Shown here piece after piece: positions 1-55,132 of a stretch of 55,132 nt of DNA. Made by a program: the position numbers and the translations under genes. Under the pieces are notes generated by a model. The model made no database searches. It was not told the DNA's origin and saw nothing but the letters and a program-made list of their open reading frames with translations. Within the stretch, counting starts at the first letter, position 1. Each line of letters starts with the position of its first letter. Source of the DNA: Candidatus Dadabacteria bacterium (GTDB taxonomy: Bacteria; Desulfobacterota_D; UBA1144; Nemesobacterales; Nemesobacteraceae); NCBI GenBank assembly GCA_007571325.1, contig RKRQ01000015.1:1-55132 (forward strand). Reading direction: 5' to 3'.

Positions 1-2
1 TG

Positions 3-206
3 GATGACAACGGAAGGCTCATGGTAACATCCACTGCAAACCAGGACAATCCGGTCTTCGAGGGACTGAAACCGATTCTGGGTCTTGATGTATGGGAACA
101 TGCGTATTATCTGAACTACCAGAACAGAAGGCCCGACTACATAAAGGCGTGGTGGAACGTAGTTAACTGGGAACAGGTTTCAGAAAACTTCGCCGGGGCA
201 AGATGA
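3..206 (+). CDS. sodB: Fe/Mn superoxide dismutase, C-terminal part (5' end outside window)
   Basis: Open frame to the window edge; C-terminal motif [33 protein letters not shown] typical of Fe/Mn-SOD. Confidence 0.93.
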
Positions 207-373
207 TCCCCCGTCAAATTATACTCGGAAAAAAAGCTTACAATTTGGCACGAAAAATCTTATAATTGCCTTTAGAAAAAGAAGGTGCCTGTTTCCGTTG
301 CCCATGGGGTTTTAAAAGCCTTTTTGGTACCCGCATATTCTGTTTTCAATCAGGACATTGGTGAGAAAATAAA

Positions 374-1519
374 ATGGACATAAAATACAAAGATTTTCAA
401 GATGACAGCGAACACGATACTGATTTCGACTCCTACGATGTTGACGATGATATCGAGGAAGATGAAATTGAAAAGGATTTCGACCAACAAAACGAACAGA
501 ACATAAAACACAGAGGGAAGGTCAAGGAGAAAGACAAATGGATTCCCGATGAACAGCTTCGCCTTCTCTATGTCTACTTCAAGGACATGGCTGTTGAGCC
601 CCTTTTCGCCGCAAAGCAGGAAGTCGAAATATCCGCAAGGATCAAAATGTGCGAACTCAGAATGGCCAAAGTGCCTAAGAGTATTGAACTTTTTGAGAAA
701 ATCCGCGTGAGAAAAAACTCGCCTAGAGCGCGGGCCGTAGAACAAAAGATAGCTACCCTGCGCGCTATGGAGAAAATTTATACTGACTGGACGCTCAAGC
801 TCAAACAGAAATTCGTAAAAGCCAACCTGAGACTTGTAATAACAATCTCTAGAAGATACATGAGCAGGGGGTTGCCCCTTCCGGACCTCATTCAGGAAGG
901 AAACCTCGGTCTCATGCGCGCGGTTGAAAGATTTGATTATACCAAGGGTTACAAGTTCTCCACCTATGCTTCTTGGTGGATACATCAGGCAATATTAAGA
1001 GCGCTTCAGGGACAGACAAGAACCATAAAAGTTCCTGTTTACCTGCTGGAACAAGCAAACAGAGTTTACAAGACAAGTGCGAAACTGAGCAAGGAAATGG
1101 GAAGAAAACCCACACCGAAGGAAATAGCCGAAGCCTCGGGAATTTCGGCTGAGGTTATAAACAGAATTCTTAACTCTACAAACGATGCCATAAGTCTCGA
1201 CACGCCCGTTCTGGATGGGGAAAAAACCACGCTTCTTGATTCAGTTGCCGACAAGGAAGCAAAAATCCCGGATACGATAATAGCGAAAATGTCTCTAGCG
1301 GAAAAACTCCGGGAAGCTCTTACCCTCCTGAACTCAAGGGAAGAAGAAATTATCAGACTTCGCTTCGGTATAGGACGCCAGAGCACCTACACGCTTGATG
1401 AGATCGGCAAGAAATTCAATCTGACTAGAGAAAGGATAAGGCAGATAGAGAAAGCCGCCCTTGGAAAACTCGCGAGTTCGGGCGCGAGGAAAGATTTAGA
1501 AAGCTTCCTTAAGCAGTAG
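374..1519 (+). CDS. RNA polymerase sigma-70 family factor (RpoD/RpoS/RpoH-like)
   Basis: Region 2 (NLRLVITISRRYMSRGLPLPDLIQEGNLGLMRAVERFDYTKGYKFSTYASWWIHQAI) and region 4 (LTRERIRQIEKAALGKL); acidic N-terminal extension. Confidence 0.95.
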   Translation: MDIKYKDFQDDSEHDTDFDSYDVDDDIEEDEIEKDFDQQNEQNIKHRGKVKEKDKWIPDEQLRLLYVYFKDMAVEPLFAAKQEVEISARIKMCELRMAKVPKSIELFEKIRVRKNSPRARAVEQKIATLRAMEKIYTDWTLKLKQKFVKANLRLVITISRRYMSRGLPLPDLIQEGNLGLMRAVERFDYTKGYKFSTYASWWIHQAILRALQGQTRTIKVPVYLLEQANRVYKTSAKLSKEMGRKPTPKEIAEASGISAEVINRILNSTNDAISLDTPVLDGEKTTLLDSVADKEAKIPDTIIAKMSLAEKLREALTLLNSREEEIIRLRFGIGRQSTYTLDEIGKKFNLTRERIRQIEKAALGKLASSGARKDLESFLKQ

Positions 1520-1532
1520 ATTCACGGTTTGC

Positions 1533-2945
1533 TCACCCAAAACCGTAATAATCAATCCCTAGGTGGCTTATAAGTTCTTCGCCTTTGATATAGCGCAGCG
1601 TGTTCTGAAGCTTGTCAAACTGAACGAAAAGATCGTGTTCCGGATATAGCTTTTTATCAACCATGGGGCTTTTAAAGTAGAAAGAAAGCCACTCTTGGAC
1701 TCCGTAGATACCGGCACGGTGAGCGAGGTCGAGGAAAAGCACCAGATCTAAAACCACCGGGGCAGCCAATATGCTATCGCGGCAGAGGAAATTAACCTTT
1801 ATCTGCATGGGATAATCAAGCCACCCAAAAACATCTATATTGTCCCACGCCTCTTTCTCGTCTCCACGCGGCGGATAGTAGTTTATCCTCACCTTGTGGT
1901 AGTAATCCGAGTAAAGTTCGGGATTTATCTGAGGCTGGAATATGTACTCAAGCGCTCCCAGCTTGCTTTCTTCCTTAGTTTTGAAAGAACCTGGGTCGTC
2001 AAGCACCTCTCCGTCCCGGTTGCCCAGTATATTGGTTGAAAACCATCCGTTGAGCCCAAGCATTCTGCTTTTAAGCCCAGGAGCCAAAATGGTCTTCATC
2101 AGAGTTTGACCGGTTTTGAAATCCTTGCCGGCTATAGGAATCTCTTTTTTAACTGCAAGCTCCTGAAGAGCGGGGATATCCACAGATAGATTTGGCGCGC
2201 CGTTTGCGTAAGCAGCGCCACATTTTATGGCCGCGTAGGTATAGATCATACTCGGGGAAATATCCTCGTGATTTTCCCTCAGTCCCTTCTCAAAACTCTC
2301 CACCGTTTCATGAATTTCCGACGGTTCAAGATATACCTCGGTACTTCCGCACCAGAGCATTACCAACCTTTCGATGTCGTTTTGTTTCCGGAATCGCTCT
2401 ATGTCCCTTATAAGCGCCTCGGCAAGATGCATCTTGGTCTTACCTTTCTTTACATGCGGACCTTTTAGATTGCGGACATATTTATTGTCGAAAACGGCGC
2501 GCATCGGAGACTCTTTTTCAAGATTCCGTTTTATTTTCCTAAGAAGTTCAGGGTTCAGTACGCCCGCGCGAAGTGCAGAAGCATAGCAATCCTCATCGTA
2601 TATGTCCCACCCTCCGAACACCATGTCCTGTATTTCCGCCAGCGGAACAAAATCCTTTATTAAGGGGAAATTTTTCTCAGTTCTCTTGCCAATTCTGATT
2701 TTCCCCATTTGCGTAAGGGAACCGATAGGCCTCCCCACGCCCTTCATAACTGCCTTTACGCCCGCTATAAAAGTTGTGCTTACCGCTCCGCTCATACCGG
2801 GAATAAGAACACCCAGTTTCCCTTTTGCGGGACTTATTTCGAATTTTCTCTGAAATTTCTGGTTTGGATCGACCAAGTATGAATTACCTCTTGGAGAACT
2901 GCTGTCCTCTTCTCGCTTTGCGTTTCCCATATTTTTTGGTTTCAA
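1533..2945 (-). CDS. Inositol-3-phosphate synthase family protein (start uncertain, overlaps rpsI end)
   Basis: N-terminal GKLGVLIPGMSGAVSTTFIAGV nucleotide-binding segment, GGWDIYDEDCYASALRAGVL, GKDFKTGQTLMKTILAP motif. Confidence 0.9.
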   Translation of the reverse strand: MKPKNMGNAKREEDSSSPRGNSYLVDPNQKFQRKFEISPAKGKLGVLIPGMSGAVSTTFIAGVKAVMKGVGRPIGSLTQMGKIRIGKRTEKNFPLIKDFVPLAEIQDMVFGGWDIYDEDCYASALRAGVLNPELLRKIKRNLEKESPMRAVFDNKYVRNLKGPHVKKGKTKMHLAEALIRDIERFRKQNDIERLVMLWCGSTEVYLEPSEIHETVESFEKGLRENHEDISPSMIYTYAAIKCGAAYANGAPNLSVDIPALQELAVKKEIPIAGKDFKTGQTLMKTILAPGLKSRMLGLNGWFSTNILGNRDGEVLDDPGSFKTKEESKLGALEYIFQPQINPELYSDYYHKVRINYYPPRGDEKEAWDNIDVFGWLDYPMQIKVNFLCRDSILAAPVVLDLVLFLDLAHRAGIYGVQEWLSFYFKSPMVDKKLYPEHDLFVQFDKLQNTLRYIKGEELISHLGIDYYGFG

Positions 2946-3279
2946 CCATTCTGGGGTCGCGTTTCAGCAGTCCAGAAACCTTGAGTTTCTTGCGAAGTGA
3001 TTCGTTAGCTTTTAGAAGAGCTCTTGCAACTCCATGGCTCATGGCTCCCGCCTGACCGGTAAGGCCTCCCCCTTTCACCCTGACCATCACGTCGTACTCC
3101 ATTAAAGTATCAGTAACACTCAAAGGCTCGCGGGACTTTATCTGCCATACTTCTCTTGGAAAGTACTCTTCCACAGGTTTTTCGTTAACGGTAATGGAGC
3201 CTGTGCCTCTTTTAAGCCAGACTCTGGCTATTGACGTTTTTCTTCTCCCCGTACCGTTGTAAATAAGAGTTTCAGGCAT
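2884..3279 (-). CDS. rpsI: 30S ribosomal protein S9
   Basis: GTGRRKTSIARVWL...GGGLTGQAGAMSHGVARAL...RDPRMVETKKYGKRKARRGQQFSKR. Confidence 0.98.
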   Translation of the reverse strand: MPETLIYNGTGRRKTSIARVWLKRGTGSITVNEKPVEEYFPREVWQIKSREPLSVTDTLMEYDVMVRVKGGGLTGQAGAMSHGVARALLKANESLRKKLKVSGLLKRDPRMVETKKYGKRKARRGQQFSKR

Positions 3280-3285
3280 GATGAA

Positions 3286-3714
3286 TCAAACCTCCAGAAC
3301 TTCAGGATTTTGAGCCGCGTGCGGATGCTTCTCTCCGACATAGATTTTCACCCGCTGTATAAGTTTCTTCTGCAATCTGTTTTTAGGAAGCATTCCCCAG
3401 ACGGCCTTGTGTATCATCTCACCCGGTTTCTCCTCAGCGAGCCTTTCCGCCGTCACGGATTTAAGTCCTCCCGGATAATGGGAATGTCTGTAATAGGTTT
3501 TCTGTTCCATCTTCCTGCCTGTAAGACTAGCTTTGTCGGCATTGACTATCACAACGAAATCTCCGATATCCGAATGGGGGGCAAACTGCGGTTTGCCCTT
3601 GCCCCTGAGAATTGAGGCAACCTTGCTCGCAAGTCTTCCGACGGGCTTTCCCTGTGCGTCAATCAGGTACCACTTCTTTTCAAAATCGCTGTTTCTAGGC
3701 ATGTATGACTTCAT
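3286..3714 (-). CDS. rplM: 50S ribosomal protein L13 (start trimmed from the ORF-track start at 3945)
   Basis: WYLIDAQGKPVGRLASKVASILRGKGKPQFAPHSDIGDFVVIVNADK; ATG at 3714 gives a normal N-terminus (MKSYMPRNSD). Confidence 0.96.
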   Translation of the reverse strand: MKSYMPRNSDFEKKWYLIDAQGKPVGRLASKVASILRGKGKPQFAPHSDIGDFVVIVNADKASLTGRKMEQKTYYRHSHYPGGLKSVTAERLAEEKPGEMIHKAVWGMLPKNRLQKKLIQRVKIYVGEKHPHAAQNPEVLEV

Positions 3715-3800
3715 AATACTCTCTCTCGGATAAATTAAGGGTTTCAATTCTACTGAATGCAACTTTAAAGTCAAAGAACTTTGCTCGGACAAGAAAAAAG

Positions 3801-4598
3801 TCAGAAATCGTAAATGGCGATAACGAATATCTTTGAGAGAATAAAGTCGAAAAGTATTATAAGAAAAAGCGAGATCACTACCGTTTTTGTAGTGGCATTC
3901 CCAACTCCACGCGTTCCTCCTTTGGCTTTCATCCCTACGTAGCAACCGGTAATCGCAACTATGATTCCGAAAAACAGGGTTTTGGAAATACCGGTAACCA
4001 GGTCGTCAATGGCAACCCAGCTCTTTATGCTTTCGATGAAAAGAGTGGGTTTCACGTTAAGTTCCATCTGTGAGATGATCATAGCTCCTCCTATGCCGGC
4101 GAGATTCGATATGACGGCAAGCAATGGAAAGGATATTATGCACGCCATAAGCCTAGGAGAAACAAGTTTCTTAATCGGGTCGGCTCCGAGGGTTTTTATC
4201 GCATCTATCTGCTCGGTCACTTTCATCGAACTTATCTCGGCTGTAATTCCGGAACCAACCCTGCCTCCCACAAGAAGAGAGGTTATTATCGGTCCGAGTT
4301 CCCTCACAAACGAAAGCGTGACCACGGGACCCACAAGCCCTTTCGCCCCGAACCAAGCAAACGCCCATGCCATCTGAACTACCATCACCATTCCAATTGC
4401 CATGGCGGAGACTACAACTATGGAGATGGAGCGAAAACCTATTTCATGTATCTGGGTCGTCAGAAGATCGTAATCGTAAGGAGGGGTGACGGTGGCAACA
4501 ACTGAATTCCAGAAAAAAAAGCAGACCTCTCCTACACCAAAAATAAAATTAAGGCTATTGTCAGCCACTTCGGATAAAAACCTTCTCATTTGGCCCAC
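3801..4598 (-). CDS. MlaE/YrbE-family ABC transporter permease
   Basis: FVRELGPIITSLLVGGRVGSGITAEISSMKVTEQIDAIKTLGADPIKKLVSPRLMA typical of MlaE. Confidence 0.94.
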   Translation of the reverse strand: MGQMRRFLSEVADNSLNFIFGVGEVCFFFWNSVVATVTPPYDYDLLTTQIHEIGFRSISIVVVSAMAIGMVMVVQMAWAFAWFGAKGLVGPVVTLSFVRELGPIITSLLVGGRVGSGITAEISSMKVTEQIDAIKTLGADPIKKLVSPRLMACIISFPLLAVISNLAGIGGAMIISQMELNVKPTLFIESIKSWVAIDDLVTGISKTLFFGIIVAITGCYVGMKAKGGTRGVGNATTKTVVISLFLIILFDFILSKIFVIAIYDF

Positions 4599-5137
4599 AA
4601 CTCCTGAAAACCTGAAAGAAAATCGAAAAAATCCCCGAGGTTCACTTCAAAGTCGGCCGGGGACGCAGAATAGCTGAAGTCATAATCACACTTGCTGGAC
4701 TTGTAAACAACCGTTGCAAGAAAGAATATCTTATTGTCAAGCGACGCTTCATATTCTGTGTAAAGCCCTCTGATGCCTTCAATTTCAATATCCTTTCGCA
4801 GTTTCATACGTTTCTTGCTCAAACCGGTCGCAAGAGAATTTGACAGCGTCTCAAGACTGTAATCCCGATTCGCGCAAACCGAACTTACCGTCATGATCAG
4901 ATCGTTCACCGAGTTGTAAAAAGCCATATCCCCACCTTCTACAGGCACTTCCTTCCAGCTTTGCGAAAGTGGTGCGACACGGTAGCTGTTTCGCTCCGTA
5001 GTGTAGACCCAGTCCTCAATCTTTCCCGGGTTTCTGTCGCCTTCCGAGGCGTATTTGAGCAAAAACTTCGTGGCGGAACAGGAACTCACAAAGAAAACAA
5101 GAGAAAGCGCAACGAATAAAAAGGCCTTTTTCCGCAT
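4586..5137 (-). CDS. Putative lipoprotein, function unknown
   Basis: Signal peptide with lipobox-like FVSSC; overlaps the MlaE gene start by 13 bp, same strand. Confidence 0.75.
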   Translation of the reverse strand: MRKKAFLFVALSLVFFVSSCSATKFLLKYASEGDRNPGKIEDWVYTTERNSYRVAPLSQSWKEVPVEGGDMAFYNSVNDLIMTVSSVCANRDYSLETLSNSLATGLSKKRMKLRKDIEIEGIRGLYTEYEASLDNKIFFLATVVYKSSKCDYDFSYSASPADFEVNLGDFFDFLSGFQELWAK

Positions 5138-5247
5138 ATTATATGATAACTGTCTAGCAATCTTGGGACGCGTAAAGCCTTAAAATACTTGAATACATAC
5201 TAAAAACCAAGCATCATAGGACTTAAAAAAAGAACCGAGGTGCAATA

Positions 5248-5517
5248 TTGAGTTCGGTAACTATATATACAAGTATGCACTGCACTTACTGCAGAAGAGC
5301 AAAAAGGCTTCTCGAAACGAAAAAGGTGGATTATGAAGAAATCAGGCTTGATGAAGATACAGAAAAAAGAAAGGAGCTCGTTGAGAAACTAAACTGGAGG
5401 ACCGTACCCATTATCTTCGTAAACGAGCAATTCATAGGGGGTTATGACGAGCTTGCGGCTCTTGAACGTTCAGGGGAACTTGACCACATGCTCGGTCCTT
5501 CAAAAGTTAATTCCTGA
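5248..5517 (+). CDS. Glutaredoxin (Grx3/GrxC-like)
   Basis: CTYC active site, WRTVPIIFVNEQFIGGYDEL cis-Pro and GG motifs. Confidence 0.93.
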   Translation: MSSVTIYTSMHCTYCRRAKRLLETKKVDYEEIRLDEDTEKRKELVEKLNWRTVPIIFVNEQFIGGYDELAALERSGELDHMLGPSKVNS

Positions 5518-5574
5518 TTACGGACTACTTCGATCAGCGGTATTTGACACCACATCAACCTAAGTATACATTTA

Positions 5575-5780
5575 GATTCAGATACAGGCCAAGGGAATCA
5601 GGTGAGAAACCTGAACTGTTCCCGCAGCCGTGATAAGGGTTTTTTCCGTGCTCCCGCGAAGCGCACCCGTGCTTCGGGTCACTGGCTTTGATTACTGTAG
5701 CCGGGAAGGCCGCATCAGGAAAAGTCGCTCTGTTTCAATACGGACGGCCCTTTAAGTCGGAAGACCTTCCTGCGTCAATC
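5575..5780 (+). promoter_or_regulatory. Cobalamin (B12) riboswitch
   Basis: Conserved aptamer strings AAGGGAATCAGGTGAGAAACCTGAACTGTTCCCGCAGCCGTGA, GTCACTGGC, CCGGGAAGGCCGC and B12 box AAGTCGGAAGACCTTCCTGCG in order, upstream of a BtuB-like gene. Confidence 0.95.
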
Positions 5781-5838
5781 TAAATAGCTTTGCCTCGGGA
5801 GTTAGGCTTATGGCCCTTATAAACACATCTTTAATTTT

Positions 5839-5866
5839 CCGCGCGGTCGCGCGGTCCTTGTTTTTT
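5839..5866 (+). terminator. Intrinsic terminator, probable expression platform of the B12 riboswitch
   Basis: CCGCGC-GGTC-GCGCGG perfect stem-loop followed by TCCTTGTTTTTT, between aptamer and btuB start. Confidence 0.8.
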
Positions 5867-5936
5867 CGCCGTACAAGCTTATTTGAGCAATTGCCTCCCA
5901 GGGAAAGCTATGCGCCAGCACCCGGAGGAATTAAGA

Positions 5937-7862
5937 ATGAACTGCCTTAAGATAGTTTTTGCCTTTATTTTAACCTTGACTCTGTTCCCGAACATAGGTT
6001 TTTCCGAACAGAGAGAAGTAGAAAAAATTATAGTTACCGGGACAAAAACCTGGATGGACGCCGAGCGTCTTGGATCTTCCGTCACTGTTATCACCAGAGA
6101 AGAAATTGAAAAAAGCGGGGAAAAGGATATAGCGTCCATACTTTCCAAGGTCCCCGGATTCAACTTAGTCAGATCGGGAAGTCGTGGAGGTATCGCTTCC
6201 ATTTTCGTAAGGGGAGGTCAGTCTGATTACAACCTTGTGATGATAAACGGCGTACAGGTAAATCAGTCTGGAGGTGGATTCAATATCTCTTCTGTTACTA
6301 CTGATAATGTGGAAAGAATAGAGATAATAAAAGGCGCGCATTCTTCCCTGTATGGTTCCGACGCAGCTTCTTCCGTTATCAATATAATAACAAAGAGCGG
6401 AAGCGGAAAAATCAGAAAAAGCAATTCTTTTGCCCTGGGATTCCGCGCTGAGGACGCGATAATCCTAGAGCATTCCTCAAGCATATCAGGCAGTTTGGAA
6501 AATCTGAGTTATTTCCTTGTCTACGATACAATCACTGACGAAGGCATTCTGGAAACTAACAACGAATACAAAAACAATGCCTTCACAGCAAATTTAAATC
6601 TGGAAGCAACCGACAATCTAAACTTCTCTTTGTTCTCCATTTACAAAAATTCAAAGTTTGAATTTCCGACCGGAGGCGCAGGAGACAGGTTTGATACATT
6701 CTCAGACCCGGACCAAGGAACTAAGGAGAAATCACTTGTTACGGGGGCCAGCATCGTTTTTTCTCCAACTCAGTGGTGGGAGAACTCATTTAAGTTCGGT
6801 TACACAAGACTCGATGCGGAGAACTATGATGGACCTGAACCACTTGAATTGGATAATCCATTCCCCTTTGACTCTCTGGACAAAAGAATATCGCTTGAAT
6901 ATGGGTCTAGCTTTTTTATCGACTCTGATCAGATATCAAGCGTAACCTCCGCGGGATTTGAATATGAAAAAGAAAGTTTCAAAACAGACTCTTTAAATGA
7001 GTCAAGAAAAAACTACGCTTTATACTTTCAGAACAACTTCGGGCTGCTTGATATGTTCTTCGTAACGGCAGGAATAAGATATGACGACAATGAAGCATTC
7101 GGAAATGAGTGGAGTCCGAGCATCTTCGCCAAGTGGAAGATAAAAGAATCGGGAACCAAAATAAGGGGAGGTGTCAGCAGAGGAATAAAAGAGGCGACTT
7201 TTTTTGAAAATTTCAGCGCATCTTTTACGATTCCCAATCCGAACCTAAAACCCGAAGAAACCCTGACTGCAGAAATAGGCGTCAACCAGCCGTTGTTTGA
7301 CGATGCAATTGAATTTGATCTAAGCCTTTTTCAGAATAAATTCAAAAACATTATCGCATACAGCTACATACCGTTTGACAATGGAACCAACTACGAAAAT
7401 ATAAGTCGGGCGAAATCCAAGGGAATTGAAGCCACAATCCGCGTTTACCCAATTGACTCCCTGACTCTAAGCACATCCTACACATATCTTAAAACCGAAG
7501 TAACCGATGATGGCGGCTTGGGGTCCGCATCTTTTTCCAAAGGGGAAAATCTCTTGCGGATACCCGAACATTCGTTCTCGTTTAACGCAACATATTCAAG
7601 AAACGCTTTCAGTCTTAACCTTTCGGGTAGCTATATAGGCACCAGGGATGACGTGAACTGGAGTGAGTTTGTAAGAATCAAAAACGATTCTTACTTCCTC
7701 GTCGACGCCGCGGCTTCCTATGAAATCGGAGTAAAAAGACTTGTTGAGAAAATCAGGCTGTTTTCAAGAATCAACAATATGTTTAACAAAGACTATGAAG
7801 ACGTTTTCGGTTTTTCATCCCCGGGGTTCAGCATTGTTTCAGGAATTTCAGTGGTTCGTTAG
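5937..7862 (+). CDS. btuB: TonB-dependent receptor, BtuB-like (vitamin B12 receptor)
   Basis: TonB-box-like start, plug domain (LSKVPGFNLVRSGSRGGIASIFVRGGQSDYNLVMINGVQVN), beta-barrel; downstream of B12 riboswitch; ATG at 5937 preceded by GGAGG and followed by a signal peptide. Confidence 0.92.
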   Translation: MNCLKIVFAFILTLTLFPNIGFSEQREVEKIIVTGTKTWMDAERLGSSVTVITREEIEKSGEKDIASILSKVPGFNLVRSGSRGGIASIFVRGGQSDYNLVMINGVQVNQSGGGFNISSVTTDNVERIEIIKGAHSSLYGSDAASSVINIITKSGSGKIRKSNSFALGFRAEDAIILEHSSSISGSLENLSYFLVYDTITDEGILETNNEYKNNAFTANLNLEATDNLNFSLFSIYKNSKFEFPTGGAGDRFDTFSDPDQGTKEKSLVTGASIVFSPTQWWENSFKFGYTRLDAENYDGPEPLELDNPFPFDSLDKRISLEYGSSFFIDSDQISSVTSAGFEYEKESFKTDSLNESRKNYALYFQNNFGLLDMFFVTAGIRYDDNEAFGNEWSPSIFAKWKIKESGTKIRGGVSRGIKEATFFENFSASFTIPNPNLKPEETLTAEIGVNQPLFDDAIEFDLSLFQNKFKNIIAYSYIPFDNGTNYENISRAKSKGIEATIRVYPIDSLTLSTSYTYLKTEVTDDGGLGSASFSKGENLLRIPEHSFSFNATYSRNAFSLNLSGSYIGTRDDVNWSEFVRIKNDSYFLVDAAASYEIGVKRLVEKIRLFSRINNMFNKDYEDVFGFSSPGFSIVSGISVVR

Positions 7863-7958
7863 AAAAGCAGGTTCAAAAAGCTGTCTCGACAGATAGGAAT
7901 CAGTCCGGGTAATTCTTCGGTTATAGCTGTATGAACTTGTCTCTAGACAATTGCCTGT

Positions 7959-8984
7959 CTAAGGTCTGAATTCGGGAATCACCTCCTCTCCAAAAAGCTC
8001 AATTGAACGAGCTATAACTTCGGCGGGGGCCTGAGGAAATACCATTCTGCACATTATTTTGCCTATTCCCGTCTTCTCTGAATATTTTTTCACCTCTTTG
8101 ATGCAGTGTTCAGGGGTGCCGATCATGAAACGGTCTTCTGCCATATATTCAAAGAAAGGGTCGTCGGGATCAGTTATGTTCTTTCCCCGTATAACTATTT
8201 TTACCCCGAGACTAAGGTAGAACCTGTACATATTTATTATGTACTCGATTCCTCCGGCAACGGCTTGTTCCGTGCTTTCATCCACATAAGTCTCCCGAAG
8301 CAGTATGTGTTCCACCTCAGACGGGTTGCGACCAGCTTTTTGAGCCTCGTTGTCATACCACTCGAGGGTATCAATAATCATGGGAACAGTTCTCCCGGGA
8401 CCAATTAGAAGTGGGTATCCGAGCCGTGCGGCCCTTCTCACCGCAGGTTCCTCAAAAGCTCCTATATATATAGGTATAGGCCTCTGCACGGGTTTGGGAG
8501 TGACGTTGATATTTGAAAAACCGAATCTCTTGCCATCATAGGAAAAAGGTCCGTCTTCCCAGCATTTTTCTATTATCTCTATGCCTTCTTCAATCCTTGA
8601 AGGCCTTTGTTTCATAGTAACGCCAAATCCTTCGAACTCCTCTTTTCTGTATCCTATGGCGACTCCGAGATTGAATCTCCCATTAGAAATCAAGTCTACC
8701 GTAGCGGCGTCTTCGGCGATTCTGACGGGGTTATGAAGAGTAAGTATCAAAGCTCCCGTACCAATCCTCACTCTTTCGGTCACAGACGCCATTGCCGCCG
8801 CCATTGTAAGTGGCGAAGAGCAGTATCCATCTTCAAGAAAATGGTGCTCAGATAGCCACACGGAATCAAAGTTTACAGCTTCAGCAAGTTTAACGTGCTC
8901 GAGGGAGTTTCTGTAAAGGTCCACGTGCCCATAATCTAGGTCCTTGTGAGTCTGCATGCTGAAAAGTCCTACTCCAAATTTCAT
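7959..8984 (-). CDS. LLM-class (luciferase-like) flavin/F420-dependent oxidoreductase
   Basis: VNFDSVWLSEHHFLEDGYCSSPLTMAAAMASVTERVRIGTGALILTLHNPVRIAEDAATVDLISNGRFNLGVAIGY. Confidence 0.92.
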   Translation of the reverse strand: MKFGVGLFSMQTHKDLDYGHVDLYRNSLEHVKLAEAVNFDSVWLSEHHFLEDGYCSSPLTMAAAMASVTERVRIGTGALILTLHNPVRIAEDAATVDLISNGRFNLGVAIGYRKEEFEGFGVTMKQRPSRIEEGIEIIEKCWEDGPFSYDGKRFGFSNINVTPKPVQRPIPIYIGAFEEPAVRRAARLGYPLLIGPGRTVPMIIDTLEWYDNEAQKAGRNPSEVEHILLRETYVDESTEQAVAGGIEYIINMYRFYLSLGVKIVIRGKNITDPDDPFFEYMAEDRFMIGTPEHCIKEVKKYSEKTGIGKIMCRMVFPQAPAEVIARSIELFGEEVIPEFRP

Positions 8985-9092
8985 TTCATACCTCCGGGAT
9001 ATGGCTAAATTATTTGCGTTTGAACAACAAATTCACCATAATTTTACTGTGATCACTATCTACTTACAAAATTATCCAAGAGGTGCCGTAAA

Positions 9093-10148
9093 ATGGGAAA
9101 AGAGATAAAATTTGGACTCTCGGCTCCAATGCCGGGAGCTGATGTTGATGGACTAGTAAATTTTTCGGTAAAAGCCGACCAGCTTGGTTTTGACACCATA
9201 TGGTACCCTGACCATCTGCTTTTCGTAGCGCCGGGAGCTATAGCCCCCGAGGCATGGACAGTGGCGTCCGCGGCGGCAATGAAAACGGAAAACATAGCTT
9301 TGGGAACCGTTTCTGATCCTCACAGAATGCATCCCGCGGTTTTTGCGCAAAGACTCGCGACAGTCGATCAACTTTCAAAAGGAAGAGTAGTGCTATGCCT
9401 AGGGGTTGGCGAATCCATGAACCTTGACGCATTTGGAATTGAGTGGGGAAAGCCTCTTTCAAAACTAAGAGAATCAATGGAAGTCATGGAACTTCTGTGG
9501 AAAACCGATGAACCCACGGACTTTAACGGACAATTCTATAATCTTGAGAGTGCATTTTTGCAGATAAAACCCTACGAAAGAAACAAAATACCTTTTTACA
9601 TTGCCACACATACACCTAAAGGACTTCAGTTGACAGGAGAAAAAGGTGACGGCTGGTTGCCTATAGACTTAAATCCAGATCTCTACTCCCTCTACCTTGG
9701 GGAAATAAAGGTTGCGGCAGATAACGTGGGAAGATCTCTTGACGACGGTTTCGACCCAGCCTTATGGGTATTTACCTCACTCGGAGAAAGCATAGACGCC
9801 GCGTACGAAACGCTTGAGCCTTTCAAGTATGTACTAGTTATGCAGGATCAGCTCTTAAAGGCCGGATATGACGTGGAGATACCGGAAGAGTATCATGGAC
9901 TTAACTACTTTAACATAGTACCAACCGATGAAGAGGGAAGGCAGAGGTTCAGGCAGCTTGGGCAGCTTTTCCCCAGAGAAGCCATACTTGATTTCACCAT
10001 CACGGGATCAAAAAAGGACTGCATAGAGAAAATTGAGAAATTCATAGATGCGGGTGTAAGGAATTTCGTTTTGTTCTACAGATTCAGCCCCGATCCCGAT
10101 CTGGCGCTTGAGACATACTCAAAAGAAATAATTCCTTACTTCAAGTAG
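9093..10148 (+). CDS. LLM-class F420-dependent oxidoreductase
   Basis: ADQLGFDTIWYPDHLL...ENIALGTVSDPHRMHPAVFAQRLATVDQLSKGRVVLCLGVGESMN. Confidence 0.92.
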   Translation: MGKEIKFGLSAPMPGADVDGLVNFSVKADQLGFDTIWYPDHLLFVAPGAIAPEAWTVASAAAMKTENIALGTVSDPHRMHPAVFAQRLATVDQLSKGRVVLCLGVGESMNLDAFGIEWGKPLSKLRESMEVMELLWKTDEPTDFNGQFYNLESAFLQIKPYERNKIPFYIATHTPKGLQLTGEKGDGWLPIDLNPDLYSLYLGEIKVAADNVGRSLDDGFDPALWVFTSLGESIDAAYETLEPFKYVLVMQDQLLKAGYDVEIPEEYHGLNYFNIVPTDEEGRQRFRQLGQLFPREAILDFTITGSKKDCIEKIEKFIDAGVRNFVLFYRFSPDPDLALETYSKEIIPYFK

Positions 10149-10174
10149 CTTAAAAAATCCGGAGAAAAACAACC

Positions 10175-10714
10175 ATGAAAAAAATTGCTGCCATTATAGT
10201 CTGCGGGATAATAATATTTGCTTGGGGTATTACATCATGGATGGCTCTTCCCTGGCACCAGATGGCGGTCAATAAATTCACAAACGAATCTGAAGTCACA
10301 GAAACAATAAAAGCAAACGCCCCGAAAGCCGGGATTTATTACCTTCCTTTCGCGCACGAAGACCACAAGGCGGGTGAAACAGCGGCATTTGTAAACGCGC
10401 TTCCAAAAGGCTACAGCCCTGGCATGACACGGCAGTTTGTCACCCAGTTAATCGGGGACATTATAGGAGTCTCAATTATTGTCTATCTACTTTCCCAGAC
10501 AAGCGGATTAGATTACTGGGGACGGGTGAGGTTTGTCACTCTGACCGGAGTAGTTATAGGTTTTGCAAGCCATTTTGCTTACTGGAACTGGTTCGGATTC
10601 CCAGCCCCTTATATAGCACTCATCATTGTGGACAGTTTGATCGCCTGTTTCCTGGCGGGACTTGCAATGGCAAAACTTGTAGCAGTAAATACAGAAAAGG
10701 CAACAACGACATAG
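10175..10714 (+). CDS. Hypothetical membrane protein
   Basis: Good frame, about four hydrophobic segments, 26 bp downstream of the LLM gene on the same strand. Confidence 0.75.
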   Translation: MKKIAAIIVCGIIIFAWGITSWMALPWHQMAVNKFTNESEVTETIKANAPKAGIYYLPFAHEDHKAGETAAFVNALPKGYSPGMTRQFVTQLIGDIIGVSIIVYLLSQTSGLDYWGRVRFVTLTGVVIGFASHFAYWNWFGFPAPYIALIIVDSLIACFLAGLAMAKLVAVNTEKATTT

Positions 10715-10771
10715 TTGGTCACCAATCCTACCAATCACATACCCGCGCTTTTCTTTTATTCTGTACCCTCG

Positions 10772-12385
10772 TCAGTTAGTTGACCCGGAAGGATTTGCGA
10801 ATTCAATTTCGCTGAAGTAAAGAAAGTTGAGGCGGTCGGGCTCAAGCCCCTTCACATATGGCTTAATCATATTTTGCTGAACAGAGTTTAGATAAGGAAC
10901 TATCGGAACGCCCGTTTCCGTAAGAATCCTCTGAGCATCATCGTAGAGGTCTTTTCTTTGCCCGCGGTCCAGAATCTCGGCGGCCTTTTGTACCAGCCGG
11001 TCGTACTCCGGGTCGCACCAGTTGGTGCGGTTATTGCCACTTCCGCATTCAAAGAGGTTCATGAAATTGTGAGGGTCTGGGAAATCCGCTTGCCATCCGG
11101 CTCTGAACAAGGCTGGAGGAGCAGTTCTGAGCGTGCTAAGGTAAACGGCCCATTCCTGGTTCACGAGTTTGACTTCAATGCCTAGGTGTTCCTTCCACAT
11201 TCCCTGAAACGCCTCGGCGACAATTCTGTTGTTTCCGGTATCGGGATAAAGAAAAGTAGTCTGCGGAAAATTTTTTCCGTTCGGATAACCAGCCATCTCA
11301 AGAAATTTTCTGGCTTTTTGCACGTCAAACGGAAGACCGATTCGGGGACTGTGGGCGAGCATATCGATCGGTATCCACGAAGTTATCGGCTCTCCTGCCC
11401 CCTGGAGAAGCCCCGCCAAGCTTTTTCTGTCTATTGAACTTGCGAAAGCCTTTCTCACTAGAAGGTTGTCAAACGGGGCTTTTGCGGTATTAAATCCTAT
11501 GTAGTTGTTTCTGAAAACCACGCTTTGTCTAAAATCCTGAAGTTTTATAAGTCTTGGAACTTCAAGCAAAGGAACTCCTTTACTGTCAAGAAAATCAAGT
11601 TCTCCACTTTCATAAAGCGCAAGAGTGGATACGGGATTTTCGTTCATTATCATTTTTACCTTCTTAGCGCTCTTAGGCTTCTCCCCCCAGTAGTTTTTGT
11701 ATTCCTCAATAAGAACTTCCTCATGATGACTCCATTTTTTCAACCTGTAGGAACCCAATGTCACTATGTTTGACGCCTCCGTCCATTTAGTTCCGTATTT
11801 CTCCACAATATCTTTTCTCAACGGAAAAGTGGACATGAAAGTGACCAGATTCAAAAAGTAAGCCCTCGGTTTCGTGAGAGTAACAACAAGGGTATGGTCA
11901 TCCAAGGCCTTCACTCCGACTTTGTCAAAATTGTCTATCTTCCCAGAATTAAACTCCTTTGCGTTTTCTATATCAAAAAGAAAATACGCATAACTTCCTG
12001 CGGTTTCGGGCTTAAGTATCCTTTCCCATGAATAAAGAAAGTCTCCGGCTTTAAGAGGTTTTCCGTCTGTCCAGAAAACTTTTTCCCTTATTTTGAAAGT
12101 ATATGTTCTTCCATCCTCGCTTATTCGCCAGCTTTGCGCGAGAGAGGGTACGGGTTCATATTCTTTATTAAACGCCGCAAGACCATCCATTATGTTATTT
12201 ATGATGGTAAAAGACGTAACGTCGGTAGCAAGCGACCAATCAAGCGTGGGGGGTTCGGTTCCTATATTTATGTTAAGCGTATCTTTGTGGGAAATATCAA
12301 TCGCGGTTGGAGGTCTGTTCCCGCAACCACAGGAAACAAAAAGCAGAACGCAGAAAGCCAGAAGAGAATTTTTCAATTTGTTCAT
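10772..12385 (-). CDS. Peptide ABC transporter substrate-binding lipoprotein (OppA/DppA family)
   Basis: Lipobox FVSCGCG, GTEPPTLDWSLATDVTS, SLAQSWRISEDGRTYTFKIREKVFWTDGKPLKAGDFLYSWERIL; start trimmed to ATG 12385. Confidence 0.94.
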   Translation of the reverse strand: MNKLKNSLLAFCVLLFVSCGCGNRPPTAIDISHKDTLNINIGTEPPTLDWSLATDVTSFTIINNIMDGLAAFNKEYEPVPSLAQSWRISEDGRTYTFKIREKVFWTDGKPLKAGDFLYSWERILKPETAGSYAYFLFDIENAKEFNSGKIDNFDKVGVKALDDHTLVVTLTKPRAYFLNLVTFMSTFPLRKDIVEKYGTKWTEASNIVTLGSYRLKKWSHHEEVLIEEYKNYWGEKPKSAKKVKMIMNENPVSTLALYESGELDFLDSKGVPLLEVPRLIKLQDFRQSVVFRNNYIGFNTAKAPFDNLLVRKAFASSIDRKSLAGLLQGAGEPITSWIPIDMLAHSPRIGLPFDVQKARKFLEMAGYPNGKNFPQTTFLYPDTGNNRIVAEAFQGMWKEHLGIEVKLVNQEWAVYLSTLRTAPPALFRAGWQADFPDPHNFMNLFECGSGNNRTNWCDPEYDRLVQKAAEILDRGQRKDLYDDAQRILTETGVPIVPYLNSVQQNMIKPYVKGLEPDRLNFLYFSEIEFANPSGSTN

Positions 12386-12647
12386 AAAAACAGAGTTCAC
12401 GGCCCCATCACTTGCGATTTGCTTCACAAAAAACCGATGCAGTAGGTAAAAATCAAGTTAGAAGTTAACTTAACTACTGTCCGATAATCTCGAAGCTGTG
12501 CGACCTGCACCCTACCAACAATGGGTTGGATTCACTGAATCCTCAACGATGAATCTGATTTTCGCAAGGTCATGGCCGGATCCATGACTGCTAAGAAAAA
12601 TTAAAATGAGACTATTTTTTTCATGCCGGAATAATTTCTTCCGATAA

Positions 12648-13139
12648 TCAATCACTATCAGATAGAGCAACAAGAATAGAGTCCTTTTCGACCGCATCTC
12701 CTTCCTTGACTCTTATTTCCTTTATCGTGCCCGAAGCGGAGGCTTTAAGCTCACTTTCCATCTTCATTGCCTCAACCACTACAACGCTTTCACCCGCTTC
12801 GACCCTCTCACCCTGTTTCTTCAAAATCTTTACCACCCTACTGTGCATGGGAGCAGTTACGTTAAGACTTTGCGTACCTTCTGCCTGGGAAGCATCCCTT
12901 CCGGAAACAGACTCTATCTCATACAAGTCTCCTTCATAGAAAACCTGTAATTTCTTTCCTTCTTTAAATATTCCTACGGTGATGCTCTCATTGTTAACCA
13001 GAATTGAATAGATGTTCTCTTCTATTCGCAGAAACTCTATCTCTTTCTGCTCACCGTCCATACTGAAAAGACTCAGTCCTTCTTTCTCTTCAAAACCTAC
13101 CTTATAGGTTTTGTTTCCCAGTTTTAAAGTGTAAGTCAT
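12648..13139 (-). CDS. Biotin carboxyl carrier (biotinyl-binding) subunit of acyl-CoA carboxylase
   Basis: VVEAMKMESELKASASGTIKEIRVKEGDAVEKDSIL with biotinylation motif EAMKME. Confidence 0.93.
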   Translation of the reverse strand: MTYTLKLGNKTYKVGFEEKEGLSLFSMDGEQKEIEFLRIEENIYSILVNNESITVGIFKEGKKLQVFYEGDLYEIESVSGRDASQAEGTQSLNVTAPMHSRVVKILKKQGERVEAGESVVVVEAMKMESELKASASGTIKEIRVKEGDAVEKDSILVALSDSD

Positions 13140-14632
13140 AAAAGCGGATTCCCCGTTACACCAATTTTTCTGGCAAAAAGCTTCCAGCCTGAAGAAACAG
13201 CTTTTGTTCCCTGCACAGCCTGGTTTGAACCCCCACTCATTGCAACGGCAGCAGCCATAAGTATGAGTTCGGGGTCGAATTCTTCAGGCGCCAGAAGTTC
13301 AGGATGTCTTTCTATAAAACCTGTGTCAATCTGCGCCTTGCGGAATTCTGAGTCCCGCATCATCCTGATCAAAAATCCCAGGTTGGTTCTCACTCCCAGA
13401 ACCACGTATTCCCTCAGAGCGGAGAGCATTCTATTTACCGCATCCTCCCTGCAATCTCCCCAGACGACAAGCTTTGAAAGCATCGGATCGTAAAAAGACG
13501 TTATCTCACAGCCACTGTAAACGGACGAGTCGTCTCTCACTCCTGGACCACCGGGAGCGCGCACATACTGTAAAGTCCCCGGAGAAGGAAGAAAATTGGT
13601 GGCGGGGTCCTCTGCGTAAACTCTGCATTCAAGCGCGTGTCCTTTCATCTTTATTGCAGATTGTTTAAAGGGTAGTTTTTCTCCCGAAGCTATCCTTATC
13701 ATCCACTTGACGATATCAATTCCGGTGATCATTTCTGTAACCGGGTGCTCAACCTGCACTCTGGTGTTCATCTCCAGAAAATAGAAATTTTCTTCCTGGT
13801 CCATTATAAACTCAACTGTGCCGGCCCCGAAATAGTCAACCGCTTTTGCTATGCGAAGGGCGACTTCGCACATGTTTTTCCTTGTCTCAGCACTTATAAA
13901 TCCCGAAGGAGCTTCTTCTATCACTTTCTGGTGACGTCTCTGTATTGAGCATTCCCGTTCGAACAGATGCAGTAGGTTTCCATTTTTGTCTCCGAGAACC
14001 TGGATCTCCACATGCCTTGGTTTCTGAATGAATTTTTCTATGAATACGGAATCATCCCCGAAAGAAGAAAACGCTTCGCTTCTGGCCATCCGAAGGGACG
14101 ACTTGAATTCTTCTTTTGAATTAACAAGCCTCATACCCTTTCCACCCCCGCCGGCAGAAGCTTTTATCATAACGGGGTAGCCGATTTTCTTGGCCACTCT
14201 CGAGGCTTCAACATCGGATACCGCTCCCTCAGATCCCGGAACAAGCGGCACGTTCGCTTCTCTCGCTATTTTCCTTGCGGTGACCTTGTCTCCCATAAGC
14301 CTTATCGACTCAGGGGAAGGTCCTATAAAAACCACGCCTTCTTTCTGGCACAGCTCGGCGAAGGAATCATTTTCGGAGAGAAATCCAAATCCGGGATGTA
14401 TGGCTTGAGCTCCCGATTTCTTGGCGGCGGCAATTACATTTTCCCCGACCAAATAGCTTTCAGAAGGCTTTGACGACCCTATATGGTAGGCTTCATCCGC
14501 AAGCATTACGTGAAGGGCGTTTCTGTCAGCATCCGAATAAACAGCCACAGTGGCGATTCCAAGTTCCCGGCACGCCCTTATGATTCTTACCGCTATTTCT
14601 CCCCTATTTGCTATCAATATTTTTTTGAACAT
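13136..14632 (-). CDS. Biotin carboxylase subunit of acetyl/propionyl-CoA carboxylase
   Basis: MFKKILIANRGEIAVRIIRACRELGIATVAVYSDADRNALHVMLADEA; start trimmed to ATG 14632; overlaps the BCCP gene by 4 bp. Confidence 0.95.
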   Translation of the reverse strand: MFKKILIANRGEIAVRIIRACRELGIATVAVYSDADRNALHVMLADEAYHIGSSKPSESYLVGENVIAAAKKSGAQAIHPGFGFLSENDSFAELCQKEGVVFIGPSPESIRLMGDKVTARKIAREANVPLVPGSEGAVSDVEASRVAKKIGYPVMIKASAGGGGKGMRLVNSKEEFKSSLRMARSEAFSSFGDDSVFIEKFIQKPRHVEIQVLGDKNGNLLHLFERECSIQRRHQKVIEEAPSGFISAETRKNMCEVALRIAKAVDYFGAGTVEFIMDQEENFYFLEMNTRVQVEHPVTEMITGIDIVKWMIRIASGEKLPFKQSAIKMKGHALECRVYAEDPATNFLPSPGTLQYVRAPGGPGVRDDSSVYSGCEITSFYDPMLSKLVVWGDCREDAVNRMLSALREYVVLGVRTNLGFLIRMMRDSEFRKAQIDTGFIERHPELLAPEEFDPELILMAAAVAMSGGSNQAVQGTKAVSSGWKLFARKIGVTGNPLL

Positions 14633-14648
14633 TTTTTTACACGACTGC

Positions 14649-16193
14649 TTAGAGGGGAATATTCCCGTGCTTTTTCGGTGGAAGCGTCTGTCTTTTTCCG
14701 CCAAGCATCTCAAGCGCCGCTATTACCCTAGGTCTTGTTTCTTCGGGCTTTATAACTTCATCCACGTAACCCAGGCTCGCAGCACGATAGGGATTCGCAA
14801 AATTCTTTTTGTATTCCTCAATCAGTCTTATTCTTTCGGTGTCCGGGTCGTCCGCAGCGGCTATTTCCCCACGGGAAATTATGTTCACGGCCCCGTCAGG
14901 ACCCATAACCGCGATTTCCGCCGTGGGGTAAGCAAGGTTTATGTCTCCTCTTATATGTTTTGAGGACATTACATCGTAAGCCCCTCCGTAAGCCTTTCTG
15001 GTTATAACTGTAATTCTCGGAACCGTAGCCTCACAATATGCGTAGAGCAGTTTAGCGCCGTGTCTTATTATTCCTCCCCATTCCTGCGAGGTTCCGGGAA
15101 GAAAACCCGGCACATCGACAAAAGTAACGAGGGGAATATTAAAAGCGTCGCAGAATCTCACAAACCTAGCCGCCTTAACCGAAGCATCTATGTCAAGACA
15201 TCCCGCCAGCACCTTAGGCTGATTCCCTACGATACCGACCGGTTGTCCGTTCATCCTCGCAAACCCTATCACTATGTTCTTCGCATAGTGCTCCTGTACC
15301 TCAAAGAAATATGAATTATCAACTACGGATCTCACCACATCCAGCATGTCATAGGGTTTGTTGGGATTATCCGGTATAAGTTCCCAAAGACTCATATCCT
15401 TTCTGTCCACGGGATCATCGCAGGGAACAACCGGCGGGTCTTCCATATTGTTTGAAGGGAGAAAACTTATAAGTTCCTTTATGATTTCTATCGAGTCGCC
15501 GTCATCCTCCGAGGCGAAATGCGCAACTCCGCTTACGGAGTTATGAACCATTGCGCCTCCGAGCTCTTCGGAAGTCACTTCTTCATGCGTAACGGTCTTG
15601 ATCACATCGGGACCGGTAACGAACATGTAACCCGTACTTTTCGACATGATCGTAAAATCGTTCATCACAGGAGAGTAAACCGCTCCTCCGGCACACGGAC
15701 CCATAATCGCCGATATTTGGGGTATGACTCCCGAGGAAGTCACGTTTCGAAGGAATATCTCCCCGTAGGCACCAAGACTTTTGACTCCCTCCTGAATTCT
15801 CGCTCCGCCAGAATCGTTAAGTCCTATGATCGGCGCTCCCGTCAAAAGAGCAAGGTCCATTATCTTGCATATCTTTTTTCCCTGCTCAAGTCCCAGAGAA
15901 CCTCCGAAAACCGTGAAGTCTTGAGCGTAGACAAATACCTGCCGTCCGTCAATCTTTCCGTAACCCGTAACCACGCCGTCACCGAGGATTTTCTTTTTTT
16001 CCATGCCAAAATCGGTGCAGTTGTGCAAGACAAACTTATCAAGTTCGACGAAAGTATCCCTGTCAAAAAGCTCTGTTACGCGTTCGCGAGCCGTGTACTT
16101 GCCTGAATCATGCTGTTTTTTGATCCTGTCTTGGCCGCCGCCTAATCCTGCCTCTTTTTCCTTATCTTCTAAAATCCTAACTTTTTCTTTCAT
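14649..16193 (-). CDS. Acyl-CoA carboxylase carboxyltransferase subunit (propionyl/methylmalonyl type)
   Basis: [38 protein letters not shown]...[22 protein letters not shown]-terminal [15 protein letters not shown]. Confidence 0.95.
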
Positions 16194-16260
16194 TGAGATA
16201 CTCCAAGCCCACTCCCGCCTAAAAATGGATTAGTGAATCATAACACGCAGAAATACTGTT

Positions 16261-16863
16261 TCAAGATTCCGTGGCGCACAGAGCCTCAAACATAACGTAC
16301 ACTTGGGCGCGCAGGTTTTCCGTTGTAGAGGAATTTTCTATCAGGAAATCAGCCTGAGATACTTTCTCCGCTTCGGACACCTGGGAGTTCATGCGACGGC
16401 GGATTTCCTCAGATGACATATCGTCGCGGGTCAACACCCTGGACTCCCTCAGCTCCCTGGGACACGTAACTACTACCAGTCTGTCGATCAGGTCGTTAAT
16501 ACCTCCGCTTTTACGGTCTATAAGCGATGCTTCGACAAATACTCTCGGTTCGTCGCTTCGGACAGATATTTTCTCCCTTATCTTTTCAAGAATCCTTGGG
16601 TGGGTTATCTGGTTAAGGCGTTTGAGCTCACTCTCGCTCGCAAAAACTATCTGCGCGAGAGCCCCGCGGTCAAGAGTTCCATTTTCGGAGAGAATCTCCT
16701 CACCGAAGCAAGATACAATTTCTGTAAGCGCGGGCTCCCCGGGCTGTACGATTTCCCTAGCCACCTCGTCGGCATCCACAGTGAATGCCCCTAGCTCGCG
16801 CAGCATCTGCGCAACCGTCGACTTGCCAGAACCAATATTTCCTGTAAGGCCGTATACTCTCAT
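16261..16863 (-). CDS. coaE: Dephospho-CoA kinase
   Basis: MRVYGLTGNIGSGKSTVAQMLRELGAFTVDADEVAREIVQPGEPAL. Confidence 0.95.
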   Translation of the reverse strand: MRVYGLTGNIGSGKSTVAQMLRELGAFTVDADEVAREIVQPGEPALTEIVSCFGEEILSENGTLDRGALAQIVFASESELKRLNQITHPRILEKIREKISVRSDEPRVFVEASLIDRKSGGINDLIDRLVVVTCPRELRESRVLTRDDMSSEEIRRRMNSQVSEAEKVSQADFLIENSSTTENLRAQVYVMFEALCATES

Positions 16864-16866
16864 CTT

Positions 16867-18270
16867 CTAAGCGTTGCGGGATTTTATAAATTGAATTGCC
16901 CTGGTAAGGCGACTCGCCACTGAGTCTCTGCCCAGTATTTCGACGACGTCAAAGATTCCAGGACTCTTGGTGGAACCGGTAAGCGCAACCCTTGCAGGCT
17001 GAGCTATTCTCCCGAGTCCAAGACCTGTGCGCTTCATAACGCGTTGAAAACCCCCGTGAACATCATTGTAGGAAAAATCTTCCAAACAGGATAATTCCTC
17101 CAGCAGAAACTCAAAGATTTGGCTGTTTTTTTCCACCAGAAATTTCTCCGCCGCTTTCTCCTCGTACTCAAAATCATCGGTAAAAAAGTAAAGAGACTGA
17201 TCGACAATTCCGTTGAGGGTCTCTGAACGCTCCCGCATCTGCTCAATTATTTTGCGAAGCTTCTCTCTGGGCTGCTCGGGAAACTCTTTTTTCTTTACAA
17301 GAGAAACTATCTCTTCGAACATACGCTCTTCAGACATATCTCTTAAGTATTTTCCGTTAAGCCAGAGGAATTTCTGAGGGTCGAACACCGAGGGGGATTT
17401 CCCGATACCTTTCAGACTAAATATTTTAACAAGCTCTTGTTTTGCGAAAATCTCCTGATCTCCGAAAGACCATCCCAGTCTCACAAGGTAGTTCAGTACC
17501 GCCTCGGGAAGATACCCACGCGACCGGTACTCCGTAACGGATTCAGCGCCGTGGCGCTTCGAAAGTTTTTTCCCGTCCGCGCCGAGTATCATTGGAACAT
17601 GAGAAAGTTTTGGTTTCCCAAAACCCAGCGCCTCGGCTACAAGTATCTGCCTCGGAGCATTTATTATATGGTCATCTCCCCTTATGACGTGAGAGATATC
17701 CATCTGCGCATCGTCAACCGCCGCGGCGAAATTATAGGTTGGAAATCCGTCGGCTTTTAGTATCACAAAATCTTCTATCTCTGAAGAGTCAAAAACTATC
17801 TCGCCGCGTACCAGGTCCTTAACAAAGATATTCTCACCCGGTAATACCGAGAGTCTCACAGCGTAAGATTTTCCGGGGGCCGCACCAAGTTGCGACCACT
17901 CTCTTTTATATCGAAAAACTTCTCCTTTTTCTCTAGCCTCTTCTCTTCTGCGCCCAAGCTCATCAGCTGTAACGTAGCATCTGTACGCTTTTCCCTCGTC
18001 AACAAGCCGCCCGGCAAGCTTTCCGTAAGTGTCAAGCCTGTCAGACTGGCGGACAATTTCCCCCTGCCAATCAATTCCGAGCCATCTAAGAGATTCTATG
18101 ATCTGACGTTCAAATCTTTCCTCGGAACGCGCACGGTCCGTATCCTCAATTCTGAGCAGAAAATCTCCGGCAAGGTTTGCGGAAAAAAGCCAGTTAAAAA
18201 TAGCTGTACGGGCTGCTCCTACATGAAGAGCGCCAGTGGGACTGGGAGCAAATCTCGTTACGACCTTCAC
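16867..18270 (-). CDS. gltX: Glutamyl-tRNA synthetase (probable GTG start at 18270)
   Basis: TRFAPSPTGALHVGAARTAIFNWLF (HIGH-like) and KKLSKRHG (KMSKS-like). Confidence 0.96.
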   Translation of the reverse strand: MKVVTRFAPSPTGALHVGAARTAIFNWLFSANLAGDFLLRIEDTDRARSEERFERQIIESLRWLGIDWQGEIVRQSDRLDTYGKLAGRLVDEGKAYRCYVTADELGRRREEAREKGEVFRYKREWSQLGAAPGKSYAVRLSVLPGENIFVKDLVRGEIVFDSSEIEDFVILKADGFPTYNFAAAVDDAQMDISHVIRGDDHIINAPRQILVAEALGFGKPKLSHVPMILGADGKKLSKRHGAESVTEYRSRGYLPEAVLNYLVRLGWSFGDQEIFAKQELVKIFSLKGIGKSPSVFDPQKFLWLNGKYLRDMSEERMFEEIVSLVKKKEFPEQPREKLRKIIEQMRERSETLNGIVDQSLYFFTDDFEYEEKAAEKFLVEKNSQIFEFLLEELSCLEDFSYNDVHGGFQRVMKRTGLGLGRIAQPARVALTGSTKSPGIFDVVEILGRDSVASRLTRAIQFIKSRNA

Positions 18271-18359
18271 GGAGGTTATTTTACACGCCGAAGCGGCAAA
18301 AAAAGAGATGTCAGACATATAATCTAGGGATTTTCTTCGCGGATTGTATAATAAACATC

Positions 18360-19310
18360 ATGAGGATATGCTCGCTTCTTCCAAGCTCGACCGAGATAAT
18401 ATTCGCTCTAGGACTTGAGGAAAACCTGGTCGGAGTAACCCATGAATGCAATTATCCTCCTCAGGCGCGTGACAAGCCCGTAGTCGTAAACAGCATTCTT
18501 AAAAACAAAGGGAAACTTTCAAGCGCGCGAATAGACGAACTTGTGACCCGTAGCCGCTCGGAAGGAAAGAGCGTCTACCTAATTGACTCCGAACTGCTAC
18601 GCGAGATAAGACCGGAGCTTATCATAACGCAAGGACTTTGCGACGTCTGTGCCGTGTCTGAGAACGAGGTGATGGAAGTCTGCGAAGTTCTTGAAAACGG
18701 TCCTGAAATAGTGTCCATGGAACCAAACTCCATCAAAGATATAATGGATTCCATACTGCTTGTAGGAGAAGTCACTGGGACCGAGCGGAGAGCTTCTGAA
18801 ATCGTAGAAGGACTTATGAAAAGAATTGAAACGGTCGAGAAAAAGCTTTCGGGCGAGAGACACCGTCCGCACATCTTCTGCCTTGAGTGGCTTGATCCTC
18901 CCTATGCCGCCGGGCACTGGGTACCGGAAATGGTAAAAATAGCTGGAGGAGAACCGCTGCTCTCGAAAGTGCAGGAACCCTCATTTAAGACAACATGGGA
19001 TGAGATACTCGAGTCGTCCCCAGATTATCTAATTATAATGCCCTGCGGATTCGACATAGAAAAAACGCTTGACAGCATAGAAGAAGTTACGGGCAAAGTA
19101 AGACAGTGGCATGCGCTTCGGGCCGTAAAAAAAGGTCACTGTTACATAGTGGACGCCAATTCCTATTTCAGCAGACCGTCACCCAGGGTCGTCAGCGGAA
19201 TTGAACTCCTTGCGGGAATTATCCACCCTGAAATATTCACACAACGACCAAAAGATAACTCGGTTCTAAACCTGAAAAACCATTTCTATCTACAGACTTT
19301 TCTAGGTTAG
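18360..19310 (+). CDS. Cobalamin/Fe-siderophore ABC substrate-binding-like protein (BtuF-like)
   Basis: MRICSLLPSSTEIIFALGLEENLVGVTHECNYPPQARDKPVVV...PELIITQGLCDVCAVS. Confidence 0.85.
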   Translation: MRICSLLPSSTEIIFALGLEENLVGVTHECNYPPQARDKPVVVNSILKNKGKLSSARIDELVTRSRSEGKSVYLIDSELLREIRPELIITQGLCDVCAVSENEVMEVCEVLENGPEIVSMEPNSIKDIMDSILLVGEVTGTERRASEIVEGLMKRIETVEKKLSGERHRPHIFCLEWLDPPYAAGHWVPEMVKIAGGEPLLSKVQEPSFKTTWDEILESSPDYLIIMPCGFDIEKTLDSIEEVTGKVRQWHALRAVKKGHCYIVDANSYFSRPSPRVVSGIELLAGIIHPEIFTQRPKDNSVLNLKNHFYLQTFLG

Positions 19311-19549
19311 GACTTCGGGGCCTGAAAGGGGTCCTGAGTAGCATCGGAACTTGAAGAAGCCTGCGATGGCGTCTCTTGGGCGGACCGAAAAGGATCCGTT
19401 TCGCCTTGGGCCTCTTCCTGAGGTTCAGGCGGAGCTGGCGGCTCGGCAGCCTGCTGCTCTCCTCCCCCTCCTTCGTTTAGCATAAGGAATATCCCCATGA
19501 TAAGAATTACTATAGCTAACAGCAATAACTCATTACCTTGTATAGTCAT
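19307..19549 (-). CDS. Small single-TM protein with Pro/Glu/Gln/Ser-rich tail
   Basis: N-terminal TM (LLLLAIVILIMGIFLML) then low-complexity tail; convergent 4-bp overlap with the BtuF-like gene. Confidence 0.5.
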   Translation of the reverse strand: MTIQGNELLLLAIVILIMGIFLMLNEGGGGEQQAAEPPAPPEPQEEAQGETDPFRSAQETPSQASSSSDATQDPFQAPKS

Positions 19550-19654
19550 GAAATTTATCTATCCTCCTGATACTCTTGTACTGCTATACTAGGACCATAA
19601 AATAAAGTCCGTAAGAACCTAGTTCATTCTAATCATACTAATTGACTGAATAAT

Positions 19655-20110
19655 ATGTCAAGGATATTTTCCACATCTGGGACAATATACAAACTGCTTG
19701 AGCAGGATATGGAACTGCAGATAGCGCTTTCACAAATCAGCTCTGGATGCGTGCCACATGCAACTGATGACGAATGCTTGATGATTTTCAAGGAAGAACC
19801 GGACAGAATAACCTCTGTCGTCGATACAAAAAAAATATCAACTCGTTTTTTTGCAGTGGAAAAAGAGGAATTTCCCTCAGTTGCCATGGAAATAAGGATA
19901 ACGACGAGTGGAGGTCTTGGGTTAAAATACGAGTATTTTTTTCTCACGGAATCTTCAGAGGAAACTTTTTTTCTTGCCACTCTAGAGAAACTGGGAGTCT
20001 ACTCCATTATTTTCCTCTGTGATGACACCAGGCACGCGGTTACGGTGGCTATGACCAGAACGGAGATGGACTCGCTTAAAGCTTTAGTTTGTGGAACCGA
20101 CACTGATTGA
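19655..20110 (+). CDS. Hypothetical protein, 151 aa
   Basis: Open frame immediately upstream of fabH; no family recognised. Confidence 0.5.
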   Translation: MSRIFSTSGTIYKLLEQDMELQIALSQISSGCVPHATDDECLMIFKEEPDRITSVVDTKKISTRFFAVEKEEFPSVAMEIRITTSGGLGLKYEYFFLTESSEETFFLATLEKLGVYSIIFLCDDTRHAVTVAMTRTEMDSLKALVCGTDTD

Positions 20111-20165
20111 CAAACCTAGGGCTTTAAACTATTATTGCGCTAACGCTTCGGAGATAAATTCCAAA

Positions 20166-21143
20166 TTGAAGTACGCAAAAATCATAGGAACCGGTTCTTC
20201 GGTTCCCAAGACTGTGCTTTCCAATTCCGACTTGGAAAAAATGGTTGATACTTCCGATGAATGGATCACTTCCAGAACTGGAATAAAGGAGCGCAGAATC
20301 GCCGATGAAAATACCGCCGCTTCGGATGTAGCTTATAAAGCCGCCGAAAAAGCCCTGAAGGTCGCCTGTGTAAGTCCTCAGAATCTTGACGCGATCATAG
20401 TCGGAACCGTGACTCCGGATTTTGTTTTCCCATCAACCGCCTGTGTCTTACAAAGCCTTCTTGGAGCAAAAAAGGCCTATGCTTTCGACCTTATGGCCGG
20501 TTGCTCCGGGTTTCTATACACACTTCACGTCGCCGAGGGAATAATAAAGTCTGGCGGGGCAGAAAAAATCCTCGTAATAGGAGTGGACATACTTTCGAAA
20601 ATCACCGACTTTGAAGACCGCTCAACCTGCATACTTTTTGGCGATGGGGCAGGGGCCGCCGTGCTTACCGCCTCCGACAAACCGGGAATTCTCTCATCCA
20701 TTCTCAGTTCGGACGGAGACGATTGGGACCTTCTCTATGTTCCAGCAGGAGGCTCAAGAACGCCAATAGGCGAAGAGGTGCTTAAAAGCAGGGACCAATA
20801 CATAAAAATGAAGGGAAACGACGTGTTTAAAGTTGCGGTCAAGAGTATGGAGTCCGCAACCATAAACGCCTTGAATAAAGCCAATGTTTCCCCCGAAGAC
20901 ATAGATCTTTTCGTTCCGCATCAAGCGAACTACAGAATTCTCGAAGCCGTGAGAAAAAGGCTCAATTTCCCAGAGGAAAAAGTATTCGCGAACCTAGATA
21001 AATACGGAAACACCTCCGCGGCATCCGTTCCACTTGCCCTTGACGAAGCAGTTAACAAGGGAAGGATAAAAGAAGGAAATCTGGTACTGTTTGCGGCTTT
21101 CGGAGCCGGTTTCACTTGGGGTGCATCAGTTGTAAAGCTCTGA
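20166..21143 (+). CDS. fabH: 3-oxoacyl-ACP synthase III (probable TTG start at 20166)
   Basis: KIIGTGSSVPKTVLSNSDLEKMVDTSDEWITSRTGIKERRIA, AGCSGFLY active site, HQAN motif, GAGFTWGAS. Confidence 0.95.
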   Translation: MKYAKIIGTGSSVPKTVLSNSDLEKMVDTSDEWITSRTGIKERRIADENTAASDVAYKAAEKALKVACVSPQNLDAIIVGTVTPDFVFPSTACVLQSLLGAKKAYAFDLMAGCSGFLYTLHVAEGIIKSGGAEKILVIGVDILSKITDFEDRSTCILFGDGAGAAVLTASDKPGILSSILSSDGDDWDLLYVPAGGSRTPIGEEVLKSRDQYIKMKGNDVFKVAVKSMESATINALNKANVSPEDIDLFVPHQANYRILEAVRKRLNFPEEKVFANLDKYGNTSAASVPLALDEAVNKGRIKEGNLVLFAAFGAGFTWGASVVKL

Positions 21144-21212
21144 AGGCTTCGCACGGAGCCGTGCCGGGTTTACCGAAAACACTCCTTCTTTTTTCACGAA
21201 AAAAAAGATGAT

Positions 21213-22097
21213 ATGACTCTTTCCTCAATCCCGCAGCTTGCAAATATTGTCCTGCCGGCATTTCTGGTAATCGCCGCGGGTTTTCTTTTCAGCAAAACTA
21301 AAAGAATAGATATTTCTTCAATAAACGACCTTGTGGTTTACGTAACAACGCCGTGTCTCATAATCTCTTCTCTCTCCAATTTCACAATGAATCCTTCTGT
21401 AACGGCGAAGCTGTTTATTTCGATATCGGCGGTCATTTTTTCCACCATTATAATCGGCGGATTGCTAACCAGGGCACTGCGCCTTGACTCGAGGATATAT
21501 ATTCCTCCCATGGTTTTCGCAAACACTGGAAACCTGGGTCTTCCACTTTGTCTTTTCGCATTTGGACAGTATGGGTTTAATATTGCAATACTCTGCGTTG
21601 TTTCTACCATGCTGCTGCATTATACGGTGGGAATTTTTATTCTAGGTTCCGGAAACCTCCGCGAAATTTTCAAGCTTCCTCTTATATATGCCACGGTAGC
21701 AGGAATAATCATCAATTCAGTCAGTTTTGATATTCCTGTCATTATTGACAGGCCTGTAGCTCTTCTAGGGCAAATCACTATACCTGCCATGCTTTTTTCT
21801 CTTGGGTACAAACTCTCCGAAATGAAGCTCTCGAAGCTCTGGCTCTCCTTTTTCTTCGGCTCCGCCCGGATATTTCTCGGTTTTATCTTGGGGGTGTTGG
21901 TCGTAAATATATTTGGCTTGAAGGGAGTTGAGGCGAAGGTAGTCATTCTCGAGTGCTCAATGCCGCCCGCAGTGTTTAACTTCGTACTTGCGGAAAAATA
22001 CCTAACGGACTCCGAAACGGTTGCTTCAATAATAGTGGCGGGAACGGTAGTTTCACTTGCGGTGCTACCTTTCGTAATTTCGTATCTAGTAAATTAG
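21213..22097 (+). CDS. AEC-family (auxin efflux carrier-like) transporter
   Basis: Multiple TM segments, FANTGNLGLPLCLFAFG and ECSMPPAVFNFVLAEKY motifs. Confidence 0.87.
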   Translation: MTLSSIPQLANIVLPAFLVIAAGFLFSKTKRIDISSINDLVVYVTTPCLIISSLSNFTMNPSVTAKLFISISAVIFSTIIIGGLLTRALRLDSRIYIPPMVFANTGNLGLPLCLFAFGQYGFNIAILCVVSTMLLHYTVGIFILGSGNLREIFKLPLIYATVAGIIINSVSFDIPVIIDRPVALLGQITIPAMLFSLGYKLSEMKLSKLWLSFFFGSARIFLGFILGVLVVNIFGLKGVEAKVVILECSMPPAVFNFVLAEKYLTDSETVASIIVAGTVVSLAVLPFVISYLVN

Positions 22098-22112
22098 TAA
22101 GGGATGAATTGA

Positions 22113-22355
22113 TTAGCGTGTTATATCCCTAAGGGTAAGACCCTCTTCCCTCAGGTAGGGAAGAAGACCTTTTTTGGTGATTGTTCTGAGCGCACGGGTG
22201 GAAACTCTTATTTTCACATATCTGTCCATTTCCGGAATATATATTCTTTTCCAGTGCAGATTCGGATTCTGGCGCCTTTTAACGTGATTGTTCGCATGAG
22301 AGACGTTGTTTCCGAAAAGGGGTTTTTTCCCCGTTATAGCGCAGCGACGGGCCAT
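22113..22355 (-). CDS. rpmB: 50S ribosomal protein L28
   Basis: MARRCAITGKKPLFGNNVSHANNHVKRRQNPNLHWKRIYIPE...VKIRVSTRALRTITKKGL. Confidence 0.96.
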   Translation of the reverse strand: MARRCAITGKKPLFGNNVSHANNHVKRRQNPNLHWKRIYIPEMDRYVKIRVSTRALRTITKKGLLPYLREEGLTLRDITR

Positions 22356-22368
22356 TATATCCTCTTAA

Positions 22369-22530
22369 CTACTTGGTCTCCTTAAAAACAACGTGTTTTC
22401 TTATTACCGGGTCATACTTTTTCAGTTCAAGACGGTCGGGGGTATTCATCTTATTTTTCTTAGTGTAATAAATGTAGGGACTCTCCGTACTCTTCATCTT
22501 GACAAGCACTCTGTTTAATGATTTTCCCAT
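22369..22530 (-). CDS. rpmG: 50S ribosomal protein L33 (not in the ORF track, 53 aa)
   Basis: Translated by hand: [53 protein letters not shown]. Confidence 0.95.
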
Positions 22531-22611
22531 TGAATCCCCTCCAAAAAAGTGAATGGTTATTATCCATTAAAAAAAAATGTTTTCAAGAAAAATTTTTTAG
22601 TTTCTCAGGAA

Positions 22612-22998
22612 TCAGTGCTCGCAGCCATCTTTTCTGCAGAGTCTGAAATTGCGCAGGTGGCCAGAAACCATGGTGAAAGCCCCTATGAGAGTAAGGACAG
22701 ATTCCCAATAGCCTTCAGAGGCAAAAGCTCCGACCAGAAGAAAACAAAGTCCCAACGCCCCCAGCATGATCACATTGAAATCCTTATGACGTCTACAGCC
22801 AAGAAATATGGCAATGACACTTGCGGGAATAACGAGCAGAAGCATCAGCTCGTGAAAAATTTCTTCGGATAAAAAAGTCAAACCCAAAACCGGGAACAAT
22901 ATGAGAGCTACGGGCGTCAAAAAACAGTGGACGGCGCAGATACCCACAAGAGACATAGAGGTGTAATCGGCAAATTTCTGAAGTTTTATCTGGTTCAT
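22612..22998 (-). CDS. MerC-domain membrane protein
   Basis: MSLVGICAVHCFLTPVALILFPVLG... with HEL and CRRHKD segments typical of MerC. Confidence 0.87.
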   Translation of the reverse strand: MNQIKLQKFADYTSMSLVGICAVHCFLTPVALILFPVLGLTFLSEEIFHELMLLLVIPASVIAIFLGCRRHKDFNVIMLGALGLCFLLVGAFASEGYWESVLTLIGAFTMVSGHLRNFRLCRKDGCEH

Positions 22999-23031
22999 TA
23001 TGCTGTTAACCCGACTCTGCTGACAAATTCC

Positions 23032-23484
23032 TTAACAAACAGCCTGCTCTCTGCACTTCCCGCATTGACCAAAAAGCTGTATGGAATGGTCTTCTACGTA
23101 AAAACCCTGGCTTTCGGCCGAAGTATAATCCAAGCTCTTGATAGGACATTCAGGAAAATCGAAAACTCCCCTGCAAGCAAGGCATATCATGTGATGTACG
23201 TGCTCTCCTTGGGAAAATGTATAACCATAACCACCGTCGGGAAAATGAAGACGTTTCACAATTCCCAGATCCTCAAACATCTCAAGAGTTCTGTAGATAG
23301 TAGCAAGCCCCGTGGTACCAAGTATCTTCTTTACCCCATCGTGTATTTCACCGACCGAAAGTGATTTTTCACTCGTATGAAGAACATGTACGACAGCAAG
23401 ACGCTGCGCGGTGGATTTAAGCCCCTTTTTTCGCAGAATCTCTCTGGCATACAACTCATGTTCACATTCAAAGCCTCTTAGCAT
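23032..23484 (-). CDS. Fur-family transcriptional regulator (Fur/Zur/PerR class)
   Basis: LRKKGLKSTAQRLAVVHVLHTSEKSLSVGEIHDGVKKILGTTGLATIYRTLEMFEDLGIVKRLHF...HHMICLACRGVFDFPECPI. Confidence 0.93.
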   Translation of the reverse strand: MLRGFECEHELYAREILRKKGLKSTAQRLAVVHVLHTSEKSLSVGEIHDGVKKILGTTGLATIYRTLEMFEDLGIVKRLHFPDGGYGYTFSQGEHVHHMICLACRGVFDFPECPIKSLDYTSAESQGFYVEDHSIQLFGQCGKCREQAVC

Positions 23485-23669
23485 GGTAAAAAATTAAATG
23501 AGAATATTTTTCAACTAAACTCTATTCTGATCAATATATTGTAAGACGTCAAGACAATGTAGATAAGGGATAACATACAAAAAATCGCAAATACATATAC
23601 ACAGAAGAAAAAAGCCTCTTTATACGACAGCTTACACATTTAGAAAAATCCGTGTGGTTTCCTGATTGC

Positions 23670-23828
23670 ATGGCATTTGCTTTAAAAAATAAGCGTTCTC
23701 GCACAAATGCTGAAATATTTACAAGAGAATTTACATCAGTTCGTCAGGGGATTGCTTTTACGTATTGCTTCACTCGACCGGACAACTTAAAAGCAACACA
23801 TAGCTTTGAAAAGTATGGTTACATGTAA
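23670..23828 (+). pseudogene. Possible C-terminal remnant of a GNAT acetyltransferase
   Basis: MAFALKNKRSRTNAEIFTREFTSVRQGIAFTYCFTRPDNLKATHSFEKYGYM*; the RPDNLKA..SFEKYGY ending resembles the GNAT N-x-x-A...YEKLGF signature; frame open upstream to about 23575 but lacking the acetyl-CoA motif. Confidence 0.35.
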
Positions 23829-24042
23829 AATTTCCGTCGAAGTCGCTCTATATGTTAATAGATCATTAAAAATTCGTTAGATTTTTCTTAACTAGCTGAT
23901 ATCAAACACTTTTTTCTTGTCAACAAATTGTGAATAAATTTTTCCGATGTTCACAAAGCGTATTGTAACTCTCTTAAATTATTAGACTATTCAAAGCCCC
24001 CCCCCTGTTATATTTTACCATTTTACCGAATGTTCTGTTAAA

Positions 24043-24058
24043 TGTTTCACGTGAAACA
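24043..24058. promoter_or_regulatory. parS centromere site (perfect consensus)
   Basis: TGTTTCACGTGAAACA, exact match to the ParB binding consensus; just downstream of mnmE. Confidence 0.93.
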
Positions 24059-24070
24059 TCTCCTTCTCCT

Positions 24071-25465
24071 TTACTTTCCTATACAAAACCTGGAGAAAAT
24101 TCTGCCCAGAAGGTCCTCTGTAGTAACTTCCCCGGTGATTTCACCAAGTGAGTTCATGGAATTTCTCAATTCTATAGAGAGAATCTCTGGATATTCCTTT
24201 CGTTCAAGAAGTTTGAGGAAAGCACCGAGTTGACCGCGAGCTTTTTCCATGCATTTTTTATGGCGGAGGTTAGTAAGCACCAATTCTGATGCATCTACCC
24301 CAGAAGGCAAGTTCGCAAGGGTCTCAAACATGGCTTGTCTGAGCCGTTCCATACCTTTTTTTGTGAGAGCTGAGGTTTTTACCGGTTCTTTATCTCCGAG
24401 AATCTGTCGGACCTCTGATTGCTGCAGCTTTCCTTCAAGGTCCATTTTGTTGATTACGACAAGATAAATCTTCTTAGCGGCGGTTTCGAGGATTTTTCTG
24501 TCCAATGCATCCAGTTCGGTGCTTTGGTCCAAAACGACGAGTATGAATTCAGCTTCCTCCGCTTTTTTGAGAGAAAGCTCCACCCCGAGTCTCTCTACCT
24601 GGTCCTCCGTATCCCGTATACCGGCCGTATCCGTTACAACAAAGGGAATTCCATTAACGTTCAATCTTTCTTCAATAAAGTCTCTTGTAGTTCCGGCAAT
24701 TGGGCTTACTATAGCCCTTTGAGTTTCAAGGAGGCAGTTAAGTACGCTTGACTTCCCTACGTTAGGTTTGCCGAGGATTACCATTCTCACACCATCTCTG
24801 AACATTCTGCCGGTTTCATAACTCTCAATTAGTCTCGAAAGTTCTTTTTCCACCAATTCAGCCGCTTCTTTAAGACGATTTTGTGCAAGAGAATCTATAT
24901 CTTCTTCAGGGAAATCGAGATTCGCTTCTATTTCCGCTAGGCTGTCCAGAATTTTGTCCTTAAGCTCGTTGACTTTGGCTGAAAGGACCCCTTCGAGCTG
25001 AACTTCGGCATATCGGAGGCTTTGTTCCGTCTGAGCGGTTATTATGTCGGAAACCGCCTCAGCTTGGGCCAAGTCCATTTTTCCATTAAGAAACGCTCTT
25101 TGAGTGAATTCCCCCGGGGCGGCCAGAGCCGCTCCACAATTCATTAACATCTCAAGTATTTTTTTGGGAACAACATAGCCCCCGTGAGAGTGTATTTCGG
25201 CCATGTCTTCCCCTGTGTAGGTATAAGGGGAGGTCATAACGGCACAGAGAACTTCGTCTACTGTGTTACCAGTTTCAGGATCAATTATTTTTCCGAAACG
25301 AAGCTTTCTTTCAGAAAAAGCCGAATTTCCTACCGGAACAAATATTTTTCTTACAATTGCGTGGGATTGTCTGCCACTTATGCGTATTACCGCAACTCCT
25401 CCCTCTCCGGGAGGAGTTGAAATGGCGGTTATAGTGCTTTCGTACTTTGGCATAAGGGACGACAT
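24071..25465 (-). CDS. mnmE: tRNA uridine-5-carboxymethylaminomethyl(34) synthesis GTPase
   Basis: TITAISTPPGEGGVAVIRISG, GKPNVGKSSVLNCLLETQRAIVSPIAGTTRD, C-terminal FSRFCIGK. Confidence 0.97.
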   Translation of the reverse strand: MSSLMPKYESTITAISTPPGEGGVAVIRISGRQSHAIVRKIFVPVGNSAFSERKLRFGKIIDPETGNTVDEVLCAVMTSPYTYTGEDMAEIHSHGGYVVPKKILEMLMNCGAALAAPGEFTQRAFLNGKMDLAQAEAVSDIITAQTEQSLRYAEVQLEGVLSAKVNELKDKILDSLAEIEANLDFPEEDIDSLAQNRLKEAAELVEKELSRLIESYETGRMFRDGVRMVILGKPNVGKSSVLNCLLETQRAIVSPIAGTTRDFIEERLNVNGIPFVVTDTAGIRDTEDQVERLGVELSLKKAEEAEFILVVLDQSTELDALDRKILETAAKKIYLVVINKMDLEGKLQQSEVRQILGDKEPVKTSALTKKGMERLRQAMFETLANLPSGVDASELVLTNLRHKKCMEKARGQLGAFLKLLERKEYPEILSIELRNSMNSLGEITGEVTTEDLLGRIFSRFCIGK

Positions 25466-25505
25466 GAAACAGAATCTACCATATAAAGCTGAGTTGAGTC
25501 AGGGG

Positions 25506-25547
25506 AAAAACAAAAAACCCTGAATGTTTCACGTGAAACATTCAGGG
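25506..25547 (-). terminator. Apparent intrinsic terminator built on the parS palindrome
   Basis: Minus-strand read: CCCTGAATGTTTCACGTGAAACATTCAGGG followed directly by TTTTTTGTTTTT, between the CMD-family gene stop (25590) and the mnmE start (25465). Confidence 0.65.
25525..25540. promoter_or_regulatory. parS centromere site (perfect consensus)
   Basis: TGTTTCACGTGAAACA, centred in a 30-bp perfect palindrome CCCTGAATGTTTCACGTGAAACATTCAGGG (25518-25547). Confidence 0.93.
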
Positions 25548-25589
25548 AAAACTAGGTAGGGAAGTGCTAAAGAAACGAAACTGTCAAAC

Positions 25590-26285
25590 TTACTTCTGAA
25601 GGCTCTTAAGCGTATCCATGGCGATGCTTGTATGTGCATAACAGGAGCCGGCAGTCATTACCATAGCGACATTTATAGCTTCAGCCATCTGCTCCGCGGT
25701 TACACCACCAGCACGCGCATCTTTCACGCATCCCCTTATACAATAGGGACATTTCGTCGCGTGCGCGCAGGCAAGTCCTATTATTCCCCTTTTCATTTTT
25801 TTACTTAAAGCTCCATCGGCAAAAACCTTCTTATGAAGCTCCATGAAAGGTGGAGATATATCGCCACTGCATTCCCTAAAACTGGCAATTTCTTTCGCTA
25901 TGTCTTTTTTGAAAAAATGTCCCTCGGTAAGTGGAATGTCATTTTCCAAGGTGTCCCAAGCCTCAAAAGCTAAGCTCGAAAACGCGTAAGGCGCTCCCAT
26001 GGCGAGCCTTAGTCCTACATATATCGATTCGACTATTTCCTGGTCTGTCGCTCCGTGTTTCTTGCTTGCACGAACTCTTGACCTTATGCAATAGGGACAA
26101 GCCGTAATATGCGCTACGGCTACTGCTATAAGCTGTTTTTCCTTCGCGGTAAGGGCTCCGTCGGTAAATACTGAATCGTGATAAGCCATCCACGCATCGT
26201 AAAGATCTGGGTTCTGCTCTCTAAGATAAGCTATATCCCCGCCTATATCGGCCTTCATTATAGTATCAGACATATCAGTTGCCAA
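25590..26285 (-). CDS. Tandem carboxymuconolactone decarboxylase/AhpD-like protein
   Basis: Two repeats each with CPYCIR motif (AHITACPYCIRSRVRASKKHGATDQEI and AHATKCPYCIRGCVKDARAGGVTAEQM). Confidence 0.88.
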   Translation of the reverse strand: MATDMSDTIMKADIGGDIAYLREQNPDLYDAWMAYHDSVFTDGALTAKEKQLIAVAVAHITACPYCIRSRVRASKKHGATDQEIVESIYVGLRLAMGAPYAFSSLAFEAWDTLENDIPLTEGHFFKKDIAKEIASFRECSGDISPPFMELHKKVFADGALSKKMKRGIIGLACAHATKCPYCIRGCVKDARAGGVTAEQMAEAINVAMVMTAGSCYAHTSIAMDTLKSLQK

Positions 26286-26465
26286 TTTCCTCCATTATTA
26301 ATTTCTTGCCTATTAAAAAACCTGCTTGAGAAAAGCTCAAAATCCTATAACTCCCGCAATTAACTTAACCGCTTGAAACTAGAGAATCAATAGAATGGGA
26401 TACCGATGGAAACAAGCTTTGCACATATCTTTTCCCGAAAAGTTAAAAACGGATTTTAAAAGTGA

Positions 26466-27587
26466 TTAGAGAGCTATACGAAACGGTCCGTCCTCATAAA
26501 ATTCCAGAAGCTCTTCGTCAGACAACCCTTTTGCCTGAAGCAGTGCTTTGAATTTAGTTCCCATGAATTCAGGCATAAAAAGGGTTTTGGCGGCAAGACG
26601 GTCTTTTTGATCTTGCGGTTTGTCGTACATTCGAAAAATCTCAAGGATTCCCCAGTCAATGAGAAACTGCCCCTGAGTCGTATACTTGACGGTAGCAAGA
26701 TTTAAGGCATCTCCAATCCTTATAAGTTCGGAAAAATTAACGTCAGCAGTTATATCCTGCTCACCAACTCTTATATAGGGATTAGAACTGAGTTTGTGGC
26801 GGTAAAAACATCTCCAGGTACCTTTTCGCTTTTCGGGCGAGTAGAGTTCTGAAGCCAAGGAACCATAATCAATAGTTAAAACAAACCCTTTTTGAAGCGA
26901 TTTTTCCACCTCAACAAGCCATTTTTCAGCAAGTAGGCAGGCCTCAGCTTCCCGGCCTTCCATATATTGACCCAAGTACCGTTTCGAAAATTGACATAAA
27001 GCTTCTGTCTGAAGGTCCCGCAGAACCTCTTCGATTTCACCATCTCGAAGGGAAAGAAAAATTTCCCGAATTTCTCCACCATCTGATTTCAGCCGATGAA
27101 AAGGCAAAGAATCGAGAAACTCGTTTGCTATTACCACTCCGCAGAAACCACCGTCTTCTATTTTTTTCAAGTCATTAGTCCACCAAACTTTTTCACAGTG
27201 CTCTGCGAGTTTTTCTCTCGCCGCTCGGGTAGCTACGGGGCTTATTTCACTTATTATGTACTCGGTTCTCGCGTAAAGTTCTGGGTGGTTTTCACAAAGA
27301 ACCGTAAGTATGTCCAAGGCAAGTTGACCATCCGAGGCTCCAAATTCCACTACCGCAAATTTTTCGCTTTCAAGTAGAAGAGACGCCTTGACAAGCAACC
27401 GTGAGATGGTTTCCCCGAAAGAACGGTGGGCCGATGGGGCTGTGTAAAAATCACCTGTCTTTCCGATTCTTGCTTTTCCCGAGCAGTAATAACCATACTC
27501 TGGATGAAAAAGGGAAAGCTCAACAAACCTCTGGAAAGAAATCAAGCCGGATTTCTCTATCTCTTTCTTTACGATTTCTAAAATCAT
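26466..27587 (-). CDS. SAM-dependent methyltransferase, MidA/NDUFAF7 family
   Basis: ISFQRFVELSLFHPEYGYYCSGKARIGKTGDFYTAPSAHRSFGETISRLL...VVEFGASDGQLALDIL...VVIANEFLDSLPFHRL. Confidence 0.92.
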   Translation of the reverse strand: MILEIVKKEIEKSGLISFQRFVELSLFHPEYGYYCSGKARIGKTGDFYTAPSAHRSFGETISRLLVKASLLLESEKFAVVEFGASDGQLALDILTVLCENHPELYARTEYIISEISPVATRAAREKLAEHCEKVWWTNDLKKIEDGGFCGVVIANEFLDSLPFHRLKSDGGEIREIFLSLRDGEIEEVLRDLQTEALCQFSKRYLGQYMEGREAEACLLAEKWLVEVEKSLQKGFVLTIDYGSLASELYSPEKRKGTWRCFYRHKLSSNPYIRVGEQDITADVNFSELIRIGDALNLATVKYTTQGQFLIDWGILEIFRMYDKPQDQKDRLAAKTLFMPEFMGTKFKALLQAKGLSDEELLEFYEDGPFRIAL

Positions 27588-28028
27588 AAGTTTTTTCTCT
27601 GTCACAGAAAATAACAGCACCCAGATTAAATTACACAGATCCGACAGGTTTTAAAAACGGGTTAAACCCTCCCCAAATAGCCTTAAAAACAAGGGTGAAG
27701 AAACTCTTCCATGAGTATAAAAACGATATTCGCACTAAATGAACATTTCACAGAACGCGAAAAAAGTCTTCTGGTGGGTTGAAAAATTATCAAGTAATAT
27801 CAGGTACTTACATCCTTAGAATTGCAACCGAGCTAAATATTAAACAATTTATCAACAGCAAAAATCGTTTAATTTCAAGTAATTACGAAACAACGAACTT
27901 TCCTGGCGGTTCACATATACGCTATAAAACCGCCATCGTCGCCGCAAACAAATGGCTGTGTTAATTATGACTGAAAATTCAAGTTGAATCGCACCAGAAA
28001 AACACTCGGTGCGCGCGCAGCCCCTAGG

Positions 28029-28865
28029 TCAGCCATTTGAGAATCTTTTGCCAATGCTGGCAAAAGCATTATGGCTGTGGATGCTTTCGTAGTTAAGAAC
28101 TCTGAGTTCATAAGACTCAAATTTGGTATTGCCTTGGAGTTCCGAGGCTATATTTCTCACCACATCCTCGACAAAGCACGGTTTGTTATAGGCGCTCATT
28201 GTAACATGGCGCTCGTCTTCTCTTTTTAAAAGAGGGTAAAGAGGAGAGGACGCTCCTCTTTCTGCAATCTCTATAATTTCCTCAAGACAGATGTCTATCG
28301 GTTCGCTTTCCTCTTTTTTTTCGTGGGTTATGTTTACAAAAACCTTGGAACGCTGATTGTGGGCTCCGTAATCACTTATCTCCTTGCTGCAGGGACATAG
28401 AGTCTTGACCGGAACTACCACGCCTTGAGTGAGATTTATACCTTCTGGGCGCATTTCACCGTGGTATGTGCATCTATAGGGCTGGGGGGATATTTTGCCG
28501 CTTACAGGAGCATATCGATTGAAAAAGTAGTCAAATTCTATCTTAACATCGGAATCCTGCGAGTCCTGCCTTTCACAAAGAGCGGTCAGAAAAGAAGCCA
28601 TTCTCCCCAAAGAAAAGGACCCGTTAAAATCAAGAGCTGTCTCAAGCAATCGGCTCATATGAATTCCCTTTTGTTCGGAACGCAGGTTAACGCTCAGATT
28701 AAGAGAAGCCTGGACATTCTGGTCTTTCCGCGGGTCAATCTCGCAACCTTTTATCTTAAGCGGAATCTTAAGGTCGCAGACTCCTACCCTGTCTATGGAT
28801 ATATTCCTATAATCCTTTCTCGCCTGTATGTCTTCAATCGGTTTTTCTTCCAATTTCATTTTCAA
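28029..28865 (-). CDS. folE2: GTP cyclohydrolase IB (FolE2)
   Basis: RISIDRVGV-like start, RMASFLTALCERQDSQDSDVKIEFDYF, VPVKTLCPCSKEISDYGAHNQRS, YNKPCFVEDVVR. Confidence 0.95.
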   Translation of the reverse strand: MKMKLEEKPIEDIQARKDYRNISIDRVGVCDLKIPLKIKGCEIDPRKDQNVQASLNLSVNLRSEQKGIHMSRLLETALDFNGSFSLGRMASFLTALCERQDSQDSDVKIEFDYFFNRYAPVSGKISPQPYRCTYHGEMRPEGINLTQGVVVPVKTLCPCSKEISDYGAHNQRSKVFVNITHEKKEESEPIDICLEEIIEIAERGASSPLYPLLKREDERHVTMSAYNKPCFVEDVVRNIASELQGNTKFESYELRVLNYESIHSHNAFASIGKRFSNG

Positions 28866-29008
28866 AGCATTTTTCCTCTTTCTTCAATAGAGTAGCTATT
28901 GCGTGCGAATCAAAGGCGGATTCTTCTCAGAACGGGGAAGGATACCACAAGAAGACACCTTTGCAACAACAGAGTACAGAATGCAGGCTTACGTAAGAAT
29001 CCAGAGCC

Positions 29009-29347
29009 TCAGCGAAGTTTGGGATTGTTTGCGTGCCGTTTCCCGTCCCTATGCGTTTTCTTTTCAAAGTTCTTTCTCAAAACCTCCGTAAGATCAACCC
29101 CCGTCTGGTTCGCTATGCAAGTCAAGACAAAGAAAACGTCGGCAAGCTCATCTCCAAGTTCCTGTTGACCTTCATCTCCCTTGAAGCTCTGCTCCCCGTA
29201 TGTCCTGGACATTACTCTAGCGACTTCACCCACCTCCTCAACAAGCTGCGCAAGATTGGTAAGTTCAGAAAAATACCGAACTCCAACTTCCTTTATCCAC
29301 TCATCAACTTCGTGTTGATATTCCCTGACCGTTATATCACTAGGCAT
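29009..29347 (-). CDS. MazG-like nucleotide pyrophosphohydrolase
   Basis: LAQLVEEVGEVARVMSRTYGEQSFKGDEGQQELGDELADVFFVLTCIANQTGVDL. Confidence 0.92.
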   Translation of the reverse strand: MPSDITVREYQHEVDEWIKEVGVRYFSELTNLAQLVEEVGEVARVMSRTYGEQSFKGDEGQQELGDELADVFFVLTCIANQTGVDLTEVLRKNFEKKTHRDGKRHANNPKLR

Positions 29348-29396
29348 AAAACCTCCTGAGATCCTCTGTATACGCAACCCCCGTGCTTTCTTAATT

Positions 29397-30206
29397 CTAC
29401 CACCCGAATTCCGAAAGAAGCGACTGTCTCATAACCTCATAACTCTTAGGAGCAAACGGCATTGCATCACCGTCCACACCGCTTACGTAAACAACACCCG
29501 CAACAGCGTTTGTAAGAAAAGCGTAATCGCTTGAGAGAAGCTCATCAAGAGAAAAACTCCCACAGAACACCTCGTAACCCAGCTGTTCTACCGCGCGCAA
29601 AACGATTTCCCTCGTTACACCGGGCAAAATGGGACACTCAAAGGATGGAGTGAAAAGTTTTTTTTTCTTTACCCAGAAAACATTATGGCTCGAGGTTTCC
29701 GCCACCCTGCCATCAGTATCAAGAAAAAGAACTTCGTCAAATCCCTTTTCTCGGGCTTCCCTTTTCCCCAAAACGTTTCCGAGGTAATTAAGAGTCTTGT
29801 ACGAAAAAAGACGGTTCCGAGGAGGTCTTCTCTCCCCGCATACCCAAAGAGAAGCGGTCTGCGGACTTTCGACACGGGGTCGTACAGAGACAAGAAGTGA
29901 GGACGCCCGGGGAGAGGAATAAAAAACCTCTTCGCCTTCGCTCAAAAGACACGCTTTTATATGCAGGTCGTTTCCCGGCGCTCTCTCCGCAGCTTCCTCA
30001 ATCCGAAGTCTAACCTTATCTTCCGAAGGAAACGGAATGCCGAGAAAATCGGCACCGGCGCGCATTCTCTTAAGATGCATGGAAAGAAAAACCGGAGGGC
30101 CATTTTTCCACCTGAAGCTTTCAAAGACCCCTTCTCCGTAAAAAAGGGCCCGAAGGGCAGGCAGAGACTCAAGGCTTTTTCCGTTCAGAAAAAAAAGTTT
30201 CTCCAT
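29397..30206 (-). CDS. pabC: Aminotransferase class IV, probable aminodeoxychorismate lyase
   Basis: YGEGVFESFRW, KTLNYLGNVLGKREAREKGFDEVLFLDTDGRVAETSSHNVFWV; adjacent to pabB. Confidence 0.87.
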   Translation of the reverse strand: MEKLFFLNGKSLESLPALRALFYGEGVFESFRWKNGPPVFLSMHLKRMRAGADFLGIPFPSEDKVRLRIEEAAERAPGNDLHIKACLLSEGEEVFYSSPRASSLLVSVRPRVESPQTASLWVCGERRPPRNRLFSYKTLNYLGNVLGKREAREKGFDEVLFLDTDGRVAETSSHNVFWVKKKKLFTPSFECPILPGVTREIVLRAVEQLGYEVFCGSFSLDELLSSDYAFLTNAVAGVVYVSGVDGDAMPFAPKSYEVMRQSLLSEFGW

Positions 30207-30215
30207 GACCGATGA

Positions 30216-31442
30216 TTATATCATCCGTCGGAATGCAACCGACGTAAAAGCTTTTGCTTTAAGCTCTGTCTCTTTGTATTCCTCGTCGGCGTTCGAATCC
30301 CACACTATTCCGCCTCCGAACCAGAAATTCGCACCCTCAGAGGTATTAACCCCTGTGCGGATCGCGACGCTCATAGTGAAGTCTCCATCAGGGGGGAAAA
30401 GACATATAGCCCCGCAGTAAGGACCTCTTAAATGGGGCTCGAGGCTATCTATTATGCGAAGAGCTTCTCTTTTAGGGGCCCCGGTAACGGACCCCGGAGG
30501 AAATGTGCTAGCAATTATCTGCGAGAGTCCGATGCCAGGACGAAGAGATCCCTCGATTTCGGATTCCATCTGGAAAAGCGTGCTGTAGCGCCTTACGGAA
30601 AATAGTTCTCCCACCTCTACGGAACCGTACTCGCATATTCTGCCGAGATCGTTTCTCATGAGATCAACTATCATGAGATTTTCAGCACGTTCCTTGGGAC
30701 TTTCCCCGAGCGCCTGAGCAAGTTTTCCGTCAAGCAGGGGATCCGGGTCCCTTCGAGTCGTTCCCTTTATGGGCCTTGTTGTAATTCTGTCTCCTCTTTT
30801 TTTGAGAAAAAGCTCCATTGAACCACTTACAAGCTGAAAGTCCGGAAAACTGACAAGGGCGGCGAAGGGAACCGGCTGGGCGCGGTAAAAATCCACAAAC
30901 CATGAAAAAGGGTCGTCCAAGGGTTCAAAGTAAAATTTACGTGACAAATTTACTTGGTAAACGTCACCGGCGGCTATATGATCTTTTATTGCCGAAACTT
31001 TTTGGGCATATTCGTTCTTTTCGATATTGGAGAGCGAAGGACCCCCGGGACAGCCTTTCCATGAAGAAGCAACTGCAAGCGCCTCCTCGCAGGAAGTGGT
31101 ATAAAAGCTGTTTTTTTTATAGAAGTTGAAAAACAAAAAGGGAATTTTTTCTCCCTCATCCCCATCCCCGGAGGTAACAATCCCCGGAGTCGTGTACCGA
31201 AGATAATCATAGCTTATATAGCCAAGAGCGGTATAGCCTTCCGCCGCCAGTCGTTCGACAAAACATAGCGGGTCTTCAGGGAAAACTTCCTCTCTGGAAT
31301 CAGAAAACACCCTGGTTCCGTCGCCCGAGAAACAGACGGCTATATCCGGTTCGCCGAAAACTCCAGCCATTGGAGAGGACCTGGAATCAAACCACCCTCC
31401 GCCCGAATCTATCAAAAGGGATTTTGGCTTGTCAAACTTCAT
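30216..31442 (-). CDS. pabB: Aminodeoxychorismate synthase component I
   Basis: KDHIAAGDVYQVNLSRKF, RPIKGTTRR, NLMIVDLMRNDLGRICEYGSVEV, PGSVTGAPKREALRIID. Confidence 0.93.
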   Translation of the reverse strand: MKFDKPKSLLIDSGGGWFDSRSSPMAGVFGEPDIAVCFSGDGTRVFSDSREEVFPEDPLCFVERLAAEGYTALGYISYDYLRYTTPGIVTSGDGDEGEKIPFLFFNFYKKNSFYTTSCEEALAVASSWKGCPGGPSLSNIEKNEYAQKVSAIKDHIAAGDVYQVNLSRKFYFEPLDDPFSWFVDFYRAQPVPFAALVSFPDFQLVSGSMELFLKKRGDRITTRPIKGTTRRDPDPLLDGKLAQALGESPKERAENLMIVDLMRNDLGRICEYGSVEVGELFSVRRYSTLFQMESEIEGSLRPGIGLSQIIASTFPPGSVTGAPKREALRIIDSLEPHLRGPYCGAICLFPPDGDFTMSVAIRTGVNTSEGANFWFGGGIVWDSNADEEYKETELKAKAFTSVAFRRMI

Positions 31443-31486
31443 AAACTTCTCGTTCTAAGACTCAAAGTGTCTGTATGGGAGTTTGA

Positions 31487-33487
31487 TTACGATGGGGGTG
31501 GAGCATCTGTCTTAACCGAGCGGTTAAGTATCTCAGCTATGTCCTGGATTCCTATATCCTCTTCTTTCCCTTTAAATCTTGCGGCGTCGTCGAACATGGT
31601 GTTGCAGAAATAGCACGCGGTAGCCAATGTGTCAGGGTTAATTTCCGCCGCTTCATCAAAGCGGTTCCAGTTAACCCTCGGGGCTTCTTCCTCCATCCAG
31701 ATCTTTCCTCCCCCGGCGCCACAGCAGAAACTTTTTGTCCTGTTCCTCTTCATCTCCACAAGATCGATTCCAGGGATGCTTTTAAGTATCTCTCTGGGAG
31801 AATCGTAAACATTGTTGTAGCGTCCTATGTAGCAGGAATCATGGTAGGTTATTTTTTCCTCAATTGGGGCGTCGGGGTTGAGTCTGCCATCTTGGATAAG
31901 CTGTAAGAGAAAATCGGTATGGTGAACAACCTCATAGTGTCCTCCGAACTGCGGATACTCGTTTTTTATCGTGTTGAAGCAATGCGGGCAGTTTGCGAGA
32001 ATCTTTTTCACCTTAAGCTCGTTCATCGTCTCGATATTCTGGACGGCGAGCATCTGGTAAAGAGCCTCTTCTCCCAACCTTCTAGCGGGGTCTCCCGTGC
32101 AGGTTTCCCCAGGACCCATCACGGCAAAGTTAACCCCGGCGATTTTAAGCAGGGTTACTATCGCTTTTGAGACTTCCTGTCCCCTAGGGTCATAGCCCCC
32201 GAAACATCCCGTCCAGTAAATCACGTCAAACTCGCTTGCGTTCTCGGCGGAAACACCGAGTATGGGAACTTCCATATCCGAGAGCCAAGCACCGCGGTCA
32301 GCTTCGGGAAATCCCCAGGGGTTTCCGTTGTTCTGAAGTTTCTGAAGAGTCCTCGTGGCAGTTCCACTCAGGCGACCTTCAAGCGTCAGAAATCTTCTCA
32401 TGTCCATTATCTTCCCCATCTGATCAATGAAAAGCGGGCACTGCTCTACACACGCGTTGCATGTCGTACACGCCCAAAGCTCCTCGGGCGTCACCCACTC
32501 GGTGTCGGGAAGGTCGGGCTGTTCTTCCTGAGGTTTCCCCGCCAGTATCTCCTTTCCCTCGCTCGAGGCGTAATGGCGAAGTTTGACAACTATATCTCTG
32601 GGAGAAAGAACCTTCTCCGTGTTCCACGCCGGACAGTTGTCCGTGCATCTTCCACACTCGGTGCAGGTATAGGCGTCGAGTATGTCCTTCCAGCTGAAAT
32701 CGGCTATCTTCGAAGAGCCAAAGTGGTCGAGATCATCGGGAATGTCTTCAAAGTCAAGTTTGGAGAGCTGTCCGCGGGGCTTTAAATTCTGAAAAAAAAC
32801 GTTGAAAACCGCGGTCAGAACATGACTGTGCTTTGAGTAAGGCAGATAATTCAGAAAAGAAAGCACTATGAGAACGTGAAACCACCAGAAAAACTCCTTC
32901 CAGAAAGAAGTGCTTCCGGCGCTCATCCCGTCGTAGAGCCCGGAAAACGCCCCGGACACAGGCAGCATGGCAGGGTTTGCCTCGGCCAGCGCTATCTTCG
33001 CCCCAGTGGTTAGGAAAGCAGTGATCATGAGGCCGAAGATGAGACCCAGTATCACCACCGCATCAGGCCCGTTAACCTCCCTTCTTCTGCCTATGGTGAG
33101 CCTGTTTATTATACCCATGGCTATGGCAACCAGAACCAGGGCCTGCACTATGTCCAGAACCAGTTCATATATCTCCCCAAGAAACCCCGGGAAAATATGA
33201 AATCCAGAAATAACTCCGCTTACCAGCATCTCCACCGTCCCCACGGTTATTATCACGAAGCCCCAGAAAATCATAGCGTGCTCTATGCCTGCGAAACGGT
33301 ATTTGAAAAGTCTTCTCTGCCCGAATACGTAAACGATTACCTTTCTTATCCTCTGGGGAATATCGTTCAGCCTGTCGTCTTCTTTCTTGCCCAGGGTTAT
33401 GAGCCTTAAGAGAAGACGGATGTTGTAAGCGAAAAAACCGAATGAGGCTATAAGCAATAAAAGCATTATGGCAGATTTGGGATCCAT
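31487..33487 (-). CDS. Membrane-bound (Fe-S) oxidoreductase, HdrE/HdrD-like fusion
   Basis: N-terminal multi-TM NarI-like domain, two ferredoxin motifs (CTECGRCTDNCPAW, CTTCNACVEQCPLF), two CCG-type domains (YWTGCFG...CCGAGGG). Confidence 0.93.
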   Translation of the reverse strand: MDPKSAIMLLLLIASFGFFAYNIRLLLRLITLGKKEDDRLNDIPQRIRKVIVYVFGQRRLFKYRFAGIEHAMIFWGFVIITVGTVEMLVSGVISGFHIFPGFLGEIYELVLDIVQALVLVAIAMGIINRLTIGRRREVNGPDAVVILGLIFGLMITAFLTTGAKIALAEANPAMLPVSGAFSGLYDGMSAGSTSFWKEFFWWFHVLIVLSFLNYLPYSKHSHVLTAVFNVFFQNLKPRGQLSKLDFEDIPDDLDHFGSSKIADFSWKDILDAYTCTECGRCTDNCPAWNTEKVLSPRDIVVKLRHYASSEGKEILAGKPQEEQPDLPDTEWVTPEELWACTTCNACVEQCPLFIDQMGKIMDMRRFLTLEGRLSGTATRTLQKLQNNGNPWGFPEADRGAWLSDMEVPILGVSAENASEFDVIYWTGCFGGYDPRGQEVSKAIVTLLKIAGVNFAVMGPGETCTGDPARRLGEEALYQMLAVQNIETMNELKVKKILANCPHCFNTIKNEYPQFGGHYEVVHHTDFLLQLIQDGRLNPDAPIEEKITYHDSCYIGRYNNVYDSPREILKSIPGIDLVEMKRNRTKSFCCGAGGGKIWMEEEAPRVNWNRFDEAAEINPDTLATACYFCNTMFDDAARFKGKEEDIGIQDIAEILNRSVKTDAPPPS

Positions 33488-33667
33488 CCAGTTTCTCCTA
33501 AGCAAGACATGCGGGAAAGCGGATATAAATTATATTAAATCAACGGGCTTTAATCAAGCTGAGAGCCAGGGCATCATGGAAAACCATTCAATAGTTAAAA
33601 ATCCTACCCGACGCCAGATTCCATCTTTCGGAAAATCCCCGGTACTGTATGATTTAGGGAAAAGCTC

Positions 33668-34267
33668 ATGAAAATTCTTCTCTACTACGACTACATATGC
33701 CCCTTTTGCTTTCTGGCCACAGAAAGGGTTCTCAAAGTGGCAAAAGAGTTTGACCTTGAAGTGAAGTGGCTCGGAGTGGAAATCCACCCTGAATATACGG
33801 TTGAGGGAAAAAGGCGGAGAAAAACCGAGAAAACTCTTCGTATTTCTCAAACCTTGGAAACCGTAGCGGCCGAGGACAGGATGAAAATAAAACTCCCGGG
33901 GTTTGTCACCAACTCCAGACTATGTCTTGAAGCAGCTGAGTTCGCGAAGGGAAAAAACAGATTCATGGAGTTTCACAAAGCCTCCTACACGGCATACTTC
34001 ATGGAGGGGAAAAACATAGGCATTCTCGAAGTCGTTCTTGAGGCAGGCAAAAGAGCGGGGCTTTGCCCCGAGGAACTTTCCCACTCTCTTGAGAAAAGGA
34101 TTTTTTCCGAAAGAATAGAGGAGAACATGGAAAGCGCGAGGAAAAACGATGTCTTCGGCGTTCCTACTTTCTATCTAGGCGGGCTAAGGATACACGGAAT
34201 CCAGCCGGTCGAATCGTACAGAAAACTGATAGCGAAAGAGCTTCGGCGAGAGCATTCTCTTCACTAA
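33668..34267 (+). CDS. DsbA-family oxidoreductase (FrnE-like)
   Basis: YYDYICPFCFLATERV CxxC; FGVPTFYLGGLRIHGIQP cis-Pro segment. Confidence 0.9.
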   Translation: MKILLYYDYICPFCFLATERVLKVAKEFDLEVKWLGVEIHPEYTVEGKRRRKTEKTLRISQTLETVAAEDRMKIKLPGFVTNSRLCLEAAEFAKGKNRFMEFHKASYTAYFMEGKNIGILEVVLEAGKRAGLCPEELSHSLEKRIFSERIEENMESARKNDVFGVPTFYLGGLRIHGIQPVESYRKLIAKELRREHSLH

Positions 34268-34309
34268 ACACCGCAATGGAACTTCCCCGTCACTTTCTCA
34301 GCGAGGAAT

Positions 34310-35563
34310 TTATTTCTCTACCCGAAGACGAACTTCACGTATCATCCTCGCCGTTGAGGAAACCACAGTGAACGTCTTTCTTCCGAAGACTATGACGGTT
34401 CCTGGAGCAGGAATTGATCCATGTCTGTAAAGAAGAAATCCTCCCAGAGTCTCATAATCCTCGCCCTCGGGAATAGCGAGTCCGAGGCCGTCGTTCAGGC
34501 GGCCTATCTCGACTGTGGGATCTATGAGATACCGCCCGGCGCCAAGCTTTCTCCACGGGGTCTGACCTGTATCATATTCGTCCTCTATCTCCCCCACGAC
34601 TTCTTCAATTATATCTTCGAGGGTTATAATCCCGACCGACCCACCGTACTCGTCGACTACGACGGCCATTCCAGCGCGTCCCCCCTTCATCTCATCCATA
34701 AGCTCGTTCACCAGTTTCGACTCTGGAACATAGAGAGGAGGAAGAGAGTAGCGCTCCACACTCTGTTCAAGATCCTGTTCGCCTAGAACATAAAACGAGT
34801 TCAGTATACCGGTTATGTTGTCGACCCGGTCGGAGAAAATCGGGACCCTCGAGTGGCTTTTTTCCGCTATGAGTCTGTTCAAGTCCCGAAGCGTAGATCT
34901 TCTCTCAAGCGCATCCACCTTCACCAGCGGAATCATTATCTCTCCCACCGTAGTCTCGGAGTAACCGAAGATCCTGCGAAGAACCCTCCTTTTGTAATCT
35001 ACGCTCGGTTTGTTCTCGTCTTCCTCCATCACGTCCTCAAGCTCCTCGCGCGTTATGGACCTCGTCTTTTCACCAGAGCGGTACAGTATTCCACGGGTAA
35101 AGAAATTGACGAAGAAAAGCACCGGAGAGAGAACCTTGGAGAAAAACCAGAGCGGATAGATAATCCAGAGCACTATTGAATTTCTTTTGCTCTCGAAAAC
35201 CGCTTTTGGAACCACTTGACCGAAAATTACAATAAGTGGAGAAAGTACAGCCACCGTGTAGATGCCGCTTCCTTGTCCCAAGGTCTCCTCAAAATAAAAG
35301 GTGAGCACCAAGGTGTTTATTATAAGCGAAAGATTAACCCCTATAAGAGTGGTACCGATAAAACTCTCAATCTTCGAGTAAGCGTCGAGAACCAGACCCG
35401 CGGAGGCCGAACCTTCCTCGGCAAGGGATCTCATTTTTATCTTATCGCAGGCAATCAGCGCTATCTCCGAACCGGCAAAAAAGGCCTGCAGAACCAAAAA
35501 CAGCAAAACCAGAAGAATTACAAGTTCAATGGACATCTCCACCATCCTCTTTATCAACGTCAA
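34310..35563 (-). CDS. Hemolysin/CorC-like CNNM + CBS domain membrane protein
   Basis: CNNM TM region plus CBS pair and CorC_HlyC domain (VVDEYGGSVGIITLEDIIEEVVGEIEDEYD). Confidence 0.92.
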   Translation of the reverse strand: MTLIKRMVEMSIELVILLVLLFLVLQAFFAGSEIALIACDKIKMRSLAEEGSASAGLVLDAYSKIESFIGTTLIGVNLSLIINTLVLTFYFEETLGQGSGIYTVAVLSPLIVIFGQVVPKAVFESKRNSIVLWIIYPLWFFSKVLSPVLFFVNFFTRGILYRSGEKTRSITREELEDVMEEDENKPSVDYKRRVLRRIFGYSETTVGEIMIPLVKVDALERRSTLRDLNRLIAEKSHSRVPIFSDRVDNITGILNSFYVLGEQDLEQSVERYSLPPLYVPESKLVNELMDEMKGGRAGMAVVVDEYGGSVGIITLEDIIEEVVGEIEDEYDTGQTPWRKLGAGRYLIDPTVEIGRLNDGLGLAIPEGEDYETLGGFLLYRHGSIPAPGTVIVFGRKTFTVVSSTARMIREVRLRVEK

Positions 35564-36866
35564 CTCTTATCTCTGAAATCCTTTTCCCCTCCTTGCCTTC
35601 CACAGTGAAAACCAGGCCGCCGAAATTTACTTTCTCTCCTTCCGAGGGAAGTCTGCCGAAAAGGTCGAATACGAAACCGCCCATAGTCTCATTTTCGTTT
35701 TCAAGTGGAATCAGAGCTTCCTCCATAACTTTTCCCAAGTTTTCAAGCCCCGCTCCACGCGCAACCGAGAAAAGATAATCGTCGTTAAACTCCTCTATTC
35801 TCATCCCTCCAGGAATCGTAACGGCACCCCCGCACACCACAGGAGTGGGCTTCTTGAGCATTGATCTCTCGTCTTCTATCTCTCCGAAAAGTTCCTCCAG
35901 TATGTCCTCCATGGTTATCAGACCATCAAACCTCCCGTACTCATCAACCACTATCGCTATATGTATCCTGTGCATCTGAAATTCGCGCAGAAGCGCTCCC
36001 GCAGGCTTTGACTTGGGGATAAAATAGGGCTTTCTCAAACACTCGCTTACCGTAGCAGCCGAGTTGTTATCGGCAAAGTTCCATTTAAGAAGATCCTTGC
36101 TGTAGAGAACGCCTACTATGTTGTCCCGTTCATCCTCATAAACTGGAATCCTAGAGTGACCCATCTTGCGAACCTGCCCGACAGCCTCTTTGATCTTCAC
36201 ATCGTGGGCAAGCGTAAAACAGTCTATAGCGGGAGTCATTATTTTGTGGGTAAGCAAATCTTCAAGCCTGAAAAAACCGTCGGCAAGATATTTCTCTACC
36301 TCATTTAATACTCCCTCGTCTCTTCCCATTCCCACCAGGATTTCAAGTTCGTCCGAGGAAATATCGTCTTCTCCGGTGCGACGACTCAGGTCCACCCCCA
36401 AAGCCCTTATGAAAAAACCTGATACAAACATGATTCCCCACCTAATCGGCGTAACTGCGACATGGAAAAAATAAAGGGGAATAGCAACTGCCTTCGAAAT
36501 GGTCCTAGGGAATTTCACCCCCGCGGTTTTGGGGACGATCTCCCCGAACACGAGAAGCGTCGGAGAGGCTATGGCCAAAGAAATAAGGGCAACTGTCTGC
36601 TCGGGGGTGTCCTGAAGGTATTTTCTTGCCGTAAGACCTATTACGCTGGAATAAGCTATGTTGAAAATTTCGTCCGCAAGAAGAACCGTGGTTATAAGCT
36701 TGTGGGAATTGGACAGAAGCTTTTCTATGGCCGTCGAAATCCTGCCCTGACGTTTTGATATGTTTTCTCTCTGAGGACGACTCAGAGAGAAAAGCGCACC
36801 CTCGCTAAAGCAGAAAAATGCTGAGCAGGACAGAAGAAAAAGAATCAGAATAAAATTTTCGTCCAA
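35526..36866 (-). CDS. Hemolysin/CorC-like CNNM + CBS domain membrane protein (tandem paralogue)
   Basis: Same architecture ([28 protein letters not shown]); 38-bp overlap with the downstream paralogue. Confidence 0.92.
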
Positions 36867-36890
36867 AAAAACCTCACCCCCGTCAAGGAG

Positions 36891-37865
36891 TCAGCAGAAA
36901 TGCTCAAACCCTTCTGTGTCGTAAAAAACTTCCTCCCCGCCTTCTCCAAAAAACCTTATCCTCCGCTCGCCGGTCACCGAACCGATTTTGGAGACGGCAA
37001 CTCCGCAAAGGCGGGAAACCTGTTCTATTGCGGCGCGGTTTTTCCCAGAGGTAAAAAGAAGTTCGTAATCCTCCCCCCCTGAAACCGCAAGGCGGTAGGG
37101 ATCCTCAGAAAACTCTCGGGAGAGAGAAACAAAACCCGAGGAGAGCGGAAGTTCCCCCAAGTTAACCTCGGCTCCCAGTCCGTGCTCCGTTGTCAACTTT
37201 CCGAGATCACAGAAAAGCCCGTCGCTTATATCTATCATGGATGAGGCGACCCCGCGCTCAGCAATCATCCGGCCCAGGGAAAGTCGCGGCGTGGGATTAA
37301 TATGTCTTGAAATTAAATCCCGGTACCCGGAAATTTCGGGGACACTAGACAGTATCCTGAGACCAATAGCGGAATCTCCCAGAGTTCCGGATACATATAT
37401 ACCGTCTCCTTCGGATGCGCCGGAGCGGCGCACCATACGGTCAGCCGAAACTTCTCCAAGCGCCGTCATATTTATGAAAATTGTTTGAGATTCAGAAAGA
37501 TTTCCTCCGACCAGAGAGACCTCAAATTCCTGACAGCCTTCTCTCACTCCCATAGAGACGCCTTCAATGAACTGCACCGCTTCGGCACTCCGACACCCAA
37601 TGGAGCAGAGCAGAAACTTCGGCACGGCCCCCATAGCTCCTATGTCGCTTACGGACACGCAGACGGCCTTTTTCCCGAGTTGGCTTGGGGTTTGGTTCTC
37701 AAGATCGAAGTGAACGCCTTGAACAAGCGTATCGGTCGAAGCGACCAAGCAGGCTTTGTTTCTGAGTTCTAAAACAGCGGAATCGTCCCCTATCCCTATC
37801 AAAACTTCTTTTCTGGCAACCTTGAACCTCTCGGCTAAAAATCTCAAGGCTTTTGTTTCACCCAT
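36891..37865 (-). CDS. thiL: Thiamine-monophosphate kinase
   Basis: GIGDDSAVLELRNKACLVASTDTLVQGVHF, DISDGLFCDLGKL, SGGEDYELLFT. Confidence 0.95.
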   Translation of the reverse strand: MGETKALRFLAERFKVARKEVLIGIGDDSAVLELRNKACLVASTDTLVQGVHFDLENQTPSQLGKKAVCVSVSDIGAMGAVPKFLLCSIGCRSAEAVQFIEGVSMGVREGCQEFEVSLVGGNLSESQTIFINMTALGEVSADRMVRRSGASEGDGIYVSGTLGDSAIGLRILSSVPEISGYRDLISRHINPTPRLSLGRMIAERGVASSMIDISDGLFCDLGKLTTEHGLGAEVNLGELPLSSGFVSLSREFSEDPYRLAVSGGEDYELLFTSGKNRAAIEQVSRLCGVAVSKIGSVTGERRIRFFGEGGEEVFYDTEGFEHFC

Positions 37866-38083
37866 TTCCGAAGTAAAAGTGTATTGTAAGCTTGGTTAAG
37901 TGTCAATCACGCCTCCGTACCCGAAAAATTTCTCCAGCTTACCCCTTTGCTGCTGAAAGCCGTTCTTATTGACACTGAAGAAAAGCGTGGTTAGAATCAA
38001 ATTTACTTTCCAGAGGGTGGTTGGGATTTTCTGTTAAGGGTCTGTTTTTTTGTCGCTCTTTTTGATTTTCAGGGCAGGTACCG

Positions 38084-39469
38084 TTGAAACAAGCTGAAAA
38101 AGGTCAGACTGGTCAAGATGTGGTATTTGACTGGAAAGCGGTTCTTGAGCGCATCAAGTCTCACTCACCCCCCGACTGGCTGTTTTCAATAGAAGTAACG
38201 AGAACAGAAGGACGGAAGATTACTCTCGGGGCCAAGTCGCAATTTCAGGCTCTCTGGGCAAAAAACCACTACCTTCCTCTGATAAACGAAACCGCAGGCA
38301 ACCTCTACGGAAAGGAAATCTTTGAAATAACGATAGATACTGACGGCTCTGGCCCGAGCGGCGGAGAATCAAGAAAAAATGGTCGCGATGCCAAGCCGGA
38401 AGATAAAGAAGTCCGGGCTCCTCGGGCGGAAAGTTTTCCCAACTCGGCCAATTCGTTTGAGAATTTCATCGTAGGACCAAGCAACCAGTTCGCTCACGCC
38501 GCTTCTTACGCAATAGCGGAGAACCCCGGGAAAGCCTACAATCCGCTTTTCATACACAGCGGGGTAGGCCTCGGAAAAACCCATCTTCTTCACTCCATAG
38601 GGAACCACATACTTAAAAAAAACGGAAGCCGGATCAACATTTTCTGTATCTCCGCAGAGCATTTCACGAACGGAGTCATAAAGAGCATAAAAACCGGTTC
38701 CATGGACAACTTCAGGGATCTCTACAGATTCAACTGCGACGTTCTTCTGATAGACGACATTCAGTTCATTGCGGGAAAAAACAGCACTCAAGAAGAATTC
38801 TTCCATACCTTCAACTCTCTCTACACGGCAAAAAAACAGATAGTCATAACCAGCGACAAGCACCCAAGCTTAATAAAAAACTTCGAGGAGCGCCTCAAAT
38901 CACGATTTGAGTGGGGACTCACGGCGGATATACAACCACCGGAAGTAGAGACCAAAATAGCCATCATAGAGAAAAAGGCAGAAAAAGAGCGAATTGAGGT
39001 CCCGGCCGACGTAGCGTCATTTCTGGCGCAGAACATCGTTTCAAACGTAAGAGAACTTGAAGGATCGGTAAACAAGCTAGCCGCTTATTCAAAGATGTTC
39101 AACGAGAGAATAACCCTCGAACTGGCAAAAGACCTCCTAAAAAACCTGGTAAAAAAGGAAAGCCCAAAAATAATAACGATAGAATTAATCCAAAAAGAGG
39201 TAAGCTCGTTTTTCAACCTGACCGTGAAAGAGCTAAAATCCGACCAGAAACAGAAAAAAGTCTCAGAGCCCAGGCAGATAGCAATGTTTCTTTCAAGGAG
39301 GTATACTTCTTCGTCATTCCCCGAGATCGGAAGCAAGTTTGGTGGGAAAAACCACTCCACGGTAGTCCACGCGGTAAAAAACATCGAAAAAAAGATCTAC
39401 AGGGATCCTTCGGTCTCAAACGCCGTATCTGCTCTCTCCGCAAGCCTTGAGAAATTTATAACCTCCTGA
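38084..39469 (+). CDS. dnaA: Chromosomal replication initiator DnaA (TTG start)
   Basis: FENFIVGPSNQFAHAASYAIAENPGKAYNPLFIHSGVGLGKTHLLHSIGN, DVLLIDDIQFIAGKNSTQEEFFHTFN, C-terminal GGKNHSTVVHAVKNIEKK. Confidence 0.98.
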   Translation: MKQAEKGQTGQDVVFDWKAVLERIKSHSPPDWLFSIEVTRTEGRKITLGAKSQFQALWAKNHYLPLINETAGNLYGKEIFEITIDTDGSGPSGGESRKNGRDAKPEDKEVRAPRAESFPNSANSFENFIVGPSNQFAHAASYAIAENPGKAYNPLFIHSGVGLGKTHLLHSIGNHILKKNGSRINIFCISAEHFTNGVIKSIKTGSMDNFRDLYRFNCDVLLIDDIQFIAGKNSTQEEFFHTFNSLYTAKKQIVITSDKHPSLIKNFEERLKSRFEWGLTADIQPPEVETKIAIIEKKAEKERIEVPADVASFLAQNIVSNVRELEGSVNKLAAYSKMFNERITLELAKDLLKNLVKKESPKIITIELIQKEVSSFFNLTVKELKSDQKQKKVSEPRQIAMFLSRRYTSSSFPEIGSKFGGKNHSTVVHAVKNIEKKIYRDPSVSNAVSALSASLEKFITS

Positions 39470-39771
39470 ATCTCTCCCCAATTAACAGGCTGTTAAAAAA
39501 GACTGTGAAAGAGTTTGCGATTTTCTGTTGATACGTAAGAACAAGCAAAAAGCGTGTAAGTATCTGTCGAAAAAATGAAGAATTACGAACATGCTTGAAC
39601 GGCAGAAAAAACCCCTCCCTAAAGCGGTTCCGCCAATTTCACAGTTTTCACAACGACTATGACTACTACTGAGTAAAGATAAATTAAATATAAAAACAGT
39701 AAGAACAGACGGTACTTCACAGTAAGCTTATTGCGGAAACCGCAAAAATGGTTATTCTGTCAAGATAGAAA

Positions 39772-40974
39772 ATGACTGAACCTACTATTCCTGCTATACA
39801 GTTCAAAATAAACGGTGGAGAATTCTCAAAGAAACTCGGCATGATACAAGGAGTCGTCGAGAAAAGGACGACCATGCCCATTCTCTCCCACGTTCTGATT
39901 TCATCTTCTGAGGAAGGACTTTCTCTCGAAGCTACGGACCTTGAAAATACGGTCGCTGTCCAATGTGACGCGAAAATAGAGGGAGAGTTTAAGCTGGCGG
40001 TTCCCGCCGGTATTCTGGCTGATCTTGCAAGAGAAACACGCGAGGAAGAAGAAATTTCAGTTGTCATTGGTGAGAACAACTGGGTTGAAGTTGTAACGAG
40101 TTCTGGTTCTTTTAAGATCGCTGGATTATCGGCCGATGATTTCCCAAGAATACCAGAGGTTTCTTCACAAGATCTTTTTTCGGTTTCTTCGGAAAGTCTT
40201 GAAGAAATGATATCCAAGACAGTTTTTTGCTCTACTGAATCCGAAAATGAAATGAGAAAAAGCCTCTCTGGGGTTTTCTTTGAGAAAAAAGGAGATCAGA
40301 CACTGAGACTTGTGGCTACGGATGGTCACAGGCTCAGTTTCTTTGATCAGAAAATAGAAGGTCTGAATCTTTCAAAAGATATTCTGGTTCCTAAAAAAGC
40401 AGTTCTGGAGATAAGGAAGCTTCTTCGTCTCTCCAAAGAAGTCCGGATCGGCGACAGCGGCAACTTTTTCGTTTTTGAACTCAAAGATGAGAATCTGATT
40501 TTCACCTCAAGAATAATTGATGCCGAGTTTCCCGACTACATGCAGGTGGTTCCCGTTTCAACGAGAAACACTGTTAAAGTCGATACGACCAGACTCCTGC
40601 TCGCGTTGCGCAGGGTTTCTCTTTTTTCTCCTGAGAACCCGAAGAGCGGAGGAAGGTTCGTAGAGATGACATTTAGTGAAGGAAGTTTTCTTCTCGGGGC
40701 CTGTCTCAGCACTGGCGAGGGGGAAGAAAACATATCAGTTGAGTATAACGGGGAAAAAACTAAATTTGGCTTTAATTTCACTTACTTTCATGAAGTTTTG
40801 GATGTTATAGGGTCTCTTGAGATTATAATAGGTTTTTCCGGCGACAAGAACCCGGTTGTGCTGGTTCCCTGTGAAGATGGCGACAGGCGGGAGGGCTATG
40901 TGAACGTTATAATGCCAATGGAATCTGATACTAAAGCCGATGCTAAAGGGGCGGAGGGGCAGGCAAGGGGATAG
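39772..40974 (+). CDS. dnaN: DNA polymerase III beta clamp
   Basis: Position after dnaA; PILSHVLISSSEEGLSLEATDLENTV, LVATDGHRLSFFDQKI. Confidence 0.95.
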   Translation: MTEPTIPAIQFKINGGEFSKKLGMIQGVVEKRTTMPILSHVLISSSEEGLSLEATDLENTVAVQCDAKIEGEFKLAVPAGILADLARETREEEEISVVIGENNWVEVVTSSGSFKIAGLSADDFPRIPEVSSQDLFSVSSESLEEMISKTVFCSTESENEMRKSLSGVFFEKKGDQTLRLVATDGHRLSFFDQKIEGLNLSKDILVPKKAVLEIRKLLRLSKEVRIGDSGNFFVFELKDENLIFTSRIIDAEFPDYMQVVPVSTRNTVKVDTTRLLLALRRVSLFSPENPKSGGRFVEMTFSEGSFLLGACLSTGEGEENISVEYNGEKTKFGFNFTYFHEVLDVIGSLEIIIGFSGDKNPVVLVPCEDGDRREGYVNVIMPMESDTKADAKGAEGQARG

Positions 40975-40977
40975 AGC

Positions 40978-42453
40978 TTGTACCTTAAAATGCTGGGTGG
41001 ATTCATCGGAGTTGATTTTTCCGACGGAAGAGTCAAGACCGTAACTGTGACAAGGGGGCTTAAGGGGACTGAACTTCGCAAGGCCTCTTTTGAAGGGGAG
41101 CCGGGGAGTGCGGAGGTAAAAGCCTTTATTCAAGGTCAGATTTCCCTTGGAACCCGAGTGGTTGCCGGTATTAGTTCTTCACCGCTTCTCCTCAGGGTTC
41201 TTAAGTTTCCTTTTTCAGACTCCAAGAAGCTCAGGAGAGTTTACCGCTTTGAGCTTGAAAACTCGACCGGGTTTAGCTTGGGAGAGGATGTTCTTTCCGA
41301 CTACCATGAGGTTGGAAGCTCTGAAGGAGCGGAGATCATAGTTCCGGCCTTCGGGAAGGAAGCGTTTGAAAGCTACCTTGGTTTGCTACGTGGTTCCGGC
41401 GTGGAGCCGGATCAAGCAACCCTCTCCGCAGTCGCATTTTCTTCACTTGAGAGTTCCATTGAGGGGGAGAGGCCCCTTCTGCTTATAGACCTTGATCAGG
41501 AACATCTTAATTTTTCGCTTTTTGACGAGGGAGGACTTAGCAGGGTCAGGAATTGCGACGATGCGGTGGAGAGAATGAGGAATGCGCTTTCTTCAAATTC
41601 CTTGGATTTTCGCTTGATAAACGACCAGGAAGAGAGAAGAAGAGAGTTCTTTGAAAATTGCAGTATGATAGCGGAGGAAGTAAGGAATACGGCTCGCTAT
41701 TTTGAGAGCGAATCGGGGAAGGAGATAAAGAGCTTGGTTATCACCGGAGAAGTGTGCAAGGTCAACGGGATATCAGAAAGCCTCGGGGAGCATCTGGGCA
41801 GGGAAGTGAAAACTGTCTTCATACCCGAGTTGGGCGAAAAAGATTCTCCCGTTTTCGCGAAAGCCTACGCCTTGGCGCTCTATGGAAACTCTTCTGGACG
41901 GGGAGGGCTCAACCTGATAAGAAACCTATACAGGCCGAGCGGGATTGCAAAGGGGTTGCTCAGGGAATTCAGGCTCCCCGTTGCGCTATTTGCGGCTCTT
42001 TTTCTAGTGGTGGCTTTCGCCCGCGTGACAGAAGGTATCTACGCCAGAAGTGAAATAAATTCATTGCGCTCTGAGATGGAAAGAGACTTAAGAGAGGAGT
42101 TTCCCCAGGCCGTTGGAACTCAGGACCCGGTGGCTTTTTACAGGGAAGAACTCCAAGTTATAAACCGAAAGCTCAAATTGCTCAAGCAGGTAAAAGGAAC
42201 ACACAGCCCGCTTGAAGTGCTGCGGGCCGTTTCAGCCACCATTCCAAAGGGCGTAAGTTTTTCCATTGACGAGATAAGGATAGAAGACGGAGGAAAGACC
42301 AAAATACGGGGAAAAAGCAGTTCCTATGAGGAAATAGCGTCGATAGAAAAAGCGTTTTCTGAGTCCGGAAGCTTTTCCCAAGTGAAAGTGGGACAGGAAG
42401 GCAAAGCGGTTAACGACAGCCTAAAGTTCGAGATTTCCATGGTTGCCAACTAA
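40978..42453 (+). CDS. Type II secretion GspL-like protein (PilM-like + PilN-like regions)
   Basis: N-terminal actin-fold-like GVDFSDGRVKTV; one TM; C-terminal GspL/PilN-like region; followed by GspM/GspN-like ORFs. Confidence 0.75.
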   Translation: MYLKMLGGFIGVDFSDGRVKTVTVTRGLKGTELRKASFEGEPGSAEVKAFIQGQISLGTRVVAGISSSPLLLRVLKFPFSDSKKLRRVYRFELENSTGFSLGEDVLSDYHEVGSSEGAEIIVPAFGKEAFESYLGLLRGSGVEPDQATLSAVAFSSLESSIEGERPLLLIDLDQEHLNFSLFDEGGLSRVRNCDDAVERMRNALSSNSLDFRLINDQEERRREFFENCSMIAEEVRNTARYFESESGKEIKSLVITGEVCKVNGISESLGEHLGREVKTVFIPELGEKDSPVFAKAYALALYGNSSGRGGLNLIRNLYRPSGIAKGLLREFRLPVALFAALFLVVAFARVTEGIYARSEINSLRSEMERDLREEFPQAVGTQDPVAFYREELQVINRKLKLLKQVKGTHSPLEVLRAVSATIPKGVSFSIDEIRIEDGGKTKIRGKSSSYEEIASIEKAFSESGSFSQVKVGQEGKAVNDSLKFEISMVAN

Positions 42454-42465
42454 AAAAAGGAAGTT

Positions 42466-43077
42466 ATGCAGAGACTAAAACTCCTGATAGCGATCGCCGG
42501 GGAAAAATTTGATCCTTTGGCACAGAAGATAGGAAGCTTCGTCGGAAGAAGAGATTTATCCGCAAGAGACATCCGAGCTCTTAAACTCGGTGGCGTCGCT
42601 CTGGCCATCTTTTCCGTCTTTATAATTTACAAAGCGGTTTTTCCAAGCGATTCGGCCACCAGAATCGAGGTCAGCCAAGCAATAGGACAGTTAAACGAGA
42701 TAAGGGCCATAAAAGAGGAATATCGTTACTCAAGGGATATTCTCGCCGGGATGAGCGGACCAATGAATGAGGAGAAAGAGGCTCTGATCTCTGTGGCGGA
42801 GAAGGCGCTTTTGAGAAGCGGAATAGACAGCAGATCCTTCTCGATAAGAGGAATCAATCCGTCGGTTAGAGATAGGGTTATAGAGAGGGAGAGAGCCGTT
42901 CAGGTAAATATAAACAAGGTGCCGATTTCACTGGTGCTAAACGTTCTCTATGGATTCCAGAAAAGCAAAACCATACTCAAGGTCTCAGACCTGAAAATAA
43001 AAACCAGGTTTGACGATCCGAGTCTGACGGATGTTTCCTTCCGCCTGTCAACTTTTTCTTTTAGTAAATCGGGCTGA
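42466..43077 (+). CDS. Type II secretion GspM-like protein
   Basis: Single N-terminal TM, coiled region, position between GspL- and GspN-like genes. Confidence 0.6.
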   Translation: MQRLKLLIAIAGEKFDPLAQKIGSFVGRRDLSARDIRALKLGGVALAIFSVFIIYKAVFPSDSATRIEVSQAIGQLNEIRAIKEEYRYSRDILAGMSGPMNEEKEALISVAEKALLRSGIDSRSFSIRGINPSVRDRVIERERAVQVNINKVPISLVLNVLYGFQKSKTILKVSDLKIKTRFDDPSLTDVSFRLSTFSFSKSG

Positions 43078-43094
43078 GAGGCGAATCGGCAAAA

Positions 43095-43994
43095 ATGAGG
43101 ATAAAAATACCGAAGAAAATTTCCACTCCCGTCTACGTTGGTCTTTTTTTTGTGTCTTTTCTCATATTCTTCTTGTTGGGTTTTCCGTGGGACTCGGTTG
43201 AAAGAAGGATAGTTTTTGAGATAAGAAGCAATTCTCCCGTTCCAGTTCTAATAGGCGATGCGGAACTTAAAGGTTTTTCCTCAATCGAGCTTAGAGATGT
43301 ACGGGTGGTTCTTGAGGATGGTAAGCAGCCCGTTGTGATTGACAGAGCCAAGATAAGCGCCGGTCTTTTCTCCTTTGTTTTTTCCAAAGACGTGAGGGTT
43401 TCGTTTTCTGTTGACGCATATGGAGGAAAGATAGAAGGGAAACTTTTGCAGAACAAGAAGAAAAACAGGATCGCGAGCGTCGAGTGGGATATAAATTCCG
43501 TTGAATCTTCCGCGGTTTCCGGTCTTTTTTTAACCGACGGGAGATTTTCTGTGGGCGGGAAGGTAGATGGGACCATAAAGCTTACGGGAGACAGGGAAAC
43601 CAAGGGATTTTCCAAGATGGAGTACCAGATATCCTCTCCTTCTCTTCTGATTTCCTTGGAGAAGGCGTGGGGATTGGATGTAAAGGAGGAGTATAAGAAC
43701 CTGAGCATGGTACTTCGTGGTACGGCGAACCGCTTTGAGTCGCGCATCGACAGGTTTTCCCTGGTAAATCAGCAGCTGTCTCTTGAGGCTAGCGGGAAAG
43801 CCCCATCTCCTCTTCGGTTCAGAAAAGGGGCTGACATGGATATTTCAGTTACTTTCAGGCCTTCTCCCGAGGAAACAAAGCTTGTTTTCATCGGCGGTCT
43901 TCTGGGCTTTTCTGGGGATGACGGCAGCTTCTCCGGGCAGCTTCGGGGCACGTTGTCAAAACCCAAGATACTAAACTCGGACGAGGGTGGCTGA
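43095..43994 (+). CDS. Type II secretion GspN-like protein
   Basis: N-terminal TM, AsmA/GspN-like beta-rich periplasmic region; same operon. Confidence 0.65.
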   Translation: MRIKIPKKISTPVYVGLFFVSFLIFFLLGFPWDSVERRIVFEIRSNSPVPVLIGDAELKGFSSIELRDVRVVLEDGKQPVVIDRAKISAGLFSFVFSKDVRVSFSVDAYGGKIEGKLLQNKKKNRIASVEWDINSVESSAVSGLFLTDGRFSVGGKVDGTIKLTGDRETKGFSKMEYQISSPSLLISLEKAWGLDVKEEYKNLSMVLRGTANRFESRIDRFSLVNQQLSLEASGKAPSPLRFRKGADMDISVTFRPSPEETKLVFIGGLLGFSGDDGSFSGQLRGTLSKPKILNSDEGG

Positions 43995-44112
43995 GAGTAC
44001 TTTTTCACTGCTTCTCGGAGCGTTCCTGAAGTCTTATCGGCCCCCGAAAGGTATTTGACTTTGCACCACCCCCTCGCTATCATTCTCAAAATATACTCCT
44101 TAAGATTCCATA

Positions 44113-45198
44113 ATGGCTCCCAACAAAGAACTTGCCGCCGTAAGAAGGGAAATAGACGCACTTGATTCCAGGTTGCTTGAACTTATAAACAGGCGCGCTG
44201 AGCTTGCCATAGAGGTAAGCGGGCTAAAGAAGAAGGGTTCTTTGGGAGTTTACGATCCTGGCAGGGAAAGGGAGATAGAGGGCAAGATAACGGAAAGCAA
44301 CTCCGGTCCTCTTTCCAATGAGGATATCCTTTTTGTTTTCAGGGGGATAATATCGCGTTGCAGATCTCTTCAGCACGACGAGAAAGTCGTCTATCTGGGA
44401 CCCGAGGGCAGTTTTTCAAACCAAGCGGCATTTCTGAAGTTCGGTTCTTCCTCAGAGTTTTTCCCCGTACCCAGCTTTGAAGATGTTTTTGAGCAGGTGC
44501 ACGGAGAGAGAGCCGATTTCGGCATAGTGCCAGTAGAGAATTCCGTTGAAGGTTCGGTGGGAGATGTGCTTGACATGCTGCTTAAGTGGGATCTCAGCGT
44601 TTCGGCGGAGTGTTTCGAACGCGTTGAGCATTCCCTGCTTTCCTTAAGTGGCGATATCAAGGAAGTAAAAACCGTGGCCTCCCATCCACAGGCTCTGGGG
44701 CAATGTAGAAAATGGATCGCCGCCAACCTCTATGGGGTGGCGCTTCTCGAAACCCCTAGCACTGCGGCGGCGGCGAAAATGGCCGCTAGAGAAAGAGAAG
44801 TGGCCGCGATCGCGAGTAAATTCTCGGGGTCAATATACAATTTAAGGACTATACAGAGCAACATAGAAGACAGCCCGCGTAACACGACCCGGTTTGTTGT
44901 AGTGGGAAGGGAAAAGCCGCCCCCAAGCGGAAAAGACAAGACTTCAATCGCCTTTTCCGTTAAGGATGAGCCCGGAGCGCTTCACAAAACATTTTTCCTC
45001 CCCTTTTCCGAAGCTGGCATAAACCTCACCAAGATTGAGTCTAGGCCCTCAAGCGACGGTCAGTGGGAATATGTGTTCTTCGCTGATTTTTCCGGACATT
45101 GCGAGGAGAAAGAGATAAAGGATACTCTTGAGAAGGTGAAGGCCAACTGTGTTTTTTTGAAAGTGCTGGGATCCTATCCAGCAGGAGTGCCGGGCTGA
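44113..45198 (+). CDS. pheA: Bifunctional chorismate mutase/prephenate dehydratase
   Basis: REIDALDSRLLELINRRAELAIEVSGLKKK; VYLGPEGSFSNQAA; ESRPSSDGQWEYVFFADFSGH ACT domain. Confidence 0.95.
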   Translation: MAPNKELAAVRREIDALDSRLLELINRRAELAIEVSGLKKKGSLGVYDPGREREIEGKITESNSGPLSNEDILFVFRGIISRCRSLQHDEKVVYLGPEGSFSNQAAFLKFGSSSEFFPVPSFEDVFEQVHGERADFGIVPVENSVEGSVGDVLDMLLKWDLSVSAECFERVEHSLLSLSGDIKEVKTVASHPQALGQCRKWIAANLYGVALLETPSTAAAAKMAAREREVAAIASKFSGSIYNLRTIQSNIEDSPRNTTRFVVVGREKPPPSGKDKTSIAFSVKDEPGALHKTFFLPFSEAGINLTKIESRPSSDGQWEYVFFADFSGHCEEKEIKDTLEKVKANCVFLKVLGSYPAGVPG

Positions 45199-45222
45199 CG
45201 GCCGCTTTCTTGATAAACTTCC

Positions 45223-46308
45223 ATGGAACCCAGAGCGAGCGTAAAGAACCTTATTCCCTATGTTCCGGGAAAGCCGATCGAAGAGCTTGAACGAGAGCTG
45301 GGAATTGGGGACGTGGCCAAGATGGCCTCGAACGAAAACCCTATTGGCCCCTCTCCACTTGCTAAAAAGGCTCTTTTAGAGCACATGGCAAGGGTCAACC
45401 TCTATCCCGACGGAAGTTGTTTTGAACTAAGGAGAAAGCTTTCTGAAAAACTCGGGGTGCCGGAAGACACCATAATAATTGGCAATGGTTCAAACGAAGT
45501 TATAGAGATCGTAGCCAGGACTTTTCTTGAGCCCGGAGACGAGGCCATATACGGCCGACATGCGTTTATCGTTTACCCGATAGTGACTCAGTCTCTTGGA
45601 TGCTCACATGTCGTTTCCCGAATGCCGGGTCTCACGCACGATCTTGAAGATATGCTTTCTCTCGTCACGGACAAGACGAAAATCGTCTATATGGCGAATC
45701 CCAACAATCCCACTGGGACGATAGTAAGAAGGGATGAGTTCGAGTGGTTTTTGGAGAGGGTGCCTGAGAACGTGATAATTCTTGTGGACGAGGCCTATTT
45801 CGAGTACGTTGACGACCCGGAATATCCCGACACCTTGCGTTACCACTCGGTTCGCGAGTCGCTTGTCACGGTGAGAACTTTTTCCAAGATTTACGGACTT
45901 GCGGGACTCAGGGTGGGCTATGGAGTGGCGTCGAGCGATGCGGTTTCCTACATGAACAGGGTGCGGGAGCCTTTTAACGTGAATTCGGCGGCACAGATTG
46001 CGGCCTGCGCCGCTCTTGACGACGAGAACCATGTAGCCGAGTCAAAAAAGATTAATTGCGAGGGAAAGAAATATTTCCGCAGCAGGCTTGACGAGCTGGG
46101 GATTCGGTACACTGAGTCTCACGCGAATTTTTTTCTCATAGACATTGAAAAAGACCCGATGCCGGTTTACGATGCGCTTCTTCGCGATGGAGTGATAACC
46201 AGGCCCGTAGGTGGATACGGGTTAAAAACGCATCTAAGGGTAAGCATTGGTCTTGCTCAGGAGAATGAGAGATTTATAGAATCATTGAGGGGAATTATTA
46301 AGAGATGA
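45223..46308 (+). CDS. hisC: Histidinol-phosphate/aromatic aminotransferase
   Basis: MASNENPIGPSPLAKKAL, ANPNNPTGTIV, RTFSKIYGLAGLRVGYGVAS. Confidence 0.93.
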   Translation: MEPRASVKNLIPYVPGKPIEELERELGIGDVAKMASNENPIGPSPLAKKALLEHMARVNLYPDGSCFELRRKLSEKLGVPEDTIIIGNGSNEVIEIVARTFLEPGDEAIYGRHAFIVYPIVTQSLGCSHVVSRMPGLTHDLEDMLSLVTDKTKIVYMANPNNPTGTIVRRDEFEWFLERVPENVIILVDEAYFEYVDDPEYPDTLRYHSVRESLVTVRTFSKIYGLAGLRVGYGVASSDAVSYMNRVREPFNVNSAAQIAACAALDDENHVAESKKINCEGKKYFRSRLDELGIRYTESHANFFLIDIEKDPMPVYDALLRDGVITRPVGGYGLKTHLRVSIGLAQENERFIESLRGIIKR

Positions 46309-47162
46309 CTTTTGAAAAGGTGTCGGTGGTAGGTCTCGGTCTGATAGGGGGCTCTTTGGCGGCCGCTCTTCGGGAGTCCGGAGAAGTAGGAGAAGTGTTC
46401 GGGGTCGAGAGGAACGAAGAATCTCTTCGCTTCGCCCTTGAGAGTGGAATCGCAGACGCGGGATCTTGTGAAATTGGCCCTGGAATATCTGGATCTGAAA
46501 TAATTGTATTAGCTACTTATGTTGACACTATGGCGCAGGTGGCCAGGGAAGTTTCCGGTTTTGTTTCCCCAGACACGATAGTTTGCGACACAGGTAGCGT
46601 CAAGGCTCCGATAGTCAGGGAAATGGAAAAGTCCTCTCTGAGTATCCGTTTTGTTGGGGCTCATCCCGTGGCGGGGAAGGAAACATCGGGAGTAAAGGAG
46701 TCTGACTCTGGTCTTTTTTCGGGAAAAAGATGTGTTGTTACGCCGGTTGAGAACACTTGTTCAGAAGCCCTCTCTGCGGTTAAAATGCTGTTTTCGCTTC
46801 TGGGGAGCGAGGTAGTCGAGATAGGTCCCGAAGCTCACGACGAGATTTTCTCACTCGTAAGTCATCTTCCTCATGCAGTTGCGTATTCGCTTGTAAATGT
46901 TGTTGCTTCTTCTGGGGAAGGAGAAAATATTTTTGATTTTTCGGGCGGAGGTCTAGCCGATTTTACCAGAATTGCCGGGAGTTCTCCTCAGATGTGGGCC
47001 GGGATTTTCATCGAGAACCGCGACGCTATGCTGAGTGCCATACGAAGTTTTTCGGGGAAGCTTGAGGAGATTGAAAAAGCCATTGACTCCGGTAACGTAG
47101 AATATTTGGAAACTCTTTTGAGCAAGGCTCGGGATTCTAAGAGGAATCTTGGGAAGAAATAA
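46305..47162 (+). CDS. tyrA: Prephenate/arogenate dehydrogenase
   Basis: [53 protein letters not shown]. Confidence 0.93.
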
Positions 47163-47166
47163 GAAA

Positions 47167-47577
47167 ATGTCTGAGAAAATAAAGAAATCGGATGCTCAAT
47201 GGAAAGAAGATCTTTCCCCCGAGCAGTTTCTGGTTACGAGAAAGAAAGGCACCGAGAGGGCTTTTTCCGGCAAGTATTGCTACCATGACGAAAAAGGCAT
47301 GTATGTATGCGTTTGCTGCGGACAAGAACTTTTCCGTTTTTCCGAGAAATTCGATTCCGGCACCGGATGGCCGAGCTTCTGGGAACCTGTTTCGAGGGAA
47401 AAAATAACGGAGAACCCCGATCACTCACACGGTATGGCTAGAACCGAGGTTCTGTGCTCAAAGTGTGACGCTCACCTGGGTCATGTTTTCCCTGACGGAC
47501 CTGAGCCTACAGGGCTCAGATACTGTATAAACTCTGTTTCTCTGGATTTTAAAAAGGAACAGGAAAACAACTCGTAA
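47167..47577 (+). CDS. msrB: Peptide-methionine (R)-S-oxide reductase
   Basis: [52 protein letters not shown]. Confidence 0.96.
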
Positions 47578-47578
47578 A

Positions 47579-47650
47579 TGGCGACGGGTGGGATCGAACC
47601 ACCGACACAGGCCTTATGAGAGCCCCGCTCTACCCCTGAGCTACGCCGCC
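47579..47650 (-). tRNA. tRNA with CAT anticodon (probable elongator Met; Ile2 not excluded)
   Basis: Minus strand GGCGGCGTAGCTCAGGGGTAGAGCGGGGCTCTCATAAGGCCTGTGTCGGTGGTTCGATCCCACCCGTCGCCA folds into a cloverleaf; loop CTCATAA. Confidence 0.95.
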
Positions 47651-47949
47651 ACGAAAAAAGTGCTAGAAAATCAGCAAATTATACTGAAAGTCTGGGAGGA
47701 TTCAACACGCTTGTCTTGGAACTGTACTACGAGTCTGGACGTTTGGGTGACGCCGAGCGAATGCATCCGTCAGCCGGTGGAGAGGAAGCATCTGGGTCCG
47801 CGCTGCCCATTGCCATCTTTACCAAATTGCTGACAATTGCTGGATTATGGCTCTGCCGCGTACGGACTTTGGATTTGATTGATCTGTATATTTCCGAATT
47901 CCCGCTCGACCAAGTAGCAGGCAAAGCGGATTTTCGGGTTCTCTTTTAA

Positions 47950-48615
47950 TCAGCCGACGGCTGTTCCGCTTTTCTCCCTTATGAGTCCGAGTTCCAGGAG
48001 TTTTCTATAGGTCTTCGTGTGAGAGCCGTACAGGGAGAAAGTGTCTATATCCTCCGGCTCGTCGATATCTATGCTGATGTTGAAATTTCTGTAGATATCG
48101 CAGGGCACGTATCTTCTCTCGGCTTCTTCTCTGTGTTTTCTGAAACTGTCGTTACCGAACATTGAGGGTATGCTGTCAGGAGGCTTTCTCAGTATGGCGT
48201 TTGTGCCAAGTTCGTCTTCCGAAGGTACGAGAATTACGGACTTGCCCTTTTTTTCCTTTTCTAGGACAAAATCGATATCCTCGCCTGTTATAAGGGGAGC
48301 GTCGCCCGGTATTACAAGCACCGACTTTGCACCCATTTTCCTGCATACCTGGATTGCCAAGTCAACCGAAGAGCTCTCACCCAGCTGGCTTTCCTCCCTT
48401 ATGACGTCAAATCCTTTCTGAAGAGCCATTTTTTCCGCTTTCCTGTCAACTGTCACGATGAGCTTGTTGTCAGCAAGCTTTGAGTTTCTGACCGCGGAGA
48501 ACACATCTTCAAGCATCACATAGGCAAGCTCTGTCCTCTGTTTCTTGCTGAGCACAGAACCAAGTCTTTCGTTCGCTCTTGAAAGATCTTTTACCGGAAT
48601 CAATATGAACTTCAA
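47950..48615 (-). CDS. cofC: 2-phospho-L-lactate guanylyltransferase (F420 biosynthesis)
   Basis: ILIPVKDLSRANERLGSVLSKKQRTELAYVMLEDV, LVIPGDAPLITGEDIDFVL. Confidence 0.9.
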   Translation of the reverse strand: MKFILIPVKDLSRANERLGSVLSKKQRTELAYVMLEDVFSAVRNSKLADNKLIVTVDRKAEKMALQKGFDVIREESQLGESSSVDLAIQVCRKMGAKSVLVIPGDAPLITGEDIDFVLEKEKKGKSVILVPSEDELGTNAILRKPPDSIPSMFGNDSFRKHREEAERRYVPCDIYRNFNISIDIDEPEDIDTFSLYGSHTKTYRKLLELGLIREKSGTAVG

Positions 48616-48724
48616 AACGTCTACCTCATAGTGGCGGGTTTCTGCCTTCGCACTATTCTATCAACAAAAAAGGAGACTTCCTATTTTTTATCTTAATCGG
48701 GTGCTAAATTTATAAGGAGATTTT

Positions 48725-48928
48725 ATTTCCCAGAAGACAGCTGATAGTTCAGGATATTCTTGGTGGGTAATTGAATTCAGGGCTATTGGCCCAGTAGAAA
48801 GTGCAGAGAAAATAGATGTGGACAAATAGTACAAGAGGGTTCATGATGTCATTACTGGCTGTTTTGGAGATTTAACGAGTGAGGATGTACAACGTAAGAA
48901 CTGGATGATTGTAGAAGAAGGAAAATGA
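48725..48928 (+). pseudogene. Gene A of accessory cassette: small ORF with ATT at the start position and in-frame TAG
   Basis: AAGGAG at 48714-48719, then ISQKTADSSGYSWWVIEFRAIGPVESAEKIDVDK*YKRVHDVITGCFGDLTSEDVQRKNWMIVEEGK*; TAG 48827-48829; stop overlaps the next start as ATGA. Confidence 0.55.
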
Positions 48929-49563
48929 CTGTGGCTACAACGTTAAGTGACAGTCCACTCAAAACGGTGGATAGATTCACCGCGGACTCATCGTGGAATA
49001 TTCTCAAGTCTGATGTTGAATTTGGAGAAGCAATTGCAGAGCGTTGGGATAATTTTGTTCTGCAAAGACTGCGTAAATTCTTCTGGAATGAAGAACAATC
49101 GGATTATGGCGCAAGCATTCCGATCTGTTTTCCAGTACCTTTCTATCCAAAGGCCTCTGGTGCGGTTTACACCTTGGATGAGTACGAATGCGTTCGCGCA
49201 AACCGGAACAAGTTCCGTAGTTACATGAAGAGAATTGAAGAGTTATGTGGATATGCAATTGAAGACGGATTTCGCTTGGGCCTTTCTTCACTGATTGATT
49301 TTTCTCGTTTTGTGGTGCTGGAGCCAAAGATAAGAAGGGGCAGCCTAGTCCTTATAGATAACGGAAATCTTTTTGCTGAATGGCAGAACTGCGAGGGAGC
49401 GAAACTAGGTTTAGAGTTTCTTGGGGACGGAATGATTCAATATGTAATCTTCAAGAACAGGAAATCGGCTTTACAAACTTCGCGAATTTACGGACTTGAT
49501 ACATTTGAGGAGGTTAGACACCAGATTAAGACTTTTAACCTTGGTTCTTTGCTGTACGAATGA
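48925..49563 (+). CDS. Gene B of accessory cassette: intact 212-aa protein of unknown function
   Basis: ATGA overlap with gene A; well-formed C-terminus GAKLGLEFLGDGMIQYVIFKNRKSALQTSRIYGLDTFEEVRHQIKTFNLGSLLYE. Confidence 0.75.
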   Translation: MTVATTLSDSPLKTVDRFTADSSWNILKSDVEFGEAIAERWDNFVLQRLRKFFWNEEQSDYGASIPICFPVPFYPKASGAVYTLDEYECVRANRNKFRSYMKRIEELCGYAIEDGFRLGLSSLIDFSRFVVLEPKIRRGSLVLIDNGNLFAEWQNCEGAKLGLEFLGDGMIQYVIFKNRKSALQTSRIYGLDTFEEVRHQIKTFNLGSLLYE

Positions 49564-49987
49564 CAGAATTCGATTCGCCGGACGATTAACACATCGTCCG
49601 TTATGTCAAAAATCATGGTTAAGGAAGATGGAACTATCAGCGCTGGGGAGTTTGTGTTGCGTCCTAAATGACCTGATGAAACGGGCCTTTCAATTGACTT
49701 AACTGGCTTGAAATTTTCGGTCGGGACAAGACTTGTCAGTTATAAGGAAGTACGGCGATTGTTTCTCCTGCAGCTTAGACCGAAAGGGAGATTTGCCGAG
49801 ATGAATTTGGGGGAGATTGGGCGGAAAGTGGCGGAGGAAATGGATTCGCGTCGGTGTGGTCTACAATCCTATTGAGGTGGAGGGTGAGTATAAGGCCGAT
49901 CCCTCTCACGCGGAGATGAACGGATTGCCGGCCGGAGAGTCCGACCACGCGATGTTTATCGTATATCTGATTGCAGAAGATAGGTAA
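49560..49987 (+). pseudogene. Gene C of accessory cassette: disrupted protein of unknown function
   Basis: ATGA overlap with gene B; MTEFDSPDD*HIVRYVK/(+1)/IMVKEDGTISAGEFVLRPK*PDETGLSIDLTGLKFSVGTRLVSYKEVRRLFLLQLRPKGRFAEMNLGEIGRKVAEEMDS/(+1)/VGVVYNPIEVEGEYKADPSHAEMNGLPAGESDHAMFIVYLIAEDR*. Confidence 0.72.
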
Positions 49988-50094
49988 GGATATAGGAATT
50001 TGACCTGCCAGCACCACCTCGGATTTTGTTGACAAAAAAAGATGTCTTTATATGATTAGCGAATCATAAAGAATTGTCAGAAAGGGAGTCTAGT

Positions 50095-50688
50095 TTGAAA
50101 GTGACACGTAAAGCTGTTTTAGAAAGAAGAACTTCCGAAGTTAGCGCCAGTGTTGAACTTGATCTTGACGGAACCGGGAAATTCGATATTTCGACAGGGG
50201 TGCCGTTTTTCGATCACATGCTGAGTCAGTTCGCAAAGCACGGATATTTTGATCTCACGGTGAAAGCCGAGGGGGATATAGACGTTGATTTTCACCATAC
50301 TGTTGAAGACGTAGGTATAACTCTCGGACAGGCTTTTTACGAGGCTCTCGGAGACAAGAAGGGGATCACAAGGTACGGACACGCTATAATTCCTTTTGAC
50401 GATGCTCTTGTCGCGGTTGCTGTCGACCTGAGCGACAGACCCTGCTTCGTTTTCAAGGGAGAGATTCCCGGGGGCAAGGTCGGGGATTTTGACTCAGAGC
50501 TTGCCGAGGAGTTTTTCAAGTCTCTTACGAACTCTCTTCGTTGCAATCTTCATATTGAGTTTCGCCATGGAACCAATCTGCACCATATAATAGAAGCCAT
50601 GTTCAAGGCGCTGGGAAGGTCCATGGATATTGCCTCGGCACTTGATGGTCGTCGTGACGATATCCCTTCGACCAAGGGGACGCTGTAG
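50095..50688 (+). CDS. hisB: Imidazoleglycerol-phosphate dehydratase (probable TTG start at 50095)
   Basis: GVPFFDHMLSQFAKHGYFDLTVKAEGDIDVDFHHTVEDVGITLGQA; IEFRHGTNLHHIIEAMFKALGRSM. Confidence 0.96.
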   Translation: MKVTRKAVLERRTSEVSASVELDLDGTGKFDISTGVPFFDHMLSQFAKHGYFDLTVKAEGDIDVDFHHTVEDVGITLGQAFYEALGDKKGITRYGHAIIPFDDALVAVAVDLSDRPCFVFKGEIPGGKVGDFDSELAEEFFKSLTNSLRCNLHIEFRHGTNLHHIIEAMFKALGRSMDIASALDGRRDDIPSTKGTL

Positions 50689-51308
50689 TGATTTCCATCA
50701 TAGATTACGGGATGGGGAACTTAAGGAGCGTTGAAAAAGGTTTTACCTCCCAGGGGATACCCGTTCGCGTGATCACCGATCCGGGCGATGTGGCAAATTC
50801 AAGCGGAGTTGTGCTTCCGGGAGTTGGGGCTTTCGGCGACTGCGTCAGGAACCTGCGCGAGCGTTCCATGATCGGGCCCATAAAGAATTTTATCGAAAGC
50901 GGGCGACCTTTTCTGGGAATATGCTTGGGGTTTCAGGTGCTTTTTGAGTCAAGCGAAGAGGCTCCGGGAGAACCGGGACTGGGAGTGTTGAAGGGAAAAG
51001 TCGTGAGGTTTCGCGGTGAGGAGAAAAAAATGAAAGTGCCTCACATGGGCTGGAACAGGGTAAAAATGCCCGCGCAAAGTCCCATACTCAAAGGGATACC
51101 GCAGCGAAGCTGGTTTTATTTCGTTCACTCTTACTACGTAGTCTCGGAGAGGCGCGGGGTGAATGTTTTGCTCTCCGATTACGGAGGCGAGTTTGAGGCG
51201 GGAGTCATATCCGGAAATCTTTTCGCCTTCCAATTCCACCCTGAAAAAAGCTCCGACTACGGGCTCGTGATCTTGAGGAATTTCTCAAGGCTCTGTCTCG
51301 GGGACTGA
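50688..51308 (+). CDS. hisH: Imidazole glycerol phosphate synthase glutaminase subunit
   Basis: MISIIDYGMGNLRSVEKGF, VLPGVGAFGDC, FLGICLGFQVLFESSEE, FQFHPEKSS. Confidence 0.96.
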   Translation: MISIIDYGMGNLRSVEKGFTSQGIPVRVITDPGDVANSSGVVLPGVGAFGDCVRNLRERSMIGPIKNFIESGRPFLGICLGFQVLFESSEEAPGEPGLGVLKGKVVRFRGEEKKMKVPHMGWNRVKMPAQSPILKGIPQRSWFYFVHSYYVVSERRGVNVLLSDYGGEFEAGVISGNLFAFQFHPEKSSDYGLVILRNFSRLCLGD

Positions 51309-53296
51309 TTTTTCTCCTTTCCGTAAAACGCTTCGTAGGCCGCGTAGCTTCTCAGTATTTTTTTAACGTAGTCCCTTGACTGCTTAAACGGGATTTCTTC
51401 TATAAATTCGTCAATATCAAGCGCCCCGTTTTTCTCATTCCATATCTTGGCGTTCGTAGGTCCGCCGTTATACCCTGCTACGCTTAGGATTAGGTTTCCC
51501 TCAAAGATTTTTAGCAGCCAGCTTAGGTAGTAGCATCCAAGGTTAATGTTCACCTCTGGAGAGAAAAGTTGGGAAGTCTTGAAATTGCCAAGTTCCAACT
51601 TGGTTGCCGCTTCGAGCGCCGTTGTTGGAAGAAGTTGCATGAGTCCCCTGGCGTCAGAAACCGAAACCGCCTCTGTATCGAAATGACTTTCCTCTCTTAT
51701 GACCGAATAGACCAGAAATTCATCAAGTGAGTGTTTGCGCGAGAAAAATCTTACATGCTCTTCAAATCCCTTCGGAAAAGACAAGCGAAGAGCTTCGGGA
51801 GAACGTAGACCGGCTGCCGTGTTTATGGAGCCTTTATAATTCCGGGCTTCCAGATAAAGCGAGGCGAGATGGAGTTTCTGCCCGACGGTTTTTGCCTGAG
51901 GGCGAAGCAGACCGGCTTCTCTGAGCGCAAGGTCGTATGTTCCGGCTTTACTGAAGAAAAGAAATTTCTTGAGTGCGGGGTTTTCCCCGAAAGGGTTTCC
52001 CGAATAAGCGGCAGTCGGACTTTGGGGTGGAAGAAAGGGTCTTTTCAGTTTCAGCCTCGCCAGAGACGAATAATAGCTTATATGTGGAGAATCTGCGAGT
52101 TTTCCAAGCGCGAAAAGCGTACTGGGCTTGTCTCCCATTCTCTCCGTTGTCCTTGCATACCAGTAAATGAAACGTTCCCGCTCGCTTCCTGCTGACCAAG
52201 CGCGAGAGGAGAAAATATCGAGCGCCTTTTGATATTCCTTTTTTTTATAGTGTATCCACCCGAGATTCCACGCGCTTTTCGAAGCTTCTTTTCTGCCGGG
52301 ATATTTGTCGATGATAAGATTGTAGAGACTTTGCGCTTCTTTAAATTCTTCGCGCAGGGACAGAAGCCGGGCGGCTGTGACGAGCGATTTCGCGGTCCAG
52401 CGGCTTTTGGGGTTAAGCCTATAGAGAAGTTTGAATGTCTCTATTGCCTCATTTTCCCTTTCCATTCTGGAGAGAGTCAGTCCCTTCCAGTAAAAGGCCT
52501 TGGGGGAGTCTATGCCGGAGAAAGCTTTTAGGGCATCTTCAAACCTAGATAGCCTGTAGAGGCAAATACCGATTTTTGTTTTTACCGTTTTTGTCCGCGG
52601 AGACCTGGAGAGAGCCTCAAGAGCTTCCTTCCAGTTGCCGGCCTTGAACATTATCTCGCCTCTTTTTGCGAACTGCCGTGGGGAGGGATTAAAGACCTTT
52701 TTGTTTTTGCGGTAAAGTTCAAACACGTAGTCTGAAAAGCTTACTTCCGGGTGCTCTACCCATATTCTTTCGAATATTTTCGCCGCCAAGTAAAATGTCC
52801 CCTGTTTTTCCTTTATTTCACCGACGTTTTTTAGGTAAATGGCTTTTTTCCACCTGCTTTCGGTGCTGCGGGCGAGAAGGAAATACATGTCTTCCGCAGC
52901 CTCATGCCTTTTGGTTTCAATGTAGATTTCGGCAAGCTGCTCACGGCTGTCTTGGATTATTGCCGAGTTCGGATGATCTTTTAGTACTTTTAGGAAAAGC
53001 GCCTCGGCTTCTTCTGTTTGTCCCAGACCGAGCATTGCATTGGCTTCATAGTGAAGCAGGTAGTCCTCTATGTGGGCAAGTTTCCCTTTTATCTGGTCAA
53101 GCAGTTTTTTTACCTCTGAGTGCTGTTCGTTCTGGGCGTGACAATAGAGCTTCAAAAACTGCTTTTCAAGAGTTTTTGGATCGGAGAGCGGGATTTTTTC
53201 GCAATCAATTTCTTGAGCTTGAGAAGCTTGCGCCACAGCGAAAAGAAAAAGGCAAATGAAGAGAAAAGCGCTAAGAGCGACATTTTTTAACCTCAT
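51257..53296 (-). CDS. Lytic transglycosylase with TPR-like repeats (Slt70-like)
   Basis: C-terminal SLT domain IREESHFDTEAVSVSDARGLMQLLPTTALEAA...AGYNGGPTNAKIW; signal peptide from ATG 53296. Confidence 0.92.
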   Translation of the reverse strand: MRLKNVALSAFLFICLFLFAVAQASQAQEIDCEKIPLSDPKTLEKQFLKLYCHAQNEQHSEVKKLLDQIKGKLAHIEDYLLHYEANAMLGLGQTEEAEALFLKVLKDHPNSAIIQDSREQLAEIYIETKRHEAAEDMYFLLARSTESRWKKAIYLKNVGEIKEKQGTFYLAAKIFERIWVEHPEVSFSDYVFELYRKNKKVFNPSPRQFAKRGEIMFKAGNWKEALEALSRSPRTKTVKTKIGICLYRLSRFEDALKAFSGIDSPKAFYWKGLTLSRMERENEAIETFKLLYRLNPKSRWTAKSLVTAARLLSLREEFKEAQSLYNLIIDKYPGRKEASKSAWNLGWIHYKKKEYQKALDIFSSRAWSAGSERERFIYWYARTTERMGDKPSTLFALGKLADSPHISYYSSLARLKLKRPFLPPQSPTAAYSGNPFGENPALKKFLFFSKAGTYDLALREAGLLRPQAKTVGQKLHLASLYLEARNYKGSINTAAGLRSPEALRLSFPKGFEEHVRFFSRKHSLDEFLVYSVIREESHFDTEAVSVSDARGLMQLLPTTALEAATKLELGNFKTSQLFSPEVNINLGCYYLSWLLKIFEGNLILSVAGYNGGPTNAKIWNEKNGALDIDEFIEEIPFKQSRDYVKKILRSYAAYEAFYGKEKNQSPRQSLEKFLKITSP

Positions 53297-54105
53297 CACC
53301 TTGCACTCTCCGAGGCGAGAAGATCCCTTATTCCTTCTCCGAAAAGATTGAATGAAAGCGCCGTAACGAAAATCGCGAGGCTGGGGAACACTATAAGATG
53401 CGGAAACGTCCTTATGCCCTGCCATCCAGTGCTGGCCAACGTGCCCCAGCTCGCATCCGGCGGGGATATTCCCAGTCCAAGAAAGCTCAGGGTGGATTCG
53501 GTAAGGATAGCGTATGGAACCGAAAACGTAACGGTCACTATAAGAGGACTCAGGGTGTTTGGAAGAATATGCTTTAGTAAAATGCTCCGAGGCGAGGCTC
53601 CAAGCGCCTTTGCCGACTCTACGTACTCAAACGATTTTATCTGAAGCACGCTTCCCCTTACTATTCTTGCAACCCTCATCCAAGACATGACCCCAAGAGA
53701 TATCACTATGCCCGTAACCCCGGTTCCTATGACTAGAGTCAAAAGTACGACAAGCAAAAGATCGGGAACGGCGTAGAATACATCCACCGTGCGCATTATA
53801 AGTTCGTCCGTTTTGCCTCCCGCGTATCCCGAGACCGCTCCCAGCACTGTTCCGATGACAAGAGCCATGGCTGCTGTTCCGATTGCTACGGCGATCGATA
53901 TCCTTGAGCCGTAAATTATCCTGCTCAGCAGGTCGCGGCCCTCCTGGTCGGTTCCCATAAGGTGTTGGGAATCGGGAGCGCGAAGGGCGTTTGGGAAATC
54001 CGTCCGGTCGTATTCGTACGGAGAGAGCACGGGAGCGAAAATCGCTGCCAGAACTATGAGACATATTATCGTTCCGGTGATTATTATCTGGGTTTTTAAG
54101 TACAT
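53296..54105 (-). CDS. Peptide ABC transporter permease (DppC/OppC family)
   Basis: HLMGTDQEGRDLLSRIIYGSRISIAVAIG; ALGASPRSILLKHILPNTLSPLIVTVTF. Confidence 0.94.
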   Translation of the reverse strand: MYLKTQIIITGTIICLIVLAAIFAPVLSPYEYDRTDFPNALRAPDSQHLMGTDQEGRDLLSRIIYGSRISIAVAIGTAAMALVIGTVLGAVSGYAGGKTDELIMRTVDVFYAVPDLLLVVLLTLVIGTGVTGIVISLGVMSWMRVARIVRGSVLQIKSFEYVESAKALGASPRSILLKHILPNTLSPLIVTVTFSVPYAILTESTLSFLGLGISPPDASWGTLASTGWQGIRTFPHLIVFPSLAIFVTALSFNLFGEGIRDLLASESAR

Positions 54106-54127
54106 CTTGTCAAGGGACCAGAGAAGC

Positions 54128-54487
54128 TTAATTGTCCTTTTTGTGCGTCGCCCTAACGACCGTCTTTATTCCGCCGCGGATGTTGAAGTCCCCCGTGACT
54201 TCAACCGATCTGGGGTCGCACGCGGAAACAAAGTCGTTCAGGATCCTGTTTGTCACATGCTCGTGAAACTCCCCGGTGTTTCTGTAGGAAAACATGTAAA
54301 GCTTAAGAGATTTAAGTTCTACGCATAGGTTGTCGGGTACGTATTTTATTCTTATGGTGGCAAAGTCCGGCTGCCCCGTCTTGGGGCAAACGCAGGTAAA
54401 CTCGGGACAGGATATTTCGATTTCGTAATTCCTCTCCGGATTTTTGTTCTCGAAAGTCTCAAGGATTTCCGGTTTTGGTTCTTCCAT
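54128..54487 (-). CDS. queF: NADPH-dependent 7-cyano-7-deazaguanine reductase (short type)
   Basis: FTCVCPKTGQPDFATIRIKYVPDNLCVELKSLKLYMFSYRNTGEFHEHVTNRIL. Confidence 0.96.
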   Translation of the reverse strand: MEEPKPEILETFENKNPERNYEIEISCPEFTCVCPKTGQPDFATIRIKYVPDNLCVELKSLKLYMFSYRNTGEFHEHVTNRILNDFVSACDPRSVEVTGDFNIRGGIKTVVRATHKKDN

Positions 54488-54641
54488 AGTCTTAAGAGGC
54501 GCTCCCGCGGCTTTTGCAACCTCACCTTGTACTGCGTACTGCCTAATTTATCAGATGTAAACCGGCAATCAACCCCGGCGTCGGGATTCCCCCGGTTTGA
54601 CTCCGTGGTGTTTAGAGTAAATAATCTTTTTCTCTGCGCTT

Positions 54642-54715
54642 TGGGGCATCGTATAACGGCAGTACAGCGGACTCTGGATCCGCTAGTCTAGGTTCGAATC
54701 CTAGTGCCCCAGCCA
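54642..54715 (+). tRNA. tRNA-Gln (CTG), CCA encoded
   Basis: TGGGGCATCGTATAACGGCAGTACAGCGGACTCTGGATCCGCTAGTCTAGGTTCGAATCCTAGTGCCCCAGCCA; loop CTCTGGA. Confidence 0.95.
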
Positions 54716-54793
54716 GCTTTCTTGAAACCCGAAGCGCAGAACCCTCAGGTTAAGTTTTCAGACAAGGAGACAATACCGACTTTCGATATCGCC

Positions 54794-55132
54794 TTATATA
54801 AACGGATCTTCTGTGGGTTCCGTCCCCTCGCTGAGTATATTCAGATAATCTTCATATACGAAGATCTGTCCACGTTTTTTCCCTGTAACCTCCTTCAAAA
54901 TACCTAGCTTCTGTAGATGCTTTAAGGCTTTTCTTATCGTAGGATCGGAAAGTTCTAGGCTTCTGCGTGCGTCGGGAACAGATATGACGGGTGTTTTTTG
55001 CAGGAACCTGTAGACTTTGAACGTCGCCAAGGCAGGACGGCCTGACTGTTCAATCCGACCGTGGTCACGCTGTGAGATATCCAGTATTTTGTGGGCAGTG
55101 TCTGAGGCCTGTACGGATGTGTGTGCTATGGC
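54794..55132 (-). CDS. Fic family protein, C-terminal part (5' end outside window)
   Basis: Frame continues past the ORF-track start to the edge: AIAHTSVQASDTAHKILDISQRDHGRIEQSGRPALATFKVYRFLQKTPVISVPDARRSLELSDPTIRKALKHLQKLGILKEVTGKKRGQIFVYEDYLNIL, a winged-HTH tail typical of Fic proteins. Confidence 0.85.
   Translation of the reverse strand, partial: AIAHTSVQASDTAHKILDISQRDHGRIEQSGRPALATFKVYRFLQKTPVISVPDARRSLELSDPTIRKALKHLQKLGILKEVTGKKRGQIFVYEDYLNILSEGTEPTEDPFI

Follow-up and report, generated by a model that had tools for sequence, protein, structure and literature searches.

Bacterial centromere sites are usually treated as pure DNA elements. Work on ParB and transcription has shown that in Pseudomonas aeruginosa ParB represses promoters next to parS (PMC5521831), and that in vitro, at up to 200 nM ParB, elongating E. 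coli RNA polymerase still passes condensates of purified Bacillus subtilis ParB, although long pauses rise (PMC10681803). Terminators go unmentioned in a review of chromosomal ParB, and in the open literature we found no description of an element that is both parS and terminator; an earlier remark in subscription journals is possible. Here we describe such a candidate element in Candidatus Dadabacteria, in a contig of 55,132 nucleotides (the window), one of 105 in a draft genome of 1.3 Mb whose mnmE has its nearest named relatives among Candidatus Dadabacteria.

A search of the window for parS that allowed up to three mismatches, with 0.23 matches expected by chance, shows that the exact sequence TGTTTCACGTGAAACA is present twice, at 24043-24058 and 25525-25540, on the two sides of mnmE. 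The first-pass annotation had placed the latter copy, a candidate ParB loading site, within a longer perfect palindrome, and this is correct: the palindrome spans 30 bp (25518-25547), is centred on parS and adds 7 bp to it at either end. Read on the minus strand, these bases can be drawn as a stem-loop (CCCTGAATGTTTCACGTGAAACATTCAGGG) with 13 pairs and an ACGT loop, in which parS forms the top of the stem. The T-tract that had been reported directly after it, TTTTTTGTTTTT, is found on that strand reading from 25517 down to 25506. As the annotation also had it, the element lies between a carboxymuconolactone-decarboxylase (CMD) family gene (PF02627, 25590-26285, minus strand), whose stop codon precedes the palindrome by 42 nt, and mnmE (TrmE_N, MnmE_helical and MMR_HSR1 domains, 24071-25465, minus strand). 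The CMD gene is the upstream co-directional unit that would presumably be terminated here.

The element has what an intrinsic terminator is expected to have: a stable GC-based hairpin, a T-tract directly after it and a gene on the same strand just upstream. Its predicted RNA fold has an energy of -20.3 kcal/mol (z = -5.7), a value equalled by none of 200 shuffled sequences. In a stricter scan for terminator-like sequences on both strands of the whole 55-kb window it was the best of 10 matches; six shuffled windows gave 2 to 8 matches each in the same scan. The earlier proposal that parS and an apparent intrinsic terminator are joined in one element is supported. Some observations count against such a double use. 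Intrinsic terminators look sparse in this window, and the stem is AU-rich in its upper half, where it consists of parS itself. The absence of an Rfam match at 25506-25547 excludes a known RNA family, such as a riboswitch or attenuator, at this position. Elsewhere in the window, at 5569-7862, a cobalamin riboswitch (RF00174) precedes a gene for a TonB-dependent receptor.

The genomic setting is that of a chromosomal parS. A canonical parA-parB operon is found on another contig of the genome, so that a ParB accompanied by ParA is encoded. In the window, dnaA (38084-39469) and dnaN together span 38084-40974, and the cumulative GC skew has its minimum near 38-40 kb (turning at about 38000-40500); the two parS copies are thus about 12.5-14 kb from the likely origin, with the copy in the hairpin about 12.5 kb from dnaA. 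The second exact copy (24043-24058), just after the mnmE stop codon, has neither an extended palindrome nor a T-tract and serves as an internal control. Sites resembling parS with two mismatches occur elsewhere in the genome. Many order-level relatives (L034-L044, L060-L062, L068-L074) carry DnaA-box-like inverted TCCACA..TGTGGATAA motifs directly after the post-mnmE parS, which suggests that in these relatives the origin may lie at the 3' end of mnmE, and some of them (L034, L040, L042, L060-L062) have a second parS-like site, TGTTGCACGTGAAACA, with one conserved mismatch, about 1.7 kb after the first.

We then compared the locus within the genus. parS with a T-tract is found upstream of mnmE in 13 of 14 genomes; in the remaining one the contig ends inside mnmE and the locus is unassembled. 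All 13 assembled loci have the order CMD gene, parS hairpin, T-tract, mnmE, with 42-50 nt between the CMD stop and parS. The 16 bases of the parS core are identical in the 13 loci while the outer arms vary, the arm pairs being CCCTGAA/TTCAGGG, CCCCGAA/TTCGGGG, GCCTTGAA/TTCAAGGC, GTCCTGAA/TTCAGGAC and CCCCCTGAA/TTCAGGGGG. In an alignment of the 13 sequences (A1), 93.3% of the cells are paired and four pairs are changed on both sides. The covariation score (0.161, against 0.075 for shuffled alignments) was reached in none of 500 shuffles, although 13 related sequences hold few independent events and kinship inflates such counts. Controls in which the pairing register was slid, which retain the relatedness of the rows, fall far below the true score, and no slid register reaches it. 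The stem is thus maintained by compensatory change in its outer seven pairs, as in a terminator, and an invariant core with covarying arms is what would be predicted if a DNA site and an RNA stem were selected simultaneously. When flanks were shuffled, a strict detector (cut-off -14 kcal/mol) found a parS-centred hairpin with a T-tract in 0 of 125 versions of the genus set. It replaced a looser detector whose false-positive rate in shuffled Dadabacteria flanks was 4-6%, and with which weak matches (about -9 kcal/mol) appear at some downstream parS sites.

These data bear on two other readings. The hairpin alone would account for termination of the CMD transcript, in which case the parS-like core would be a coincidence or a relic, unused by ParB. 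We consider this very improbable, given the exact 16-bp consensus in 13/13 loci, the lack of covariation inside the core while the outer pairs vary, and the distance of the site from dnaA. Conversely, the extended palindrome could serve ParB or DNA structure, as a longer binding site or a cruciform, with the T-tract being incidental AT-rich DNA. parS is itself palindromic and its extension in the window is perfect, as this reading would have it, but the post-mnmE parS, which these genomes also carry and which would serve the same ParB, is extended by at most 3 bp and lacks a T-tract. Moreover, the sequence of the arms is free as long as pairing holds, and the T-tracts lie on the side expected from gene direction. 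The mismatches in the outer arms are also informative: there are two G.T and no A.C in the genus, and three G.T and no A.C in the Noc-encoding family described below, a bias that is expected of a transcript carrying the T-tract and does not fit a palindrome acting as DNA. A role confined to ParB or DNA structure is accordingly one to which we give very little credence.

Downstream of the T-tract, the sequence preceding mnmE contains promoter-like motifs on the minus strand. A possible -35 element, CTGACT (25497-25502), has its CTGAC kept across the genus, and a possible extended -10 element, ATATGG-TAGATT (25473-25484), is likewise kept in the genus, with related versions in the sister genus and a second family. 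The extended -10 motif, ATATGGTAGATT, lies 7 nt before the annotated ATG of mnmE (window 25466-25502), and two Dadabacteria families share the motif TTTATATGGTAGATT a few bases upstream of the mnmE start codon. The conservation of this motif downstream of the T-tract suggests that mnmE has a transcription start of its own, and, if the motif is an extended -10 element, mnmE appears to be near-leaderless.

Outside the genus, the arrangement differs. In the sister genus (L059) the CMD gene, parS and mnmE occur in the same order, and a separate terminator (-19.1 kcal/mol) has a T-tract that runs up to parS. Several outgroup genomes of other families (L063, L065-L067) keep parS upstream of mnmE without any hairpin, which is a further argument against a core unused by ParB; in two of them (L065, L066) the upstream sequence reads, by eye, as the start of a divergent gene. 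Families without parS at this place show no strong terminator between CMD and mnmE, and the fusion was absent from all Dadabacteria examined outside the genus. A T-tract match in G017 was rejected as a fusion for want of a palindrome extension. The first-pass annotation had proposed to look for parS with its T-tract in relatives: this expectation holds in all 13 assembled loci of the genus and fails beyond it, so that the fusion is a genus-level trait. Since terminator and parS are separate in the sister genus, and parS has no hairpin elsewhere, the fusion is recent. It sits at a place where transcription from a gene on the same strand runs into parS and the putative mnmE promoter.

To ask how common such elements are, parS sites with TTTTT within 12 nt were searched across the domain. 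They are uncommon (46 of 387 genomes, 13 of the 46 belonging to this genus). Since the search would miss any site without TTTTT at that distance, the frequencies given here and below are minimum values. Outside Dadabacteria, a true parS-centred stem was found in G383 (arms AAGAGGA/TCCTCTT), in two genomes after gyrA, as judged by eye from its C-terminal sequence (G360 and G447, GGGGGAC/GTCCCCC), and, with a bulge, in G323. Three other matches (L227, L217, L224) have T-tracts and no parS-centred stem of note. The family of G383 (f60), known by its genes, encodes Noc (TIGR04285). In 11 of its 61 genomes, parS was found by the T-tract search inside the terminator of rsmG. Another 20 genomes of this family, which that search had not selected, were judged by a looser criterion, under which parS falls within a predicted terminator in 7; of the 43 sites in these genomes the strict detector accepted 2, compared with none of 215 shuffled ones. 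In one genus of the family (L259-L261), the terminator stem downstream of rsmG is made of two asymmetric parS copies in inverted orientation, which base-pair with one another. If parS overlaps the rsmG stop codon or lies well away from it, the terminator is usually a separate structure.

The search was widened to 399 genomes of the same phylum. Among 103 parS sites around T-tract matches, 19 are parS-centred terminators, compared with 1 of 515 shuffled versions, and these 19 sites come from 17 further Bacillota genomes in 12 families (the assignment of the non-Dadabacteria genomes to Bacillota rests on their Noc and SpoVA genes). The adjoining genes include parB/noc, rsmG, ptsI-like/spoVA, phosphofructokinase and larC. 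Classical bidirectional terminators sit between convergent genes, and several of the parS-terminators are bidirectional, for example AAAAAGCCCCCCGATGTTCCACGTGGAACATCGGGGGGCTTTTT in G600, with sites between convergent genes in L282, L285, L316 and L329. These bidirectional examples again argue against an extension that serves ParB or DNA structure. Similar fusions arose separately in other bacteria, many of them Bacillota. On a bolder view, which we regard as unlikely, parS-terminators would be a general kind of centromere element that has evolved many times: transcription would be brought to an end on purpose where ParB loads, and ParB occupancy and termination would act on each other.

Taken together, the sequence comparisons favour a dual use of one 42-bp element, which acts as parS when read as DNA and as an intrinsic terminator when read as RNA, with no need for cross-talk between the two; we give this reading a probability of roughly 0.84. 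In duplex DNA, the invariant 16-bp core would be an origin-proximal parS at which ParB loads. In the CMD transcript, the same bases, together with 7-9 covarying GC-rich pairs and the U residues that follow, would fold into an intrinsic terminator. RNA polymerase coming from the CMD gene would stop in the short stretch that separates parS from the mnmE promoter, and the CMD transcription would thereby be kept off that promoter. As for its origin, a parS already near the mnmE promoter was likely extended later into the hairpin, because its 16-bp palindrome is a ready-made top for a stem; in the sister genus terminator and parS are neighbours that have stayed separate. The same exaptation took place several times in Bacillota.

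The two functions could instead be coupled, with loaded ParB altering termination efficiency or repressing the mnmE promoter, so that the state of segregation feeds back on transcription. The first-pass annotation had suggested such a link between ParB spreading and termination or mnmE expression, and the present comparisons do not support it. In several lineages some 24-46 nt separate parS from the mnmE -10 motif, and the repression of adjacent promoters by P. aeruginosa ParB at parS (PMC5521831) makes an effect on the mnmE promoter possible, though it is unsupported here. On the other hand, mnmE seems to have a conserved promoter-like motif of its own beyond the T-tract, no sequence feature of the element demands coupling, and the failure of B. 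subtilis ParB clusters to stop elongating RNA polymerase in vitro (PMC10681803) means that the enzyme could reach the T-tract without being held up by ParB. We therefore consider coupling doubtful and retain the dual use of a single sequence as the best explanation.

If this explanation is right, a centromere sequence doubles as an RNA structure, one that is kept across a genus and has evolved again in more than a dozen families of Bacillota. A natural and compact element of this kind makes the coexistence of transcription and ParB loading at parS directly testable. It also calls for caution, as a mutation in parS may alter termination, and vice versa.

The closest known systems each share some features with the locus. 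At parS3 and parS4 of P. aeruginosa, as here, parS is near a promoter whose use ParB could affect; the link there is promoter repression, and no terminator is described (PMC5521831). In the rsmG-parS-noc region of the Noc-encoding Bacillota family, parS likewise lies within the terminator of the upstream gene, but the genes are others, the arms are unrelated and, in one genus, the stem consists of two inverted parS copies. With chromosomal ParABS sites in general the element shares the exact consensus, the presence of two copies near dnaA and a canonical ParA-ParB pair in the genome, and differs in that this copy is inside a hairpin with a T-tract. With intrinsic terminators it shares the GC-rich lower stem, the tetraloop, the U-tract, the position after a stop codon and the covarying stem; it differs in having an upper stem and loop that are not free to vary, since they would also be a protein-binding site on DNA.
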